Source: Nitrospira sp.
Lineage (GTDB): Bacteria > Nitrospirota > Nitrospiria > Nitrospirales > Nitrospiraceae
Assembly (NCBI GenBank): GCA_030123605.1
Contig: CP126123.1
Span: 2,832,001 to 2,896,000 of the forward strand
Direction: 5' to 3'
DNA: 64,000 bases
The position numbers and the translations under genes are program-made. Under the pieces are notes generated by a model that saw nothing but the letters and a program-made list of their open reading frames with translations, was not told the DNA's origin and did no database searches. Each line of letters starts with the position of its first letter. The first letter of the stretch is position 1. Below, one piece after another: positions 1-64,000 of the stretch.

Positions 1-1
1 C

Positions 2-157
2 GCCAAGGAAACGCCGCGACAGGCCGAATGGCAAACACTCCTGGAGGGTACGAGGGGAATGCATATCGCCCTTCCCGCCGTCATCGGCATCAGTCCACGG
101 ACAGGACCACGAAGCCTGCCGCCTCCTGCTTCGGTATCGGCATCGCACGGACGATGA
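2..157 (+). CDS. Possible 3' end of a gene entering from the left edge
   Basis: An open frame runs in from the window edge for 51 codons and stops with TGA at 155-157. The readable peptide contains AEWQTLLEG and ends SASHGR; no domain is recognisable in so short a tail. It is convergent with the rhodanese gene that ends at 169, which is a normal arrangement. A second frame is open over the same bases, so this is only the more protein-like of two options. Confidence 0.3.
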   Translation, partial: AKETPRQAEWQTLLEGTRGMHIALPAVIGISPRTGPRSLPPPASVSASHGR

Positions 158-168
158 CCGCTCAAAAC

Positions 169-594
169 CTAGCGAGCCGGCGCGATGGGATATCCGGCCT
201 CGGTCCAGGCGTTCATGCTTCCCACGACATTGTACACGTGCGTATACCCCAGATCGGCCAACGTCTCGGCGGCAATGTTGCTGCGATGGCCGGACTGACA
301 ATACACCACGATATGGTCGTCCAATTTTGCCCCGAGTTCCCGATGCCGAGCCTTGATCTCGCGAAAATCGATGTTCAGGTCGGTTCCTGGAATCATGCCG
401 GAGGCATGTTCTTCCGGCGACCGCACATCGACCAGCACAAACCCCTTGGCCCCCGTCGAGGAAGCCTTGACCAGGCCGGCCCGTAATTGCTGAACGCTCA
501 ACACATAGGAATGATGGGCGAGTATCGCTTGAGGTCCGTCGATGACAAGGGCACACAGAACTGCGCCGCATGCGACAAGGGTCAGATATCTCAT
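169..594 (-). CDS. Exported single-domain rhodanese-like protein
   Basis: This 141-residue protein has an N-terminal signal peptide (about residues 1-26, hydrophobic core LVACGAVLCALVI) and then one rhodanese domain. The active-site loop reads CQSGHRS, with the catalytic cysteine at about residue 98 following the usual VVYC strand. Rhodaneses of this size move sulfane sulfur as a cysteine persulfide; the signal peptide places this one in the periplasm. The ATG at 594 is preceded by an AAGGGACC-like ribosome site. It is divergent from the small lipoprotein gene at 658. Two other proteins in the window carry rhodanese domains (48369 and 63240). The physiological sulfur acceptor is unknown. Confidence 0.85.
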   Translation of the reverse strand: MRYLTLVACGAVLCALVIDGPQAILAHHSYVLSVQQLRAGLVKASSTGAKGFVLVDVRSPEEHASGMIPGTDLNIDFREIKARHRELGAKLDDHIVVYCQSGHRSNIAAETLADLGYTHVYNVVGSMNAWTEAGYPIAPAR

Positions 595-657
595 GGTCCC
601 TTCTCCTTTGCTCGTATCGGGAAGGCTCTGTACCGCACCCCCTATGATAGGAGCCCT

Positions 658-969
658 ATGAAAAGCTGGTCAAGAGCAAGCCTCGCCCTGCTGTTGATGG
701 CCCTCTTCGGTTGCGGGGACGGTGCGATGATGGCGAAGGAACTCGACAACGGCGGGGTGGTCGTCTACCCCTATCGTGCAGAACAGGGCACTCTGCTCTC
801 ATCGTTTCGGAAAGAGGCGGTTCGTCTGATGGAACAGAAATGCCCCGGCGGATACACAACCGTCCGCGAAGGAGAAACGAAGGGCCGATTACGACAGGCG
901 AGTCCCGTCGCAGGATCAAGCGACGTGGTGGAAGAGCGACGCTGGGGCATTCAGTTTCAGTGTAAGTGA
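658..969 (+). CDS. Small predicted lipoprotein of unknown function
   Basis: The 103-residue product begins with a lipoprotein signal peptide: basic MKSWSR, a hydrophobic stretch, then the lipobox LFGC with the lipidated cysteine at residue 19. The mature part is short and polar and ends FQCK, with cysteines near residues 62 and 102 that could pair. The same frame is open further upstream, but ATG 658 is chosen because it begins the signal peptide. I do not recognise a family. It is convergent with pyrE. Confidence 0.7.
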   Translation: MKSWSRASLALLLMALFGCGDGAMMAKELDNGGVVVYPYRAEQGTLLSSFRKEAVRLMEQKCPGGYTTVREGETKGRLRQASPVAGSSDVVEERRWGIQFQCK

Positions 970-985
970 GTACCGGTAACCGGCC

Positions 986-1555
986 TCAGCCACGGCCTTT
1001 CATGAGATCGTCGATGGTGAGGAGACTCCGCACCCGCACCTGCTCCCGCTCGATACGCGCACGACCGTCCTGCTCCTTGCGATCGACGATCACCAATGCT
1101 TCCCTGACGTGAAGTCCGGCATCACGGGTCGCCGTGATGGCCTTCAGCACCGAGCCGCCGCTGGTGAGGACGTCGTCCACGATCAGCGCGCGATCCCCGA
1201 CGTAGACGACCCCCTCGACGAGCCGGCCCAGGCCGTGATCCTTCGCTTGCTTCCGCACGAAGAAGGTACGCCACTCCCGGCGCTGGACGGCGGAGTAGGC
1301 AAAGTCCGAAATACTGGTCGCAATCGAAATCGCCCCGATCTCCAACCCTCCGAGACAATCGATGTCCAGATCCTTGGTCGTCTCATAGGCCAGACGTGCG
1401 ACCAGGTTGCGGGCATACGGAAACGCCAGCAACGTCCGGCAATCGACGTAAAACTGGCTCAGCAGTCCCGAGGCCAGCTTGAACCGGCCCTCAGGATCCC
1501 ACTTGAAGGCCTGGGTCTTGTGAAAGGCGGCAATAAGGTCGTCTTGCAACATCAT
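986..1555 (-). CDS. pyrE: Orotate phosphoribosyltransferase
   Basis: PyrE transfers phosphoribose from PRPP to orotate in de novo pyrimidine synthesis in the cytoplasm. The 189-residue protein carries the PRPP-binding signature ALIVDDVLTSGGS (about residues 123-135), the KASGLLSQFYVDCR-like substrate segment near residues 26-40, and the RKQAKDHG flexible-loop segment expected to complete the active site across the dimer. It is a little shorter than the enterobacterial enzyme. Two ATG codons stand in tandem at the start (1555 and 1552). The next gene on the same strand starts at 2209, about 145 bases upstream of the cbiX-like stop, so an operon is possible but not proven. Confidence 0.9.
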   Translation of the reverse strand: MMLQDDLIAAFHKTQAFKWDPEGRFKLASGLLSQFYVDCRTLLAFPYARNLVARLAYETTKDLDIDCLGGLEIGAISIATSISDFAYSAVQRREWRTFFVRKQAKDHGLGRLVEGVVYVGDRALIVDDVLTSGGSVLKAITATRDAGLHVREALVIVDRKEQDGRARIEREQVRVRSLLTIDDLMKGRG

Positions 1556-1699
1556 GCTTCTTGCGCTCCATTGAAAGTCATGCCCATCAAGCCACCGCAG
1601 CTCGAAAGGCCCTGCGTCAATTGCGGGTGCAGATTTTACACTGGTCGCGATGCAGATGACATCGGTGAGTTGCGGACCCTTCTTCGAACTTCCAGGCGG

Positions 1700-2209
1700 T
1701 CACGAGAATCGTTTGATCTGCTCCGACAGGATGTTCGCAACCAGGTTCAAATCGAACGGCCAGGCATAGCGGAGCACAACGGCCGGGTGCTGTTTCCGAA
1801 GCTGTTCGAGGATCTCGGGGATTTCGATCTCGGAATGCGCTCCCCCCGGCGTAAACATGGTCGTCGCCACGGTAATATGAGTCGCGCCTTGTTTGACGAG
1901 TTGCTCCACCGACTCTTCGAGGGTAGGCGCGCAAAACTCGTTGTAGGCCACGGCGAACAACAGGGAGCCGAGGTCGGCTCGCAACCGCGCCGCCACCGCC
2001 TCAAGCCCCGCTTGGTACGGGTCCGTCTCCGGCGTCCTGGGCCACCGGCGGATCCGGTCGTCCAACTCACGCTCCTCGGGCGAGGGAGGCAGTTTCACCG
2101 CGCGCCGTTGCGCCTCCAAGCGTTTCAATTTCGTGACCAACTCCTGCGGACAACCCTTGGGGATGCCGCCGTGACCGACGAGAATCACGCCCCGCACGAC
2201 GCTCGCCAT
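1700..2209 (-). CDS. CbiX/SirB-family sirohydrochlorin chelatase-like protein
   Basis: This 169-residue protein starts with the family's β-strand and metal-site motif ILVGHGG (residues 9-15) and has the second conserved segment TMFTPGGAHSEIEIP near residues 116-130. Short CbiX proteins insert cobalt, iron or nickel into sirohydrochlorin for cobalamin, sirohaem or F430 synthesis. Between the motifs is an unusually polar insert (residues about 35-65) rich in Arg, Glu and Pro. Which metal it inserts cannot be told from sequence. It lies 30 bases downstream of the DUF523/DUF1722 gene on the same strand and is probably cotranscribed with it. Confidence 0.75.
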   Translation of the reverse strand: MASVVRGVILVGHGGIPKGCPQELVTKLKRLEAQRRAVKLPPSPEERELDDRIRRWPRTPETDPYQAGLEAVAARLRADLGSLLFAVAYNEFCAPTLEESVEQLVKQGATHITVATTMFTPGGAHSEIEIPEILEQLRKQHPAVVLRYAWPFDLNLVANILSEQIKRFS

Positions 2210-2239
2210 CGACAGACTCCTTTCCTCAAACAGAGGCGA

Positions 2240-3193
2240 TTACACATGATTCCGCAACAGGAGTTCCTTCGGATACGGATTGAGATACACCTGGTCATCG
2301 ACGGCTGCCACCCCGAAGAGCCGCACGTAGTGCTTGATCATGGTCACCGGCACCAGGAGCGGCGTCACCCCGCGATGATACTCTTCGATCACGCCAAGCA
2401 ATTCGTCCTTCTCCTGCCGGCCGAGCCGATCCTTGAAATACCCCAGGAGGTGATGGAGAACGTTGACGTGTTTGCGGACCGTCGCCTTCACCGTCAGCGC
2501 CTTCATGAACAGCTCACCATAACGAAACGCCAGGTCCTTCGACCTGGACCGCCGGTCTTCGACCACCAACCGCCCGAGCAGCCGGTACTGTTGCGGACTG
2601 TGGGACAACAGTACATGCGTGTGGATCGTGTGAAATCGAAGCAGATCATGCTTCGTCACGCCGTTCTGCAATAGATCGCTCCAGCGCCGGTAACAAAACA
2701 CCCGCTCGATAAAATTCTCCCGAAGGAGCGGATCACAAAGCCGCCCTTCTTCCTCGACGGGAATCAAGGGGAATCGCTCCATGAAGGCTCTGGCAAAGAG
2801 CCCAATGCCTTGGTGACTCGGCATCCCATGGCGGTTGTCGAGGCGGACCCCCTCAATGCCGCAGCTCGGCGAGTCCTTCTTGAAGACATAGCCGGACAGG
2901 TCCAGAGCCTCCAGCTCCGGAAGGCGGCTGGCCATCATCGCCTCGATCGCCTCGGTTTGATCCCGTCCGGTCTTGATCGTCAGGAGCCTTGGATGCCGGG
3001 CGTCGCCGACCAGCCGCATGGCTTCACGGGGAGTGCCGAGTCCCGCTTCAACCTCCGGACAGACCGGTACCCATTCGACGTAGCGACCCAACACATCGGT
3101 CAAAAATCCGTCGCGTTTGTGGCCGCCGTCGAAGCGGACTTCGTCACCGAGCAGGCAACGACTGATACCGAGACGGAGCAGAGCAGCCGTCAT
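2240..3193 (-). CDS. DUF523 + DUF1722 two-domain protein (YbgA-like)
   Basis: The 317-residue protein fuses two known domains. The N-terminal DUF523 part (residues about 5-160) has the cysteine motifs SRCLLG (C13), VCPEV and DSPSCG, which in the related thiouracil desulfidase TudS hold an Fe-S cluster. The C-terminal DUF1722 part (about 190-310) has the conserved stretch around YHRGVTPLLVPVTMIKHY. The fusion is common in bacteria; a role in desulfurisation or RNA-thiol repair is inferred from TudS, not shown. Its ATG at 3193 overlaps the stop of a small upstream ORF (ATGA), so translation of the two may be coupled. Confidence 0.85.
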   Translation of the reverse strand: MTAALLRLGISRCLLGDEVRFDGGHKRDGFLTDVLGRYVEWVPVCPEVEAGLGTPREAMRLVGDARHPRLLTIKTGRDQTEAIEAMMASRLPELEALDLSGYVFKKDSPSCGIEGVRLDNRHGMPSHQGIGLFARAFMERFPLIPVEEEGRLCDPLLRENFIERVFCYRRWSDLLQNGVTKHDLLRFHTIHTHVLLSHSPQQYRLLGRLVVEDRRSRSKDLAFRYGELFMKALTVKATVRKHVNVLHHLLGYFKDRLGRQEKDELLGVIEEYHRGVTPLLVPVTMIKHYVRLFGVAAVDDQVYLNPYPKELLLRNHV

Positions 3194-3333
3194 GTGCGCA
3201 CCTGCTGTGTGCCGAGATCCACATAGTCCTGGCGAGCCTGCCGCCGGTTGCCGTTGTTCGCCGCCACGTCTGCCTCCAGCAGATGCTGCACGAAATACCG
3301 TTCGCCGCTCTGCCTATCGAGCAGGGCCGCCAT
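3190..3333 (-). CDS. Small hypothetical protein, translationally coupled
   Basis: A 47-codon ORF starting at ATG 3333 (MAALLDRQSGERYF...) bridges the PDZ gene and the DUF523/DUF1722 gene. Its start overlaps the last bases of the PDZ gene and its TGA overlaps the next ATG, a pattern typical of coupled operon genes. The product is polar, with no signal peptide or membrane segment, and I recognise no family. The arrangement supports expression more than the sequence does. Confidence 0.45.
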   Translation of the reverse strand: MAALLDRQSGERYFVQHLLEADVAANNGNRRQARQDYVDLGTQQVRT

Positions 3334-3796
3334 GTGATCCCACCTGTCCCTTGTAAAGGGTTTGACTCGCCACACGGGTGACGGAGATCTCACGCAGGCC
3401 TCCCTCTCCTTTCAACCCCAATTTCACCACCGAGCCGGCTTCGCCCCGTACCATGAGGGCCACCTGCTCATAGGTTTTGCCGGTGACGGTTACGCCGTCC
3501 ACGGTCGTAATCTCATCGCCCTGTTTGAGTCCGGCCTGCTGGGCGGGACCGTCCGGCAACACATGCGCGACATAGAGTACGGCAGGATCCCCGACATGTT
3601 CGGCTCCGACATGCAACGACACTCCGATCACCCCATCGGGAATTCTCGCTGTTCCTTCAGGTGACGTCTGTTCTTGCGATGTGTGTCGTCCTTCAGCGGC
3701 CAAGGTTTGCCCGGCATCGCCGAATAATGGAAACAGCGCCACCGCAAGAAGGTTCAAACAGAGCGCGGTCCCGAACTGGTTCGTGATGGTCACCAT
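3314..3796 (-). CDS. Secreted single-PDZ-domain protein
   Basis: The 160-residue product begins with a signal peptide (about residues 1-33, ending TLAAEG) followed by a low-complexity linker and one PDZ domain (about 50-135). The carboxylate-binding loop is GVSLH-like, and the core segment QQAGLKQGDEITTVDGV is the part conserved in bacterial HtrA and C-terminal-processing peptidases. No protease domain is attached, so it is a peptide-binding or scaffold protein in the periplasm. ATG 3796 is chosen over longer upstream options because AAGGAGG sits eight bases before it and the signal peptide starts there. Confidence 0.8.
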   Translation of the reverse strand: MVTITNQFGTALCLNLLAVALFPLFGDAGQTLAAEGRHTSQEQTSPEGTARIPDGVIGVSLHVGAEHVGDPAVLYVAHVLPDGPAQQAGLKQGDEITTVDGVTVTGKTYEQVALMVRGEAGSVVKLGLKGEGGLREISVTRVASQTLYKGQVGSHGGPAR

Positions 3797-4027
3797 GTGA
3801 CGTCCTCCTTGTGAATGACTCTTCCTTCGTGAGTCCGAGCACACAAAGCCCCCTGAGCAGGCTCGCCGAATGACAGACGATCGTCGCTCGCACCATAGTA
3901 ACCGATGCCGGATGCGCTGATGAAGGGGGGCGCGGGAAACCTCCCGACGAGAGCCGTCACCAGCGTCCAGGTGACAAAACGACCATTGCTCATTCCACGG
4001 CAGCCGCGTTTCAGGTATGGTAGGGCG

Positions 4028-5559
4028 GTGACGCTCGACCAAACCCATTATTACCGACTCACGACCAAGGTCTCGGGGAATGACTCTGCCCTCGACGTCT
4101 GCCCCGATGGTTCGTGCCGCGTGATGCTGGCAGCGCCGGCCGATTCGAGCGGGCAATATTGGAACCTGGTGCCGACCGCCGGTAGCCGGTACGCACTCCG
4201 AACCGGTTATCTGGGCGACGGATTGAGCCTAACGATGGACGACGATCGAATGGTCTGCTTGAAGCCGACCGATCCCTCGGCCGGCCAGTCCTGGGATGTG
4301 CGACAGGAGCCAAGCGGAACCTATGCGATCATCAATGACCTGGCGGGGCCACAGACCTGCCTCTGCCCGGATGGTCAAGGAGTGATCACGGCGCAGCAGG
4401 TGCCCCTCCCACAACGTCCACTCTGGACCCTCACGAAACTTGCGTCTGTGTCGGGTCAGGCCGCCGTTCCCGATCTCAAGCAGGCTCCGGGTGTCTATTG
4501 TCCCGAAGGCTGTACCGATTTCACCTTCTACGCGCGACCTGCGGGACCGCTGAAGGCCGTCATGCTCTTCGTGGACTTTCCGGATGCGCCGGCTGGTGTC
4601 TGTTCGCCAATCGATACGCCAACCATCTGTTGGGAAACGGCCGGGCCTCGCAGCTATTTTTCGAGCAGAGCTACGGAGCCTGCCAGCTGACCGTGGACGT
4701 CACTGCCCGTTTGGGTTGGCGACGACTCGAGCAGCCCTCCACCGCCTACAACTGTCACGATTTCGCGTCGCATCGTCAATACATTGCAGAGGCAGCGGCA
4801 CTGTTCGCCGAGGAGATCGATTGTTCACTCTATCGGTTTGTGCTCGTCGTCGCTCCTCCGACCGCCGCCTTTCCCGATTCACCGGCATTCAATGCACCGC
4901 TTGGCCAAGGCGCACCGTCACCCAATGGGGAACTCCGGCTTGCCGTCACCTTCGGACGGGACAGTTACCGCAACAGCTACATCAACCTCGTGCATGAAGT
5001 GAGTCACTTGATTGGCTTGCCCGACCTCTATCCCTACGGAGGAGGCGTGGACAGCTCGCGCGCGGGCTGTTGGGACATCATGTCCGACATCTTTCACTGC
5101 ACGACCTTTCTCGGCTGGCACCGGCACAAGAACGGCTGGCTCCCTGCGGAGCGAAAGACCTATCTCGCGGAAACCCCGCAGGAGCGGTACCTAACGCTGA
5201 GCCCCCTGTCGAGCCGACATGGACTGTCGATGGTCCTGTTGCCGATCGACGACCCCCAATGCCCAAGCAAGGTCTTCGTTGTGGAATTGGCGCAACCGAT
5301 GGAAGGAGCAACGAACGGACCAGGTCGCGAAGGGGTACTGGTGTACAGCGTGAATTCGACCATCCCGACCGGCCATTCGCCGCTGGTAGTATATCCCAAG
5401 ATCACCAGCAACAGCCCCGACCACGGCTACCTATGCGAAGCGGCCTATGGCGTCGGGGACCGCGCGTCGTTCAGCGAAGGCGGAACCATCCTGACCCTCA
5501 CCGTGCTGCAGCAGTTTGGACACTGCTTTCATCTGAAGCTGCACTACACAAAGCAGTAA
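4028..5559 (+). pseudogene. M6-family metalloprotease with lectin-like N-terminal domain, frameshifted
   Basis: Two overlapping frames make one protein. The first (from GTG 4028, or ATG 3905) encodes a ricin-like β-trefoil module with repeated QxW-type motifs (QYWNLV, QSWDV, PLWTL) and enters the M6 catalytic domain at MLFVDFPDAPA. The second supplies the rest: FFEQSYG, the zinc site HEVSHLIGLPD (HExxHxxGxxD) and WDIMSD, ending at 5559. The break lies at about 4590-4605, where the reading must slip back one base. No slippery heptamer is visible, so either a base was lost (pseudogene) or the assembly has an error. M6 enzymes are secreted zinc endopeptidases; no signal peptide is obvious here. 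Confidence 0.75.
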
Positions 5560-5708
5560 CGTGTGCGCCGTCCTAGCCTACGCACAAGGGTAGCGGAGCG
5601 GATATTCGTCTCTTCGCCGAAATGGAGGATGAAGCCTTCGCGTTCTTCGCGAACAAACCGAATATCGGCGAGGTGACTATGGAAACGACCGATCTTCAGG
5701 AGGTGCAT
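5544..5708 (-). CDS. Small hypothetical protein downstream of rnhA
   Basis: A 54-codon ORF starts at ATG 5708, 16 bases after the rnhA stop, with AAAGGAC as a ribosome site five bases upstream. The N-terminal part (MHLLKIGRFHSHLADIRF) looks like genuine protein and contains an alternating hydrophobic pattern; the C-terminus is Arg-rich. It overlaps the 3' end of the convergent protease gene by 16 bases. I recognise no family. Confidence 0.45.
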   Translation of the reverse strand: MHLLKIGRFHSHLADIRFVREEREGFILHFGEETNIRSATLVRRLGRRTRYCFV

Positions 5709-5724
5709 ACCGTCCTTTCTGAGC

Positions 5725-6165
5725 CTACTCTCCACGCGAAGACCCGGCGAGGGAGGCAGCCCGTTGCGCAAGGCTGTCGCACGCTTCGTTTTCCGGATGG
5801 CCGTTGTGACCGCGCACCCACTGCCAGCTGATCCGATGCCGGCCGGCGAGTTGATCCAATTCCGCCCAGAGATCTTGGTTTTTCTTTCGTTTCCAGCCAA
5901 GTGTCATGGTTTTGATCAACAGTTGCGAATCCGAATGGAGAATGATCGATCGGGAAGGCGGCAGGAGCTTCAAGGCTTCGATGGCGGCCGTCATTTCCAT
6001 GCGATTGTTCGTGGTCTCCGCACAGTGTCCCGATCCCTCTGTTCGTCGCTCACCGTCCTGAATGATGTAGGCCCAGCCGCCGGGACCGGGATTTCCGAGA
6101 CAGCTGCCGTCGGTATAGATGAGGATTCGATGCAGAGTGTCTTCGCCTGTGGAGTGGTCCTGCAT
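5725..6165 (-). CDS. rnhA: Ribonuclease HI
   Basis: RNase HI cuts the RNA strand of RNA-DNA hybrids, removing primers and R-loops. The 146-residue protein has all the acidic catalytic positions in context: YTDGSCLGNPGPGGW (first Asp), NNRMEMTAAIEAL (Glu), HSDSQLL (second Asp) and the last Asp in NEACDSLA, with the handle region GWKRKKN. The start is set at ATG 6165 because the next upstream ATG (6183) lies inside the terminal repeat of a MITE-like element, so the longer reading is an accident of that insertion. Confidence 0.92.
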   Translation of the reverse strand: MQDHSTGEDTLHRILIYTDGSCLGNPGPGGWAYIIQDGERRTEGSGHCAETTNNRMEMTAAIEALKLLPPSRSIILHSDSQLLIKTMTLGWKRKKNQDLWAELDQLAGRHRISWQWVRGHNGHPENEACDSLAQRAASLAGSSRGE

Positions 6166-6173
6166 AGTCAGCC

Positions 6174-6457
6174 TAACCCGCATTATTCACGAGAGTTCGT
6201 GACGAAACCGCGGAGACGTCTGGCGAGGTCCACGGCGCGAAGCAGAATGAGCGCCACGTCTGTGGACGCCGCCGAGTCGGTGAGGCGGCAGTGTCTTCAG
6301 GCATGCGGAGCCGCCAGAACCCGAGGCATACTTGAAACAGTATGTCGAGGGTCCGAGCGGCGAGTCTGCCCGCCTGGATGCCGGCAGACCGCATCCAGGC
6401 TCGTCGCAGCGGCGTATCGGCGGTTGCAGTAGAAGTCATCGTGAATAATGCGGGCTA
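6174..6457 (+). repeat. MITE-like element, copy 1 (284 bp)
   Basis: A non-coding segment is bounded by inverted termini: TAACCCGCATTATTCACGA at the left and TCGTGAATAATGCGGGCTA at the right. A second element with the same ends and a similar interior (including GAGG.TCCGAG.GGCGAG) lies at 48159-48352. It carries no ORF of its own and directly abuts the 5' end of rnhA. The structure matches a miniature inverted-repeat element moved in trans; the family is not recognised. Confidence 0.7.
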
Positions 6458-6775
6458 AGGGTACAACAATCTGCGGATGATTGCAGAAGATTATTTTCTC
6501 GGTGCTGAGGATCGGCACGGCCGCCTTAAAACAACAATGCTCGGGGAGAAGAGCCGTTCACGGTCGAGACCGTACAGGAGCCTTCCTACCACCAGAATGG
6601 TTTCCGTCTCGACAACGAGATAAAACATCTAATTGAATGTACTGCATGTATTTATCCGTGACCATCAGTTGCGTTGAAACGATACAGAGGGCAAGTTACG
6701 AGCGAGCTTGGGGTGGTAGAGAGCAGGTAATCCTTCCGTCGTTGGCTCCTTTATTACGGTTTGAAAGACACGGAG
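6458..6775. other. Intergenic stretch between MITE copy 1 and IS3 element
   Basis: No complete gene is visible. One frame on the plus strand (about 6540-6660) reads like the tail of a protein (GEEPFTVETVQEPSYHQNG) but has no start and is probably a remnant cut off by the mobile DNA on both sides. Confidence 0.4.
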
Positions 6776-6805
6776 TGATCTTCCCCCGCTTTGGTGGACA
6801 CCGGG

Positions 6806-7669
6806 TTACGCGACAGCGGCCCTTGCTTCGTACTCGGCTGGGGAGTGATAGCCGAGGGTCGAGTGGCGCCGCTGCCGAGTATAGAACACCTCGATATACT
6901 CGAAGATGTCCTGTGTCGCCTCGCTCCGCGTCGCGTACTGCCGATGGTACACGAGTTCCCGCTTCAATGTTCCGAAGAAGCTCTCCACACAGGCATTGTC
7001 CCAGCAATTGCCTTTGCGACTCATGCTGGGAATGAGACCGTATTCATCAAGGACACGCTGGTAGCTCGTTGCGGCATACTGACTCCCACGGTCCGAATGG
7101 TGGAGAAGCCCTGCCGTGGGAGCCCGCTTCGCCAGCGCCATGGTGAGCGCCTGCTCGGTCAACTCGACCGTGATCCGTTGGCTCATGGCCCAACCGACCA
7201 CTCGGCGTGAGTACAGATCCAGCAGGACGGCCAGATACAGCCAACCTTCCAGGGGCCAGACGTACGTGATATCACCCGCCCACACCCGGTTGGGTGCCTC
7301 GACGGTGAAGGCCCGCTCAAGGGTATTCGCGGCTACGGGAAACCGATGCTGGGATTGGGTGGTGGCCCGCCATTTCGTCACCGTCTTGGCTCGAATCCCG
7401 TCCTGGCGCATCAGCCGGGCCACGCGATGCTCACCAATGCGGTACCCCTGTGTGACCAGAGCCTTCCAGATACGGGGACTCCCGGAGGTTTCGCGGGATT
7501 CTCGATGGATCACCCGGATGACGGAGAGAGTCGTCCGGTCCGACACTGACCGGGCACTCTCTGGCCGTATACGCCATGCATAATAGCCCGCTGCCGAGAC
7601 GGCCAAGGCTCGACACATCAATCGGATCGGATAGCGACGGTCGTGTTCCTGAATGACTCGGTATCTCAT
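6806..7669 (-). CDS. IS3-family transposase OrfB (DDE integrase)
   Basis: The 287-residue protein has the HTH_21-like N-terminus and an rve integrase core. The catalytic triad is visible as WAGDITYVW (Asp), HHSDRGSQYA (Asp) and NACVESFFGTLKRE (Glu), with the usual 35-residue gap between the last two. It overlaps orfA by four bases (ATGA), so the fused OrfAB may arise by frameshifting or OrfB by reinitiation. The reading frame is intact, so the copy may be active. Confidence 0.93.
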   Translation of the reverse strand: MRYRVIQEHDRRYPIRLMCRALAVSAAGYYAWRIRPESARSVSDRTTLSVIRVIHRESRETSGSPRIWKALVTQGYRIGEHRVARLMRQDGIRAKTVTKWRATTQSQHRFPVAANTLERAFTVEAPNRVWAGDITYVWPLEGWLYLAVLLDLYSRRVVGWAMSQRITVELTEQALTMALAKRAPTAGLLHHSDRGSQYAATSYQRVLDEYGLIPSMSRKGNCWDNACVESFFGTLKRELVYHRQYATRSEATQDIFEYIEVFYTRQRRHSTLGYHSPAEYEARAAVA

Positions 7670-7962
7670 CGCGACTCCTTCGCGAAGAACGCCGCCGCAC
7701 GCGTTAAAAAATCCCGTTCCTGCTTCAAGGTCGCGTGTTCTCGTCTCAGCCGCACCAGCTCTTCCTGTTCTGCCCGCATCGACTGGCGTGTGTGGCCCTG
7801 GCTCTCCGCCTGTTGCTGCTCAGCTCGCCAGCGGTAGAGCAGATGGTCGGCAATACCCAGATCTCTGGCGACTTGTGCGACCGGTCGTGCCGAGTCTCGG
7901 ACCAACCGAACTGCTTCTGTCTTAAACTCTTCCGTATACTGCCGTCTGGTCTTGGTGCTCAT
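7666..7962 (-). CDS. IS3-family transposase OrfA (HTH)
   Basis: This 98-residue protein has the transposase-8 helix-turn-helix (YTEEFKTEAVRLV then QVARDLGIADHLLYRW) followed by a leucine-zipper-like coiled coil (EELVRLRREHATLKQERDFL) that joins OrfA and OrfB. ATG 7962 is chosen over the upstream ATG 7980 because GGAGGACAGG precedes it directly. Confidence 0.9.
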   Translation of the reverse strand: MSTKTRRQYTEEFKTEAVRLVRDSARPVAQVARDLGIADHLLYRWRAEQQQAESQGHTRQSMRAEQEELVRLRREHATLKQERDFLTRAAAFFAKESR

Positions 7963-8026
7963 CCTGTCCTCCGATTTCATCCTGTTCCTCCTTATACAGG
8001 TGTCTGTGAAATCGGGGGAAGGTCAG

Positions 8027-8152
8027 CTCAGCGTATGCCAGTGGATCTTTCTCGTACCGGAGGAGGGTCTTCCCGATTCTGTTCTTGGTAGCGGGGTCGA
8101 GGGCATCAATGTCTCGGACAGCCCGGCGGGTGTAGATCAGCCGACATTTCAC
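8027..8152 (-). pseudogene. RelE/ParE-type toxin, 3' end lost to IS3 insertion
   Basis: The first 42 codons (MKCRLIYTRRAVRDIDALDP..., then IGKTLLRYEKDPLAYAE) match the start of RelE/ParE-superfamily toxins. The frame then runs straight into the IS3 terminal repeat. The lost half normally holds the basic β-strands used for mRNA cleavage or gyrase binding, so the toxin should be inactive. The ATG overlaps the antitoxin stop by four bases, the normal TA arrangement. Confidence 0.75.
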
Positions 8153-8331
8153 CGGCCAAAAACTTCTTCGTGAGATTTCACCTTTCCCGCCTTATGGTCC
8201 CGCCTGGCCTCCTTGATACTCCGCAGATATTCCGGAGAGGTGGATGCAATAAGGTCCTCAAGGAAGAGCTGCCGTTCTTTCTTCCTCATTTTCTTCACGG
8301 CCTGGATAACCGTCGCAGAATTCACTTCCAT
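8149..8331 (-). CDS. Antitoxin of a disrupted RelE/ParE-type module
   Basis: A 60-residue protein with a helical N-terminus (VIQAVKKMRKKERQLFLEDL) and a flexible charged C-terminus (YLRSIKEARRDHKAGKVKS then HEEVFG), the type of tail that wraps a RelE/ParE toxin. It is intact while its partner toxin is truncated, so it is now an orphan. Its own DNA-binding part is short; autoregulation cannot be judged. Confidence 0.7.
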   Translation of the reverse strand: MEVNSATVIQAVKKMRKKERQLFLEDLIASTSPEYLRSIKEARRDHKAGKVKSHEEVFGR

Positions 8332-8485
8332 CCGTAAGGCAGAGGCTATGGTTCACCCCTTCGATATTGAGGGACCGCTGCGGGCCCTTATCAATCAGGA
8401 CAACAAAGAAATCACCGGTGAGTCCATCCGCTTGCCTTGCTCATGATAAAACACAAATGAGGCTCGCGGTCGAACAAGTTCTGTT

Positions 8486-8572
8486 TGGTGCCGAAGCCGG
8501 GAGTTGAACCCGGATACCCTTACGGGCGCTGGTACCTGAAACCAGTGCGTCTGCCAGTTCCGCCACTTCGGC
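8486..8572 (-). tRNA. tRNA-Leu (anticodon CAG)
   Basis: The reverse strand folds as an 87-nt class II tRNA: acceptor GCCGAAG pairs with CTTCGGC, the anticodon stem CTGGT/ACCAG encloses the loop TTCAGGT (anticodon CAG), a long variable arm (CGCCCGTAAGGGT) is present, and the T-arm contains GGTTCAACTCC. The CCA end is encoded (8486-8488). Confidence 0.95.
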
Positions 8573-8656
8573 CAGAGGAATGGAGGGGAATTATCGCTGA
8601 TCGGGTCCGACCCGTCAAGGTGAGCATGGCGAAAATCTGCACCGGCCTGATCACGT

Positions 8657-10132
8657 TCACCCGGCGATGATGATGTCTCCGCCCAGGTTCCAAGCGCCAT
8701 CCGACCGGACGTCGCGCAGGTCGCCGCTCAGCACGATGCGCTCCCGCACGAGGCCTGCGGACGCCAACAAAAACGGGGCTCGGATGCGGAGGGCGTCGTC
8801 GGCAATCAGCACATCGAACCGCACCCGGCGAAACAAGGGATCCGCCGCCACCCGCGCCGCGGTCGCAATGATCACCCGTCGGTTCTGGACAAAGGCCTGC
8901 CGATTCGTATCTTCCTGCGCCGCCAGCAGCTCTCGGATTTTCTTCGTGCCCCCGAGTTTGATGACGTCTTCTTTCAGCTCGGCGAATTCCGGCTTGAGTT
9001 CCTTCGGCACCGTCGCCTCGGGAACGAGTTCGGCGATCCGTTCCTTGGCAATGTCGATCTCCTTGCGCAACCCGGCGCTCTGCCGTTCATAGATGGCCCT
9101 GTATTCGCGCAACGACTCGACGTTCTTTCCGACGGCCTGCATGGACAGGCGCTTCCAAATGGGGAGTTGCTCATACTCAGCCAGGGTCGCGTCGATTTCC
9201 TTGATCTTGGCCTGAAATTCACTCAAGTGGGTCATCAGCCGCCATTCCAGCAGCCGCACTTCGTCCAGATCCTTCTGCTTTTGAGCCTTATAGGCCAGCA
9301 ACGGCGTGAGTTCACGGAACCGTTCGTACTTCTTGCGGAGAACCGCCTTCTCAGACCGGGCCTTGGCGTAAAACTGATGCATTTGTGATTCGAAGCCCAG
9401 ATCCGGAAGAGGGATGCCGCTCTGTTCTTTTCCGATCGCAAGCTCGTAGCGACTCAGCCAACTTTTGAAGGTGAGTCCCGCCGCCTTCATGGCCCGTGCG
9501 ATGAGGAGGGTGATCGTATCGGCGCTCTGATGGTCAGGGGTCACCAGGAGCATGCGTTTGTTGCTCCGGATCAACTCGATGACCAGCGTAGCCAGCTTCT
9601 GCCGACGGGCAGAGAGGTCGTCTTGCCACAGGGGAGTGAGGACGGAGGTCGCGGTCATCGCCTCCAATACGGCGCGATTGCCCGCTTGTCCTGCTTCGAG
9701 GACGGGCAGGAGCCGCTCTGCCGGGCCCAACGTGTAGGACGCGCCCGTCTTGCCCATCTCGGCCAACCGACGGCCGACCGTCAAGGCCAATCCACCGGCA
9801 TCCGGCACCAGGGTGGCACTTGGCACGACCTCGCCGATGGCGTCAAAGGTCTGGATGATGACGCGTTCTCCGTCTCGAAACAGGACCAGGCCCTCCGTCG
9901 GTTCAGCCTCCTCGCCCAACAGCATGGTCACCGGGAGATCGGTTCCGATCGCTGCGTCGAGAGCAAGGGAAAATTCATACAGGTGCAGGGTCCCCACGGT
10001 CTGGAGCAACCGACCACGCGCCAGAGGAATCGGCTGATCGAGTCCCTGCTCCTTACTTCGCGCTGCCTCACGTTCCAGCTTGGCGGCCAACTGATCGAGC
10101 AGGTCCTGGAGTGTGCTCGGCATTGCGGTCAT
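8657..10132 (-). CDS. Helicase-like protein lacking a Walker A motif
   Basis: This 491-residue protein keeps the outline of an SF1 (UvrD/Upf1-like) helicase domain but not its P-loop. Residues about 148-220 resemble the first RecA fold (AGNRAVLEAM, then LVTPDHQSADTITLLIARAM, like the LVTAPSN..VD segment), yet the place of GxxGxGKT is WQDDLSARRQKL. A long coiled-coil insert covers about 260-390. Near the C-terminus, DVLIADDALRIRAPFLLASA and IVLSGD mirror Walker B and the following motif. The N-terminal 140 residues are unlike known families. It should not hydrolyse ATP in the usual way; a structural DNA- or RNA-binding role is inference. It follows tRNA-Leu convergently with nothing in operon. 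Confidence 0.6.
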   Translation of the reverse strand: MTAMPSTLQDLLDQLAAKLEREAARSKEQGLDQPIPLARGRLLQTVGTLHLYEFSLALDAAIGTDLPVTMLLGEEAEPTEGLVLFRDGERVIIQTFDAIGEVVPSATLVPDAGGLALTVGRRLAEMGKTGASYTLGPAERLLPVLEAGQAGNRAVLEAMTATSVLTPLWQDDLSARRQKLATLVIELIRSNKRMLLVTPDHQSADTITLLIARAMKAAGLTFKSWLSRYELAIGKEQSGIPLPDLGFESQMHQFYAKARSEKAVLRKKYERFRELTPLLAYKAQKQKDLDEVRLLEWRLMTHLSEFQAKIKEIDATLAEYEQLPIWKRLSMQAVGKNVESLREYRAIYERQSAGLRKEIDIAKERIAELVPEATVPKELKPEFAELKEDVIKLGGTKKIRELLAAQEDTNRQAFVQNRRVIIATAARVAADPLFRRVRFDVLIADDALRIRAPFLLASAGLVRERIVLSGDLRDVRSDGAWNLGGDIIIAG

Positions 10133-10375
10133 GACAAGTTTTTCTCCAAAGGTTCCTTCGTAGCTCAGTCGCTGTCGAGCCCATTGAACCCCGCGAACCC
10201 CGCCGGCGACATAAAAATAGGGAGCGTATCTTAATGAGTTGAGAAAGACCCTGTCCAGCAGCGCCCCACACTCCTGAGGGACAACCGAGAAAACCCTTCC
10301 GGCTGCGCCGGATCAATTGACTTTTGCACAGCCCGCCAGTATGCTTTTTCCCTTTCCAACAGAAGGAGTTGCAGC

Positions 10376-10849
10376 ATGAAGGTGATTCTCCAAGAAACCC
10401 TCGAAGGCGTGGGAGACCTCGGCGACCTTTTGGATGTCTCCAACGGGTTTGCCCGGAACTATCTCTTGCCCCGCAAGAAAGCCGTCGAAGCCAACAGCCG
10501 GAACATCAAAGAATTCGAACATGCCAAGCGGGCCGCGGCCGAAAAGGCCAAGAAGGAACGATTGGAAATCGAAGCCCATGGCAAGAAGATCTCGGCGGTT
10601 TCACTGACGCTCTCCGCCCAGGTCGGAAAAGACGACAAGATGTTCGGTTCGGTGACCGCCAAGGATATCGCCGAAGGACTGGCGGAGCAGGGGTTCACCG
10701 TGGATCGCCGCAAGATCCAACTGGCGCAGCCCATCAAGGAGCTCGGGACCTTCACGATTCCCATCAAACTCCCGCGCGAAGTGACCGCCACTATTGCAGT
10801 CCATGTGGTGAAAAAACAAGAAGAACCGGAAGCAACCGCGACGGCCTAG
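10376..10849 (+). CDS. rplI: 50S ribosomal protein bL9
   Basis: bL9 binds 23S rRNA at the base of the L1 stalk. The 157-residue protein starts with the conserved N-terminal globular domain, including the nearly invariant stretch [16 protein letters not shown] (residues about 21-36), then a long helix (Lys/Glu/Ala-rich, 40-75) and the C-terminal domain with [18 protein letters not shown] precedes ATG 10376. glyA follows 56 bases later and nrdR after that, so the three are likely cotranscribed. Confidence 0.95.
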
Positions 10850-10905
10850 GCCGTTGTGCGATCATGCGCGGCAGGTTTGGACCCGAGGCCGCGCTCGGAG
10901 GAACC

Positions 10906-12183
<1,278 letters not shown>

Positions 12184-12198
12184 ACAGGATGTTCGCCG

Positions 12199-12663
12199 GT
12201 GAAGTGTCCTTTCTGCGACGATGTCGAGGACAAGGTCGTCGATTCTCGGATGGCCAAGGAAGGGGAGGTCATCCGACGGCGACGCGAATGCTTGTCCTGC
12301 AAGCGTCGCTATACCACCTACGAACGCGTCGAAGAAACCATGCCCGTCGTCGTGAAGAAAGACGGACGCCGAGAACCGTTCGATCGGGTAAAAATAGTTT
12401 CGGGTCTCAAAAAGGCTTGTGAAAAACGTCCGATCAGCACCGCCACCATCGAAGCGGTGACCGATCGCATCGAAAAGCGAATTCAAGAGATGGGCGAGAC
12501 CGAAATCGTAAGCACCTCCATCGGCGAAGAAGTCATGAAAGAACTGTCTCAGCTCGATCAGGTCGCCTATGTCCGCTTCGCTTCCGTGTATCGGGACTTC
12601 AAAGACATCGACCAGTTCATGGACGAAATCAAGGCCCTGGCGCAGCAACGCCGGGAGCGGTAA
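12199..12663 (+). CDS. nrdR: Transcriptional repressor NrdR
   Basis: NrdR represses ribonucleotide reductase genes in response to ATP/dATP. The 154-residue protein starts at GTG 12199 and shows the zinc ribbon KCPFC...[12 protein letters not shown] (four cysteines), then the ATP-cone domain beginning [16 protein letters not shown]. The length is exactly typical. It follows glyA by 15 bases, a frequent neighbour pair in bacteria. No ribonucleotide reductase gene lies in the window. Confidence 0.95.
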
Positions 12664-12760
12664 GCCCTCCCCTCTCCCTCGCCGTTTCGGATCGATCCGG
12701 TTCAGGCAGGATGGGCAACAGCACGGGAACGGCCTTTGCCGCCCGGGCATCATAGAACCC

Positions 12761-13882
12761 ATGGCGGCCACCAAACTCACTCGAGAACGACGAAAATCCC
12801 TGCGACCCAAGAGGCGACGATCGCCCGGAGCCACGCACGTCGTCATCATCGGCGCCGGTCGCGGCGGTACAGCCTTGATGGAAATCTTCGCCAATGATCC
12901 GTTGGTTCGGATCGTCGGCGTGGCGGACATCAGTCCCCAAGCTCCCGGCGTCGGACTCGCCAGACGGCTCAAGATCCGCGTGACGCGTGATTATCGGCAA
13001 CTGTTGAAAATGGAACCGGTCGATCTGGTCATCGACGTCTCCGGCAACCCCGAGGTCGGCGAATACCTACAGGACATTCGCCGCATGGGTGTCGCGGTGA
13101 TCGGCGGAGCCAGCGCCAAGTTCATGTGGCAATTGATCGAGGCCCGCATCCGGGCGACCGCCGAAATCGAAAAGACCTTGAATAAATACCAGTCGCTCTA
13201 TCGGCTCTACGTGAAGGAAACCGGGGCGGCCGTGACGGAGGAGCGGACCCGCATTGCCTGTGAAATCCACGACGGGCTGGTCCAGAGCCTCGCCGGCGTC
13301 AACTTCAAACTGGAACTGTCCCAAGAGCTGATCCGAAAGAATCCCAGGGCCAGCCTGGCGACCCTTCGCGAATCCAAGGCGCAGTTGAAACTGGCGATCC
13401 AGGAAGCCAGACAGGTCATTTTCAACCTGCGCCCGCTCCACTACGACAAGATGGAGTTGATCCCCGCACTGACCAACTATCTCAAGTCCTACGAGACGCA
13501 ATACCACATCAAAACCGCGTTCTCCGTCACCGGAGTCGAAACGATCCTGTTCCCTCGCACCAAGATTTTCCTGTTTCGGATCATGCAAGAGGCGTTGAGC
13601 AATGTGCAAAAACACGCCAAGGCCGATCGCGTGTCGGTTCAGCTCGACATCCGTGTAGACCTGCTCGAGGTGACCATCACCGACAACGGCATCGGGTTCG
13701 ACATGGACACGGTCCTTCGCGACCCCGAAAAATGGGACCATTTCGGCATTCGCGGTATCCTGGAACGGGCCAGACTGGTGGGCGGAGAAGCAACGATCGA
13801 TTCCAAGAAGGGACAGGGCACACGAATCGTGCTGCGTGTCCCGCTAGCCGACAAGGAGACGATTCGCAATGGAAAAAATTAA
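12761..13882 (+). CDS. Histidine kinase (HisKA_3) with N-terminal NAD(P)-type Rossmann domain
   Basis: The 373-residue protein joins two parts not usually seen together. Residues about 25-130 form a Rossmann fold: β-strand HVVIIGAGRGGTALM with GAGRGG at 31-36, then VADI, and IDVSGNPEVGEYL, similar to dihydrodipicolinate-reductase or CoA-binding folds. Residues about 160-365 are a NarL-type kinase: phosphoacceptor His170 in CEIHDGLVQSLAGV, N-box QEALSNVQKHA, and DNGIGFD and GIRGI ATP-binding motifs. There is no transmembrane segment, so it is cytoplasmic. Its stop overlaps the start of the response regulator gene (13869), giving a coupled pair. The Rossmann part is the likely sensor, perhaps of a dinucleotide or redox state; this is inference. 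Confidence 0.85.
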   Translation: MAATKLTRERRKSLRPKRRRSPGATHVVIIGAGRGGTALMEIFANDPLVRIVGVADISPQAPGVGLARRLKIRVTRDYRQLLKMEPVDLVIDVSGNPEVGEYLQDIRRMGVAVIGGASAKFMWQLIEARIRATAEIEKTLNKYQSLYRLYVKETGAAVTEERTRIACEIHDGLVQSLAGVNFKLELSQELIRKNPRASLATLRESKAQLKLAIQEARQVIFNLRPLHYDKMELIPALTNYLKSYETQYHIKTAFSVTGVETILFPRTKIFLFRIMQEALSNVQKHAKADRVSVQLDIRVDLLEVTITDNGIGFDMDTVLRDPEKWDHFGIRGILERARLVGGEATIDSKKGQGTRIVLRVPLADKETIRNGKN

Positions 13883-14540
13883 GGTCCTGATTGCCGATGA
13901 TCACCGCGTCGTTCGGGAAGGCCTCGCAGCCATCCTCAAAACCAAAGAAGACATCAATGTGGTGGGCGAAGCACAAGACGGCGCGGAGGCGGTGGAGAAA
14001 ACCAGGACCCTCATGCCGGACGTCGTGCTGATGGATGTGAGTATGCCGCGCATGGGCGGCGTGGAGGCCACCAGACAGATTAAGCGTGAATTCCCTCACA
14101 TCGGCATCGTGGCCCTAACGATGTATGAAGAGCAGCAGTACATCTTCGACCTCGTACGGGCCGGCGCCACCGGCTATCTTCTCAAGGATTCGGAATCGTC
14201 ACAGATCGTGGCGGCCATTCGAGCGATTTACCGAGGCGAGTCCCTGATCCATCCATCGGTGGCCAGCAAGATCCTCGCCGAGTTTTCCCTCATGGCACAA
14301 AAGAAAGGGAAAAAACCGGCTTGGGTCGAACATGATCTGACAGAACGTGAGATTACGGTCTTGCGGCTCGTCGCAGACGGAAAGACCAATAAAGAAATTG
14401 CCAACAGTTTGGACCTGAGTGAAAAGACCGTGAAGAATCACGTCCGCAATATCTTTCACAAGCTCCAGGTGTATGACCGTACGCAAGCCGCTATATTGGC
14501 GATTCGCAAAGGACTCATCGAATTGGAGCCCAGACCATAA
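13869..14540 (+). CDS. NarL/FixJ-family response regulator
   Basis: The 223-residue protein has a receiver domain (ADDHRVVREGLAAIL, phosphoacceptor Asp in VVLMDVSMPRMGG at about residue 57, and the switch residues in ALTMYEE and LLKDSE), followed by a LuxR-type HTH (LTEREITVLRLVADGKTNKEI, then LSEKTVKNHVRNIFHKL). It is the evident partner of the Rossmann-kinase, whose 3' end it overlaps by 14 bases. Targets are unknown. The receiver-HTH linker is slightly long and basic (KKGKKPAW). Confidence 0.93.
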   Translation: MEKIKVLIADDHRVVREGLAAILKTKEDINVVGEAQDGAEAVEKTRTLMPDVVLMDVSMPRMGGVEATRQIKREFPHIGIVALTMYEEQQYIFDLVRAGATGYLLKDSESSQIVAAIRAIYRGESLIHPSVASKILAEFSLMAQKKGKKPAWVEHDLTEREITVLRLVADGKTNKEIANSLDLSEKTVKNHVRNIFHKLQVYDRTQAAILAIRKGLIELEPRP

Positions 14541-14787
14541 TGAAAGAAGCATGGAATCCTCCACTGGTCATTGATAACATGTGCCAAGCCGATAACATAG
14601 TCGATCAGAATTGATAACTCTTTCTCGTCTTGAACAGCACACGGTCCACTAACTCATTGAAATACAATTATTTCTACAACCATAGCTCCTCGTTAAAAGC
14701 TACAATTGTGGCATTTTAACAACATGGCCCGCCCTCGAACTAAAAATTAATTGCTTTATTTATCAATCAATTACATATTTTCACCTC
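14541..14787. other. AT-rich intergenic region upstream of lpxC
   Basis: No gene is visible. Base composition falls sharply compared with its neighbours, as expected for a promoter region. The -24/-12-type promoter just upstream of lpxC is annotated separately. Confidence 0.5.
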
Positions 14788-14803
14788 TTGGCATAAGCGT
14801 TGC
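14788..14803 (+). promoter_or_regulatory. Candidate sigma-54 (-24/-12) promoter of lpxC
   Basis: TTGGCATAAGCGTTGC has GG at 14790-14791 and GC at 14802-14803, exactly ten bases apart, and matches the TGGCA..(N)..TTGC consensus well. Transcription would begin near 14815, about 25 bases before the GTG start of lpxC. No enhancer-binding protein gene lies nearby, so the activator is unknown. Confidence 0.5.
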
Positions 14804-14839
14804 TTGCATGACAAGTCACATTACAAGAGGGGGCACACT

Positions 14840-15766
14840 GTGCGGTTTCAGCAAACGATCGGATCTCAAGTTTCCTGCTCCGGCATTGGCCTCCATTCAG
14901 GCCAACCGGTCACATTGACCCTCCGTCCAGCTCCCCCTAATACAGGCATCGTCTTCGTGTATCGCAACGGCTCCGGAGAGACGCTTCTTCCTGCTGCCGT
15001 ATCCAACAAAGTCCCGACTGAACTTTGCACAGCCATCAGTGTCAATGGCCACCAGGTCAAGACTATCGAACACCTTCTGGCAGCCTTGGTCGGGATGGAA
15101 ATCGACAATGTTTACGCTGAAGTCGACGCAGGAGAAATCCCGGTTCTGGATGGAAGCGCCAGCCCGTTTGTGCGCCTTATTCGCACGGCCGGCGTGATTC
15201 CCCAAGCCCGTCGGCAGTCCTACGTGAAAATTACGCAGCCCATTGAGGTGACGGATGGAGCCCGGCGCGTCAGAATCGAACCTTCTTCAACGCCAAGGAT
15301 TACCTACTCCATCCACTACGACCATCCGCTGATTCAAACCCAATCGTACAGCTACACCTGTTCCGCAGCGGCGTTCGAGCAGGAAATTGCAACGGCTCGG
15401 ACGTTCGGCTTTTTACACGAAGTCCAGGCTCTCTGGTCACGAGGTCTCGGAAAAGGCGGGACGCTGGATAATACGGTCGTGCTGTCGGAAGAAGGTGTCG
15501 TCAATCAATCCGGTTTGCGGTTTCCGAATGAGTTTGTACGGCACAAGGTGTTGGACCTGATCGGGGACATCGCCCTCCTCGGTTTCCCATTCATCGGTCA
15601 TATCGTGGCCGAGCGCTCTGGTCACGCCATGCACACTCGACTCGTCGAACAAATCCTCGCTCAACGCGACAAATGGGCGCTGATCACGTCGGAACCTTCA
15701 CCGGCCGCCACGGAATCGCGCCCCTCCATCGGATTGCTTCGTCCGACTCCATCTCTCGCCGTCTAA
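14840..15766 (+). CDS. lpxC: UDP-3-O-acyl-N-acetylglucosamine deacetylase
   Basis: LpxC is the committed zinc deacetylase of lipid A synthesis. The 308-residue protein has the zinc-site motifs TIEHLLAALVGM and HKVLDLIGD (His and Asp ligands), the catalytic-region ARTFGFLHEV, and the general-base-region DGSASPF. GTG 14840 is preferred because AGAGGGGG precedes it and the protein then begins FQQTIGSQVSCSGIGLHSG, the normal N-terminus. The C-terminal tail (after about residue 285) is Pro/Ser-rich. Its presence implies a lipopolysaccharide outer membrane. Confidence 0.95.
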   Translation: MRFQQTIGSQVSCSGIGLHSGQPVTLTLRPAPPNTGIVFVYRNGSGETLLPAAVSNKVPTELCTAISVNGHQVKTIEHLLAALVGMEIDNVYAEVDAGEIPVLDGSASPFVRLIRTAGVIPQARRQSYVKITQPIEVTDGARRVRIEPSSTPRITYSIHYDHPLIQTQSYSYTCSAAAFEQEIATARTFGFLHEVQALWSRGLGKGGTLDNTVVLSEEGVVNQSGLRFPNEFVRHKVLDLIGDIALLGFPFIGHIVAERSGHAMHTRLVEQILAQRDKWALITSEPSPAATESRPSIGLLRPTPSLAV

Positions 15767-15850
15767 CGAATTCTCTTCGCACCCCTTGGCCTCGCCAGAC
15801 ATACGGTCGCCCTATCCATAGCGAGGGATGATTTTGGTGTCATAGGGCTC

Positions 15851-15887
15851 AAAAAAACGCCGAGGGTAAGTGGCCTTACCCCCGGCG
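15851..15887 (-). terminator. Rho-independent terminator
   Basis: On the minus strand a GC-rich hairpin (CGCCGGGGGTAAG / CTTACCCTCGGCG) with a four-base loop is followed by seven T. It sits 19 bases after the stop of the Lys/Ala micropeptide and would end the HARE-HTH transcription unit. Confidence 0.9.
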
Positions 15888-15905
15888 CGTAAATCCTGGT
15901 GGGAC

Positions 15906-15962
15906 TTACTTCTTCTTTGCGGTCTTCTTCGCTGGCTTCTTCGCTGCCTTCTTCGTTGCCAA
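15906..15962 (-). CDS. 18-residue Lys/Ala-rich (histone H1-tail-like) micropeptide
   Basis: From TTG 15962 to TAA 15906 the minus strand encodes MATKKAAKKPAKKTAKKK: ten Lys, five Ala, one Pro. GGAGGTGAGGAG lies just before the TTG, an exceptionally strong ribosome site, and a stop codon two codons upstream rules out a longer form. A perfect terminator follows. The KKAAKKPAKKTAKKK pattern is that of eukaryotic H1 tails and bacterial H1-like proteins, which bind DNA or polyphosphate. The gene lies 52 bases after the HARE-HTH gene on one transcript. Function is inference; expression is well supported by the signals. Confidence 0.6.
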   Translation of the reverse strand: MATKKAAKKPAKKTAKKK

Positions 15963-16013
15963 GACTCCTCACCTCCCTTCACACAATAAGATAACGTGGA
16001 TCCATCAGCCCCC

Positions 16014-16523
16014 TTACACTGCCGTCGTCAATTCCTGAGTCATCACATTGAACGTATTCGGGCCGACCTTTTGAAATCGTTTATCCCGCTTCAACGATGT
16101 CGCCACGGACGTCAACGGTGTTTTCCCTTTGATCTGCAAGCCGCCCTCCAAGAGACGCTGCAATAATTCTTTCGCATGCATGGGGCGGCTGGCTTCTCGA
16201 AGGATCTGATACGCGGCTTCCGGAACACTCTTTCCCACATACTTGCTCTTTCCAAGCAAGATCTCTCGCGACTGGTCCGTGACATCCGTCACAGGGAGCG
16301 GACGGATGCCTTTTTCATCGGTAATGATCTGGCTGGAAAGACTCGCCAGCTTGGCCTTGTCCGCCTCCACCCGATAGAGCGTTTCCGCCAATTCCAGATA
16401 TTTCTTGATCGTGGCGATTTCGTCATCAAGTCGGCGTCGTTTTTTTTCAAGCTCTTGATAGCGGTTCCGATAGGCACTGATCCGCTGTTCAAGCCCGACC
16501 AGAATGTCCGTCAACTCTTCCAC
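16014..16523 (-). CDS. HARE-HTH winged-helix protein with N-terminal coiled coil
   Basis: The 169-residue product has a coiled coil at residues about 8-65 (LEQRISAYRNRYQELEKKRR...) and, after a linker, a C-terminal HARE-HTH domain (about 95-160: VPEAAYQILREASRPMHAKEL, GKTPLTSVATSLKRD, RFQKVGPNTF). HARE-HTH domains occur in RNA polymerase delta subunit, ASXL and some restriction proteins and bind DNA. GTG 16523 is preferred over TTG 16529 by spacing to GAGG. A consensus-like promoter lies 52 bases upstream. It is followed by the Lys/Ala micropeptide in the same transcript. Confidence 0.8.
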   Translation of the reverse strand: MEELTDILVGLEQRISAYRNRYQELEKKRRRLDDEIATIKKYLELAETLYRVEADKAKLASLSSQIITDEKGIRPLPVTDVTDQSREILLGKSKYVGKSVPEAAYQILREASRPMHAKELLQRLLEGGLQIKGKTPLTSVATSLKRDKRFQKVGPNTFNVMTQELTTAV

Positions 16524-16551
16524 AAGCAAGACCTCAACAAAGCATACTTGC

Positions 16552-16580
16552 TTATTAGCAAATCTATTTCATTCTGTCAA
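16552..16580 (-). promoter_or_regulatory. Sigma-70-type promoter of the HARE-HTH gene
   Basis: On the minus strand TTGACA (16575-16580) and TAATAA (16552-16557) are separated by exactly 17 bases. The start site would fall near 16545, about 20 bases upstream of the coding start. Confidence 0.75.
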
Positions 16581-16652
16581 GTCACTATTGATTATTATTT
16601 GATCGCATACGATGCATACATAAGAAGAATGCACTCACTGCCTGTCCAAGCC

Positions 16653-16680
16653 TTGTCACATAAGAAAGTGTATTTACAAT
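16653..16680 (+). promoter_or_regulatory. Sigma-70-type promoter of suhB
   Basis: TTGTCA (16653-16658) and TACAAT (16675-16680) are 16 bases apart, in AT-rich DNA about 90 bases upstream of the suhB start. It is back to back with the promoter of the HARE-HTH gene. Confidence 0.55.
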
Positions 16681-16772
16681 GTTCTTATTTATCAACAAAT
16701 TGCACTGCGTTCTCCCTGTGGCCATGAAGTCTCTGAACAAGGAACCGCCGATCGTGATAGGATGCATGGCCG

Positions 16773-17594
16773 ATGCGGATTACGAATAATCCATCTCCTT
16801 CCGATCGTTCCGCGCTGCTCGCGACAGCCACTCAAGCGGCCAAGGCGGCGGGATCGATTCTCGTCGAACATGCCGAGGCCGGCTTCCAGATCGATTATAA
16901 GACGGCCGTCAACCTTGTCACTGATGCGGATCGACGCGCTGAAGATTGTATCGTCCAGACTATTCGCGCAGCCTATCCTTCGCACCGCATTTTGGCTGAA
17001 GAGCGCGGTCGCGATGGGGGTATGGATTCACCCTATCAATGGGTCGTCGATCCACTCGACGGCACGACCAACTTCGCCCATGGATTCCCGTTTTACTCGG
17101 TTTCCATCGGTCTGGAGTATGCCGGCGAATGCATTTTGGGCGTCGTATTGGACCCGGTACGTCAAGAGTTATTCACCGCCGAAAGGGGACAGGGCGCATA
17201 CGTCAACGGCGAGCGCCTCCACGTCTCAACCGTCGAGACCCTCGACAAGTCCCTGTTGGTCACCGGCTTTGCCTACAGCATTCGCGAGACGTCCGACAAC
17301 AATCTCGACCACTTTTCTCGCATCTCACTACTCGCTCAGGCTGTGCGCCGCACCGGTTCCGCCGCGTTGGACCTCTGCTATGTCGCGGCCGGCCGGTTCG
17401 ACGGATACTGGGAGGTCTCGCTCAGTCCGTGGGATATGGCTGCGGGAATCGTCGTTCTTCGTGAAGCAGGCGGAGTCGTGTCGGGCTTTACCAAAGAGCC
17501 CTTCTCGCTGTACGGGCAGAACCTCGTCGCCACCAACGGTCACATTCACGATCAGTTACTTGACGCATTACACCAACGCCCCCGGGCTTCCTGA
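16773..17594 (+). CDS. suhB: Inositol-1-monophosphatase family protein (SuhB)
   Basis: The 273-residue protein shows the metal-binding motifs of the family: ILAEERG (Glu), WVVDPLDGTTNFAHGFP (Asp-Pro-Leu-Asp-Gly-Thr) and WDMAAGIVVLREAGG near the C-terminus. These Mg-dependent phosphatases cut inositol phosphates and related sugar phosphates; SuhB also aids rRNA transcription in E. coli. The start at ATG 16773 gives a normal N-terminus. Length is typical. It is transcribed alone or with the small gene at 17733. Confidence 0.92.
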   Translation: MRITNNPSPSDRSALLATATQAAKAAGSILVEHAEAGFQIDYKTAVNLVTDADRRAEDCIVQTIRAAYPSHRILAEERGRDGGMDSPYQWVVDPLDGTTNFAHGFPFYSVSIGLEYAGECILGVVLDPVRQELFTAERGQGAYVNGERLHVSTVETLDKSLLVTGFAYSIRETSDNNLDHFSRISLLAQAVRRTGSAALDLCYVAAGRFDGYWEVSLSPWDMAAGIVVLREAGGVVSGFTKEPFSLYGQNLVATNGHIHDQLLDALHQRPRAS

Positions 17595-17732
17595 CCTTCA
17601 TTGCTCCACATCGGCTGCTGGTTCTCTTCGCTAGGGCACGATCACCTCACCCACTGGCATTCCCATGTACAGCGCTGCGGCCGATGGGGTATCATGCCGG
17701 ACTCATATCGCTACCGAAGGAGCATGCGTACC

Positions 17733-18002
17733 ATGGCAAGCCAAGCCCCTCCCCCTAAATCGGGCGCGTCATCGGCCAAATCCCCGGATGTCTGGGATGT
17801 CGAACTGTTACACGTTCATGTGTCACGTAAAGGGAAACTCGTGAACGCCGAGTGGGCCATTCACCCCCAGATCAAAGCGGACTTGAATGCGGACGAATGG
17901 AAAGAACTCGGAGAATTGATGAGCAAAGTCACCACTATCGTCGGACACCGCTTTTCCCAAGCCCTCGGCGATGTGGGTTCGGCCCCTCCCGGAAACGCGT
18001 AA
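17733..18002 (+). CDS. Small conserved-looking hypothetical protein
   Basis: The 89-residue product has a Pro/Ser/Ala-rich N-terminus, then a compact domain (WDVELLHVHVSRKGKLVNAEW ... LNADEWKELGELMSKVTTIVG) predicted to be a β-hairpin followed by two helices. AAGGAG lies ten bases before ATG 17733; an ATG at 17724 is too close to it. It sits just before the CMD gene and faces the radical SAM gene. It has no Cys and does not look like a RiPP precursor, but its neighbourhood makes that worth noting. No family recognised. Confidence 0.6.
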   Translation: MASQAPPPKSGASSAKSPDVWDVELLHVHVSRKGKLVNAEWAIHPQIKADLNADEWKELGELMSKVTTIVGHRFSQALGDVGSAPPGNA

Positions 18003-18073
18003 CCGCTCACGAACGGCGGGCACGGATTCCCTCTTGAACGCGCAACCTTCACTCTCATCCTTGAGGACATGAC

Positions 18074-18406
18074 ATGGACCACTACTACCATGCGAAAGAT
18101 CTCGCCAAGTTCGGAGATATCGGAAAGGGCAATCCGGCCCTGTGGGAAAAATTCATGAGTTACTACAGTGCGGTCTTTGCAGAAGGCGCGCTCACGGAAC
18201 GGGAAAAGGCCTTGATCGCACTCGGGGTGGCGCATGCCGTGCAATGTCCCTATTGCATCGATGCCTACACTCAAGCCTGCCTCGAAAAAGGATCGAATAC
18301 GGAAGAAATGACCGAAGCCGTCCATGTGGCCTGCGCCATTCGCGGCGGCGCGTCACTCGTGCATGGCATGCAGATGAGGAACGTCGCCGAGAAACTCTCG
18401 ATGTAA
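18074..18406 (+). CDS. AhpD/CMD-family (carboxymuconolactone decarboxylase-like) protein
   Basis: The 110-residue protein is a single CMD domain with the redox motif CPYCID (Cys at about 57 and 60) following VAHAVQ, and a helix ending AIRGGASLVHGMQM. Proteins with this CxxC act as alkylhydroperoxidase-type thiol reductases; similar small forms accompany arsenosugar genes in other bacteria. None of those partners is here. It lies 71 bases after the small gene at 17733 and is convergent with the radical SAM gene. Confidence 0.85.
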   Translation: MDHYYHAKDLAKFGDIGKGNPALWEKFMSYYSAVFAEGALTEREKALIALGVAHAVQCPYCIDAYTQACLEKGSNTEEMTEAVHVACAIRGGASLVHGMQMRNVAEKLSM

Positions 18407-18422
18407 GTCGTTGCCGGCCACG

Positions 18423-20285
18423 TTACCAGTGAGGATGCTCAGGAATCGCGAGGGTGAAATATTTTCCCCGCTCCTCGTAGAGGATGCGTTTGGCAGTCAA
18501 CTGCACCAATGACTCCATCAAGGCGCTGTCCGACACCGCATCGCCACCGCCTTGCTCTCGAATGGCCTGCTTCAACTGCTCCGGAGACTTGGGCGCCTCA
18601 TTGCAGGCGTCGATAAGGAAGGCTCCGGGCCAATCGAACCGCTCGCGGGTCGGCGCTGACGGCGTCCGGCCGTCATACACCGTCACATAGCCGAAGGCCT
18701 TCGAGTAGTAGAGAAAGGGTTTGTCCGACGACGCGGCGCGGCGCTGCCATTCCTGCACAACCTCCACCAGTTCCCGGTAAACATCGGGATCGACCGCCCA
18801 CCGGTCCAATTCGTATTCGAAATCGTAGGCGATTTTCATCAGATCAACTCGACGCCCGTCATACACATAGGGGTAGGCGAGGCCGGGGCCGACGATGCGC
18901 ACCCCATACTCGTGCGGACGTGTGTAATAGGGGCTGAACCGCTCCAACCAGAATTTCCCGGCCCCTTCAGGAGGCTGCAGATGGAAGAGCGAGGGAATGA
19001 TCTCGATTTGCCGACGGTAGTCTTCGTTGGTCTCTCCAGGAAACCCAAGCAGAATATTCCAGGACACGGCGACACGATAGTAATAGCACCACTTCAGACA
19101 CACAAGGTTCTGCATCGGGGTCACGCCCTTGTCCATCGCGCGCAGCTGCGCCTGACTCAGGCTCTCCAGTCCCGGCTGCATGCATTTCACCCCACCGGCC
19201 GCGAGCAGCTTGATCTGACTCTTCTGCAGGTTGCTCTTGGTCTCGATGAACACGTCGAGATCACGTCGGTCCTGCGCAAACGTACCGAAAAGATTCTCGA
19301 CGTACTTCATGTCGATGATGTTATCGACCAGACGGAACCGCGTCGTATCGTAACGGCTGGACAGATAGGCCATCTCGCGCGCGACCTGCTCGGACGATTT
19401 CGCCCTGAACTTCATGCTCTGCGCATTGAGGCCGCAAAACGTACAGTGATGTTTCTCGCCCCACCAGCAGCCGCGCGAACCTTCGTACAAGAGAATACGA
19501 TCCAGACCGCGCGATGCCTCGGTACCAAGCTCGGCCAGCAGATGGTAATAGTCGTCATAGTCGGGCGGGCCGGTGTGGGCAAACTCCGTGAAGAGGGCAG
19601 GATTCGGTTCGAACTTGATGTGACCGTCCTGTCGATGGGTCACGCCTTTGGGGTACGCCCCGGTCGATGCGTTCAGGATATGGGTGACCAAGGCGGGAAA
19701 CGTCACCTCACCCTCACCGACGACTACATGGTCGATAAACGGGAAGGCCCGAAAATATTCCAGTCCCATCTCACCGTCGAAATTGGCGCCGCCGAAGACG
19801 ATCCTGACATCGGGATAGAGATCCTTGATGAGCTTGGCCATCGTGAGGCTGGCCACATTCTGATCGAAGGTCGAGGTAAAGCCCACGATTCGGTACTGCC
19901 CCCAATCGATCGACGTCATGGCGGCCGTCAAGAACTGCGGTGCCGTGCGCGTCGCCATCTCTTCGAAAAACGACACCGGCCTTCCGCTTTCGCGGGCCAG
20001 CTGCTCGAACACGGGCTTGAACACCTGCGGATACTCGGCGCGCTTCGGATTGTCCCGAAAGAGCAGGTAGGAGAACAGCCACTCGCCGAAAAGCGCGCGC
20101 TTCTCACAGATCGATTCGTACAGAGGGATTCCGATCTTATGCGCGAACTGCACATTAAGGTGGTGACAATCGACCCCGATGCCCTTCGATTTCAAAAGCG
20201 CGGAGAGCGTGCCCAATTGAATGGAGGGATACTTCGAATAACTGAAGGGCATGTTGACGAGCGCCACCTGGGCCCTGTCACTCAT
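18423..20285 (-). CDS. B12-binding radical SAM enzyme of the RiPP-maturation type
   Basis: The 620-residue protein has an N-terminal cobalamin-binding-like domain (about 5-200, with GFTSTFDQN and VFGGANFDG) and a radical SAM core. The iron-sulfur site is RGCWWGEKHHCTFCGLN, with Cys 273, 281 and 284 in a CX7CX2C spacing rather than the usual CX3CX2C. The GCWWG/CTFCGLN form is that of the RiPP-maturation radical SAM C-methyltransferase group (TIGR03975 type). Such enzymes modify ribosomal peptides. No Nif11- or NHLP-type precursor is visible next to it; the gene stands alone between CMD and the pterin dehydratase gene. Substrate is unknown. Confidence 0.8.
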   Translation of the reverse strand: MSDRAQVALVNMPFSYSKYPSIQLGTLSALLKSKGIGVDCHHLNVQFAHKIGIPLYESICEKRALFGEWLFSYLLFRDNPKRAEYPQVFKPVFEQLARESGRPVSFFEEMATRTAPQFLTAAMTSIDWGQYRIVGFTSTFDQNVASLTMAKLIKDLYPDVRIVFGGANFDGEMGLEYFRAFPFIDHVVVGEGEVTFPALVTHILNASTGAYPKGVTHRQDGHIKFEPNPALFTEFAHTGPPDYDDYYHLLAELGTEASRGLDRILLYEGSRGCWWGEKHHCTFCGLNAQSMKFRAKSSEQVAREMAYLSSRYDTTRFRLVDNIIDMKYVENLFGTFAQDRRDLDVFIETKSNLQKSQIKLLAAGGVKCMQPGLESLSQAQLRAMDKGVTPMQNLVCLKWCYYYRVAVSWNILLGFPGETNEDYRRQIEIIPSLFHLQPPEGAGKFWLERFSPYYTRPHEYGVRIVGPGLAYPYVYDGRRVDLMKIAYDFEYELDRWAVDPDVYRELVEVVQEWQRRAASSDKPFLYYSKAFGYVTVYDGRTPSAPTRERFDWPGAFLIDACNEAPKSPEQLKQAIREQGGGDAVSDSALMESLVQLTAKRILYEERGKYFTLAIPEHPHW

Positions 20286-20322
20286 GAGAAACCTCGATAG
20301 TCAGGCAGAACGTATGGGTTAT

Positions 20323-20676
20323 TCAGCCGGCAACCGCCCGGAATGGCTCAAACTCGCGATCCGCCTTGGCGGCCAGATAAAAATCACTTTCGGTGAGCCC
20401 GTTGATTTTGTGCGTCCAGATCTCGACCTTACACTTACCCCAGGCCACGTAGAGATCCGGATGGTGGCCTTCGGCTTCAGCCACCGCACCCACCTTGTTC
20501 GCGAAGGCCAGCGATTGCGCAAAATCCTTGAACGTGTAGAGCCGTTCAAGATGCCCGTCCTTGCTCAAACCCCATCCACGCCCCAACTCCTTCAACAACG
20601 CTTGCGTACGATCCGGCGGCAGGGGAGGGACCCCGCCACGGCAGGGAACACATTTGTTATCGGCCAGGCTCATCAT
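20323..20676 (-). CDS. Pterin-4a-carbinolamine dehydratase
   Basis: The 117-residue protein has the PCD/DCoH pattern: TFKDFAQSLAFANKVGAVAE followed by AEGHHPDLYVAWGKCKVEIWTH, which holds the two active-site histidines. It recycles the pterin cofactor of aromatic amino acid hydroxylases. An extra N-terminal segment has a CVPC pair. The start is the second of two adjacent ATGs (20676), four bases after AAAGGAGG. No phenylalanine hydroxylase gene is in the window, so a role as a structural PCD-like protein cannot be excluded. Confidence 0.88.
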   Translation of the reverse strand: MMSLADNKCVPCRGGVPPLPPDRTQALLKELGRGWGLSKDGHLERLYTFKDFAQSLAFANKVGAVAEAEGHHPDLYVAWGKCKVEIWTHKINGLTESDFYLAAKADREFEPFRAVAG

Positions 20677-20763
20677 GCCTCCTTTGCAGACAGACAATGC
20701 AGTCGGTTCTTATGCCCGCCAAAGGCCCATTCTACGAGCTGTACATTCGGTCCCGCAACCGGC

Positions 20764-21252
20764 CTACCGTCGCGACGGTTGTGCGACCTGATTCCGTTCG
20801 AGCAACAGATGGCCCCTCTCGAAGAACAGCCCGCGATTGATGTCGCCGACACTCACCATCCCCACCAACTTGCCCTTATCGACCACCGGAATCCGGCGGA
20901 AGTTCTTCAACCCCATGTAGGAGGCTGCTTCCAGCACCGGAGCCTGCGATGAGATGGTCAAGGGGTGCAAACTCATGACGTCTTCGACCTTCTGGTTGAG
21001 CACGTCCGCATAGCCCTCCTCCATTTCGGTGAAATCGCGGCTGTGGACGTTGTCATGAATGTACTCGCCGTAATTGGGATAGAGCGGGATTAGTACGTCG
21101 CGCAACGTCACCATGCCGATCAACCGGTCGTCGTCCTCCACGACCGGAATCGCGCCGCAATGACGACTGAGCATCTTCGCCACGACAGAACGGACAGAAT
21201 CGGTTTTTTGGGCCGTCACCACACCGGCAGACATCACTTCTCGGACAAGCAT
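20764..21252 (-). CDS. Two-CBS-domain protein
   Basis: The 162-residue protein consists of a pair of CBS domains (residues about 5-60 and 90-145) with the typical blocks VREVMSAGVVTA, LIGMVTLRDVL, VEDVMSLHPLTI and LVGMVSVGDI. CBS pairs bind adenine nucleotides and regulate partner proteins. ATG 21252 is used because GAAAGGAGG precedes it; the longer frame upstream has no ribosome site. No enzyme domain is attached. Confidence 0.88.
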   Translation of the reverse strand: MLVREVMSAGVVTAQKTDSVRSVVAKMLSRHCGAIPVVEDDDRLIGMVTLRDVLIPLYPNYGEYIHDNVHSRDFTEMEEGYADVLNQKVEDVMSLHPLTISSQAPVLEAASYMGLKNFRRIPVVDKGKLVGMVSVGDINRGLFFERGHLLLERNQVAQPSRR

Positions 21253-21474
21253 GGTTGCCTCCTTTCGAACAGAGCGACCCTTCGAAGAGTCGCCGGTAGG
21301 GGAACATGATCGGCTGACTTCACTCGCTCTCATCCGGCACACCTCCCGATCTGGCCAGGCCATCGACCTCGATCGTGCGTGAATCGAGTGGTTCCGCCTC
21401 CGGCATCCTTTGCAGCCATACGCGAAATATGGTAGGGAAGTGAGGCTGGAAAAGAAAGCCCTCCCCGCAGCAGG

Positions 21475-22200
21475 ATGGTGCAGGTTTGGGAAGGGACCAG
21501 CAGGACCTTTTCAGAAGAGGCCGCCATCTCTTCCGTCCTTCGCATCGGTCATCGAGGAGCCGCCGGCCACGCGCCCGAGAATACCCTCGCCGCCATTTGG
21601 AAAGCCCGGTCCTTTCACGCAGATCTCGTTGAAGTCGACGTGCGGGCGACCAGCGACGGCCATCTCGTGCTGATGCACGACGAAACCGTCGATCGCACGA
21701 CCGACAAGACTGGCCATGTGGCCGAGCTGTCGCTCGATCAGGTGCAACGGCTCGATGCGGGCAATGGGCAGCGTATTCCCACCTTGGAAGATACCCTCGA
21801 GATTACTTCCGGCACCATCGGGATGATCCTCGAACTCAAAGCGGAGGGAATCGGGAGCGAAGCGTGCGCCATCGTGAAACGAATCGGATTTTCCGGCACC
21901 CTCATTTATGCGTCGTTCCTGACGGAGGAATTGCATCGCGTCCGGCAAGCCGATCCTCTGGCGAACCTCATGGTCCTGCTGCATCGCCGCCTGCCTCGGG
22001 ACCCTGTCGCCGAGGTGATCGCCGTGAACGCCTCGCACGTCGGCCTCCATTTTTCCACCGTCACCCACGCGCTGCTCCAGACCTACCACAACCTCGAACG
22101 GCGGGTCTTCGCCTACACGGTCAACGAGCCGAAGGACATTCAACGCCTGCGCGCGACAGGCATCGACGGAATCGTGTCCGATTACCCGGACCGTATCTAG
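21475..22200 (+). CDS. Glycerophosphodiester phosphodiesterase
   Basis: The 241-residue protein has the GDPD signature: IGHRGAAGHAPENTLAA (catalytic His, Arg and Glu), DLVEVDVRATSDGHLVLMHDETVDRTT (Glu, Asp, His), and YTVNEPKDIQRLRATGIDGIVSDYPD at the end. It cuts glycerophosphodiesters to glycerol-3-phosphate. There is no signal peptide, so it is cytoplasmic. It is convergent with the MscS gene. Confidence 0.92.
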   Translation: MVQVWEGTSRTFSEEAAISSVLRIGHRGAAGHAPENTLAAIWKARSFHADLVEVDVRATSDGHLVLMHDETVDRTTDKTGHVAELSLDQVQRLDAGNGQRIPTLEDTLEITSGTIGMILELKAEGIGSEACAIVKRIGFSGTLIYASFLTEELHRVRQADPLANLMVLLHRRLPRDPVAEVIAVNASHVGLHFSTVTHALLQTYHNLERRVFAYTVNEPKDIQRLRATGIDGIVSDYPDRI

Positions 22201-22213
22201 CCCTTCACTTCCC

Positions 22214-22747
22214 TCAGGCGACCAGCCGGACCACCACCTGCGTCGCCGCCACACTATTAGGCACCACGATTTCCCGCCCGTTCTCCGTCTGGATGATGAT
22301 ATAGCCCATGGTCATCTCCGCGACGACACCGGTTTCGAGGCCGCTGGGCGCAGCCACCTGCACTTTGTCGCCCATCTCGAACGGCTGGTACAACAACAGG
22401 GCGAATCCCGACACCAGATTGCTCAAGGTGCTTTGCGCCGCCAACCCGAACAGAATGGATGCGACCCCGGCACTCGTCAACAGCGCGGTTCCCACAGACC
22501 GCAATTGCGGAATCGCATGCGTATAGAGAATCGCAGCCATCACGTAGATCAACACCTGTGCGAGACGTATCAGAAGGGTCGAGACGGTTTGATCGATCAA
22601 CAGATGTTGGAAGCGATGCACGGTGAGCCGGACCATGCGAGAAAGAAACCAGGCGACGGTCATGAAGAGAAAGGCGTAAAAGGCGGCTCCCAACAATGTG
22701 GCGGGGTTGACGAAATCTCCGCGGACAAATTGGTCGAACAGTGACAT
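22214..22747 (-). CDS. Short MscS-family mechanosensitive channel
   Basis: The 177-residue protein has three hydrophobic segments (about 15-40, 60-85 and 90-112), the last being the pore helix with Ala/Gly packing (SAGVASILFGLAAQSTLSNLVSGF), followed by the β-domain (EMGDKVQV ... VVAEMTMGYIIIQTENGREIVVPNS). It ends soon after this, lacking the large C-terminal vestibule of E. coli MscS, so it is a minimal form. ATG 22747 has GGAGG six bases upstream. Confidence 0.88.
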   Translation of the reverse strand: MSLFDQFVRGDFVNPATLLGAAFYAFLFMTVAWFLSRMVRLTVHRFQHLLIDQTVSTLLIRLAQVLIYVMAAILYTHAIPQLRSVGTALLTSAGVASILFGLAAQSTLSNLVSGFALLLYQPFEMGDKVQVAAPSGLETGVVAEMTMGYIIIQTENGREIVVPNSVAATQVVVRLVA

Positions 22748-22750
22748 CAA

Positions 22751-23312
22751 GGACCTCCTTCAAGGGCCAATGGTGAAATGATACCCATGGCTCCGACTAT
22801 ACCGAGCGGTGAAGGAGGAAGGAAACCGAAGATGCCGGAGTCCAAAATACCACGGGCGACCCTACACTACGGTGGGAGGTCGCCCGTGGTTGGCGCTTGG
22901 GACGCCAAAAGCACTTAAATTGTGGTCAGTGGAAGACCCGTTCGAACCTGAGAAGCATCAGGGTTTTCGTCGGGGGATATCATATCCCAGGATACTGGTG
23001 TGCCTCGTGTCTCACTTCGGTTCTTCCATTATCCAACGGCTGTCATTCTGTTTGATCAACAGTGCCTTGAGGCACAGCCAAAGAAGAACCGGTAAACACG
23101 ACCGACGAGCAGCCCACCCTCAGATCTGCGGGCCGTTCTGGTCCGGCGGCGTAAGTTCTTCCATTATGAACCTCCCCGGTTGAGGAGTGGCGAGGTGTCC
23201 TGAACAGGCGCGCACCGTCCAGCGCCTCGTCACGGTAAGCACAGCCTTTTGAAGGCTACAGGTTCCTCTTACGCTCCTTAAAAAATCCTGTCAACAGAAA
23301 AATAGGCCCTAG
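22751..23312. other. Non-coding stretch with double-hairpin motif, copy A
   Basis: No convincing gene is present. At 22849-22890 a perfect 13-bp inverted repeat (ACCACGGGCGACC / GGTCGCCCGTGGT) is followed at once by a second hairpin, TTGGCGCTTGGGACGCCAA. A related pair of hairpins is at 24201-24248. The rest reads as decayed DNA with stops in all frames, next to IS DNA. Confidence 0.5.
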
Positions 23313-23321
23313 GGCGTGTCG

Positions 23322-23711
23322 TCAAATTAGCCAAATGACTGAGGCGGTAAGGTGCAGGGCCGCCAAGAAGTTCCGGGCCGTTTTGTCATAGCGGGTGGCG
23401 ATGCAGCGGAACTGCTTGAGTTTGGCAAAGAAGTTCTCGATCACATGCCGTGCCGTGTACAAGGTACGGTCATACGTTCGCAGCGTGTGACGATTGCACC
23501 GTGGCGGAATGACGGCCTGTGTGCCGCGCGCTGTCAACGGTTCGATCACACGCGCATCTGCATCGTATCCCTTGTCAGCAATCAAAATGGGAGCGTGTAG
23601 CTGCGGGAGCAACACATCTGCGCCCTCCAGATCACTGGCCTGGCCCGCTGACAGATGAACGCCGAGCGGATTACCCAAGGCATCCACCGTCGCATGAATC
23701 TTGGTACTCAA
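23322..23711 (-). CDS. IS5-family transposase, C-terminal part (OrfB)
   Basis: The 129-codon frame carries the C-terminal half of an IS5 transposase: STKIHATVDALGNPL, LIADKGYDADARVI (catalytic Asp) and the last Glu in RHVIENFFAKLKQFRC. It is identical to the protein at 25758. It is reached from the upstream frame by a -1 slip on a run of eight A (23746-23753, minus strand), giving the usual fused enzyme. Confidence 0.88.
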   Translation of the reverse strand: MSTKIHATVDALGNPLGVHLSAGQASDLEGADVLLPQLHAPILIADKGYDADARVIEPLTARGTQAVIPPRCNRHTLRTYDRTLYTARHVIENFFAKLKQFRCIATRYDKTARNFLAALHLTASVIWLI

Positions 23712-24076
23712 CCCGCCTTTGCTCCGCCCAATGGCTTGCGGCCCGTTTTTTTTCGCGCGCCAGCGCTGTGCTGATGAGCCCGCACAATCGTGCTGTCGAT
23801 CATCGCATACTCGTTATCCGCATCACGACTCAGCTGCCGAAACACCCGCTCCCACACGCCCGCCCTCGACCACCGGTTATACCGCTGGAATACGCTGTTC
23901 CATACCCCGAACTGCTTCGGCAACTCACGCCCGGGCGCACCGGTCCGTGCGATCCATAGCACGGCATCCACACATGTTCGGTTATCCGTCGCCGTCCGCC
24001 CCGGATCGCTCGCCTTGCCAGGCAACAAGTCCTTGATGGGCCTCCATTGATCATCCCGTAACTCGCGTCTCGCCAT
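23708..24076 (-). CDS. IS5-family transposase, N-terminal part (OrfA), chimeric
   Basis: The 122-codon frame starts MARRELRDDQWRPIKDLLPG, a typical IS5 DUF4096-type N-terminus, and ends with MIDSTIVRAHQHSAGARKK, which holds the first catalytic Asp. From GVWERVFRQLSRDA onward it is identical to the copy at 26144, while its first two thirds are different. The joint marks a recombination or conversion event. Confidence 0.85.
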   Translation of the reverse strand: MARRELRDDQWRPIKDLLPGKASDPGRTATDNRTCVDAVLWIARTGAPGRELPKQFGVWNSVFQRYNRWSRAGVWERVFRQLSRDADNEYAMIDSTIVRAHQHSAGARKKTGRKPLGGAKAG

Positions 24077-24155
24077 TCACAACCCCTCCCTTGGGCGTTG
24101 AACAGTGAAGCACAAGTCACAGCGCGAGGGAAGCTTGAATGTCAACAGAACCTAG

Positions 24156-24746
24156 GTGTCGAGGCATGAAACGAAACATTTTTTGCGACGACCGAAACGA
24201 TACGGGCTCCCATTTTGCTGAGAGCCCGTACGTGGCGCTTAGGACGCCGATGGCTGTTGTTGGGTGTTGCGGCCCCTATGAGACCCACCGAATACGTCAG
24301 GGTAACAGGCTTCCCGTCGAGAGCAACCGTGCTTTCTCGTGACACGACCTTTCTTCTACTCTGCAATAGGGTTCTCCCATCCTGACTGAGCATGACGCAA
24401 CGTGCATTAGAGAGCGTCTTCGATGCCTTGTGGCATAGGCGGTGGAGAACCGTCCGACACGAACGACGAGAAACCCACCTTCATTTCGGCAGGCCATACG
24501 GGCCAGGTGGAGTCGAATCGTCCATCATCCACCCTCCTTTCTCCTGTGGGAATTCGCGGGAGATCTCGACGGCAGCCGCGCGGTCTGTCCGATCCCCCAC
24601 CTACCACGCTGGATGAGATTGGGCCGCAGCTGTTCTCTACGCCCATTAGAAAAAGCTGTCAACAGGGGGAAGCCGGTGGCCGGCGCCATATCCAAACCAT
24701 AGGACGAAAACCTCCGTCCTTGGAGAAGGAACCGAAGGGAAGAGGA
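24156..24746. other. Non-coding stretch with double-hairpin motif, copy B
   Basis: No gene is supported. At 24201-24230 an inverted repeat (TACGGGCTC / GAGCCCGTA) is followed by GGCGCTTAGGACGCC (24234-24248), the same second hairpin as in copy A at 22890 with one base changed. Short ORFs here lack ribosome sites and protein-like composition. Confidence 0.45.
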
Positions 24747-25757
24747 CTATCGTGGAAATTCTGCCGGGGCCGTGACCTGCCAACCCTCTCCGTTGAGGGC
24801 CCGCATGTATTCAACGAGATCCTGTTTTTCCTGATGGGTCAGGCCCAGCGGAATGATCAAATTGGAGAGATGGGGGTTCTGAATGCCCCCTTGGTCGTAG
24901 AAATCGACGACCTCTTCAAGCGTCGTAAAGCGGCCATCATGCATGTAGGGAGCCGTTCGAGCAATCTCACGCAAGGTCGGTGTCTTGAATCCGCCGACCG
25001 TACCGGGATGTTTCTCGACCGAGTACCGCCCGAGATCGGCTGCGGACTTGTCCCAATCGATGCCGAGATTATGAAATTCTTCGTCGCTGAAGTTGAACCC
25101 CGAATGGCAGCGCGTGCAGCGGCCCTTGCCTTGGAAGATCTTGAGACCCCGCTTGGCCGACTCTGACACCGCTTGTTCTTCGCCGCCCATGTCGTACCGA
25201 TCCGCCGGGCTGTTGCCGGACAGGATGGTCCGTTCGAACGCGGCGATCGCCTTGGCGATCCCGTCGATGGAGACGTCGGTGCAAAAGACCTGTTGAAACC
25301 GCCCTCGGTATTCTTTGATCGCATTGAGCTTGGCAACTTCGGCATCCGTTGAAGGCATGCCCATCCGCACGGCTTTGGTGAGGGGATTCTGCGCTTGCGC
25401 TTCCAACGTCGCTATCTTGCCGTGCCACAATTGAGCACGGCCGTACAATCGATTCACCACCGTCATACTGTTGCGGGACGACAACTGATTGTTGATGCCG
25501 ATCGACAGCTTGGTCCCATCCGTCCAAGCCAGTTCCGGCTTATGGCAGCTGGCACAGGAAATCGTGTTGTCGCGGGACAAGCGTGGATCGAAGAAGAGCA
25601 GTTTTCCAAGCTCTACCTTCTCTACCGTCAAGGGATTGTCCTTCGGCAGGTACTCTCCGATCTCATCTTCCAGTCCGAACGGAATGGTGAGTGTGAAGGG
25701 AGTCTCGACGGCTTTACAGGATCGATTCGATGCCGGGTCTTCTGCTAGGGCGTGTCG

Positions 25758-26147
25758 TCAAATTAGCCAAATGACTGAGGCGGTAAGGTGCAGGGCCGCC
25801 AAGAAGTTCCGGGCCGTTTTGTCATAGCGGGTGGCGATGCAGCGGAACTGCTTGAGTTTGGCAAAGAAGTTCTCGATCACATGCCGTGCCGTGTACAAGG
25901 TACGGTCATACGTTCGCAGCGTGTGACGATTGCACCGTGGCGGAATGACGGCCTGTGTGCCGCGCGCTGTCAACGGTTCGATCACACGCGCATCTGCATC
26001 GTATCCCTTGTCAGCAATCAAAATGGGAGCGTGTAGCTGCGGGAGCAACACATCTGCGCCCTCCAGATCACTGGCCTGGCCCGCTGACAGATGAACGCCG
26101 AGCGGATTACCCAAGGCATCCACCGTCGCATGAATCTTGGTACTCAA
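25758..26147 (-). CDS. IS5-family transposase, C-terminal part (OrfB)
   Basis: This 129-codon frame is identical to the one at 23322. It holds LIADKGYDADARVI and RHVIENFFAKLKQF with the second and third catalytic acids. It starts at TTG 26147 only formally; the enzyme is expected to be made by a -1 slip at the A8 run at 26182-26189 (minus strand). Confidence 0.9.
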   Translation of the reverse strand: MSTKIHATVDALGNPLGVHLSAGQASDLEGADVLLPQLHAPILIADKGYDADARVIEPLTARGTQAVIPPRCNRHTLRTYDRTLYTARHVIENFFAKLKQFRCIATRYDKTARNFLAALHLTASVIWLI

Positions 26148-26515
26148 CCCGCCTTTGCTCCGCCCAATGGCTTGCGGCCCGTTTTTTTTCGCGCGCCAGC
26201 GCTGTGCTGATGAGCCCGCACAATCGTGCTGTCGATCATCGCATACTCGTTATCCGCATCACGACTCAGCTGCCGAAACACCCGCTCCCACACCCCACGC
26301 TCCGCCCAGCGACTAAACCGGCGATGGGCATTCTTCCAGTCACCAAACCGCTCCGGTAAGTCGCGCCAGGGAATGCCGGCGCGGTAGCGGTAGAGAACCG
26401 CTTCAACGAAGAGCCGATTGTCCGCCGCCGGGCGACCGACTTGGCCAACCCGGCCGGGGAGCAACACACCGATGCGCTCCCATTGGTCGTCGCGTAACCC
26501 ATAACGTCGTATCAT
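26144..26515 (-). CDS. IS5-family transposase, N-terminal part (OrfA)
   Basis: The 123-codon frame begins MIRRYGLRDDQWERIGVLLPG and continues with the conserved GIPWRDLPERFGDWKNAHRRF and MIDSTIVRAHQH (first catalytic Asp). It is a consistent, complete IS5 N-terminus, in contrast to the chimeric copy at 23708, so this element is the likely source of the shared block. Confidence 0.9.
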   Translation of the reverse strand: MIRRYGLRDDQWERIGVLLPGRVGQVGRPAADNRLFVEAVLYRYRAGIPWRDLPERFGDWKNAHRRFSRWAERGVWERVFRQLSRDADNEYAMIDSTIVRAHQHSAGARKKTGRKPLGGAKAG

Positions 26516-26766
26516 TCCCGCAATTTACTACACAGCACTCAATTTGACGACACGCCCTAGGGCTCCTTCGTTGACCGACAGACACAGGATCGCGAGCGAT
26601 CCGGCAAACCAGCCCCTCTTCCAGAACCAACGGTCCCTCCCCATCCCGACCTCCAGGAAAGGTGATGATCCCATTCTTCCGCCCCTCTTCCGCGTAGAAA
26701 ACGGGCGGGAGTATAACTCAGCACGAAGGGGGCAATCCAGCGAGCGTTGGCGGCTCCGCGACAGTA

Positions 26767-28323
26767 TCAGAAGAACAGCCGCATGCTCACGAACACGTAA
26801 TCCGTGTTCTTGTCGTTCGGGGAACCGGCGATGCCTTCTCGCAAGAGGTTGCCGTAGTAACTCCCTTTGATGAGGTAGAGCCATCCGGCTTCCAGGAGCA
26901 GATTCGGGCTCGCGGTCCAGGCCACACGCAGATCACACTCCGACCCGAGGTAATTGCCGCTGCGTCCGCTCCTATCTTGCAACCCGGCTCCGATAAACTC
27001 GTCCTTCGATTGCGCCAGCCAATAGAACCGCTGCTTCAGGGCGACACGCACGGTATCGGAAGGGTGCAGGGCAAAGAAAATACCCGGAGAACTCAGATTT
27101 GACCGGTTGAAGAGCGACCAGATGCCGGTGTGGGTAAAATCAAAATTGCGTGCGCCATAAAGCGAATCGAACCGGCCGTTCCTGCGGTCGTTCGGGTCTT
27201 TGTCGCCACTGGCGTAATCGTAGAGCACACGGACGACGGGACTCCAGGGCACGGCGAAGGTATAGCCGATTTCCGCATGTTGATTGAACGCGAAGACGGG
27301 GAGCGGTGTACCGCCGACCAAAGTTCCACCGGCCTGCAACGCCGATTTCCCGAACTGATAAATCGACTCCACCTCATAGTCGTAAGCGCCCCTGTGCGCC
27401 GGTCTAAAGAGACGAAACCCCGCTGAATAGAGGTTCTGTCGTTCTCCGTGGGCGGACTCTTCGTTTTGAATGCTGCCGCTGCTCGGAGCGCGATCGTTCT
27501 GCGAGGTGTAATACAGGTACAGTTCCGTATACACCCATGGAAGACGCCGCTCCTGGTACAAGATGCCGGCCAAGAGGGTATTGGTATCGACTTGATCCGG
27601 CGATGTCTGCTGATTCCTGATCGGACGCATCACGAAGGTCCGGACCTTCCACTCGTCGGTGGTTCCCAGTATCCAGTGAGCACCCAGGAAGGAACTGGGA
27701 ACGTTGGTGAAGTTGACCCGAGCAAACAGGCGACGGCTCCCAAGATCCAGAGTGAATTTTCCCACCCGCAACTCGGAAGGGACAGAGGACCCGAGGAATC
27801 GGTCCGTCCGGATGCCGAGATAGAGTTGCAACAGATCGTTACGGTCTTCCATCTTGCCGTTGACCGTGAGGCCGACGTTATAGAGCGGACGGGCGTCGAG
27901 AAACTCGGCAAACAACAGGAACGGTTTGTACCGTACGCCGAGTTGAGCCAGCGTCCGTTCAGAAAATTGCGCCCCACCGGTCGTCTCGTTTTTTCTGAGG
28001 GGTTGGCTATAGGACTCATACCGCCAACGAGACTGGAGACCGAGATGGAGCCAGTCCGGCACATTCAGCGCTCGGTCCAAATGGAACCGTGATTGGGGAA
28101 CCTGCTGTCCGAAATCGTCGGAAAAGATGATGCGCTGAGAACGCTGATCGAGCGGCCGCCCCTCCCGGTCCTGAAGGGGTTCGATTTTCATGATCGGAGT
28201 GGGCGAGGGGTCCTGCGCAGGACGCGCCTCCTGGACGTCACCGGCCGAGGCCGTAGTCCCGGCGAACATCAGGAGACACAGACAGAACCCGATCGACAGG
28301 GTCAGCGATCGACGTTCACGCAT
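26767..28323 (-). CDS. Alginate-export-type outer-membrane β-barrel protein
   Basis: The 518-residue protein has a signal peptide (about 1-28, ending TASAG) and then a long series of amphipathic β-strands with Tyr, Trp and Phe, ending in VSMRLFF with the C-terminal aromatic residue used for barrel assembly. The pattern WRYESY, RVGKFTLDLGSRRL and VRVLYDYASGDKDPND is that of the alginate_exp family, which forms outer-membrane channels. ATG 28323 is preferred over the in-frame TTG 28335. It follows the DUF4412 gene by 50 bases and is probably cotranscribed. The substrate is unknown. Confidence 0.85.
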   Translation of the reverse strand: MRERRSLTLSIGFCLCLLMFAGTTASAGDVQEARPAQDPSPTPIMKIEPLQDREGRPLDQRSQRIIFSDDFGQQVPQSRFHLDRALNVPDWLHLGLQSRWRYESYSQPLRKNETTGGAQFSERTLAQLGVRYKPFLLFAEFLDARPLYNVGLTVNGKMEDRNDLLQLYLGIRTDRFLGSSVPSELRVGKFTLDLGSRRLFARVNFTNVPSSFLGAHWILGTTDEWKVRTFVMRPIRNQQTSPDQVDTNTLLAGILYQERRLPWVYTELYLYYTSQNDRAPSSGSIQNEESAHGERQNLYSAGFRLFRPAHRGAYDYEVESIYQFGKSALQAGGTLVGGTPLPVFAFNQHAEIGYTFAVPWSPVVRVLYDYASGDKDPNDRRNGRFDSLYGARNFDFTHTGIWSLFNRSNLSSPGIFFALHPSDTVRVALKQRFYWLAQSKDEFIGAGLQDRSGRSGNYLGSECDLRVAWTASPNLLLEAGWLYLIKGSYYGNLLREGIAGSPNDKNTDYVFVSMRLFF

Positions 28324-28373
28324 CGGGGCGCGCAACGGACGTCAGGATCACCGGGGGAGTCTGGACGGCGCCC

Positions 28374-29246
28374 CTATTGCCCGTCCTGCTGCTTCTTCTT
28401 CATCATTTCGCCGAACTGTTTCATCATCTCTTTCACATCCGGCTGCTGCCCGCCTTCGCCGGAAGGCTCCGCAACAGTACCCTGGCCTGCCTTTCGCTTC
28501 TTCATCTCCTCCGCCATCTTCGAGAAGTCTTCGCCTGCCTGCCCCTTTCGCTCCCGCATCGCCTTCATCCGTTCCTGCATGGCCGACATATCCTGCTTCG
28601 CCCAATCGGCGGGAAAGGCGAACAGGGCATTGTCCAGGCTCTTCTTGTCGATGCTCGTCACTTCCATGCGCGAGGATTCTTTGCCCTCTTCATCATAGTG
28701 AATGCTCCGGAGTCCGAATCCTCCCTCCTCCACGAGCCGTTTCACCCAACTCGGTTGTGAGGATCGGCGCATTTCCTTCGGATCGATCCAGAACGTGGCC
28801 GCCTTTCCGAATCCCTTCGCCACGCAAATGTCGTTCTTCTGCCGATTTTCCTCCTTGTCCGTGATCCGCCAGATTTCACAGGAATAGCCGGCGATCTTGT
28901 CGGTCTTTCCCGTACGCTCGACCGTCTGCTTTTCGAGCGCCTCCTTGAGCTGTTCGCTCCGTTCACCGCTCATGTTGATTTCCATATAACTCTTCTGCCC
29001 CGGCATCGCCATTTGCATCGTCCTGGTCTGGGCATCGAAGATCACCACGTGCGTGTGTCCGTCGGGGCGGGAGGACTCCACCCGCGCCTTGTCGCCCTTG
29101 AGGTACCAGTCCATCGTACTCTGAATGCCGGTTCCCGCATGTGTGGTGGTCATATGGAGGATGCCTTCAAAATCTCCGGCCTGAACCGAGAGGGGGCAGA
29201 GGCTCAGCATGAGACTACCGACGACGATCGGCCAGCGTTTCTGCAT
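28374..29246 (-). CDS. Exported DUF4412-domain protein
   Basis: The 290-residue protein has a signal peptide (ending VQAGDF, about residue 23) and a DUF4412-type domain (about 30-215) with the pattern DWYLKGDKARVES, KSYMEINMS and GYSCEIWRI. The C-terminal 80 residues are low-complexity, rich in Lys, Met, Glu and Gln, with MKKRK and MMKKKQQ runs, and likely disordered or coiled. Function is unknown; the fold resembles LolA-like lipid-handling proteins by inference only. It precedes the barrel gene. Confidence 0.75.
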   Translation of the reverse strand: MQKRWPIVVGSLMLSLCPLSVQAGDFEGILHMTTTHAGTGIQSTMDWYLKGDKARVESSRPDGHTHVVIFDAQTRTMQMAMPGQKSYMEINMSGERSEQLKEALEKQTVERTGKTDKIAGYSCEIWRITDKEENRQKNDICVAKGFGKAATFWIDPKEMRRSSQPSWVKRLVEEGGFGLRSIHYDEEGKESSRMEVTSIDKKSLDNALFAFPADWAKQDMSAMQERMKAMRERKGQAGEDFSKMAEEMKKRKAGQGTVAEPSGEGGQQPDVKEMMKQFGEMMKKKQQDGQ

Positions 29247-29531
29247 GGTATGCGCTCCTGGTTAAAGTAAAAGCCCGTGAAGAACAGTCGTCAGTGTAGC
29301 CGAAGGCCGTCAACGACACCAGCGGCAGTCCGCGGCATCGGCGGGACGATAGGCCGACCTCGCCGCACACGATCCTCACCTTGTCGAAACCCACCTCTTG
29401 GGCGCCGGAGGAGAGGAGAAATCCATCGCGAGAAGCGCCGGCACCGCCAGCTCGGCCGACAATTCTTCACACTCGTTGATCTGAATGATTAGGGGAACAT
29501 GAAGTGACAGGCGTGGCTCATGAAGGTCAGG
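29247..29531. other. Intergenic region, no gene seen
   Basis: The stretch between the DUF4412 and otsB genes is free of ORFs with ribosome sites; composition is that of bulk DNA. I see no clear terminator or promoter. Confidence 0.4.
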
Positions 29532-30299
29532 TCATGTCGTCCGCTTGCGCGCCTGGGCGAGGTACTCCAACAACAGACCGATCTGCGACTGCCGTTCCAG
29601 ATAACATTCCGCGGCGGAGGTCGCCTTTTTCCCGACGCGCACCGTAACGATCCGCTCATCCGGCAACGAAAAGACGTCTTCGTCGGTATCGTCGTCGCCG
29701 ACGTACAGCGCGGCGGAACTGTTGAGCTGGTGCATCAATTCCAAAATGGCAGTTCCCTTGTGCAGGTTGCCGGGTGGAATGGCATTCACCACCGATTTTC
29801 CCAACACGAGACGCGGCGCCGGTGACAACGTCGCAACCGAATGAAAGATCGCTTCGCGCGCGTCTGGCGGTGAGCAGGCCTGCCGATAGTGGAACGTCAG
29901 CGAGTAGGTCTTGTCCTCCACGACCACACCGGCCTTGGTCAGGCTCGATTCGTCTCTCAACACCGTCTTGAGCCAGGCACGGCAACAGTCCCGCGCCTGG
30001 TGCATGACCCGTTCTGATGTGTGCAACCCTTCGAGTCCGTGATTCCCGACCAGGTGCGCGGGAATACCGTCCAGGCGCGGCCGGAGGTCCGCGAGGGAGC
30101 GCCCGGAAATGATGGCGGTCGGTGCCTGCAGCGCCAGGGCATGCAGCGCATCGTGAACCGGTTGCGCCAGGGTTGCCGCATGCCGGTCCTGAACGATTCG
30201 CGCCAGCGTGCCGTCGAAATCGAACGCAAAGAGCACCGCCTCCCGGCCGGCTACTCGATCGAGGATGCGCTTCCCTGGCGCTCTGAGCGCGTACTGCAT
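29532..30299 (-). CDS. otsB: Trehalose-6-phosphate phosphatase
   Basis: OtsB removes phosphate from trehalose-6-phosphate, the last step of the OtsAB route. The 255-residue HAD-family protein shows FAFDFDGTLARI (nucleophile and acid Asp), ISGRSLADLRPRL, GNHGLEG and YVGDDDTDEDVF (metal-binding Asp). The start is ATG 30299 (MQYALRAPGKR), eight bases after the otsA stop; the longer frame upstream overlaps otsA. The pair forms an operon. Confidence 0.93.
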   Translation of the reverse strand: MQYALRAPGKRILDRVAGREAVLFAFDFDGTLARIVQDRHAATLAQPVHDALHALALQAPTAIISGRSLADLRPRLDGIPAHLVGNHGLEGLHTSERVMHQARDCCRAWLKTVLRDESSLTKAGVVVEDKTYSLTFHYRQACSPPDAREAIFHSVATLSPAPRLVLGKSVVNAIPPGNLHKGTAILELMHQLNSSAALYVGDDDTDEDVFSLPDERIVTVRVGKKATSAAECYLERQSQIGLLLEYLAQARKRTT

Positions 30300-30307
30300 G
30301 GGTGAGG

Positions 30308-32539
<2,232 letters not shown>

Positions 32540-32577
32540 CGGTACTCCCGCAGTTTACTTTGCAGCAAAAATCTCTT

Positions 32578-34374
32578 ATGGTCAGGGGCATGTACCACTA
32601 CGGCCTGATCGGCAACTGCCATGTGTCCGCCCATATCCACGAAAGCGGGTCGGTCGATTGGCTCTGCCTGCCCAGGCCGGACAGTGATCCCGTCTTCGGC
32701 CGGATCCTCGATCCGAACGGGGGGCATTTTTCCATATCAAGCCCTACGGACTCGACTCAAGTCAAGACGACGCAACGCTATCTCCCCAATACAAATATTC
32801 TGGTGACCCAGGTGTCTACGTCCAAGGGAGACACCTTCAAGATTACGGACTTTTGCCCGCGCTTCGAACAGTATGGTCGCCTCTATCGGCCCGCCGCCCT
32901 CTTCCGTATCGTCGAACCGCTGGCCGGCACCCCATCGATCCGGGTGAGTTGCCGTCCCGTCACGGGATGGGACAAGGACTATGCCCGGGGAATGCGGGGC
33001 AACAGCCACGTCCGTTATGATATCCGCGGGGAGTACCTCCGGCTGTTGACCAACATGCCCTTGACCTATCTGTACGAGGAACGGCCCTTCGCCCTTACCG
33101 AGAAGACCTACTTCGCCTTGACCTGGGGCTTGGGTATCGAAGACGACCTGGAGAAAGTCAGTCAGGAATTTCTCGACCAGACGGCCCGCTACTGGCGCAT
33201 GTGGGTGAAAGATTGCTCGATCCCGGTCCTGCATCAGGAAGAAGTCATCCGTTCGGCCTTGGCACTCAAACTCCATTGTTACGAAGACACGGGGGCCATC
33301 CTGGCAGCCCTGACCACCAGCCTGCCGGAGGAGCCGGGCGGGCCGCGCAATTGGGACTACCGCTACTGCTGGCTGCGCGACGCCTACTTTTCCCTCACGG
33401 CCTTCCAGAACCTTGGGCATTTCGAGGAAATGGAGGGGTTTCTCAAATTCCTGCTGAATATCGCCTATACCCACGAACATTCCCGGGAACGGCTGGCCCC
33501 GGTCTACACGTTGAGCCAGGACCCTCCACTGCCGGAAACCGAACATCAAAATTGGGCCGGTTTCCAGGGCAGTGCGCCGGCGCGCAGCAACAATCAAGCG
33601 GCGGAACATATCCAAAACGACGTTTACGGCGAGCTGGTCCTCGCGTTGGCACCGATCTTTTTCGACAACCGCTTCTACGACTTACGTACCAAGGACCAGG
33701 AGCAGCTCGTCGCCAACCTGGCTCGGCTCTGTGAACGGACCATCGCCCAGCCGGACGCAGGACTGTGGGAGATTCGCAACGGCTGGCGGGAACATTCATT
33801 CTCAAATTTGATGTGCTGGGCTGGGCTCGACAGGGCACACCGCATGCAACAGGCCGGATTCCTCCCCTCCTTGACGTTCGATGTCGACACGGCCCGCGCC
33901 AGGGCAGCGCAGGCGCTCCTGAACGCCACGAAAGACGGGGCCCTCCGTAACGGTCCTAAGGATGACACCTATGACGCCTCGATGGCCCAGGCGCCGATCC
34001 TCGGCTTTCCGAACCGGGATGTCTGCGAAGCGACGATGAAGCACATCGCACAGGAACTGTCCGTGCAGGCCGGCGGGAAAGATACGGGGTTTTATTTTCG
34101 CTATCTGCGGACCGACGATTTCGGTCGGCCGCAATCCAGCTTCGTCATCTGTTCCTTCTGGGTCGTCCAAGCCCTGGCACGGCTCGGCCGGATGGAAGAA
34201 GCGCAGCGGATCATGGCTCAGGTGCTCACCGGAGCCAATCACCTCGGGCTCTTCTCGGAACACTTCGTGCCCGAGACGCGCACCCAGCTCGGTAATTTCC
34301 CTCAAGCCTACTCCCACGTCGGCCTGATCAACGCCGCCTTCGCCGTCAGCCCGCCTTGGACGACGGTGCTGTAA
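32578..34374 (+). CDS. GH15-family glycoside hydrolase (glucoamylase- or trehalase-like)
   Basis: The roughly 598-residue protein has the N-terminal β-domain (GLIGNCHVSAHIHESGSVDW, LCLPRPDSDPVFGRIL) and an (α/α)6 barrel with NWDYRYCWLRDAYFSL (general-acid region), LYEIR-equivalent GLWEIRNGWREHSFSNLM, and YDASMAQAPILGF. GH15 enzymes include glucoamylase, glucodextranase and trehalase; the divergent otsAB operon makes trehalase plausible, but this is inference. No signal peptide, so it acts in the cytoplasm. The start could be ATG 32590 instead; neither has a good ribosome site. Confidence 0.88.
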   Translation: MVRGMYHYGLIGNCHVSAHIHESGSVDWLCLPRPDSDPVFGRILDPNGGHFSISSPTDSTQVKTTQRYLPNTNILVTQVSTSKGDTFKITDFCPRFEQYGRLYRPAALFRIVEPLAGTPSIRVSCRPVTGWDKDYARGMRGNSHVRYDIRGEYLRLLTNMPLTYLYEERPFALTEKTYFALTWGLGIEDDLEKVSQEFLDQTARYWRMWVKDCSIPVLHQEEVIRSALALKLHCYEDTGAILAALTTSLPEEPGGPRNWDYRYCWLRDAYFSLTAFQNLGHFEEMEGFLKFLLNIAYTHEHSRERLAPVYTLSQDPPLPETEHQNWAGFQGSAPARSNNQAAEHIQNDVYGELVLALAPIFFDNRFYDLRTKDQEQLVANLARLCERTIAQPDAGLWEIRNGWREHSFSNLMCWAGLDRAHRMQQAGFLPSLTFDVDTARARAAQALLNATKDGALRNGPKDDTYDASMAQAPILGFPNRDVCEATMKHIAQELSVQAGGKDTGFYFRYLRTDDFGRPQSSFVICSFWVVQALARLGRMEEAQRIMAQVLTGANHLGLFSEHFVPETRTQLGNFPQAYSHVGLINAAFAVSPPWTTVL

Positions 34375-34502
34375 CTTCGCGCAGGCCCTTGCCGCCCTGC
34401 TCCGCCGACGGAGCAACGTTGGGCCCCACGAATGCCCATGATGAGTGGTGCGGTCCACGCCACCACGGAACCAGGTCGGCTCCAGGGTAGCAAGCGAGGG
34501 GT

Positions 34503-35066
34503 TTATCCGACCCGCGTCACTCGATTCGCGTCGGTGTGATGGAAGAGATCGCCTCGCCCCTTCATCTTCAGCTGCGTGTCCTCATGGTAGCTGAAGCTGT
34601 CGCGGCCATGCACCGTGACCGTGAGCTCGTAACGCACCGTCTTGAATTCCCGATCGAGAAACTTATTGGAGCAAATTCCATACGTATCCGATCCGGCCTC
34701 CGCCGAAATCTGAAACGAGGTGGCATCCGGTTCCACGGTGCCGCCGGCCAACACCGTGACTCCACGCGGGACGATAAAACAGCGCAGTACCTGTTTCGCC
34801 GCCGCATCCCACAACCAATAGCCGGTTTCTTCGTGAAACGGCGCATCCTCGCCCAAGCGCCAGGCCACCGTCGAGTATCGCAAGCCGTACAATTGCTGTT
34901 CATGATTGTTGACGGGACCGAACGGTTCGAACGTCAATCGTTCACGGAATTTGTTGCGCTCCGTGCCGCGATCATCCGACGGTGCCACGTCGTCGCCCTT
35001 GTCGCCCTCCCACACGCCGGCCAACGTCGCCAACGGACCCAGAAAGGGAAGCAGATCGTCACTCAT
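34503..35066 (-). CDS. Nitrobindin/THAP4-like haem-binding β-barrel protein
   Basis: The 187-residue protein begins LGPLATLAGVWEGDKGDD, where GxWxGxx is the family signature, and continues through a ten-stranded lipocalin-like barrel (YGLRYSTVAWRLGE, HEETGYWLWDAAAKQVL). Nitrobindins bind ferric haem and isomerise peroxynitrite; the C-terminal histidine in LFHHTDANRV could be the haem ligand. ATG 35066 is chosen because AGGAGGAAGGA precedes it. It lies downstream of a SnoaL-type gene on the same strand. Confidence 0.8.
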   Translation of the reverse strand: MSDDLLPFLGPLATLAGVWEGDKGDDVAPSDDRGTERNKFRERLTFEPFGPVNNHEQQLYGLRYSTVAWRLGEDAPFHEETGYWLWDAAAKQVLRCFIVPRGVTVLAGGTVEPDATSFQISAEAGSDTYGICSNKFLDREFKTVRYELTVTVHGRDSFSYHEDTQLKMKGRGDLFHHTDANRVTRVG

Positions 35067-35167
35067 GGTTGTCCTTCCTCCTGAGTAAGCCACGGACATG
35101 CGGCCGAACCACCGGACCGCAGCCGGATGCACTTCTACCAGAAGCGGGGAGAAAGACTCAAATGGGG

Positions 35168-35536
35168 TCACAGCCCAATGCTATAGCAAGCCGTCGCGCA
35201 AATGACCTTTCCGCTGCCGTTGAAGAAACAGGTCTCCGCGACCAGTCCACGATGACCGCGGTAGTGCAACGTCAGACAGTCGGCGCCGATGAGCACATCC
35301 AGGAGCTCGAAGCGAAGGTCCGGGAGCTTTTCGAGGGCAGCAGCCCAGTAGGCACGGATCGCCGCTTTCCCGGTGAGACGGCCGGAGGGCTCGTTTGCAA
35401 TGCTGATGATGAACGGGGATTGGAACTCGCAATCATCGGCGTAGTGGGCGAGGACGCGATCGAGATCGTGAGCGTTCCAGGCGTCTACCCACTCCTGCCC
35501 GAAACGGCGGGCACACTCATCTGTCATCTGTGGCAT
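35168..35536 (-). CDS. SnoaL-like (NTF2-fold) protein
   Basis: The 122-residue protein has the helix-sheet pattern of SnoaL/NTF2 folds: WVDAWNAHDLDRVLAHYADDC, then LTGKAAIRAYWAAALEKLPDLRF. Such domains act as small isomerases, hydratases or binding proteins; the substrate cannot be deduced. Two Cys-rich positions near the end (CFFNG, CATACYS) are unusual. It precedes the nitrobindin-like gene by about 100 bases. Confidence 0.8.
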   Translation of the reverse strand: MPQMTDECARRFGQEWVDAWNAHDLDRVLAHYADDCEFQSPFIISIANEPSGRLTGKAAIRAYWAAALEKLPDLRFELLDVLIGADCLTLHYRGHRGLVAETCFFNGSGKVICATACYSIGL

Positions 35537-35616
35537 GGATGGTTTCCTTGATCAGGTGGTGATATGCGGAGTCACCTTTTCCTCCCGGTCATACCTCGGA
35601 ATATGCGGCCGAAGCT

Positions 35617-37557
35617 CTATCTCTGTGCACCCTGAGCGTCCGCGGCCAGCAGGTCTTTCAGTCGCCCCAACGCCTCTGCCACGATGCGGCCTTGCGCGTC
35701 GATGTTGGCGATAATCTCGACCGGCGTGCGCTGATCGACCAGGGTCACCGCGTTCGGATTGACCGCTTTGAGGTCGAACACCGCCGCGTCGATGGCAGCG
35801 GCCTGCGATTCGAGCTCACGCGCGGCCTTGTCCTTCTCGCGAATCTGAGCCTCCAGCGCCGCGAGCGCGTTCGTACCGGCTTTATTTTTCTTGAGGCGCT
35901 TCAGCCGCTCCTTGAGATCCACCACCTCGGCCTTGATCTTGGCCGCCCCATCCAGCAACGGCTGCATCTCCTCGCGCGCCTTCGCGCGGCGCTCAGCGAA
36001 GTCCACCGTCCAAGAGTAGCGGCTTTCGCCTTTGGGCGTCCCTCGCTGCGGAAGGAGGCGGGCGTAGCTCGGAAATCGTTTGCCGCTGTTCGATTCATCA
36101 GTCCGCCACTCCGCCACCAAGGAAACAGGCAGGGCCGCATCGTCCAGCAGCGCTCCGGTTGGAGTAAAACCAAAGTGCGCCAACGTCAGCGGAGTCTTCT
36201 TGCCCACCTTCACCGGCGAGAGATCGTAGTACCAGATCCGTGTGGTCTTCTTGCCCTTGGTGAAAAACAAGAGATTCGTTTTGACGCCCGCTCCAGCCGT
36301 GGAAAAGACGCCACCCGGCAGGCTGACGATCGCCCAGAGATCGCACTCGTCCACCAGCTTGCGCTTGGTTTCCACGAAAGCGCTCTCATTGGTGCGAAAC
36401 AGCAGCCCTTCGTCCAGCACCATGGCGCAGGTGCCGCCGGGAGCCAGCTCCGCTAAAATGTCCTGCAGAAATAGCACCTGCGTAGCGCTGGTCTCGAAGG
36501 CGAAATTCTTCTGCGCGTCCTTCCCCTCTTTGCCGCCGAAGGGCGGGTTGGTCAGGATCACATCGAACTGCCGGGGCGCCTGCTCGAACAACGCCGCATA
36601 GGTAGCCCGCTTCGTCAGCGCGTTGCCGTGCCACAGGTTGGGCCGATCGATGCCATGCAAGACCAGATTGGCCAGCGCGATGGGAAAGACCAGGTTCTCC
36701 TTTTCACGGCCGAAGAAGGTCTCGTGCTTGAGTCGGTCAAGATCGGTGCTGGCGGGGCTCTTGCCCAGCTTACGCGCGATGTGTTCGTAAGCGATGGCGA
36801 GAAAACCGCCGGTGCCGCAGCAGGGGTCATAGACCGTCTGCCCCAACGAGGGGTCCACGGTATGGACCATCGCACGGATGACCTCGCGCGGCGTGAAGAA
36901 CTGGCCGCCGTCGGAGTTCTTCTCGCCCATCTTCAGCAACAGGTCTTCGTAGACCTGCGACAGGGTGAAGAAGTGTTGGTCGTCGAGGTGGTCGATGCTG
37001 ATCTCATCCACCTTGTCGAGGATGTCGCGCAGGTTGGATTCCGAATCCACCCGCACCCGTTCCACTGCCGTCATGATGCGGCCGATGATGCGTTGCTTCG
37101 GGCTGGCGCCGCTGCGGGGCAGATTGGTGCGCGGGTCCACGTCCAGGCTGTGTAAGTGCGGCAGCAGGTCTTTGTTGATGAAGTCGAACAGCTTACCGTC
37201 GCCCGCCGCGAACAACGCCTGCCGCTTCCAGCCGAAGAGTTTGCCTTCCGGCGTCTTGGGATGGCCTGGCTTGTTCGCCTCGTTCTTGGGCGGCGGCGCA
37301 GCCCAGTCCTGCCAACGGTAAGGGCTACGCAAGGCTGGCGCGAAGCTTGCGCCCACCGCTTCGGCTGCTTCCTGGTCCCGTGCCTCCTGCGCGTCGAGGA
37401 TGCGTAGGAACAGAATCCAGGTCAGCTCCGGCACGTATTGCAACGCGCTGGCGCAATTCGACCGGCGCATCACATCGCAGATGCTTTTCACGAAGGCCGA
37501 AAGCGAACGGATGCTGGAAATGCTCTTTGAGCTTTTCTTCAACCCGCCATTCCTCAC
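35617..37557 (-). CDS. hsdM: Type I restriction-modification methyltransferase subunit
   Basis: HsdM transfers methyl groups to adenine and with HsdS forms the modification complex. The 646-residue protein has the HsdM_N domain (about 15-190), the AdoMet motif DPCCGTGGF, the catalytic VILTNPPFGGKEG, and a C-terminal coiled coil (KAKIKAEVVDLKERLKRLKK...) for S-subunit contact. Its ATG 37557 overlaps the hsdS stop by four bases. Operon order is R, S, M. Confidence 0.93.
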   Translation of the reverse strand: MRNGGLKKSSKSISSIRSLSAFVKSICDVMRRSNCASALQYVPELTWILFLRILDAQEARDQEAAEAVGASFAPALRSPYRWQDWAAPPPKNEANKPGHPKTPEGKLFGWKRQALFAAGDGKLFDFINKDLLPHLHSLDVDPRTNLPRSGASPKQRIIGRIMTAVERVRVDSESNLRDILDKVDEISIDHLDDQHFFTLSQVYEDLLLKMGEKNSDGGQFFTPREVIRAMVHTVDPSLGQTVYDPCCGTGGFLAIAYEHIARKLGKSPASTDLDRLKHETFFGREKENLVFPIALANLVLHGIDRPNLWHGNALTKRATYAALFEQAPRQFDVILTNPPFGGKEGKDAQKNFAFETSATQVLFLQDILAELAPGGTCAMVLDEGLLFRTNESAFVETKRKLVDECDLWAIVSLPGGVFSTAGAGVKTNLLFFTKGKKTTRIWYYDLSPVKVGKKTPLTLAHFGFTPTGALLDDAALPVSLVAEWRTDESNSGKRFPSYARLLPQRGTPKGESRYSWTVDFAERRAKAREEMQPLLDGAAKIKAEVVDLKERLKRLKKNKAGTNALAALEAQIREKDKAARELESQAAAIDAAVFDLKAVNPNAVTLVDQRTPVEIIANIDAQGRIVAEALGRLKDLLAADAQGAQR

Positions 37558-38111
37558 ACTGTCACCTCAAAGGATGCTGCCACGATCCTATGAGGCAAAT
37601 TAGCCAGGTCATCAAGCTGGGTCCTGATCGACGATTTGATTAGGTCAGATTCTTTCTGGGCAGCGTGCAGAATATTCGAATATTGTCTCTGAACCTCATA
37701 GTCGGGCAAATGAACCTCGGCCTCTGCTAGCCTGGCAAAAAGCATTCTTTCTCTGACGGCACCTCGGGCAAGAGACAACACACATTCATGCCCCATGGGT
37801 GAACGCATCCAGTAGTAAAAGTAGTGTGTATCGACTACTCCCTCTCTTCCTATGAATACGACATAATCCGGACTGGTAATCCCAGGCAGTGTGGTTTCAT
37901 GCACATAGGCGATTGACCCGATTAGAATGCGCATCGGGTTATAGAAAATAGTCCCAGAAGTGACGGGCTTGTATTTTTCTGGATTCTTTCCCGGGGGTTC
38001 TTTGGCTGGAGCCAATCCGTCCACGGTGGCTCCGTATACGGGAAAGTCTTTCCACTTAGCCCCAATCCCACCCTTAATTTCGACGAGTGCATCGCCAAGT
38101 TTCATCTTCAT
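37554..38111 (-). CDS. hsdS: Type I specificity subunit, half-size (single TRD)
   Basis: The 185-residue product has one target-recognition domain (KLGDALVEIKGGIGAKWKDFPVYGA, IFYNPMRILIG, VDTHYFYYWM) followed by one conserved helix (EVQRQYSNILHAAQKE...). Usual HsdS proteins are twice as long with two TRDs. Half-size subunits can dimerise and recognise a symmetric site, as known for engineered EcoR124I and some natural systems. It sits between hsdR and hsdM with little or no spacing. Confidence 0.85.
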   Translation of the reverse strand: MKMKLGDALVEIKGGIGAKWKDFPVYGATVDGLAPAKEPPGKNPEKYKPVTSGTIFYNPMRILIGSIAYVHETTLPGITSPDYVVFIGREGVVDTHYFYYWMRSPMGHECVLSLARGAVRERMLFARLAEAEVHLPDYEVQRQYSNILHAAQKESDLIKSSIRTQLDDLANLPHRIVAASFEVTV

Positions 38112-38117
38112 CTATCT

Positions 38118-40520
38118 TTATGCTCCGAAAAGTCTTTGCTTTGCCTCGCGCACCACCTGCGTCGGCTTGCCGAGCGTGCGCAACGCATCCAGCCCGCCGG
38201 CCAGCCTGATCTCCGGCACTTCCCACAGTGCCGGGGTCTCCAGCGCATCGGTGCCGCCGGCTGCGAACTGGTGACCCAGGCCCTTAAGCACGATGGCGGA
38301 TTTGGGGTCCATGTCGGCAAACCATGGCTGGTTGCCGCTGAGGTACAACTCGCCGCGCTCTGGTCGCTTCAACGCTCGGGCATGGTAGCCGTGGTGGCCG
38401 AAAAAATCGTAGAGGTCGAAGTCAGTCATCTGGTCGATGTCCCGGATCACCTCGGGGATGAAGTTGTCGCCCAACAGGTGCTCGATGAGGCTGCGGCGCT
38501 TCTGAGCCTCGATCCAGAGCTGGCGGAATTCGTCAAGGTTGTGCGCTTCCGACAAGACGCGCCGAATCATCTCGCGTCGGTAGTCGTCCACGGGGATTGG
38601 AAGGTCCCGTCCCTCGCGGCAGGTGAGAATGAACCGGCCCTGTGGATACACAATGACGCGCTGCCCGCCAATCTCTCCTACGGCTGGGCCGTCGCCTTCG
38701 CCGCCATCATCAGGCCCTTCGCCGCTGCTCTTGCCCCCGCCGCCGGGGCGCGGCGGCTTGGAGATGAACTCCGTGCCGAACAGGCTGGTGACATCGGTGT
38801 AGTCGTAGAGCCAAAACTTGTACTTCTGCGTTTCTTCGTGGATGCGCGTGCCGCGTCCGACCATCTGGTAGAACTTGATGGGCGACTGCAGATAACGAAA
38901 GAACACCACGGCATTCAGACGCTCGATGTCTACCCCGGCTTCCAGCAGGTCCACGGTGCAAGCGATGAAGGCCCGCTCGCTCGATCCGCGCATCGGTTCG
39001 ATCAAATCGGATCCGTTGTTGGCGCCGCCCATACACTTGAAGGCGTAATGGTCCTTGGGCTCCTGCCCGTTCTCCCGACACCAGCGCACATAGAGGTTGT
39101 TCATGTGCTGAGCCACGCGGTCGGCATGGATTTCTCGGGTGCAGAAGATGATCACCTTTTGTTCCGGTCCGCCGTTCTCACACAGCAGCGTAAACAGGTC
39201 CGCGCACATTTTAGGGGTTCGCAGCTCGATGAAGAGTTCGTCGTCGAAATCCTTGCCGGTGTACTCGTCCTTGGTGAGATCGGCTTCGGTCAGAGACTTG
39301 CCGGTCTTGATGTTTTTGGCCCCGGCTCGAAGGACTTCTTCCTTTGTGAACGTGGCGCCGTCGATGCTGGCCTTCCGCTTGACGATTTCGCAGGCGGCCA
39401 GATAGCCGTCTTCCTGAGCCTGAATCAACGTGTATTCATACACCGGCTCGCCGAAGTATTTGCGGTTGTTGGCGGTGATGTCCTGGTCTTCTTTGCTGGC
39501 CTTGTCCGACTCCTCCAGTTTGCGCGGGGTGGCTGTCAGGCCGATATGGATGGCATGGGGATTGCGCCGCAGCACTTCCGACCATTTCCCCCAAGCCGAA
39601 CGGTGGCACTCATCAATAATGATGACGCTGAAGGCATCTTGGCCGTAGTGTTCGGTGAGGAAGCTGGCATCGCCTTCTTCGTCAATCCCGAGCGTGTGAT
39701 AGGTCGCGATGTGGATGCGTGAGTTGGCCGCCGCGTTGCCGCCCTTCTCGGTCCGGACGATGCGAGCGTTATCGCCGAATGCCGCCTTGAGTTTGGTGTA
39801 CGCTTGTTCGCGCAGCTCGTCTCGATCGCATAAGAACAGGGCGGGCTTGGGTAGCTGCCCGGCCTGCGCGAGGCGCCACAAGAGGTTGGTGGCAATGATC
39901 GTCTTACCGGCTCCTGTGGCAAGCGTGAGCAACACGCGCGGAGGGTTACCGGCCTGTCCGTCGCGCAGGAGTTTCGCAAAGGCCGCACGGATGGCCGCAT
40001 CCTGATAGTACCGGCTCTGCGACCATGCCGCGCTGTCGGCCTGGAACAGCATGGCGGCTTCGGGCCTGGTCAGGTCGATGCCGCTGTCCTTCGCGTACCG
40101 CGCCGTGAGATCCGGGTGCGCGGGAAAATCGCTGAACTGAAACGGGCCGTTGATCAATTCCGTGAAGCGGTCGTACTCACCGTACCTGTGGCCGTTGGTG
40201 GCAAACACATACTTCACCTCGAAGCGCAGCGTGTCGGCGTACCCTCGCGCCTGCTGCATGCCCTTGAGCAGATCGTCGGCTTCCTTCTTGGCCTCGAGCA
40301 CGGCCACGGGCAGAGCCTTCGGCATGTCGCCCACCTGGACGCACAATAAATAGTCGGTACGTCCCGGCCCCTTGCGGCGTCGGCCCTTAGGCCCGCTCGG
40401 TTCAACGGGTGGTGGGGTGAGCACGGTTTCCAGCGTGATGCACTCGCGGCTGACGTAGCCCTTCTCGCGCAAGACGGGATCGATGAGGTGATAGCGGGTG
40501 TCCGCCTCATTCATGCTCAT
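38118..40520 (-). CDS. hsdR: Type I restriction endonuclease subunit (EcoEI-like)
   Basis: The 800-residue HsdR has an N-terminal nuclease region (VAVLEAKKEADDLLKGMQQA, with the Glu-x-Lys of the PD-(D/E)XK core), an SF2 motor (Walker A TLATGAGKTIIA, IIIDECHRSAW, LTATPRK, motif VI QMVGRGTRIHE), and an EcoEI_R_C-type C-terminus. A Gly-rich linker (PPRPGGGGKSSGEGPDD) lies before it. ATG 40520 is used; longer readings would overlap the upstream ORF. All motor motifs are intact, so the system looks functional. Confidence 0.93.
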   Translation of the reverse strand: MSMNEADTRYHLIDPVLREKGYVSRECITLETVLTPPPVEPSGPKGRRRKGPGRTDYLLCVQVGDMPKALPVAVLEAKKEADDLLKGMQQARGYADTLRFEVKYVFATNGHRYGEYDRFTELINGPFQFSDFPAHPDLTARYAKDSGIDLTRPEAAMLFQADSAAWSQSRYYQDAAIRAAFAKLLRDGQAGNPPRVLLTLATGAGKTIIATNLLWRLAQAGQLPKPALFLCDRDELREQAYTKLKAAFGDNARIVRTEKGGNAAANSRIHIATYHTLGIDEEGDASFLTEHYGQDAFSVIIIDECHRSAWGKWSEVLRRNPHAIHIGLTATPRKLEESDKASKEDQDITANNRKYFGEPVYEYTLIQAQEDGYLAACEIVKRKASIDGATFTKEEVLRAGAKNIKTGKSLTEADLTKDEYTGKDFDDELFIELRTPKMCADLFTLLCENGGPEQKVIIFCTREIHADRVAQHMNNLYVRWCRENGQEPKDHYAFKCMGGANNGSDLIEPMRGSSERAFIACTVDLLEAGVDIERLNAVVFFRYLQSPIKFYQMVGRGTRIHEETQKYKFWLYDYTDVTSLFGTEFISKPPRPGGGGKSSGEGPDDGGEGDGPAVGEIGGQRVIVYPQGRFILTCREGRDLPIPVDDYRREMIRRVLSEAHNLDEFRQLWIEAQKRRSLIEHLLGDNFIPEVIRDIDQMTDFDLYDFFGHHGYHARALKRPERGELYLSGNQPWFADMDPKSAIVLKGLGHQFAAGGTDALETPALWEVPEIRLAGGLDALRTLGKPTQVVREAKQRLFGA

Positions 40521-40693
40521 GCAACCGCTCCCAGAACCTTGACCGTTAGCTTTTCTGATGGGTCTATCGACCAAGATCCAATGGCTGTGGCCGATAGAAC
40601 GCTTTGATTCATGAGGCCTGCACCGGCATATCGCCCAGTCACTATCGCCCAACTCTCGTCGATACGGTGCTTGTTGTCAGATAACCTGCTCAT
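40517..40693 (-). CDS. Small ORF coupled to hsdR
   Basis: A 58-codon frame begins MSRLSDNKHRIDESWAIVTG at ATG 40693 and stops over the hsdR start (ATGA overlap). Its own start overlaps the stop of an upstream winged-helix remnant in the same way. It is polar to mildly hydrophobic with no Cys. I recognise no family. Coupling on both sides suggests it was once part of a longer operon. Confidence 0.4.
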   Translation of the reverse strand: MSRLSDNKHRIDESWAIVTGRYAGAGLMNQSVLSATAIGSWSIDPSEKLTVKVLGAVA

Positions 40694-40850
40694 GACACCG
40701 CCCAGTAGCGCCGCCAACGTGTGTCACCCTCATAGCGGACCGCGCCTCGATCAATAAGCTGATTCAACGCGCGTTTGACTTGTTTAGGATGGCTCTGGGC
40801 TCTCACACTCAAATACCGCCTCTGCAAGTCTGACTCGTTTTCTTAGGCCT
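40692..40850 (-). pseudogene. 3' remnant of a winged-helix protein
   Basis: The frame ending at TGA 40692 reads HPKQVKRALNQLIDRGAVR followed by a Trp/Arg-rich end, which is the C-terminal winged-helix seen in some AAA/AlbA-type ATP-binding proteins. A stop codon lies about 50 codons upstream, and the rest of the gene is absent, replaced by the MFS gene's 3' flank. Confidence 0.5.
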
Positions 40851-40934
40851 GACTCAAAACGGCGCCAGTCTACCAGAGGGGCAGCTGAGCGGCCAGCCCG
40901 AGGGAGGCGTGAGCAGACCCGCCGCTCCTTCAGA

Positions 40935-42362
40935 TCACCGGCATGCTGAGGCGTCTTGAGCGGGCACAGGCCCTGTTGCAAAAGCCCGGCTGCCCACCGC
41001 AATCGCCAGCGCGGCAAGGATGAGGATTCCCGCGACGGCGAACGTGACTTGCATCCCGGTCGCGACAGCCTCGGGAGCAGCCGTGGTGATGTCGGTTATC
41101 CCTGAGGCATACGTGAACAGAGCGCCCATGACGGAGGCGCCGGTGATCAGCCCGAGATTGCGCGAGAGGTTGAGCAGACCGGAGATCACGCCCCGCTGGT
41201 CGGGAGGAATATCCATCATCACCGCCGTGTTGTTGGCCGTCTGGAACAATGCGTACCCGACCGTGATCACCACGATGGGAATGACATAGCCACCAATCCC
41301 CAGTGCCGTCGGTATCACGGACAGCAGGAAACAACCGGACGCGATCCCGATGAGTCCGATGCGGGTCATGCGTTCGGCGCCAACGTCGTCCACCAGGCGG
41401 CCGGCCGGCACCCCGGCCAGCGCGGCGAAGAGAGGACCGACCGACAACAGCAGCCCCAACAGCCCTGCACTCAGTCCCAATGTCCGCGAGAGATAAAAAG
41501 GCCCGACCACGAGTGTCGCCATCATCACGGTCGAGACGAGCAGGCTCATGGAGAGGCTTCCGCACAACAAGGCATGCCGGAACAGTGCCAATCGGATCAA
41601 TGGTGAACCGGCCCTGCTCTCGGCGACGATAAAGAGGCCGATACCGAGTAGAGCAGCCACCAGTAGACCGATGTTGCGTGACCCGAAGCTGCCGCGTCCA
41701 ACCGTCATCGCCAGTGCATAGGCCGCGAGGGTGGTCGCCAGCACGAGGGTCCCCACAAGATCGAAGCGGGGCTGATTGGCCTGCTGCCGATTCGCATCGA
41801 CAGGGAGGTAGCAATGGATAAGCACCAGAATGGTCAGGCCCAGCGGCACATTGATGAGAAAGATCGCCGGCCAGTCGAATGCTGAGATCAACAGACCACC
41901 GATCGCGGGACCCAGTGCGGTGCCGGCCGCCGACATCGTCCCGAGCAGCCCCATCGCACGGCCGACCCTGGCTTGGGGCACCGAGTCACCGACAAAGGCC
42001 ATGGTCAAGGCCATCATGATGGCGGCTCCCAGCCCCTGCACCGCTCGGACGGCGAGAAGGAACCACAGGGTGGGCGCACTTCCGCAGAGCGCAGATGCGA
42101 GGGTGAACAAGGAGACGCCGGCCATCAGCAGCCGCCGACGCCCGATGATGTCACCGAGCCGCCCGACACTGACCACCATCGTCGTCACCGCCAAAAGATA
42201 GGCCAGCACCACCCACTGCACCTGCTGGAACGAGGCGCCGAAGGCCTGCGCCAATGTCGGCAGACTCACATTGGCGATACTCGTCCCGATCGAGGACAGC
42301 AGCACGGACAACGAGAGGGCGGCGAGAATCCATCGAATCGAAGCCGTCTGTGCTTTCTCCAT
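40935..42362 (-). CDS. MFS drug-efflux transporter (DHA2/EmrB-QacA-like)
   Basis: The 475-residue protein has about 14 hydrophobic segments and the family motifs: LLAVTTMVVSVGRLGDIIGRRRL (motif A, loop 2-3), GLGAAIMMALTMAFV and GTALGPAIGGLLISAFDW (motif C region). It would export hydrophobic compounds by proton antiport. It starts three bases after the stop of the TPMT-family gene on the same strand, so both are one operon, divergent from a LysR regulator. Confidence 0.9.
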   Translation of the reverse strand: MEKAQTASIRWILAALSLSVLLSSIGTSIANVSLPTLAQAFGASFQQVQWVVLAYLLAVTTMVVSVGRLGDIIGRRRLLMAGVSLFTLASALCGSAPTLWFLLAVRAVQGLGAAIMMALTMAFVGDSVPQARVGRAMGLLGTMSAAGTALGPAIGGLLISAFDWPAIFLINVPLGLTILVLIHCYLPVDANRQQANQPRFDLVGTLVLATTLAAYALAMTVGRGSFGSRNIGLLVAALLGIGLFIVAESRAGSPLIRLALFRHALLCGSLSMSLLVSTVMMATLVVGPFYLSRTLGLSAGLLGLLLSVGPLFAALAGVPAGRLVDDVGAERMTRIGLIGIASGCFLLSVIPTALGIGGYVIPIVVITVGYALFQTANNTAVMMDIPPDQRGVISGLLNLSRNLGLITGASVMGALFTYASGITDITTAAPEAVATGMQVTFAVAGILILAALAIAVGSRAFATGPVPAQDASACR

Positions 42363-42364
42363 CG

Positions 42365-43015
42365 TTATCGCCTTTCCGTTCTCAGCAGATAGACACGTTC
42401 CGTGGCCGGGCAGCGCCCCTTGAGGCCGTCGGGAACGTCGAGGCTGGTCAGGACCGTGATGTCATATCGCTGACCGTAGTGCTGCCGGATCTCCGCCTCG
42501 GTCACAGAAAAGGGCGGGCCGTCCATCGCTCGCTGGTTGTACTCAAAGGAGATGAGCAGTTGCGGTACATGCGCCGTGAGCGTCGTCAAATGTGCGGCGT
42601 ATCGAGCCCGCATGGCTTGCGGCAGAGCCACCAAAGCCGCCCGGTCATAGACGGCATCGACCGGGCCAAGTATCTCGGGCGTCACCGTAAAGATGTCGCC
42701 CACGATGATGTCGAGCTGCGGGGCACGGTAGTGATCAAGTGCGCCGACGTTCGTGATCGTCGGAGTCACGCCAAGCTCCACGAACAATTGCTCGATCGCC
42801 ACGGCACTCAATTCCGCCCCGGCCACCCGATACCCGCGGGACAGCAACCAGCCGATATCGAGTGTCTTGCCGCAGAGCGGCAGAAAAACGCGACTGCCCG
42901 TCGCCAGCGACAGTTGATCGACATATTTCACGAGCAACGGGTTCGCCTCGCTCTTGTGAAAGCCGATCTCATTGCTTGCCCACCGGTCATGCCAAAACTT
43001 TGCGTCCATATTCAT
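42365..43015 (-). CDS. Thiopurine methyltransferase-family (TPMT) protein
   Basis: The 216-residue protein matches bacterial TPMT: FWHDRWASNEIGFHKSEANP at the N-terminus, VFLPLCGKTLDIGWLLSRGYRVAGAELS for AdoMet binding, and DIIVGDIFTVTPEILGPVDAVYDRAALVALP. Bacterial TPMTs methylate selenium, tellurium or thiol compounds. Being cotranscribed with an efflux pump under a LysR regulator fits a detoxification role. Start ATG 43015 is well placed. Confidence 0.92.
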   Translation of the reverse strand: MNMDAKFWHDRWASNEIGFHKSEANPLLVKYVDQLSLATGSRVFLPLCGKTLDIGWLLSRGYRVAGAELSAVAIEQLFVELGVTPTITNVGALDHYRAPQLDIIVGDIFTVTPEILGPVDAVYDRAALVALPQAMRARYAAHLTTLTAHVPQLLISFEYNQRAMDGPPFSVTEAEIRQHYGQRYDITVLTSLDVPDGLKGRCPATERVYLLRTERR

Positions 43016-43148
43016 TGACCTCCCTGAAAATGCCCAACGACGATGGGGTCATCTTACGCCGCGACACGCCCCGTCGGAAGACGCAGCCGTTGCATGGTAT
43101 TCGTGCATCTGACGCCACATCATGATGGGGCCGTGCTATCATCCCGCT

Positions 43149-44102
43149 ATGTCGCGGCCCGATCTCAACCTCCTGGTAACGCTTGATGTGTTGTTGGCGG
43201 AAGGCAGCGTGGCTCGCGCCGCCCGACGGTTGCGGCTCAGCCCGTCGGCGATGAGCCGGGCGCTCGCCCGATTGCGCGCGACGACCGGCGATCCACTGTT
43301 GGTCAGGGCCGGACGCGGTCTTGTGCCGACACCGCGAGCGCTCGAACTCCGGGAGCGGGTCGGTCATCTCGTGCAGGAAGCGGAAGCGATGTTACGCCCG
43401 GCGGAACAGCTCCGTCTCCACACGCTCGCCGGAACGTTTACCCTACGAACCAGCGAAGGGTTCGTGGAGAACTTCGGGGCGGCTCTCCTTGCGCGCGTCG
43501 GCAAGGACGCGCCCGGCGTGCGGCTGCGCTTTATCCAGAAGCCGGATAAAGACAGCGCCCCGCTACGTTCTGGATCCGTCGATCTGGAAACCGGCGTCGT
43601 TGAGGCCACGACCGCTCAGGAGTTACGCGTACAGGCCCTGTTCAACGACCGGCTCATCGGCGTCGTCCGCCGCGGACACCCTTTGAGTCAAGGCACGATC
43701 ACTCCACGCCGGTATGCGGCGGGCATGCACATCGCTGTCTCGCGGGAAGGCCTGACGCAGGGGCTCATTGACGATGCCTTGGAACAGGCGGGGCTGGGGA
43801 GGCAGATTGTGGCGATCGTCGCTGGCTTCGCGACGGCCCTGGCGCTGGCTCGCGCTTCCGACCTGATCGCCACCGTTCCCGAACGACACACCGGCATCTT
43901 GCGGACCGGCCTGTATAGCTTCACCCTCCCGATTTCGACGCCGGAGTTCACCGTATCCTTGCTCTGGCATCCGCGGTTGGATGGCGATCTCGCGCATCGC
44001 TGGTTGCGCGGCTGCGTGCGGGAGGTCTGCACGGAGGTTCTCGCCCCCATCCCTCGTTCAGGCAAGAAAAAAGGGCCCGGAGAGTCTCCGGGCCCTTACT
44101 GA
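43149..44102 (+). CDS. LysR-family transcriptional regulator
   Basis: The 317-residue protein starts with the LysR HTH (NLLVTLDVLLAEGSVARAA, LSPSAMSRALARLRATTGDPL) and has a ligand-binding domain. It is divergent from the TPMT-MFS operon, which it probably controls. The 3' end is odd: the last codons (GKKKGPGESPGPY) are encoded by the arm of a terminator hairpin that faces the other strand. The last 90 codons are duplicated at 46167. Confidence 0.92.
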   Translation: MSRPDLNLLVTLDVLLAEGSVARAARRLRLSPSAMSRALARLRATTGDPLLVRAGRGLVPTPRALELRERVGHLVQEAEAMLRPAEQLRLHTLAGTFTLRTSEGFVENFGAALLARVGKDAPGVRLRFIQKPDKDSAPLRSGSVDLETGVVEATTAQELRVQALFNDRLIGVVRRGHPLSQGTITPRRYAAGMHIAVSREGLTQGLIDDALEQAGLGRQIVAIVAGFATALALARASDLIATVPERHTGILRTGLYSFTLPISTPEFTVSLLWHPRLDGDLAHRWLRGCVREVCTEVLAPIPRSGKKKGPGESPGPY

Positions 44103-44200
44103 ACCGATCCACCGGCGCATCGAGAACATCACTGGAGGAGTCTATCCCGTCGCCCGGAACCATTGTATTGGCTCCGGGTCGCGCAAGCGAGGTTTGGTGG
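43836..44200 (+). repeat. Direct repeat, left copy (365 bp)
   Basis: This segment, from inside lysR to TGGTGG, recurs at 46167-46531 with only about three changed bases. The two copies bracket hipBA at a distance of 2331 bases. Beyond the left copy the sequence GGAACACGGAATTGAACCC resembles, but is not, the ssrA T-arm found at the right copy. Confidence 0.9.
44067..44097 (-). terminator. Rho-independent terminator of hipBA (left copy)
   Basis: On the minus strand the 13-bp hairpin AAGGGCCCGGAGA / TCTCCGGGCCCTT is followed by a T run. It lies 142 bases after the hipA stop. The twin at 46398 serves ssrA. Confidence 0.85.
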
Positions 44201-44238
44201 GGAACACGGAATTGAACCCACGTCCGCATGATGGTTCA

Positions 44239-45546
44239 TCAGACAGAGGGTTCGGCGGCTGCGTCATTTTCGGCGGCGGTGTCGGTAAGCCGCCGAATCG
44301 TCAGGGCGCAGCGTTGTTCAATCAAGGCATTGATTCGCTCAACCACAGCTTTGTCGGCAAAGCCGAGTCCTGGGGCCGATTGGAGTTTGCGCGCGGTGGT
44401 TGGCAGTGACCTTGCCAGTTCCAGGGTGCGCCTCTTGGCCTGCGCTTTGGTAAGCCCGGCGCTTTCTGCAAACAGCTCCCAGTGCCGAGCCTGAACTTCA
44501 CTGAACTTGTACTTGCCGCCGATTTTCATCGCCATCTTCGGCGTCAATGTTGGATAAACAGCCGTCGATAGCGTGTCGTAGAACGGCGCCAGAACGGGGG
44601 CCTTGCCTGCCTCTTTATGAAGGTACAGCAGCGAGAAATTCTTGGCGTGCGCATCATGGTTGCCGATCAGCGCATTGAAGATCACGTAGTCGAGCAGGCG
44701 TAGGATCTGCGGTGCACTCGGGCGCGTGGCGCTACGCACCAATTCGAAGCATCGAGCCAGATCTGGCCCACCTTCGTTCTGGTATTTCATTTCTGGCACC
44801 ACGCCAAGCGCCTGGCAGAAATCCTCTTGATGAAGGCGTTGCCGACGCCCCAGGGCATCGATCAGGCGGTCGTAGCGCTCAACCAGCAGGAACGAGCGAT
44901 CCAACACAAGGTGAACTTTTGACTTTGCCGGCTTGAGCTGCATGGCCTCAGCCAGCGCCATGCAAAACCCTTCGTTGATCACACCGTCCTCAAGAGCGTA
45001 GATGGCGGGCTTCAGGATGTGGGAGCTGGGCGTGCCGCTCCGGGGCAGCCCAATGCGTGTACCATCGAACACCACCGGCAGTTTCTCCTGGGCACCCGCC
45101 AAGGAAAGCCGCAAACCGTCTTTGCCTGCCAGCATGGGGCGATGCGGCAATTCGTCCAGGATGGCAACGACTTCCTCGTCGCTCAGCCACTGAACGTCAT
45201 CGTTGCTGGTTGATATAGGCAACGCCTGCCCTGGCTCCAGGAACGTCACGGCCCCAGCGCATTCGCCGCCGATGTGGTCCAGCAGCGCGAAGTCGTTCTG
45301 GCCAGAAACCTGGAACTGCTGCGCAAGCAGGCGACGCATCTGCCCCTCTGGCAGCAGACCGGCAAAGAAAGGGCGCGTTTTGCGATCGTCGAACGGCTCC
45401 GCTTGCAAGGGCAGCGAGGCGGACAAGGCAACGGCGTCCTTGTGCGACAACCAGCCGGATGCGTAGCAAAAGTTCAATCGGCCATCGACCAACGCCAGGG
45501 TGCCGACACGGTCAGCAAAAAGCCATACTTCCAAATCATGCACCAT
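44239..45546 (-). CDS. hipA: HipA-family serine/threonine kinase toxin
   Basis: The 435-residue protein has the HipA_N region (LALVDGRLNFCYASGWL, LPLQAEPFDDRKTRPFFAGLLP) and the kinase C-domain: LSLAGAQEKLPVVFDG (ATP loop), FLLVERYDR, IGNHDAHAKNFSLL (catalytic Asp) and APFYDTLST (metal Asp). HipA kinases phosphorylate glutamyl-tRNA synthetase and cause growth arrest. ATG 45546 starts inside the hipB end, giving an 11-base overlap. Catalytic residues are intact. Confidence 0.92.
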   Translation of the reverse strand: MVHDLEVWLFADRVGTLALVDGRLNFCYASGWLSHKDAVALSASLPLQAEPFDDRKTRPFFAGLLPEGQMRRLLAQQFQVSGQNDFALLDHIGGECAGAVTFLEPGQALPISTSNDDVQWLSDEEVVAILDELPHRPMLAGKDGLRLSLAGAQEKLPVVFDGTRIGLPRSGTPSSHILKPAIYALEDGVINEGFCMALAEAMQLKPAKSKVHLVLDRSFLLVERYDRLIDALGRRQRLHQEDFCQALGVVPEMKYQNEGGPDLARCFELVRSATRPSAPQILRLLDYVIFNALIGNHDAHAKNFSLLYLHKEAGKAPVLAPFYDTLSTAVYPTLTPKMAMKIGGKYKFSEVQARHWELFAESAGLTKAQAKRRTLELARSLPTTARKLQSAPGLGFADKAVVERINALIEQRCALTIRRLTDTAAENDAAAEPSV

Positions 45547-45796
45547 GGCCGTCACCTTCACGTCGATCATCGGTTGCAACGGATGGCAATCCGCTTAACT
45601 GGATCTCACCACCCAGTGCATCAATGACCCGCAGCACGTTTTCCAGTCGCAAGGTGGGTTTACCTGCCTCAAGGTCGACGATGAAGCGCACACCCACCCC
45701 GGCCGCGAGGGCCAACTGGGGCTGAGTCAGCCCGAGCTGCTTACGAGCAGCACGCAGTGCATCGCCGAGTTGTTGAGGTGATCGAATGGCTGTCAT
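45536..45796 (-). CDS. hipB: HipB-family antitoxin and repressor
   Basis: The 86-residue protein is an XRE HTH (LGDALRAARKQLGLTQPQLALAAGVGVRFIVDLEAGKPTL) with a short tail. HipB neutralises HipA and represses the operon by binding palindromes. Three such palindromes (TTTCCCG.TCGGGAAA) lie upstream. It overlaps hipA. Confidence 0.93.
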   Translation of the reverse strand: MTAIRSPQQLGDALRAARKQLGLTQPQLALAAGVGVRFIVDLEAGKPTLRLENVLRVIDALGGEIQLSGLPSVATDDRREGDGHGA

Positions 45797-45805
45797 GGCT
45801 TCCTC

Positions 45806-45825
45806 AATTTCCCGTTCGGGAAATT
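45806..45825. promoter_or_regulatory. hip operator O1
   Basis: The palindrome AATTTCCCGTTCGGGAAATT lies ten bases before the hipB ATG and overlaps the -10 box. It is the first of three with the same core. Confidence 0.85.
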
Positions 45826-45851
45826 ATCAACCACAACCTGGCTATGTGCAA
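45823..45851 (-). promoter_or_regulatory. hipBA promoter
   Basis: On the minus strand TTGCAC (45846-45851) and GATAAT (45823-45828) are separated by 17 bases. Operators O1 and O2 flank it, so bound HipB would block RNA polymerase. Confidence 0.7.
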
Positions 45852-45856
45852 GTGAT

Positions 45857-45873
45857 ATTTCCCGGTCGGGAAT
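45857..45873. promoter_or_regulatory. hip operator O2
   Basis: ATTTCCCGGTCGGGAAT, centre at 45865.5, is exactly 50 bases from the centre of O1 and lies just upstream of the -35 box. Confidence 0.85.
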
Positions 45874-45905
45874 GTTGCCTGTGGTTAGGCCATGGATCGG
45901 CTATA

Positions 45906-45925
45906 TATTTCCCGGTCGGGAAATA
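45906..45925. promoter_or_regulatory. hip operator O3
   Basis: TATTTCCCGGTCGGGAAATA is the third and most symmetrical site, centred at 45915.5, again exactly 50 bases from O2. It may add cooperative binding or looping. Confidence 0.85.
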
Positions 45926-46166
45926 CAGATGGGGCTCGCTTCAAAATTGACACCCAGTTACCTCAATGTGGCATGGCTCGCCGAGTACATGCCCGACCCG
46001 CGCCACGGCCCATCATTGGAATGAGATGGTCACAACTATTGCTTGGCTGGCGAGCGGAACAGTACCTTCATGGACCCCTGCCAACTCATTCGGGAGGAGG
46101 CCAAGATGGAAGTCGCTCATCTCAGCCAAAAGCAACTAGCCACGCGCTGGCATCCCAGCGAGGCCT

Positions 46167-46531
46167 GCCCTGGCACTGGCTCGCGCTTCCGACCTGATCG
46201 CCACCGTTCCCGAACGACACACCGGCATCTTGCGGACCGGCCTGTATAACTTCACCCTCCCGATTTCGACGCCGGAGTTCACCGTATCCTTGCTCTGGCA
46301 TCCGCGGTTGGATGGCGATCTCGCGCATCGCTGGTTGCGCGGCTGCGTGCGGGAGGTCTGCACGGAGGTTCTCGCCCCCATCCCTCGTTCAGGCAAGAAA
46401 AAAGGGCCCGGAGAGTCTCCGGGCCCTTACTGAACCGATCCACCGGTGCATCGAGAACATCACTGGAGGAGTCTATCCCGTCGCCCGGAACCATTGTATT
46501 GGCTCCGGGTCGCGCAAGCGAGGTTTGGTGG
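46167..46531 (+). repeat. Direct repeat, right copy (365 bp)
   Basis: This copy holds the last part of lysR without its start (a remnant frame to 46433), the terminator and the 3' end of ssrA including CCA. It is nearly identical to 43836-44200. The frame upstream (46043-46166) is unrelated, so the lysR fragment is a pseudogene piece. Confidence 0.9.
46398..46428 (-). terminator. Rho-independent terminator of ssrA (right copy)
   Basis: It has the same hairpin and T run as at 44067, about 100 bases beyond the 3' end of tmRNA on the minus strand. Confidence 0.85.
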
Positions 46532-46876
46532 AGGCGAGGGGAGTTGAACCCCTGTCCGAAGATCGTCGGCACATCGCATCTACATGTGTAGCCGATTCTT
46601 TAAGCTTCGCAGCGACCCACGCCTATCGGCCGGCTTAGAATCGCCGCTAGCCCAGTATTGTCTCGCCCCACGCTGCTGAGCACCGGCGTGGGACCAGCCC
46701 GCTGCATCGCGCCATTCCACCCCCGCGGGCCTCAGATGGAACGACGTCTCAGCCTAAATTAGGCTGCGAGTGCCAGTTCTTGGTTGGCAGTTGCGTTTTT
46801 CCCGGAATTTTACGAGTTCCCGAGATCTCGACATGCAACGACGGCGTCAATATCCCCGTCGAAACCGGTCGCCCCC
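46526..46876 (-). ncRNA. ssrA: Transfer-messenger RNA (tmRNA)
   Basis: tmRNA rescues stalled ribosomes and tags the nascent protein. The 351-nt minus-strand RNA begins GGGGGCGACCGGTTTCGACG and ends TCGCCTCCACCA, with 5' and 3' ends pairing as a tRNA-like acceptor, a T-arm GGGGTTCAACTCCCC, and CCA encoded. The tag frame reads ATANQELALAA followed by TAA. The 3' end lies at the border of the 365-bp repeat next to the hipBA segment, a common place for islands to insert. Confidence 0.95.
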
Positions 46877-47060
46877 TTTCCGTGAGAATGTTAAAAAAAC
46901 TTTTCTGGCTGCGGCCTCGATGGAGGCCTTCCCGAACATTCTGGAGCACAAGATACGTGTCTCATGGAGGCTCATCATATCGCATGGGTCGAGGGGATGC
47001 CAGCCCCGAGTTATTCTACGATTCGACCATGATGTCCAACCCGGCATCACCCGGATATAG

Positions 47061-47103
47061 ATTGACAATTACAAATACCGAACATTGACAATACATTGAC
47101 AAT
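47061..47103 (+). promoter_or_regulatory. Three direct copies of ATTGACAAT
   Basis: ATTGACAAT occurs at 47061-47069, 47084-47092 and 47095-47103, the last abutting the GTG of the next gene. Repeats of this kind upstream of an HTH-containing gene suggest an operator or overlapping -35 boxes; no ribosome site is visible. Confidence 0.4.
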
Positions 47104-48127
47104 GTGACACCGTTTTTGCGTAAGCCCCAAGCAAAAAATCCTGGCCTTTCTTTCACGCAGAGCTTCGGTTACAGGGGGAGAGCTCCGCGAACATCTCGGC
47201 CTCAGTCGACAGGCCCTGAGCCTCCATCTGCGAACACTGCTCGACACCCATCAGATCGTCCGATCGGGAACGACCCGGGGCGCTCGCTATAGCCTGGAGG
47301 GAAAGGCCGAGAAACCGGCCACGATCGCCCGGCTGTTCCCCCTCCGCGACTGCGATGAGGATCGCGTGTGGACCCAGCTTGCGGTGCAACTCAATCTTGA
47401 GCGAGTGCTGAGGCCTCACGTGCTGGTCATCGTTCGATATGCCTTTACGAAAATGCTCAACAACGCGATCGATCATTCACGAGCGGAACGTTGTTCCATA
47501 CGAGTCACTGTGACGTCGAGTGTAGTCAATTTTGACATCCGCGATGCCGGTATCGGCCTGTTCCATTCCATCGCGAGCAAGCATGGCCTGCCCGACGAAG
47601 AGACAGCCTTGGTCGAGCTGCTGAAAGGTAAAACCACCACGATGCCGGAGGCACATGCGGGGGAGGGGATCTTTTTTACCTCTCGCATCGGTGATGACTT
47701 CACCGTACGTTCTCATCGCATACAGGTGGAATGGAAGCGCGCCAAGCAGGATGTCTTCGTGTCTCAACAGCGGAACCTCGCCGGAACAACCGTCCACTTC
47801 ACCGTTCACCGCAGCGGCCGTCACAAGCTGGAAGAGGTGTTCCGTGAATTTGCACCGGCGGAATATGACTTTCAGTTCCAGAAAACCAGAGTGTTCGTGA
47901 AGCTCCTCCGGCACGATTACGTCTCTCGGTCAGAGGCGAAACGGTTGCTGACCAATCTGGAAAAGTTCAGAGAAATCAGTCTCGACTTTCGTGACGTACG
48001 CTCCGTGGGACAGGGATTTGCCGATGAAGTGTTTCGCGTATTCGCCAGTCGCCACCCTACCATCATGATCCACCCTGAGCACGCGAGCCCTGCCATCCTC
48101 GCCATGATCAAACACGTCCGCCCTTGA
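47104..48127 (+). pseudogene. HTH + GHKL ATPase + DUF4325 regulator, frameshifted near its start
   Basis: Three parts can be read as one protein of about 340 residues. From GTG 47104 come MTPFLRKPQAK; then, after a run of six A at about 47133-47138, the frame must skip one base to continue KILAFLSRRASVTGGELRE, LGLSRQALSLHLRTLLDT (winged HTH). Next is a GHKL fold (FTKMLNNAIDHS, DIRDAGIGLF, GEGIFFTS) and a STAS-like DUF4325 (FREISLDFRDVRSVGQGFADEVFRVF). The ATPase-DUF4325 part is fully open (from 47366 on). Homopolymer slippage during transcription, a real mutation or a sequencing error would each explain the break. Confidence 0.65.
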
Positions 48128-48158
48128 TTCCTCTCTAACCACCATCGCACTAGCTGTT

Positions 48159-48352
48159 TAGCCCGCATTATTCATGACGGTTCGTCGTGAAATCGCCGAA
48201 TCACGTGGCGAGACCGGCGCGCGGAGCCGGGAGGACCCGAAGCGCACTCGTGCAGTACGTTGAGGATCCGAGAGGCGAGCCCGCCGGTCGAAGGCCCGTC
48301 GTAGCAGTGAATCGGCGATTGCAACAGAAGTGCTCATGAATAATGCGGGCTA
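48159..48352 (+). repeat. MITE-like element, copy 2 (194 bp)
   Basis: TAGCCCGCATTATTCATGA and its perfect inverse TCATGAATAATGCGGGCTA bound a non-coding segment whose core (GAGGATCCGAGAGGCGAG) matches copy 1 at 6174. It is 90 bases shorter. It sits in the gap between two convergent genes. Confidence 0.7.
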
Positions 48353-48368
48353 GGAACTACCGCACAGG

Positions 48369-49322
48369 TCAAGGGGATGCCAGGGGAGGGATGGGGCGCC
48401 GCTCCACCGGATACTTCCGCTCACGCCAGGCGTCGAGGCCGCCTTCCAGCGGGCGAACGCGATCGATGCCCTTTTTCTTCAGCAAGAAAGCCGTCCTGGC
48501 GCTGGACACTTCGTTGGGACAAGTGCAGTACAACACGATATCGCGGTCACGGGGAATCTCCTGATGCCGATGCTCGATCTCCTCCAAGGTGAAATTGATG
48601 GCGCCGGGAATGGTATCCGGATCGAGTTCCAAGGAAAGTGGGTGCCGGACATCCACCACGCTGATCGCCTCGCCCGCATCCAGTCGCTGCTTGAGTTCAT
48701 CCACCGAGATCTTCGACATGCGCAAATACCTCAAGAACTTCTGCCGGTGATACACCTTGTACCCGATGAACCCCGTGAGGCCGGCGACCAACAGCGTGAG
48801 CAGCAGACCACCCGCCTGATCGAACAAGCCGACCAGCTGTTCCAGTTGATTGCTGAAAAAGATTCCGACTCCGACGCTCACACCGGCCCAGAGAAGGGTG
48901 CCGCCCACGTCGTAGAGCGTGAACGTGAGGACGCTCATCCCGACGATCCCGGTCAGGGGAGGGGCCACGGTGCTGAAGCCGGGGATGAACTTGGCGAGCA
49001 GCAGCGCGCGCGGGCCGTTCCGATGAAACAGATTTTGCGTGTCCCTGATGCAGGAATCCGGTTCGAGCGACAGGCGACAGAGAAATCCCAAGACCTTGCC
49101 GCCTTTCAAGCGACCGAGGTAATACCAGGCGAGGTCCGGCGGCAACGACGCCGCTACCGGCACAAGGAGCGCAGTCGCCACCGACATTTTTCCAGCCCCC
49201 ACGAGGGCACCGGCGGCGACGAGGAGGGGAATGGTAGGAATCGGCAGGCCTGCCTGCTCCAGCAAGATGACCCAAAAAAGCACCGAGGCTCCATGGTCCG
49301 TGAGAAATTGAAATGTCTCCAT
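48369..49322 (-). CDS. DedA-family membrane protein fused to a rhodanese domain
   Basis: The 317-residue protein has a DedA/SNARE-associated membrane domain (about 10-200, with FIPGFSTVAPPLTGIVGMS and several hydrophobic segments) followed by a cytoplasmic rhodanese domain (about 212-305) whose active site reads LYCTCPNEVSSART. DedA proteins take part in lipid flipping and membrane homeostasis; the fused rhodanese suggests a link to persulfide chemistry. The catalytic Cys is present. It follows the BT1-type transporter gene by 20 bases. Confidence 0.9.
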   Translation of the reverse strand: METFQFLTDHGASVLFWVILLEQAGLPIPTIPLLVAAGALVGAGKMSVATALLVPVAASLPPDLAWYYLGRLKGGKVLGFLCRLSLEPDSCIRDTQNLFHRNGPRALLLAKFIPGFSTVAPPLTGIVGMSVLTFTLYDVGGTLLWAGVSVGVGIFFSNQLEQLVGLFDQAGGLLLTLLVAGLTGFIGYKVYHRQKFLRYLRMSKISVDELKQRLDAGEAISVVDVRHPLSLELDPDTIPGAINFTLEEIEHRHQEIPRDRDIVLYCTCPNEVSSARTAFLLKKKGIDRVRPLEGGLDAWRERKYPVERRPIPPLASP

Positions 49323-49342
49323 GCGGGTAGTCGTCCCCTGGT

Positions 49343-50965
49343 TCAGGCGCTTCGAAAGCGCGTCAGTCTGGCAAACAGAATCGCGGCGAACGGCAGTGCG
49401 AGGCTGAGGAGCATCTGCAGGATCAGCAAGGTTCCGAGTTGGCTGTAATCCTCGGGTGCCTGCAGCACATTGGTTACCGGATCGCGGACCTCTCGCGTCA
49501 CGACGAACGCCTGATTGAGATACTTCGTCCCGAGTTGGCTGAACGACAAGGCGAGGTTTGTAAAGGACGCCATCACGGCAAAATAGGTGGCCTTCAAATC
49601 AGCCGGCGCGGAGTTGGCGATCCAGGCCAGCATGGGAATCATGGAGATCTGGCCGAGCGGAGACTCCAGCGCCGTGTTCACCAGCGCGATAAAGCGCGCA
49701 TCGACCACTCCGCCGGTCAGTGCAGCGGTCCAGTGGTGGAACCCGTAATACATGCTGACGATGGGAAGCCCCAAGAGAAACGCCGCCAAGGTCAAGAACC
49801 CGACCACGTAGGCGATCGACCGCTCCGCCATGAACCGCCGGAACAAAAACATGCCGACCAGCGTCAACGCGCTGCCGATGAGCGACAGCACCGACAAAAA
49901 TTGCTGATCGAATCTCAACGTATCGATCATCCACCAAGTCGCCCCGTCGCCGGGACCGGGGATGGCACGAAAGGCGAAGATCACGAGCGCGGTACCGAGC
50001 AGCACGTTCCTCGCGTCGTCGGTCAGTTCACCGGTCAATCGCAGGATCAGAAAGCAGACGATCCCCATCGATCCGGCGAAGACGATTTCTTCATTGTAGG
50101 GAAAGTCGCCGAACCCCACCGTCAGCGTAAAGAGCACGAAGGCCAGGCTGCCTCCCAGAATCCACCAATTGGGCTTGGTGGTTTCGTTCGGCCGGTCCAT
50201 CAACGCCGCAACCTGTTCGGCCGACAGACCCTGACTGAGGAGCCGGCGTCTGTCGCGAACCCGGAGGATTGAGGCGGTCATCACGCCAAGGACCGAGACG
50301 GCGGGAATCACCAGCGCCATCAGGTAGACCTGTCGGTAAATCTCGGCGATCTGTGCTTTCGGCAGGTTCTCCACTCCGGTGAACAGGTAGAGGTTGATGA
50401 GCGCCACCAGAATCCCGCCGGTGATGATGGCCACACGCCCCAGCGTCTGCATGGTGGTATGCATGAGTTTGATGTGGGCTGCATCGAAGGGCCGGCCCCG
50501 ATCGTCCACCTGAGGGACCGCCTCGACGGTCATGGCATCGGCCACCGTATCCTGAATCACGTAGCCGATCGGCGCCAACAACACGCTCAAGACATACCAG
50601 ATCTCGGCCGGCATCAGGGCCGTCATCGCCTCGCGATGGCCGATGAGGCCGACCATGATCAGGAGACTGGCGGCGATCACCCCCGCGCCGACATACACCA
50701 GCAGGCTCTTCCAACGCCAGAGCAAATCGACGAGATGGCCGAACGGCATCTTGAGCGCCCAAGGAATGCCGGCCCAGAACCCCAGCGCCGCGAGGAAGGC
50801 TGCGGACAGGCCCAGGTAGTCCTTGACGAAGAACGTGCCCACGATGCCGGTGAGACCGGAAATCCCGGCGGCCATGTAGACCATGAGCGGCGGCAGGTAG
50901 GACAGCCGGAACTCGCGCGCGAGTTCCAGGATATTGCGGTCGATCCACTCGTACAGAACACCCAT
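49343..50965 (-). CDS. BT1/folate-biopterin-transporter-like MFS protein
   Basis: The 540-residue protein has about 12 membrane segments and the family motif DTVADAMTVE (about residue 140), close to the DxxxDxxxxE of BT1 proteins. Loops near 180 (DDRGRPFDAAHIKLMHTT) and 260 are polar. BT1 members move folates, pterins or related compounds; this one's substrate is unknown. The start at ATG 50965 drops a Trp/Arg-rich upstream extension that is not coding. The DedA-rhodanese gene follows. Confidence 0.78.
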   Translation of the reverse strand: MGVLYEWIDRNILELAREFRLSYLPPLMVYMAAGISGLTGIVGTFFVKDYLGLSAAFLAALGFWAGIPWALKMPFGHLVDLLWRWKSLLVYVGAGVIAASLLIMVGLIGHREAMTALMPAEIWYVLSVLLAPIGYVIQDTVADAMTVEAVPQVDDRGRPFDAAHIKLMHTTMQTLGRVAIITGGILVALINLYLFTGVENLPKAQIAEIYRQVYLMALVIPAVSVLGVMTASILRVRDRRRLLSQGLSAEQVAALMDRPNETTKPNWWILGGSLAFVLFTLTVGFGDFPYNEEIVFAGSMGIVCFLILRLTGELTDDARNVLLGTALVIFAFRAIPGPGDGATWWMIDTLRFDQQFLSVLSLIGSALTLVGMFLFRRFMAERSIAYVVGFLTLAAFLLGLPIVSMYYGFHHWTAALTGGVVDARFIALVNTALESPLGQISMIPMLAWIANSAPADLKATYFAVMASFTNLALSFSQLGTKYLNQAFVVTREVRDPVTNVLQAPEDYSQLGTLLILQMLLSLALPFAAILFARLTRFRSA

Positions 50966-51055
50966 GCGTCGGCGGCCCCTTCTCTTTTTCCACCACCAGA
51001 ATTGGGCAAAGTTGTGCCACCCAGGCACAGCGGAACTCGCACATGCCCAGCGGCG

Positions 51056-51083
51056 AAAAAAAGGCCGGGGCGGCACCCCGGCC
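51056..51083 (-). terminator. Rho-independent terminator
   Basis: On the minus strand GGCCGGGG / CCCCGGCC with a five-base loop is followed by seven T. It ends the peroxidase-remnant transcript, whose stop is four bases upstream, and separates it from the BT1-type gene. Confidence 0.85.
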
Positions 51084-51086
51084 CTT

Positions 51087-51290
51087 TCATCGATCGGCGT
51101 CCGACCGTTCCTTCGGGAACTCCGTGGGGACTGTGACCTGCTGCCGACCTTCGCCGTTCAAGGATCACAAGCAGGCTACCACATCCTGCTTCTCCTCTGC
51201 AGTGAGTTCCAGGGGGGCACCGTATTCTCCAAGTGCGGGCGATCTCGCGCAAGGTGGGCGTCTTGAACGCATCGATGTTTTGGGGGACTC
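51087..51290 (-). pseudogene. 3' remnant of a di-haem cytochrome c peroxidase
   Basis: Two short frames still match the end of such enzymes: DAFKTPTLREIAR near 51250-51290 and, in another frame, GAPLELTAEEKQDVVACL, then a stop and SLNGEGRQQVTVPTEFPKE. These align with the tail of the gene at 24747. The middle is deleted and the frame broken, so this is a dead fragment. Confidence 0.7.
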
Positions 51291-51385
51291 ACCGGAAACG
51301 ATCCGGCAGATGGTCACCTCAAGCCTGGGCATCACCGTGAGGCCGTCAAGGCGGTGAAGATTGCCGCGCGCTCGATCCAGCCAGT

Positions 51386-52267
51386 CTAACGGGATATCGT
51401 CGCTGGTTGCCGCCTACGCAGGAGGTCGCGCAGCTGAGCCTGCATCTCTTCCGGCGGAAGATGGATCCGATCGCCGTGGCCCGCCAGGACCCACTCGAAT
51501 CGGTGTGACTGGAGCGTGGCGATCGAACGCAGCAGGGCGCCTTGATCCTGAACCAACTGGCGAGGGGATTCGAGCGTTCGACTCTTCGGGTCCCACCAAA
51601 GATGGTCTCCCGTGAACAACACCCGCTCACGGTAAAGAAGGGCCATGCTGCCGGCCGTGTGACCGGGAACCGGAACGGCGAGAAAATCCCGAGCCAGTGT
51701 GATCGGCTCGTCACCCTCCACAAGCCGCTCCGCATCCGGCATCGCTTCGGCATCGGCACGATGGATGATCCGCATCGCCTGAAAATGCGCCGCATAGCGG
51801 GCCGCATCCGCCACATCGTCTTCGTGCGTCAGGAAGATGTACCGGACCCCGCCCCGTCGTTCGAACGCCTCGACGAGATGTTTCAAAAACCGCGGCGAAT
51901 CCACCAGCCAGTTTCCCTCCGGATGCTCGACGAAGAAGCTGTTGGCGCCGAACGACTGTTCGGCATTGAACCCACAGTACGACACCCCCCCGCAGAGGCG
52001 CAGCGGAAAACTGGCCATGGCCTCTCGGAGCGCGGCTTTATCCGAGGTCTCCGTCCCGATCGAGCCGACCGGACAGGCCAGCAGCGCCTGATAGGCGCGA
52101 TGGCGTTCCCGCGCACTCGTCGGTTGTGCGACGACCGCCGAATATTCACCGACCTCGGAAAAGGTCTCCGGCGCCAATTGCCGGCACGCATCGCAGTTGA
52201 TGCAGGTGGCGTCGACAAAGAAGGCTCCGGTGACGTTCGAGTCCAGGCGCTTGCGGGAATCGGCCAT
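51386..52267 (-). CDS. Ferredoxin-domain / metallo-β-lactamase-fold protein
   Basis: The 293-residue protein starts with a 4Fe-4S ferredoxin motif (ATCINCDACRQLAPETF ... LLACPVGSIGT, four Cys) and continues with an MBL-fold hydrolase domain: FLTHEDDVADAARY (THxDD form of the metal motif), VPGHTAGSM and LAGHGDRI. The pairing points to a redox-linked hydrolase, perhaps of a thioester or peroxide; no closer function can be given. ATG 52267 is used, after which the Fe-S motif begins at residue 20. Confidence 0.85.
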   Translation of the reverse strand: MADSRKRLDSNVTGAFFVDATCINCDACRQLAPETFSEVGEYSAVVAQPTSARERHRAYQALLACPVGSIGTETSDKAALREAMASFPLRLCGGVSYCGFNAEQSFGANSFFVEHPEGNWLVDSPRFLKHLVEAFERRGGVRYIFLTHEDDVADAARYAAHFQAMRIIHRADAEAMPDAERLVEGDEPITLARDFLAVPVPGHTAGSMALLYRERVLFTGDHLWWDPKSRTLESPRQLVQDQGALLRSIATLQSHRFEWVLAGHGDRIHLPPEEMQAQLRDLLRRRQPATISR

Positions 52268-52277
52268 GGGTTCCAAC

Positions 52278-52928
52278 TCACATTGTTGGCGGTTTGGAAG
52301 GATGTCCTGTCTTGGCCCGCTCGGCTGCTCGCCAGAGATACCACGAGGCGGTGCTGCGATAGGGTCTCCATCGCTCACCGAATTGTAACACCTGTTTGGG
52401 AGTCGGCATTGTCCGTCTGCCGTACGCGACCCGAAACCCGTTGCGGACACCGAAATCGTCGACGGGCAGGACGTCAGGACGCCCCAGTTGAAAGATCAGG
52501 AGCATTTCCACCGTCCAACGCCCGACGCCTCGCACCCCAATGAGCCGCTCGATGATCGCCTCATCGTCCAAGGTCGCGATGACACGGCCGGATGGAACAA
52601 TCCCCTCCAGGGTCTTGGTCGCCAGATCCCTGAGCGCGAGGACCTTCGAACCGGAGAATCCCGCCCCTCGAACCGCCTCCACATCTGCAGCGAGCAATTC
52701 TTCCGGACGGGGAAACCGGCGACCCGGGAACAATGCGACGAACCGGCGCAGGATGCTCTCCGCCGCGTTGGCATGGAGCTGCTGGTAGGCCACGGCACGC
52801 GCGAGCGCCTCGAAAGGCGAACGCCCCACGCGTTGCTTGATCTCGCAAGGACCGACTTCGCGGATGAGTTGCCGCATCACGGGATCAACCCGCGACAGGT
52901 GCCCTACGGCCGGAGACGAGGCGCTCAT
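52278..52928 (-). CDS. DNA-3-methyladenine glycosylase II-like protein (AlkA/HhH-GPD)
   Basis: The 216-residue protein has the HhH-GPD core: LARAVAYQQLHANAAESILRRF, the helix-hairpin-helix LIGVRGVGRWTVEMLL and the catalytic Asp in VLPVDDFGVRNGF. It removes alkylated bases during base-excision repair. It lacks the AlkA N-terminal domain, like other short bacterial forms. It overlaps the ridA stop by four bases, so the two are coupled. Confidence 0.9.
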   Translation of the reverse strand: MSASSPAVGHLSRVDPVMRQLIREVGPCEIKQRVGRSPFEALARAVAYQQLHANAAESILRRFVALFPGRRFPRPEELLAADVEAVRGAGFSGSKVLALRDLATKTLEGIVPSGRVIATLDDEAIIERLIGVRGVGRWTVEMLLIFQLGRPDVLPVDDFGVRNGFRVAYGRRTMPTPKQVLQFGERWRPYRSTASWYLWRAAERAKTGHPSKPPTM

Positions 52929-53314
52929 CCCTGCTGAAGAATCGCGTCCGCTTCGATTTCGATCAGCATGTCCGGATCGATCAACCGTTTCACTTCGACC
53001 ATGGTGGTGGCGGGACGGATCGATCCGAAGACCTCACCGTGGGCTCGCCCGACTTCCTGCCACTGATCGATGTCGGCCATGTAAATTCTCGTCCGCACCA
53101 CGTCGGTCATGGAGGCCCCGGCCTGCCGGAGCGCAGTCTCGATCGTCTTGAGCGTCTGGATCGTTTGGGCGTAAGGGTCGCCTTTGCCCACCAGTCCCGA
53201 CGGGGTCATCGCCGTCGTCCCCGATACCTGCACATGCGCACCCACGCGGACCGCCCGCGAATACCCGATCTTTCCTTCCCATGGCCCGCCCGTCGACACA
53301 TTCTGTCGCGACAT
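52925..53314 (-). CDS. RidA/YjgF-family protein
   Basis: The 129-residue protein carries GGPWEGKIGYSRAVRVG, TAMTPSGLVGKGDPYAQT, and the conserved DVVRTRIYMADIDQWQEV and RPATTMVEV (with the Arg that holds substrate carboxylate in RidA). RidA enzymes hydrolyse reactive enamines/imines. ATG 53314 has GAAAGGAG upstream. It lies between the AlkA-like and SDR genes in a run of coupled genes. Confidence 0.93.
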   Translation of the reverse strand: MSRQNVSTGGPWEGKIGYSRAVRVGAHVQVSGTTAMTPSGLVGKGDPYAQTIQTLKTIETALRQAGASMTDVVRTRIYMADIDQWQEVGRAHGEVFGSIRPATTMVEVKRLIDPDMLIEIEADAILQQG

Positions 53315-53333
53315 ACGCGCTCCTTTCACATCA

Positions 53334-54068
53334 TCACATAACGATTCCGCCGCCCACTTGAATTGTTTGTCCGGTGACCCACCGCGCCTCCTCGCTGACC
53401 AGGAACGCGACCACGTCCGCAATCTCGGCCGGTTGCCCGACCCGCTGCATCGGCGACCGCTGCACACCGAGTTGTCGATAGGAATCGGGCAGGGCGCCCG
53501 TATCGGTAATTCCCGGAGCCACGGCGTTCACCGTGATGCCGCGCGGGGCGAGTTCTTGCGCGATCGCCTTCGTCAACTGTTCGAGCGCCCGCTTGCTCGC
53601 CAAATATGCGCTGGCCCCATGAAAGTTCATCTGCGTGCCGGCGGTCGTGATATTGACGATGCGCCCATTGTCCGCCAAGAGCCCGGCCGCCTCCTGCATC
53701 GCAAAGTACGGCCCCTTGGCGTGCAATCCGATCAGCGAGTCGAAGTCGGCTTCGGTGGTATCCAGAAACGGCTTCGACATGAACCTCCCGGCATTATTGA
53801 CCAGGATGTCCAATCGACCGAATCGAGCCACGGTTTCGGTCACCAGACGACGGGCATCCGAGACGCGACTCATATCGGCCTGGATCGCGACCGCGGTTCC
53901 GCCCTTCGCTTGGATCGCGGCAACCACTTCACCGGCCTGCTGCACTCGAGTTCGGTAATGTACCACCACGGAGGCGCCGTCTTGCGCCAGCCTGAGGACA
54001 ATGGCACGTCCGATGCCGCCAGCCGCGCCGGTCACGATCGCCGATTTTCCCGCCAACCCTCCGTTCAT
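53334..54068 (-). CDS. Short-chain dehydrogenase/reductase
   Basis: The 244-residue SDR has TGAAGGIGRAI (cofactor), NNAGRF, the catalytic serine region ITTAGT, YLASK (Tyr-x-x-x-Lys), and a C-terminal QTIQVGGGIVM, as in FabG-like enzymes. Cofactor is probably NADP, given the HYRT in the second strand. Substrate unknown. It overlaps the nitroreductase gene by four bases. Confidence 0.92.
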   Translation of the reverse strand: MNGGLAGKSAIVTGAAGGIGRAIVLRLAQDGASVVVHYRTRVQQAGEVVAAIQAKGGTAVAIQADMSRVSDARRLVTETVARFGRLDILVNNAGRFMSKPFLDTTEADFDSLIGLHAKGPYFAMQEAAGLLADNGRIVNITTAGTQMNFHGASAYLASKRALEQLTKAIAQELAPRGITVNAVAPGITDTGALPDSYRQLGVQRSPMQRVGQPAEIADVVAFLVSEEARWVTGQTIQVGGGIVM

Positions 54069-54685
54069 GTGCCCCCTTCGGGAACCGGAGAGGCGGGAAG
54101 AGGCCCGACCCATTGTCCTTGAGAGACAAACTCCTCGACCGGCTTTCGCTCCCGCGGCGCCATCTCGCGTCGGCGCAGCCGATCGTCCAGGATCGCCGGA
54201 TCTCCGGGATATCCGACCGCGATCATCGCCACCGGGTCATACCCGGCAGGGATCTTCAGAACGGCACGCGCCTTCTCCACATCAAACCCCGCCATCTGAT
54301 GGACGATCAACCCGAGCGCCGTGGCCTGCAGGGTCAAGCTGAACGACGCCATCCCCGTGTCATGCCAGGCATGCCGGTTCGCTGTGCCGTCGTCTTCAAA
54401 ATTCAGGCGCGCGACAGACAATATCAGGATCGGTGCCCGAAAGGCCCACTTCTTGTTGCCTTCCTTGAGACAGTCAAAGAGCCTCGCGTATCCATCTGGA
54501 TCGGCTTTTGTCCCGACGATGAAGTGCCAGGGCTGCTCGTTGTTCGACGAGGGCGCCCATCTGGCCGCTTCGAAGAGACTCTGCAACGTGGCTCGTTCCA
54601 CCGGCCGTTCGGAATAGGCACGAGGACTCCAGCGGCGCCGCAGCAGCTCGTGAATCGGATACTGGGTCTCGGCCGGCTTCTCCAT
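54065..54685 (-). CDS. Nitroreductase-family protein
   Basis: The 206-residue FMN protein shows RRRWSPRAYSERPVER, EAARWAPSSNNEQPW (FMN-binding), WHDTGMASFSLTLQATALGL and GYPGD. Such enzymes reduce nitro-compounds, flavins or quinones. ATG 54685 has GAGGAG upstream. The gene is coupled with the SDR and RidA genes. Confidence 0.92.
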   Translation of the reverse strand: MEKPAETQYPIHELLRRRWSPRAYSERPVERATLQSLFEAARWAPSSNNEQPWHFIVGTKADPDGYARLFDCLKEGNKKWAFRAPILILSVARLNFEDDGTANRHAWHDTGMASFSLTLQATALGLIVHQMAGFDVEKARAVLKIPAGYDPVAMIAVGYPGDPAILDDRLRRREMAPRERKPVEEFVSQGQWVGPLPASPVPEGGT

Positions 54686-54728
54686 CTGCTTCTCCTCATC
54701 GATCCGATATGACCATGGCTGCAGCCAG

Positions 54729-56774
54729 CTAGCGACAACCGGGGAGATCATTTTCGCCGACCCAGATCGTCGCCTTCTCGCAATCCTCCGCGCTCGGCGG
54801 CCGAGGATCGGGCACCTTCCGATCAACCGGCGGCAATGTGCGGAGGTACGTGATCAAGGAACGAATATCTTCTTCATCCCAGTTCGACGCATGGTCCCAG
54901 ATCATGCCTTGCCAATGCAGCGCCCGCCCGTTCGCGGAGACTCCGCTGCGAATGGCCCGCGCAACGGCCGCATCGGACCAGGCGCCGATCCCATTCGTCG
55001 GGTGGGAAGAAATGTTGCGCGACCACCTGGTGCCCGCCGGCGCCCAACTGGTTTTTCTGGCTCCCTCTCCGTTGCCCTGATGGCACATGGCGCAGGAGGC
55101 GATCGTAAACAGATACTTCCCTCGCATCACCATGGCGCCATGTTCTTGATTACGGAACGTCGCCGGGTCCGGTTCATGAATGGTCGCCAGAACCGGCTTC
55201 GCGATCACCTCCGGCGGAATGAACGATGTCGCCGGCATCTCGTACAAGATTCGAACGAGCAATGCCACGAGCCCGATGCCCGCGACCCCGAGAATCAGGA
55301 GCACCCATCCGGTCGGCCGGCGCGGCCAGCGTCGTTCAGGCGGACCGGCCAGGATACACACGACCATGCCGAGCCCCAACACCAGCCATTGCGCCGTGAT
55401 CAAAACCTCTTGAGGCAGATGACGCCGGATCGGTTCGCCCGCCGATTGACCGAAATTACCGTCCAGGAACGTAATCGTTTCAGGCAGAGCGGCGGGGAGC
55501 GGGCGCGTCAGTTTCCCGACGACCGTTTCCACGATCCCGTAGCGAAGCGGCGGCGGGATGAGGTTGTGCACGGGGGTCAGAGTTTTCAAATAGCCGGCGA
55601 TCGCCTGCGCATCGTCGTCCTTGAGGGCGTGCAAGAAATGCCAGGGCATGTCGAACACGTTCAAATGTCGATCGGGCGTCGTTCCGTTTCGGATCGCATT
55701 GATAATCTGTTCCGGCGTCCAGCGGCCCAGCCCCGTATCCGGATCGGAGGTCAGGTTGCGCGACACGAGGACGCCGTGCGGCCAGACATCCACCCGCTGC
55801 CCGCCCGCCAGATAAAACTCGTCCCGGTAGATGCCTCCTCTCGTCGCCTGCGTGTGGCAGAGGCCGCACATTTGCGCATGCACCAGGTAGTCGCCGCGCT
55901 TGACCGGATCCGTCTGCCGGCCCGGCCCGCCGAATTGACCGCCCGGTTCCCACGGAGGAGTCCGAGACAACGACAGAACATAGTTCACCAGATCCCAGCG
56001 CTCGGCCGGGGTGGTCATCTCCGCGAACGACGGCATGGGACTGGGGGCGAGACCGGTCGTGATCCGCAGCCAGATCTGTTCCGGCTCGCTTCCGCCTCGG
56101 AAGGTCCAGGGCGCGGTGAGGTCACGGGAGATGACCGGTTGACCCTTCGCATCAGCCAATCGGACGCCGCCGCGTCCTTCCGGTCCATGGCAAACGATGC
56201 AGGTCTTCGCGGTGAAGAGCGCGCGGCCACGGGCGATGCTGGCCGCATCGGACGGGACTCGCGGGGGGATCGTGAGCGTGGTCGGAGGGGAGCCGGCAAA
56301 GACGTTCGACAGGCTCTTGACATGGACCACGACGTCGCGAATCTCCTCTGCGCTCAGGATATCCTGCCAAAAGGGCATCGCACTGGCCCGGAGACCGTTC
56401 GAGACCGTCCGGATCAGATCGGCATCACTCGGCGGCTGACCGACCGGCGTGGACTTGTATTTGAATTGGCCTCGGGTGAAATCACGAGGACGAGGAATCA
56501 ATGAGGGGGCCGCCGGCCCGTTACCGCGACCATCAGGGCCGTGACAGACCGCGCAACGCTGAGCAAAGACTCGCTTGCCTAGCGGGGTGTCGGGCGGCAG
56601 ATCGGCGCCCGGCGGCCAGGTCAGTTCAGCATGAACCGCTGGATCCGGTTGCCAGTTTTCAAAGGGCTGACTATAGCCCAGCCGCGCATAAATCGACCGC
56701 CCGAGATCCAGCAGAAGGAGCAGCCCGAGCGTGACAACCACGACTCGGCGCCGTGAACGCAGAAAGTTTCTCAT
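54729..56774 (-). CDS. Membrane-anchored tetrahaem c-type cytochrome
   Basis: The 681-residue protein has four haem-binding motifs: CAVCH (74-78), CIVCH (192-196), CGLCH (303-307) and CAMCH (561-565). A transmembrane helix (11-30) anchors the N-terminus. Two more hydrophobic helices (about 460-476 and 489-511) lie between haem 3 and haem 4, so haem 4 is in a separate domain on the other end of a hairpin. Each haem domain resembles a cytochrome c with a PMPxF-type methionine loop. It is probably an electron carrier to a peroxidase or oxidase; no partner is adjacent. Confidence 0.88.
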   Translation of the reverse strand: MRNFLRSRRRVVVVTLGLLLLLDLGRSIYARLGYSQPFENWQPDPAVHAELTWPPGADLPPDTPLGKRVFAQRCAVCHGPDGRGNGPAAPSLIPRPRDFTRGQFKYKSTPVGQPPSDADLIRTVSNGLRASAMPFWQDILSAEEIRDVVVHVKSLSNVFAGSPPTTLTIPPRVPSDAASIARGRALFTAKTCIVCHGPEGRGGVRLADAKGQPVISRDLTAPWTFRGGSEPEQIWLRITTGLAPSPMPSFAEMTTPAERWDLVNYVLSLSRTPPWEPGGQFGGPGRQTDPVKRGDYLVHAQMCGLCHTQATRGGIYRDEFYLAGGQRVDVWPHGVLVSRNLTSDPDTGLGRWTPEQIINAIRNGTTPDRHLNVFDMPWHFLHALKDDDAQAIAGYLKTLTPVHNLIPPPLRYGIVETVVGKLTRPLPAALPETITFLDGNFGQSAGEPIRRHLPQEVLITAQWLVLGLGMVVCILAGPPERRWPRRPTGWVLLILGVAGIGLVALLVRILYEMPATSFIPPEVIAKPVLATIHEPDPATFRNQEHGAMVMRGKYLFTIASCAMCHQGNGEGARKTSWAPAGTRWSRNISSHPTNGIGAWSDAAVARAIRSGVSANGRALHWQGMIWDHASNWDEEDIRSLITYLRTLPPVDRKVPDPRPPSAEDCEKATIWVGENDLPGCR

Positions 56775-56940
56775 GGCAGATCAATCGCTCCTTTAGTTTT
56801 CTCCGACCGTTGAATCTCTGGGGGGTGGCTGGCTGCATGAACACCACATGCGTATCGAGCATGAATAGAGCAGACTGACACGTCACCGGAGGTAGCCCAT
56901 TTCCTCAGGCTTTCTTGTTACCTATCTCTCCGGCCGGTCA

Positions 56941-58521
56941 TCATGCCTCGGTGAAGAGTCCGATTTGCCGGGCTTTCCTCGGTAGGCCCACGTGTGGCAA
57001 CAGGTCTTGTATGAATGTCGCAGGTACATTGCTGAGTTCTCGCGGCTCCAGCTTGTGAAGACCGCCTCCGTATACTCGTCCTTCGCCCAGGAGATCTCCC
57101 GGAGACAGCTGATTGAGGGCACTCCAGACCTTGCGCAGGAGATCTGGGTCCCGCGCCATTTCGCGAGCCAGAAGAGACGTCGGATAGAGGGCCAAATAGA
57201 CGTTCGCGACCGTAGCGCGTGAGGCATTCAGAATGAAGCGAAAGGGCTTGCCTCTCTTGGTGTCGCCACGGCCGAGGTAGGTGCAGACGATCGGGGCGGG
57301 TGGCCGATCCTCTTGGCTGTACCACAACGAGCGGTGTTTGCAGAGGTACCGCTCGTGAAGCCCGCGTGCCTTGCCCTCCTCAAGGTAAGCATGGAGGGAT
57401 GGAAAGCGCTTGCGGATGTCTTCCTCTGACAGCTTGGTATCGAGGAGGAAGAGGCGGCGCTCGATGTCAGGCGAACCGTCCTTCTGAGTCCTCACTTCGT
57501 CGTGCTGTAGGTAACGAGGACTCGGAAGGATAGGAGTGAAAACCTCCTTCGGGAGGCCTCGCGCGGCGATCTCTCCTTCACTGAGGATAAAGTAGCGGTT
57601 ATGGCCGGTGGCGAGCCCGCGCTTAATCTGGAAGAAGTCCGAGAGCGTCGGGACGCCTTCTCGACTCCGTACATCGGCAGCGGGAAAGCGGGTCCACTTC
57701 GGCTCACGCGCAAGAGCGCCGGCTGAGACGAGGCGTGAGAGCTTAGGCTTGAACAGGGAGCCACCGAAGGTGAACTTTACTTCGTGATCAGCCGGCGGTT
57801 GCTCGTTCTTGAACCAGACGATGGCCGACGAGACGAGGGCGTCGGCGAACTGCACGTCGTTCGGGTCGAAACGGTGGATGTGCAGCAACGTGACGCGGTC
57901 CAGGAGATACCGCTTGACGACCTGGCCGTAGTTCACGTCCATGAATTCGCTCGGGATAAGCCAGCCAGCAACCCCACCCTTGGCCATCCAAGCATGCGCT
58001 AGTCCGAGGAAGTGGCAATAGAGGCCGGCAAGGCCACTGATCTTTATGCCGCTTGCCTGCTGCGTGCGGAGCTGCAAGCGACTCTTGTCGCCGTTTTGAA
58101 GATGGTGATGGCGCACATAGGGTGGATTGCAGATAAGAACATTGAACCGAGGCAAGGGCTCGGCGTGCGTGAAATCGGCGAGTTTCAGCGTCAGGCTGTT
58201 GTCCTTCCAGAGCTGTGCCGCTGGCTTGCCATAGTGGGGGTCGAGCTCGAAGCCAAGGGCCTCGGCGATGCGCTTCTTCGGAAAGACCTTGAGCAGGGCG
58301 GAGTAGAAAGAGCCGGTGCCGATAGCTGGGTCGAGAAAACGGACTTTCGCGGCTGCGGGCATAAGCGAAGCGGCATAGCGCAGGATGTCCACCGCGAGAG
58401 CGCTCGGTGTGGCGAACTGGCCGAGACGGTTGCGCTCTGCCTGATTCTTCTCCGCATCCAGAGAAGATTGTAACGCGAGGCGCCGCTGCTCTTTCTCTTT
58501 GATGGTATCCGACATGTTCAA
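56941..58521 (-). CDS. Type II N6-adenine DNA methyltransferase of a XamI-type system
   Basis: The 526-residue protein has the gamma-type N6-adenine arrangement: RLGQFATPSALAVDIL, FLDPAIGTGSFYSALL (AdoMet), VLICNPPYVRHHH (catalytic NPPY), and an Eco57I-type C-terminal recognition domain. It overlaps the start of the restriction gene by four bases. Protection of a GTCGAC-type site is inferred from the XamI-like partner. Confidence 0.88.
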   Translation of the reverse strand: MNMSDTIKEKEQRRLALQSSLDAEKNQAERNRLGQFATPSALAVDILRYAASLMPAAAKVRFLDPAIGTGSFYSALLKVFPKKRIAEALGFELDPHYGKPAAQLWKDNSLTLKLADFTHAEPLPRFNVLICNPPYVRHHHLQNGDKSRLQLRTQQASGIKISGLAGLYCHFLGLAHAWMAKGGVAGWLIPSEFMDVNYGQVVKRYLLDRVTLLHIHRFDPNDVQFADALVSSAIVWFKNEQPPADHEVKFTFGGSLFKPKLSRLVSAGALAREPKWTRFPAADVRSREGVPTLSDFFQIKRGLATGHNRYFILSEGEIAARGLPKEVFTPILPSPRYLQHDEVRTQKDGSPDIERRLFLLDTKLSEEDIRKRFPSLHAYLEEGKARGLHERYLCKHRSLWYSQEDRPPAPIVCTYLGRGDTKRGKPFRFILNASRATVANVYLALYPTSLLAREMARDPDLLRKVWSALNQLSPGDLLGEGRVYGGGLHKLEPRELSNVPATFIQDLLPHVGLPRKARQIGLFTEA

Positions 58522-59483
58522 ATTCCGAATTTGGCAAGGTCATCGATGCGGTGTTCCCAAACCCAATCGATGCCCTCGGCGGCCTCGTACCCGAGATAGC
58601 CGCTATCGAAGTACCCGCAGAGAAAGAGGTTGAACTGAACTTGACTCCCGTATGTGCCGCGTAGCTGAGCCATCTTCAGGGCCTCTTCCTTGCGCCGCTT
58701 ATTCGTGTTCGTAAAATCGCCTGCCGACTTTGCCTCGAAGAAAACCGGGAAACGACGCTTCTTCGTCCTCTTCAGGCTGATGACGGCATCGATAGGAATG
58801 TTAACGGACGTGACACCGCCCTCTAACTTCACCGGGACGTTCATACGAAAGCTGAAGGTACCGGACGGCATCGAATTGAATTTGATCCCGTCGCCCCCCG
58901 GCAGTTGCTTGTAGCCGCGCGCCTCTAGCCACGCCTTGATAGCGGTGAGTTGCCGCTTCTCCTGAGCATTACGGATGATCGGGTTCGCAACGGCACCGCA
59001 GAGCCGGTCTGCGACGATGGTGGCGGCGCGATGGATTTCGATTTCGGTGGCCGGTTGGTTCTTGCGCGAAAGCCAGACGAAGATGTCTGGGTCAGCCATC
59101 TTCTCGATGATGGCGGCAATACGAGCCAGCTCTGTGTCTGCCGTCTCTGTCGACATGCGGGCGGGCAGTTGCTTATCAAGCTCCATGCACTTTACGAGGT
59201 TCGAGGAGACCCTCGCCAGGCCGATGAGGCGGTCGACGGCGAGCGGCGGGCACGTCGACATCCGAAGCGTCGGCAGTATTTCCGGGTGATTCCGCACCGT
59301 TGTTGGCTGGATGCTCGTGAGGTTACCCGTTGAGAGGAGTGTCGCCTCTACGTCCCTCGTCGTCTGGACTCTCGTCTCGCGGAACGCCATGGGCGCAAAT
59401 TTCATGAACCAGTCGTTGTACATATCGACTGATTGTGCGATGTCCGCCTTCCATCTGCCGGGTTTGTCTCGATTGATTGCCAT
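58518..59483 (-). CDS. XamI-family type II restriction endonuclease
   Basis: The 321-residue protein resembles XamI (a SalI isoschizomer cutting GTCGAC) over its length, e.g. MYNDWFMKFAPMAFRETR near the N-terminus and PVFFEAKSAGDFTNTNKR, which supplies the E-x-K of a PD-(D/E)XK core (Asp in IPIDAVISLKR). It is upstream of and overlaps the methyltransferase gene. Site specificity has not been shown. Confidence 0.85.
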   Translation of the reverse strand: MAINRDKPGRWKADIAQSVDMYNDWFMKFAPMAFRETRVQTTRDVEATLLSTGNLTSIQPTTVRNHPEILPTLRMSTCPPLAVDRLIGLARVSSNLVKCMELDKQLPARMSTETADTELARIAAIIEKMADPDIFVWLSRKNQPATEIEIHRAATIVADRLCGAVANPIIRNAQEKRQLTAIKAWLEARGYKQLPGGDGIKFNSMPSGTFSFRMNVPVKLEGGVTSVNIPIDAVISLKRTKKRRFPVFFEAKSAGDFTNTNKRRKEEALKMAQLRGTYGSQVQFNLFLCGYFDSGYLGYEAAEGIDWVWEHRIDDLAKFGI

Positions 59484-59576
59484 GCGCTGAGTGATGTCTC
59501 CGAGCCCGCTAACGCAAAGCTAACCGGACGGTAAAAGCGTAGCTTTCGCCGGTCTGGTTGAGCGCCGGATTATCCG

Positions 59577-59993
59577 TTACCAGCACCATCGCTGATCCTT
59601 CGAATCGAAAACGTTGATTCCCGCATCCTTGTATCTCTGCCATCCGGTGCTTGAGGACTTGCGGAGACTCGCATGTTCTTGCTCGGTAACCATACAAGCG
59701 ACGGCATCGTTCACTACGTTTCGGATCTCCTCCCCGGCAAGAAGCCGAGAAATGAGTTCTCTCATCTCGTGCACGTGCTCGTGCTGTAGCTTCGCATTTG
59801 CATTTGACATTGCGCCCTCAGACCAATATCTGACCTTCTTTTTCCCGTCAGCCTCTGTGATCTTCCATAGGCACACGCGGATCAACTCAGTCTTATGTGC
59901 ATGGTGAAGATCAAGCGGCAGAAGGGCATTAATCGCAATGATCGCGCTTTGAATTCGATTTAAGCGATCTTTGTGCTCGCGGTAGGTTGGCAT
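59577..59993 (-). CDS. Hypothetical protein beside the XamI-type system
   Basis: The 138-residue protein (MPTYREHKDRLNRIQSAIIA...) is largely helical, with no signal peptide, and ends SKDQRWCW. I recognise no family. It is on the same strand as the restriction genes, 93 bases upstream, so it may be their regulator or a third component, but no HTH is obvious. ATG 59993 has no strong ribosome site. Confidence 0.5.
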   Translation of the reverse strand: MPTYREHKDRLNRIQSAIIAINALLPLDLHHAHKTELIRVCLWKITEADGKKKVRYWSEGAMSNANAKLQHEHVHEMRELISRLLAGEEIRNVVNDAVACMVTEQEHASLRKSSSTGWQRYKDAGINVFDSKDQRWCW

Positions 59994-60460
59994 GGGATTA
60001 CGCACAACCAACGAGCCTGCTGCAGGCGACCTGTGCAACAGAGCACGGGAACCTACACAGTCCAGTGGATGGCGAGTCTAAAAGGAAATTCGTCATGTAT
60101 CAAGATATCCATTCAGCGGGCTGTCCCAGCCAGGCTGCGAATTCCGCAGTCTATCCGGTTATCAGCCCTCATCGTCAAGCGATCGGAAGGACCAGGTTAG
60201 GCGGAGAGGGTCTGCACAATTAGCGGCAGCTTGTTGAGGTGAGCTGTTTCAGTTCGACCTTTCGGCTTGCATGGTCGATATCGAGCCCCACACGGTGTCC
60301 TCCGGCATCGCGCGGTCTACCGAAGCCCTCCACTGACACCAACGTCTACTGCAAGGTCCGAGGCTAATCTACGTAGCACACAAACGAATAGATCAACCGC
60401 GCCTTTCGTGTCGTTCGACCGTTGACTGTGTGGGAGCTGCCGAGCGACAGGACTCCCGCT
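59994..60460. other. Intergenic region, no gene seen
   Basis: No ORF with start signals or protein-like sequence is visible; the edge of the restriction-modification island probably lies here. Confidence 0.4.
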
Positions 60461-61114
60461 CTATCTGTCATGAGAGATGACCCTCGGAGCCTGCAGTTGG
60501 CTGATGCAGTGCTGCCAAAGTGTGGCCGGGTCTTGGTCAAAGATGCCGATCGAATCTGCCAGCAAAACGCCCCATGATCCTTGGAGCATTTCAAAGTTCA
60601 ACTGCCCGGGAGCCCATCCCGACACTCCGGCAAACACCCGGAACGTATCGTTAGGTTTGCCCTGCGTAATGATGCGTTCCAAGACCGCAGGTGTGCCCCC
60701 GAAATAGACCCCATCAAACACCGATTGCGCATCTGCCGGTGGTTGGTCCTTGAGACGAAACAGCAGAACGAGTCGGGACGTCTCCACCGGCCCACCGGCA
60801 AACAACCGATAGGCGGTCCCCTTGAGCGCAGCGACTTCCGGCAGGGCCTCGGACAAGAGGACCTTCAGGGAACGATTCACAATCACTCCGAGTGTACCTT
60901 GAGGCCCGTGCTCGATAATGAGCACGACCGCTTCGCGGAAGTTCGGATCATTCAGCAACGGGCTGGCTACCAAGAGCGCCCCTTTCTTGACCGACGACGG
61001 CGAAAATTCGCCAGCCGCCAGCGCCGGACCCGTGCACAGGCAGGCGCCCCATCCACTCATCAGCAGCAGACACATCACCCAACACTTTGCATGGCGTGTC
61101 TTGTCATGAAGCAT
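60461..61114 (-). CDS. Exported YqgE/AlgH-family protein
   Basis: The 217-residue protein is a YqgE/AlgH domain (GALLVASPLLNDPNFREAVVLI, GTLGVIVNRSL, GYAGWAPGQLE-equivalent VSGWAPGQLNFEM) preceded by a signal-like hydrophobic segment (CWVMCLLLMSGWGACLCTGPA). Most members are cytosolic and lack this, so export is unusual. Two Cys in the leader could make it a lipoprotein. ATG 61114 is used, with GAGGTC upstream. Confidence 0.85.
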   Translation of the reverse strand: MLHDKTRHAKCWVMCLLLMSGWGACLCTGPALAAGEFSPSSVKKGALLVASPLLNDPNFREAVVLIIEHGPQGTLGVIVNRSLKVLLSEALPEVAALKGTAYRLFAGGPVETSRLVLLFRLKDQPPADAQSVFDGVYFGGTPAVLERIITQGKPNDTFRVFAGVSGWAPGQLNFEMLQGSWGVLLADSIGIFDQDPATLWQHCISQLQAPRVISHDR

Positions 61115-61393
61115 TCGACAGTGACCTCTTCTCATTGGCCGGCACGAATGAAAGAAGAACGCCGCATTCTACGTGCTTGGATTAGGACGGTCCAGTGGAG
61201 TGCGATTAGCGGTCACGGCGAGCGCATTGCTGTAGCAGGCTCGGCTGGCCGCGCGCCGAGAAACGGCTAGGCTGAAGAAAACTCGCGACCCTTTTCTCTT
61301 TCCGCCATCATGAATCTTGACTCGCAGTCGAACGTGGCGCTAACCGGCGCGCGTTAGTTTTTGGCGCGTCCGGGTTGCGCGCGAGGTTCGCCA

Positions 61394-61575
61394 TCAGGAA
61401 TGATGCTCCGCAGAGGCATCGAGCAGCGGCCGGATCATGCGTTGGTACTGGGTGTGATGTTTCCGCGCCTCACCCTTGAAGAACTCGACGCTTCTCTTGT
61501 TCAACGCAATGGGAACCTTCACGCCTTCGTCTCGAAAGACCGGTTCCTCTGGCCGAGAAAAGAAGTCCGGTAGCC
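61394..61575 (-). pseudogene. BrnA/CopG-type antitoxin remnant
   Basis: An open stretch reads SRPEEPVFRDEGVKVPIAL, NKRSVEFFKGEARKHHTQY, QRMIRPLLDA and stops at 61394. The ribbon-helix-helix-like part of BrnA-family antitoxins is recognisable, but no start codon fits: it runs back into the damaged toxin gene. Confidence 0.6.
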
Positions 61576-61807
61576 GGCTCCAAAAATCCGAACGACATCA
61601 TGGCGAAACATGAATCGAACGGTCAGGACTCCGCTCTCGACCCAGCCGAAGCAGTCATGCCGTTTCTCGCTGGAGCTATGAGACAGATCTTCCGCGACCA
61701 CGCGGCTGGGTCAGCACAGGCGAACCGGGCTCTTGCAAAGGAGATTTCTGTTTGTCGCGGTTGTCTCCATCCTTCTTGGCGTCCCACTCGAATCGGGCTT
61801 TCGCCAT
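61576..61807 (-). pseudogene. BrnT-type toxin remnant, multiply frameshifted
   Basis: From ATG 61807 MAKARFEWDAKKDGDNRDK matches the BrnT N-terminus. The next homologous bit, ISFARARFACADP, is in another frame, and the third, GVLTVRFMFRHDVVRIFGAG, in yet another. At least two frameshifts make the gene dead. It is upstream of the antitoxin remnant as in intact brnTA. Confidence 0.6.
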
Positions 61808-61893
61808 GGGAGAGGGGTAACACGAAGAAATCTGAATAGCCATACGTGTGTATCGGCAGGAAGCAACCGCTCCGCTCGCGCTAACGCGGATGG

Positions 61894-62766
61894 TCAGCCA
61901 CCTGTGGTCTGCCACGCGAGCGTGGTTTCGCGAGCGAAGTCTTCGTACCCGCGAGGCGGATGCCCTAATAGCTCCGTCACTGCTTTGATGTCCTCGTCGC
62001 CCGCAACAAAGCCGCGCTCCAAATACCCCTGGAACATCATGCGCAGGTCAAACGCCATCCATGCCGGGATGATCTTCCGCATGTATCCTTCCCACGAGTC
62101 GAAATCCTCCCCTCCATAAGTGATCTTCTTTTGCAGCAGTCCGCTCCAGATCGAAGCCGCATCCGGGCCGCTCAAGTCTTTCGGGCCGACGAGATTATAG
62201 GTTTTCCCCTGGTGACCATCGGTCGTCAGTGCAATGGCGGTAGCCTCCGCGATGTCGCGCACGTCCACCGCCGAAATGCCCCGCCTTCCTAGGGGGATCG
62301 GGTAGATGCCGGCTCCCAAGAGCGACTCCTTTAATCCTCGATCGTTCTGAAAAAAGTAGCTCGGGCGAATAATGGTGAACGGGACGTCAAACTCTTTGAG
62401 TGCGTTCTCGACGGCAAGCTTCGAAGCGAAGTGCGGCACGTCCTTAAACCGGTCTACATCGAAGACCGAGTGGTACACGACCTGTCGGAGTTTGAGCTTC
62501 TTCGCGAGCCCGTAGGCGATGAGGCCCTGCGTCAGCTCATCGGCAACGACAGCGTTCAGCAGGTACAACTTATCGACGCCGTCAAGCGCCTTTTGGACCG
62601 TGACCGGGTCCAGGAGGTCGCCGACGACCACTTCAACGTCCGCCGGCAAGTTGCCGCCCTTGCTCTCACTGCGGACAAGGGCGCGAACCGCCGCCCTGCG
62701 CTTGCGAAGCTCTTTGACCACTTCGGAGCCGACTGTGCCGGTGCTGCCTGTCACGAGAATCTTCAT
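61894..62766 (-). CDS. NmrA/atypical-SDR family NAD(P)-binding protein
   Basis: The 290-residue protein has the atypical-SDR dinucleotide motif LVTGSTGTVGSEVVKEL, then VVVGDLLDP, a YxxK-free active region (VYHSVFDVDRF) and IIRPSYFFQN. NmrA-type proteins sense NADP or act as redox reductases. The lack of the usual Tyr-x-x-x-Lys suggests a sensor or isomerase role. ATG 62766 is preceded by AAGGAGG. Confidence 0.9.
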   Translation of the reverse strand: MKILVTGSTGTVGSEVVKELRKRRAAVRALVRSESKGGNLPADVEVVVGDLLDPVTVQKALDGVDKLYLLNAVVADELTQGLIAYGLAKKLKLRQVVYHSVFDVDRFKDVPHFASKLAVENALKEFDVPFTIIRPSYFFQNDRGLKESLLGAGIYPIPLGRRGISAVDVRDIAEATAIALTTDGHQGKTYNLVGPKDLSGPDAASIWSGLLQKKITYGGEDFDSWEGYMRKIIPAWMAFDLRMMFQGYLERGFVAGDEDIKAVTELLGHPPRGYEDFARETTLAWQTTGG

Positions 62767-62938
62767 CTTGAATAGGCCTCCTTGATTTATGCCTTACATG
62801 ACACTCAACCATTGATTAGGCCGCCCGTCAATGGTACGCCGCTCGGCGACGTATCGCTCATCGGCTCTGCAAAGAGACTGCAGCACGCAGCCTGGCTCGA
62901 CAACGACCGTCAGCTTCATCGGCTTGTTGCACGGACGA

Positions 62939-63184
62939 CTACTTGCCGACGCCGATCTGCGGCATGAAATCCTGGTTGTCCCAGAACAGGCACTCTTCGT
63001 CCATCGGTCCCTCCTTGGTCCAATGGGCGAACGTGGCGAGTCGGATCTTATAGGCCTTCCCGGTCGGAAGAATGGTCGTCCCATCCGGCATGGGCATCGG
63101 TCGTGTGAACGTGCCTTCCATTTCGCCGATCACCGCCGTCCAATCCCCCTGCTCAACTTTAAATGGTCGTTGGTGATTCGTCAT
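62939..63184 (-). pseudogene. SnoaL-like ester cyclase fragment, N-terminus lost
   Basis: The frame from ATG 63184 reads MTNHQRP and then RPFKVEQGDWTAVIGEMEG and ATFAHWTKEGPMDEECLFWDN, the C-terminal half of a SnoaL-like ester cyclase. The first half of the domain is missing and the upstream bases do not encode it, so this is a truncated copy. The fused MTNHQRP is probably accidental. Confidence 0.6.
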
Positions 63185-63239
63185 CCGTCTCTCACCGCTT
63201 GCGGTTCGTCGCAGGTCGTTCATCGTTCGCGCGTTGTCT

Positions 63240-64000
63240 TCACCTTGCACTCTGATACCCCGCCCGTTTCCATCCCTGCATCCCACCCACCATCACATGC
63301 ACCTTGGGAAAACCAGCTTGCATGAGAATCTGCGCGGCCGTGTGGGCCCGGCCGCCTGATTTGCAGACCGTGATGATCTGCTGGTCACGATACTTCTCCA
63401 ACTCGGGGAGCCGATGCGACAGTGTGGTCACCGGGATGTTGATCACTCCGGTGATGTGACCGAGCTCTTCCGTGAGCTCGCGGGGGTCCCGCACGTCGAG
63501 GAGCAAGACTCGGACTCCCGCATCCAGTTCGCGCTTGACCTCCTCTGCGGGAATACCGGCCACCTGCTGATCGTTGGCGCCGATGTCCATCGTGCCTTTG
63601 ACCTCGCAGGCAGGCACATCCACCGGTATCCAGGCCGCCTTAGGATCCTGCGCGCACGCGTAGTTTGCTTTCAGGACATCCTTCATCCATTCGGCGGGAC
63701 CGAGTTTCAACCCCTCCAGATAATCAACGTACTCCCGCTTGGTGCGAGGTGTTAAATTAGGGTTCCGTAGCTTCTGGTCCTTGAGGCTCGAAGGCTGGCG
63801 GTTGCGATACTCATGCCCTGGGTACACGATCAACTGCTCGGGGAGCCCGAGAATCCGCTGAATGCTGTCCCAATGTTCCCCGGCATCGCCGCCGGGCAGA
63901 TCTGTGCGCCCCGCGCCCGCGTCGTCCAGAAAGAGCACGTCACCGGTCAGGACACGGTCGGGTAACACCAGTGTCAGGCTGTCCTTGGTGTGTCCGGGAG
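63240..64000 (-). CDS. Persulfide dioxygenase (ETHE1-like)-rhodanese fusion, 5' end beyond window
   Basis: The visible 253 residues start in the MBL domain (PGHTKDSLTLVLPDRVLTGD, LIVYPGHEYRNRQPS) and end with a rhodanese domain (about 140-235) with the active site VCKSGGRAHTA. In such fusions the dioxygenase oxidises glutathione persulfide to sulfite and the rhodanese transfers its sulfur. The gene continues across the right edge (frame open to 64000), so its start is not seen. Confidence 0.88.
   Translation of the reverse strand, partial: PGHTKDSLTLVLPDRVLTGDVLFLDDAGAGRTDLPGGDAGEHWDSIQRILGLPEQLIVYPGHEYRNRQPSSLKDQKLRNPNLTPRTKREYVDYLEGLKLGPAEWMKDVLKANYACAQDPKAAWIPVDVPACEVKGTMDIGANDQQVAGIPAEEVKRELDAGVRVLLLDVRDPRELTEELGHITGVINIPVTTLSHRLPELEKYRDQQIITVCKSGGRAHTAAQILMQAGFPKVHVMVGGMQGWKRAGYQSAR

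What the first reader, a model, noticed from the sequence alone, without database searches (positions are those of the whole stretch)
15851..16580. HARE-HTH protein and an 18-residue H1-tail-like peptide form one compact transcription unit
Seen: a consensus-grade promoter (TTGACA-17-TAATAA), a HARE-HTH gene, a very strong ribosome site before TTG 15962, the peptide MATKKAAKKPAKKTAKKK and a perfect terminator 19 bases later. Known: HARE-HTH proteins bind DNA; Lys/Ala repeats compact DNA or bind polyphosphate. Inference: a nucleoid or transcription factor made with a basic co-peptide. An ORF this small would be missed by gene callers.
Basis: partly seen in the sequence, partly recalled or inferred. 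Interest (0 to 1): 0.6.

Follow-up and report, generated by a model that had tools for sequence, protein, structure and literature searches.

The report
Ancient DNA-binder–polylysine micropeptide gene pair
A gene for an 18-amino-acid, almost pure lysine-alanine peptide, too short for ordinary gene finders, is real: nearly every Nitrospira relative that could be read keeps it right after the same DNA-binding-type protein gene, and several lineages keep the tiny peptide even after losing that partner.

Summary
On the minus strand the window carries a coiled-coil/HARE-HTH gene (16529-16014), then a near-perfect 12-base ribosome site, an 18-aa ORF (MATKKAAKKPAKKTAKKK, 15962-15906) and a hairpin with a T7 tail. 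All 88 readable HARE-bearing loci from distinct genomes of the phylum, in two classes, have a Lys/Ala-rich ORF (11-113 aa, most with the same ribosome site) just downstream, as do 77 of 77 in a partly overlapping named set; none occurs in 875 kb of control sequence. In outgroups the ribosome site overlaps the HARE stop codon. In the 12-aa class, 26 different DNA sequences encode the same peptide. In about 13 genomes (at least six independent events) the HARE gene is decayed or deleted, yet promoter, ribosome site, peptide and hairpin persist between the same neighbours. So the peptide is a conserved gene with its own value, not only a co-peptide. Most likely it is a disordered polycation, like an H1 or AlgP tail encoded as a separate chain, that binds polyanions (DNA, RNA or polyphosphate); this function is inferred, not shown. 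One clade has lost both genes. The 'consensus-grade' promoter and 'perfect' terminator are mildly overstated.

The parts
16552..16580 (-). Promoter: -35 TTGACA (16580-16575), 17-base spacer, TG-extended -10 TAATAA (16557-16552)
   Evidence: Sequence. Homologous position is TTGACA-17-TATAAA in most relatives, and the promoter is retained in genomes that lost the HARE gene
16014..16529 (-). HARE-HTH gene, 171 aa (TTG start, or GTG at 16523): long N-terminal helix 2-71, linker, winged helix about 102-162
   Evidence: Pfam PF05066 51.4 bits; AlphaFold2 model mean pLDDT 79, N-terminal helix and winged helix confident; present across the phylum
15968..15979 (-). Extended Shine-Dalgarno AAGGGAGGTGAG
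   Evidence: Duplex energy -21.2 kcal/mol, strongest in the window; present before the peptide ORF in nearly every relative; overlaps the HARE stop codon in outgroups
15906..15962 (-). Micropeptide gene, TTG start, 18 aa MATKKAAKKPAKKTAKKK
   Evidence: conserved in 88 of 88 HARE-bearing loci and 77 of 77 named loci; substitutions mostly synonymous
15889..15909 (-). Small hairpin over the peptide stop codon (GUAAGUCC-CACCA-GGAUUUAC)
   Evidence: Folding; kept within the genus, sometimes with G-U pairs; role unknown
15850..15888 (-). Terminator-like hairpin (14-pair stem, loop GCCA) and T7 tail
   Evidence: stem covaries and loop GCCA is kept in most of the family, but the T-run is missing in many relatives

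Best explanation
This is an ancient two-gene unit of the phylum Nitrospirota. One near-consensus promoter makes an mRNA for (1) a coiled-coil plus winged-helix (HARE-HTH) protein, weakly initiated, and (2) a separately and apparently strongly initiated, disordered, purely basic Lys/Ala(/Pro/Thr) peptide, and it ends in a conserved hairpin. Shown here: the unit, its conservation, mostly synonymous change in the peptide, length variation from 11 to 113 aa at constant composition, ribosome-site overlap with the HARE stop codon in outgroups, and survival of the peptide after repeated HARE loss. Inferred: the peptide works through its positive charge, as an H1/AlgP-type tail supplied as a separate chain, neutralising or condensing polyanions (nucleoid DNA, RNA or polyphosphate), and the winged-helix protein is a DNA- or RNA-polymerase-bound partner that can direct this but is not required for it.
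For: Pairing at 88 of 88 HARE-bearing loci and 77 of 77 named loci with no control hits. Ribosome site GAAAGGAGGTGA or GAAAGGGGGTGA forms the HARE stop in several outgroups, implying translational coupling. HARE decayed or lost but promoter-SD-peptide-hairpin kept in G029, G050, G059, G388, G040, G048, G044, G039, G043, G058, G067, G075 and, with an altered start, G056, at the same IMPase-LpxC site; these fall at six or more places on an LpxC tree. G259 has a relocated copy without HARE. In the 12-aa class 26 distinct DNAs encode MATKKAAKKKKK; 14 of 21 observed variants are synonymous where 19% of possible changes are (p = 2.7e-6). Peptide residues are 53% K, 32% A, 7% T, 6% P, with no acidic or aromatic residues. 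HARE model resembles RNAP delta, linker-histone globular domains and Rok. KPAA-repeat peptides bind DNA, and AlgP organises polyphosphate granules (PMC9239181).
Against: No expression or binding data. One f1 clade (G032, G051, G034) seems to lack both genes, so the unit is dispensable. Within the window's genus the peptide's third codon positions are far more conserved than those of HARE (0.94 against 0.62), which a pure composition constraint would not need and which leaves room for an RNA-level role. No homology of the peptide to AlgP or Hc families can be shown. The fold matches are to the common winged-helix arrangement.
Confidence: 0.6

Rival explanations
1. The conserved thing is an RNA element: SD, purine-rich stretch and hairpin act as a 3' stabiliser or 3'-derived small RNA, and translation of the mini-ORF is incidental or serves mRNA protection.
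For: In the genus the block from SD to T-run is sharply bounded: third positions 0.94 against 0.62 in HARE, downstream flank about 0.3. The hairpin and its GCCA loop are kept even where the T-run is gone. Decayed HARE leaves a leader of about 170-450 nt between promoter and SD.
Against: Outside the genus Ala codons drift as fast as in HARE. The peptide varies from 11 to 113 aa at constant composition while the RNA sequence changes completely. No Rfam match.
Confidence: 0.18
2. The peptide binds polyphosphate or granules, as AlgP does, rather than DNA.
For: Similar composition to AlgP KPAA repeats (PMC9239181).
Against: No gene-neighbourhood link to polyphosphate metabolism was seen: neighbours are IMPase, LpxC and a response regulator. 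The literature search gave nothing specific for Nitrospira.
Confidence: 0.15
3. The pair is an RNA polymerase accessory: HARE acts like the delta subunit's N-terminal domain and the basic peptide modulates nucleic acid in the polymerase.
For: Best structural match is B. subtilis delta, Z 8.9, 72 residues, 2.7 A; delta's disordered tail acts on RNAP by charge (PMC7749165).
Against: Delta model TIGR04567 scores 14.5 bits against a cut-off of 42; delta's tail is acidic and in the same chain, while here it is basic and separate; linker-histone and forkhead domains score nearly the same Z.
Confidence: 0.13
4. Chance ORF in a GA-rich 3' untranslated region.
For: Very short; TTG start.
Against: Phylum-wide conservation, strongest ribosome site, mostly synonymous change, no control hits.
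Confidence: 0.01

Closest known systems
AlgP / PhaF (Pseudomonas H1-like KPAA-repeat proteins)
   Same: Lys/Ala/Pro-rich disordered basic repeats; helical partner region
   Different: There the repeats are the C-terminus of one chain; here they are a separate ORF that can shrink to 11-18 aa; no homology detected
Linker histone H1 (winged helix plus K/A/P tail)
   Same: Winged-helix module plus K/A/P tail; the HARE domain matches H1 globular domains at Z 7.9-8.4
   Different: Two chains, extra N-terminal helix, fold match is to a common fold; no sequence homology shown
RNA polymerase delta subunit (RpoE, HARE-HTH)
   Same: HARE-type winged helix; best fold match Z 8.9
   Different: N-terminal long helix and C-terminal HARE (reverse order), no acidic tail; NCBIfam cut-off not reached
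Rok (B. subtilis xenogeneic silencer)
   Same: C-terminal winged helix at Z 7.7, small nucleoid-type protein
   Different: No sequence relation shown; no basic peptide partner known to me
Chlamydial Hc2 / Burkholderia H1-like proteins (NF038052, NF038053)
   Same: Lys-rich repeats of variable number (PMC2848022, abstract)
   Different: Hc2 is 165-237 aa; the longest relatives here score 11-20 bits against cut-offs of 135 and 80

Membership tests
HARE-HTH (PF05066) | Pfam model above gathering score | tested here: met
   51.4 bits against 25.9
HARE-HTH (PF05066) | Winged-helix fold | tested here: met
   AlphaFold2 model, residues 102-162; delta and other winged-helix matches
RNA polymerase delta subunit | TIGR04567 above cut-off | tested here: not met
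   14.5 bits against 42
RNA polymerase delta subunit | Long acidic disordered C-terminal tail in the same chain | tested here: not met
   The HARE protein ends about 10 residues after the winged helix; that end is short and not strongly acidic
RNA polymerase delta subunit | Binds RNA polymerase | not testable with these tools
   Needs pull-down
H1-like / AlgP / Hc proteins | Lys/Ala/Pro-rich basic repeat composition | tested here: met
   53% K, 32% A, 7% T, 6% P
H1-like / AlgP / Hc proteins | Curated family model above cut-off | tested here: not met
   At most 19.8 bits against 80 for NF038053; 11.2 against 135 for NF038052, with the longest relatives as queries
H1-like / AlgP / Hc proteins | Binds DNA or polyphosphate | not testable with these tools
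   Needs binding assay
Linker histone | Winged helix and basic tail in one chain | tested here: not met
   Two separate ORFs; distance and frame between them vary
Linker histone | Homologous globular domain | tested here: inconclusive
   Z 7.9-8.4, tied with forkhead and delta
Rok-type nucleoid protein | Oligomerising N-terminus plus C-terminal winged helix | tested here: inconclusive
   Long N-terminal helix predicted; Rok Z 7.7; oligomer not tested
Intrinsic terminator | GC-rich hairpin followed by T-run | tested here: met
   In the window; T-run absent in many relatives

The most novel reading that the evidence does not exclude
A phylum-wide, split linker-histone-like chromatin system in bacteria: a winged-helix 'globular' subunit and a separate H1-tail micropeptide, in which the tail, down to 11-12 residues, is the more persistent and self-sufficient part and acts as one of the smallest nucleoid- or polyanion-organising proteins known.
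Probability: 0.25. Interest if true: 0.82.

Novelty: new variant of a known kind. Interest (0 to 1): 0.64.

Why it matters
It adds a deeply conserved 11-18 aa gene to Nitrospira, major nitrite-oxidising and comammox bacteria, that ordinary gene finders (minimum about 30 aa) would miss. It shows that an H1/AlgP-type basic tail can be encoded as a separate gene and kept when its DNA-binding-type neighbour is lost. This makes the question of what a free polycationic tail does in a bacterial cell testable. It also gives a clear gene-pair marker for annotation across the phylum.

Tried and rejected
Peptide as part of a longer or fused protein: distance and frame to the HARE stop vary from genome to genome, so separate translation; in-frame readthrough is possible only in a few outgroups with a single stop. 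Peptide as a genomic repeat: the KKAAKK pattern and the hairpin core are unique in the genome. SD/anti-SD pairing with the C-rich stretch after the stop: looked at by eye and by one fold, no convincing pairing, not pursued. Known RNA family: none in Rfam. Solved relative by sequence: only coiled-coil matches. Literature on HARE-HTH or Lys-rich small proteins in Nitrospira: nothing specific found in the open library; subscription journals were not searchable.

Full report
What is there. The window lies in a 4.32-Mb single-contig genome whose close relatives are Candidatus Nitrospira defluvii (FP929003, 97% identity in the HARE protein) and other Nitrospira. Between the divergent inositol-monophosphatase gene (16773-17594, +) and the convergent lpxC (14804-15766, +) lies one minus-strand unit: a promoter (TTGACA-17-TAATAA), the HARE-HTH gene (16529-16014), a 51-nt gap with AAGGGAGGTGAG, the ORF TTG 15962 to TAA 15906 (MATKKAAKKPAKKTAKKK) and a 14-pair hairpin with T7. 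The -10 is only 3 of 6, the stem has two G-U pairs and the stop-to-stem gap is 17 bases.

Is it more than chance? The ribosome site of the peptide pairs with the 16S tail at -21.2 kcal/mol; the best of 54 long ORFs in the window reaches -13.6 and the HARE gene itself -1.5 or -6.8 depending on its start (the 16S tail was assumed, not read from this genome). In the window's genus every locus read has the ORF. Over four families of the order, other orders of the class and a second class, all 88 HARE-bearing loci with readable downstream DNA have a Lys/Ala-rich ORF starting 6-222 nt after the HARE stop (in two of them masked N interrupts the ORF and in one the contig ends inside it). A second, partly overlapping set of named genomes gives 77 of 77, with no hit of the same kind in 875,294 strand-bases of surrounding sequence. 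Lengths run from 11 to 113 aa, composition stays Lys/Ala/Thr/Pro. Six loci show a second copy further downstream (L034, L046, L052, L055, L057, L060).

Is it coding? Among 28 distinct 12-aa ORFs, 26 encode exactly MATKKAAKKKKK. Of 21 observed nucleotide variants 14 are synonymous, although only 19 of 99 possible single changes are (p = 2.7e-6; shared ancestry is not modelled). Start codons are TTG 67, ATG 5, GTG 2. Within the window's genus third positions are unusually frozen (0.94 against 0.62 in HARE) and the conserved block ends at the T-run; outside it Ala codons drift as in HARE, Lys codons less so. So the peptide is under selection, and in this genus something extra (very high translation or an RNA role) may act too.

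Ancestral form. In outgroups of another class the ribosome site overlaps the end of the HARE gene (...GAA AGG AGG TGA), and LpxC is again the convergent neighbour, judged from the translation. The pair is therefore old, and translational coupling is likely there. In the order, a spacer separates the two genes, and the peptide is only 11-21 aa in the Nitrospira family.

Loss of the partner. In G029, G050, G059, G388, G040, G048, G044, G039, G043, G058, G067 and G075 the HARE gene is decayed, partly deleted or untraceable, yet the promoter (TTGA-17-TATAAA type), ribosome site, peptide and hairpin persist at the same site next to LpxC and, where the contig reaches, IMPase. G056 keeps the block with TTG changed to TTA and an ATG two codons later. 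G317 may be an assembly frameshift. On an LpxC tree these fall in at least six separate places (read by eye from the drawn topology; deep forks are unresolved). G259 has a relocated copy with its own promoter-like site and a GGCCAC-loop hairpin and no HARE. One clade (G032, G051, G034) has neither by these patterns. The peptide is thus separable from HARE, which argues against an obligate co-peptide.

The HARE protein. AlphaFold2 gives a long N-terminal helix (2-71), a disordered linker and a winged helix. The best structural matches are the B. subtilis RNA polymerase delta subunit (Z 8.9), linker-histone globular domains (7.9-8.4), forkhead domains and Rok (7.7). These are ties within a common fold. 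It is a HARE-HTH protein by Pfam, not a delta subunit by NCBIfam.

Mechanism. Shown: gene, unit, conservation, selection, independence. Inferred: a free polycationic tail. KPAA-type peptides bind DNA in vitro and AlgP's KPAA tail organises polyphosphate granules (PMC9239181). The strong peptide initiation beside weak HARE initiation suggests peptide excess. Binding target, HARE partnership and phenotype remain open. RNA-level, polyphosphate and RNA polymerase rivals are listed with their tests.

Novelty. The parts are of known kinds (HARE-HTH; H1-like tail). The separate tail gene, its small size of 11-18 aa in most Nitrospira and its survival without the partner are, as far as the searchable literature shows, not described.

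Noticed in passing
window 15857-15888; L038, L039, L181, L185, L190 downstream of the peptide ORF: The hairpin after the peptide covaries strongly and keeps the loop GCCA across most of the family, but the T-run is missing in many relatives, so it may not be (only) an intrinsic terminator.
   Followed up: partly
window 15906-15962, genus-level alignment: Third codon positions of the peptide are far more conserved than those of the HARE gene within the genus (0.94 against 0.62), hinting at an RNA-level constraint or very high expression.
   Followed up: partly
L034, L046, L052, L055, L057, L060: Second Lys-rich ORFs with their own strong ribosome sites downstream of the first, apparently tandem duplicates.
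   Followed up: no
window 16535-16560 and relatives: In the genus the stretch between -10 and start codon keeps AAAGCAAGTATGCTTT or close variants, an imperfect palindrome overlapping the promoter, a possible autoregulatory operator.
   Followed up: no
window genome G000:C1:2736830-2736916 (outside the window): Tandem charged repeats of KKKDEKK type found by the Lys-codon pattern; a different kind of sequence, not examined.
   Followed up: no
window 18074-18406 (+) and 18423-20285 (-): A 110-aa ORF resembling carboxymuconolactone-decarboxylase/AhpD-like proteins convergent to a 620-aa ORF resembling B12/radical-SAM RiPP maturation proteins; judged from the translation only.
   Followed up: no
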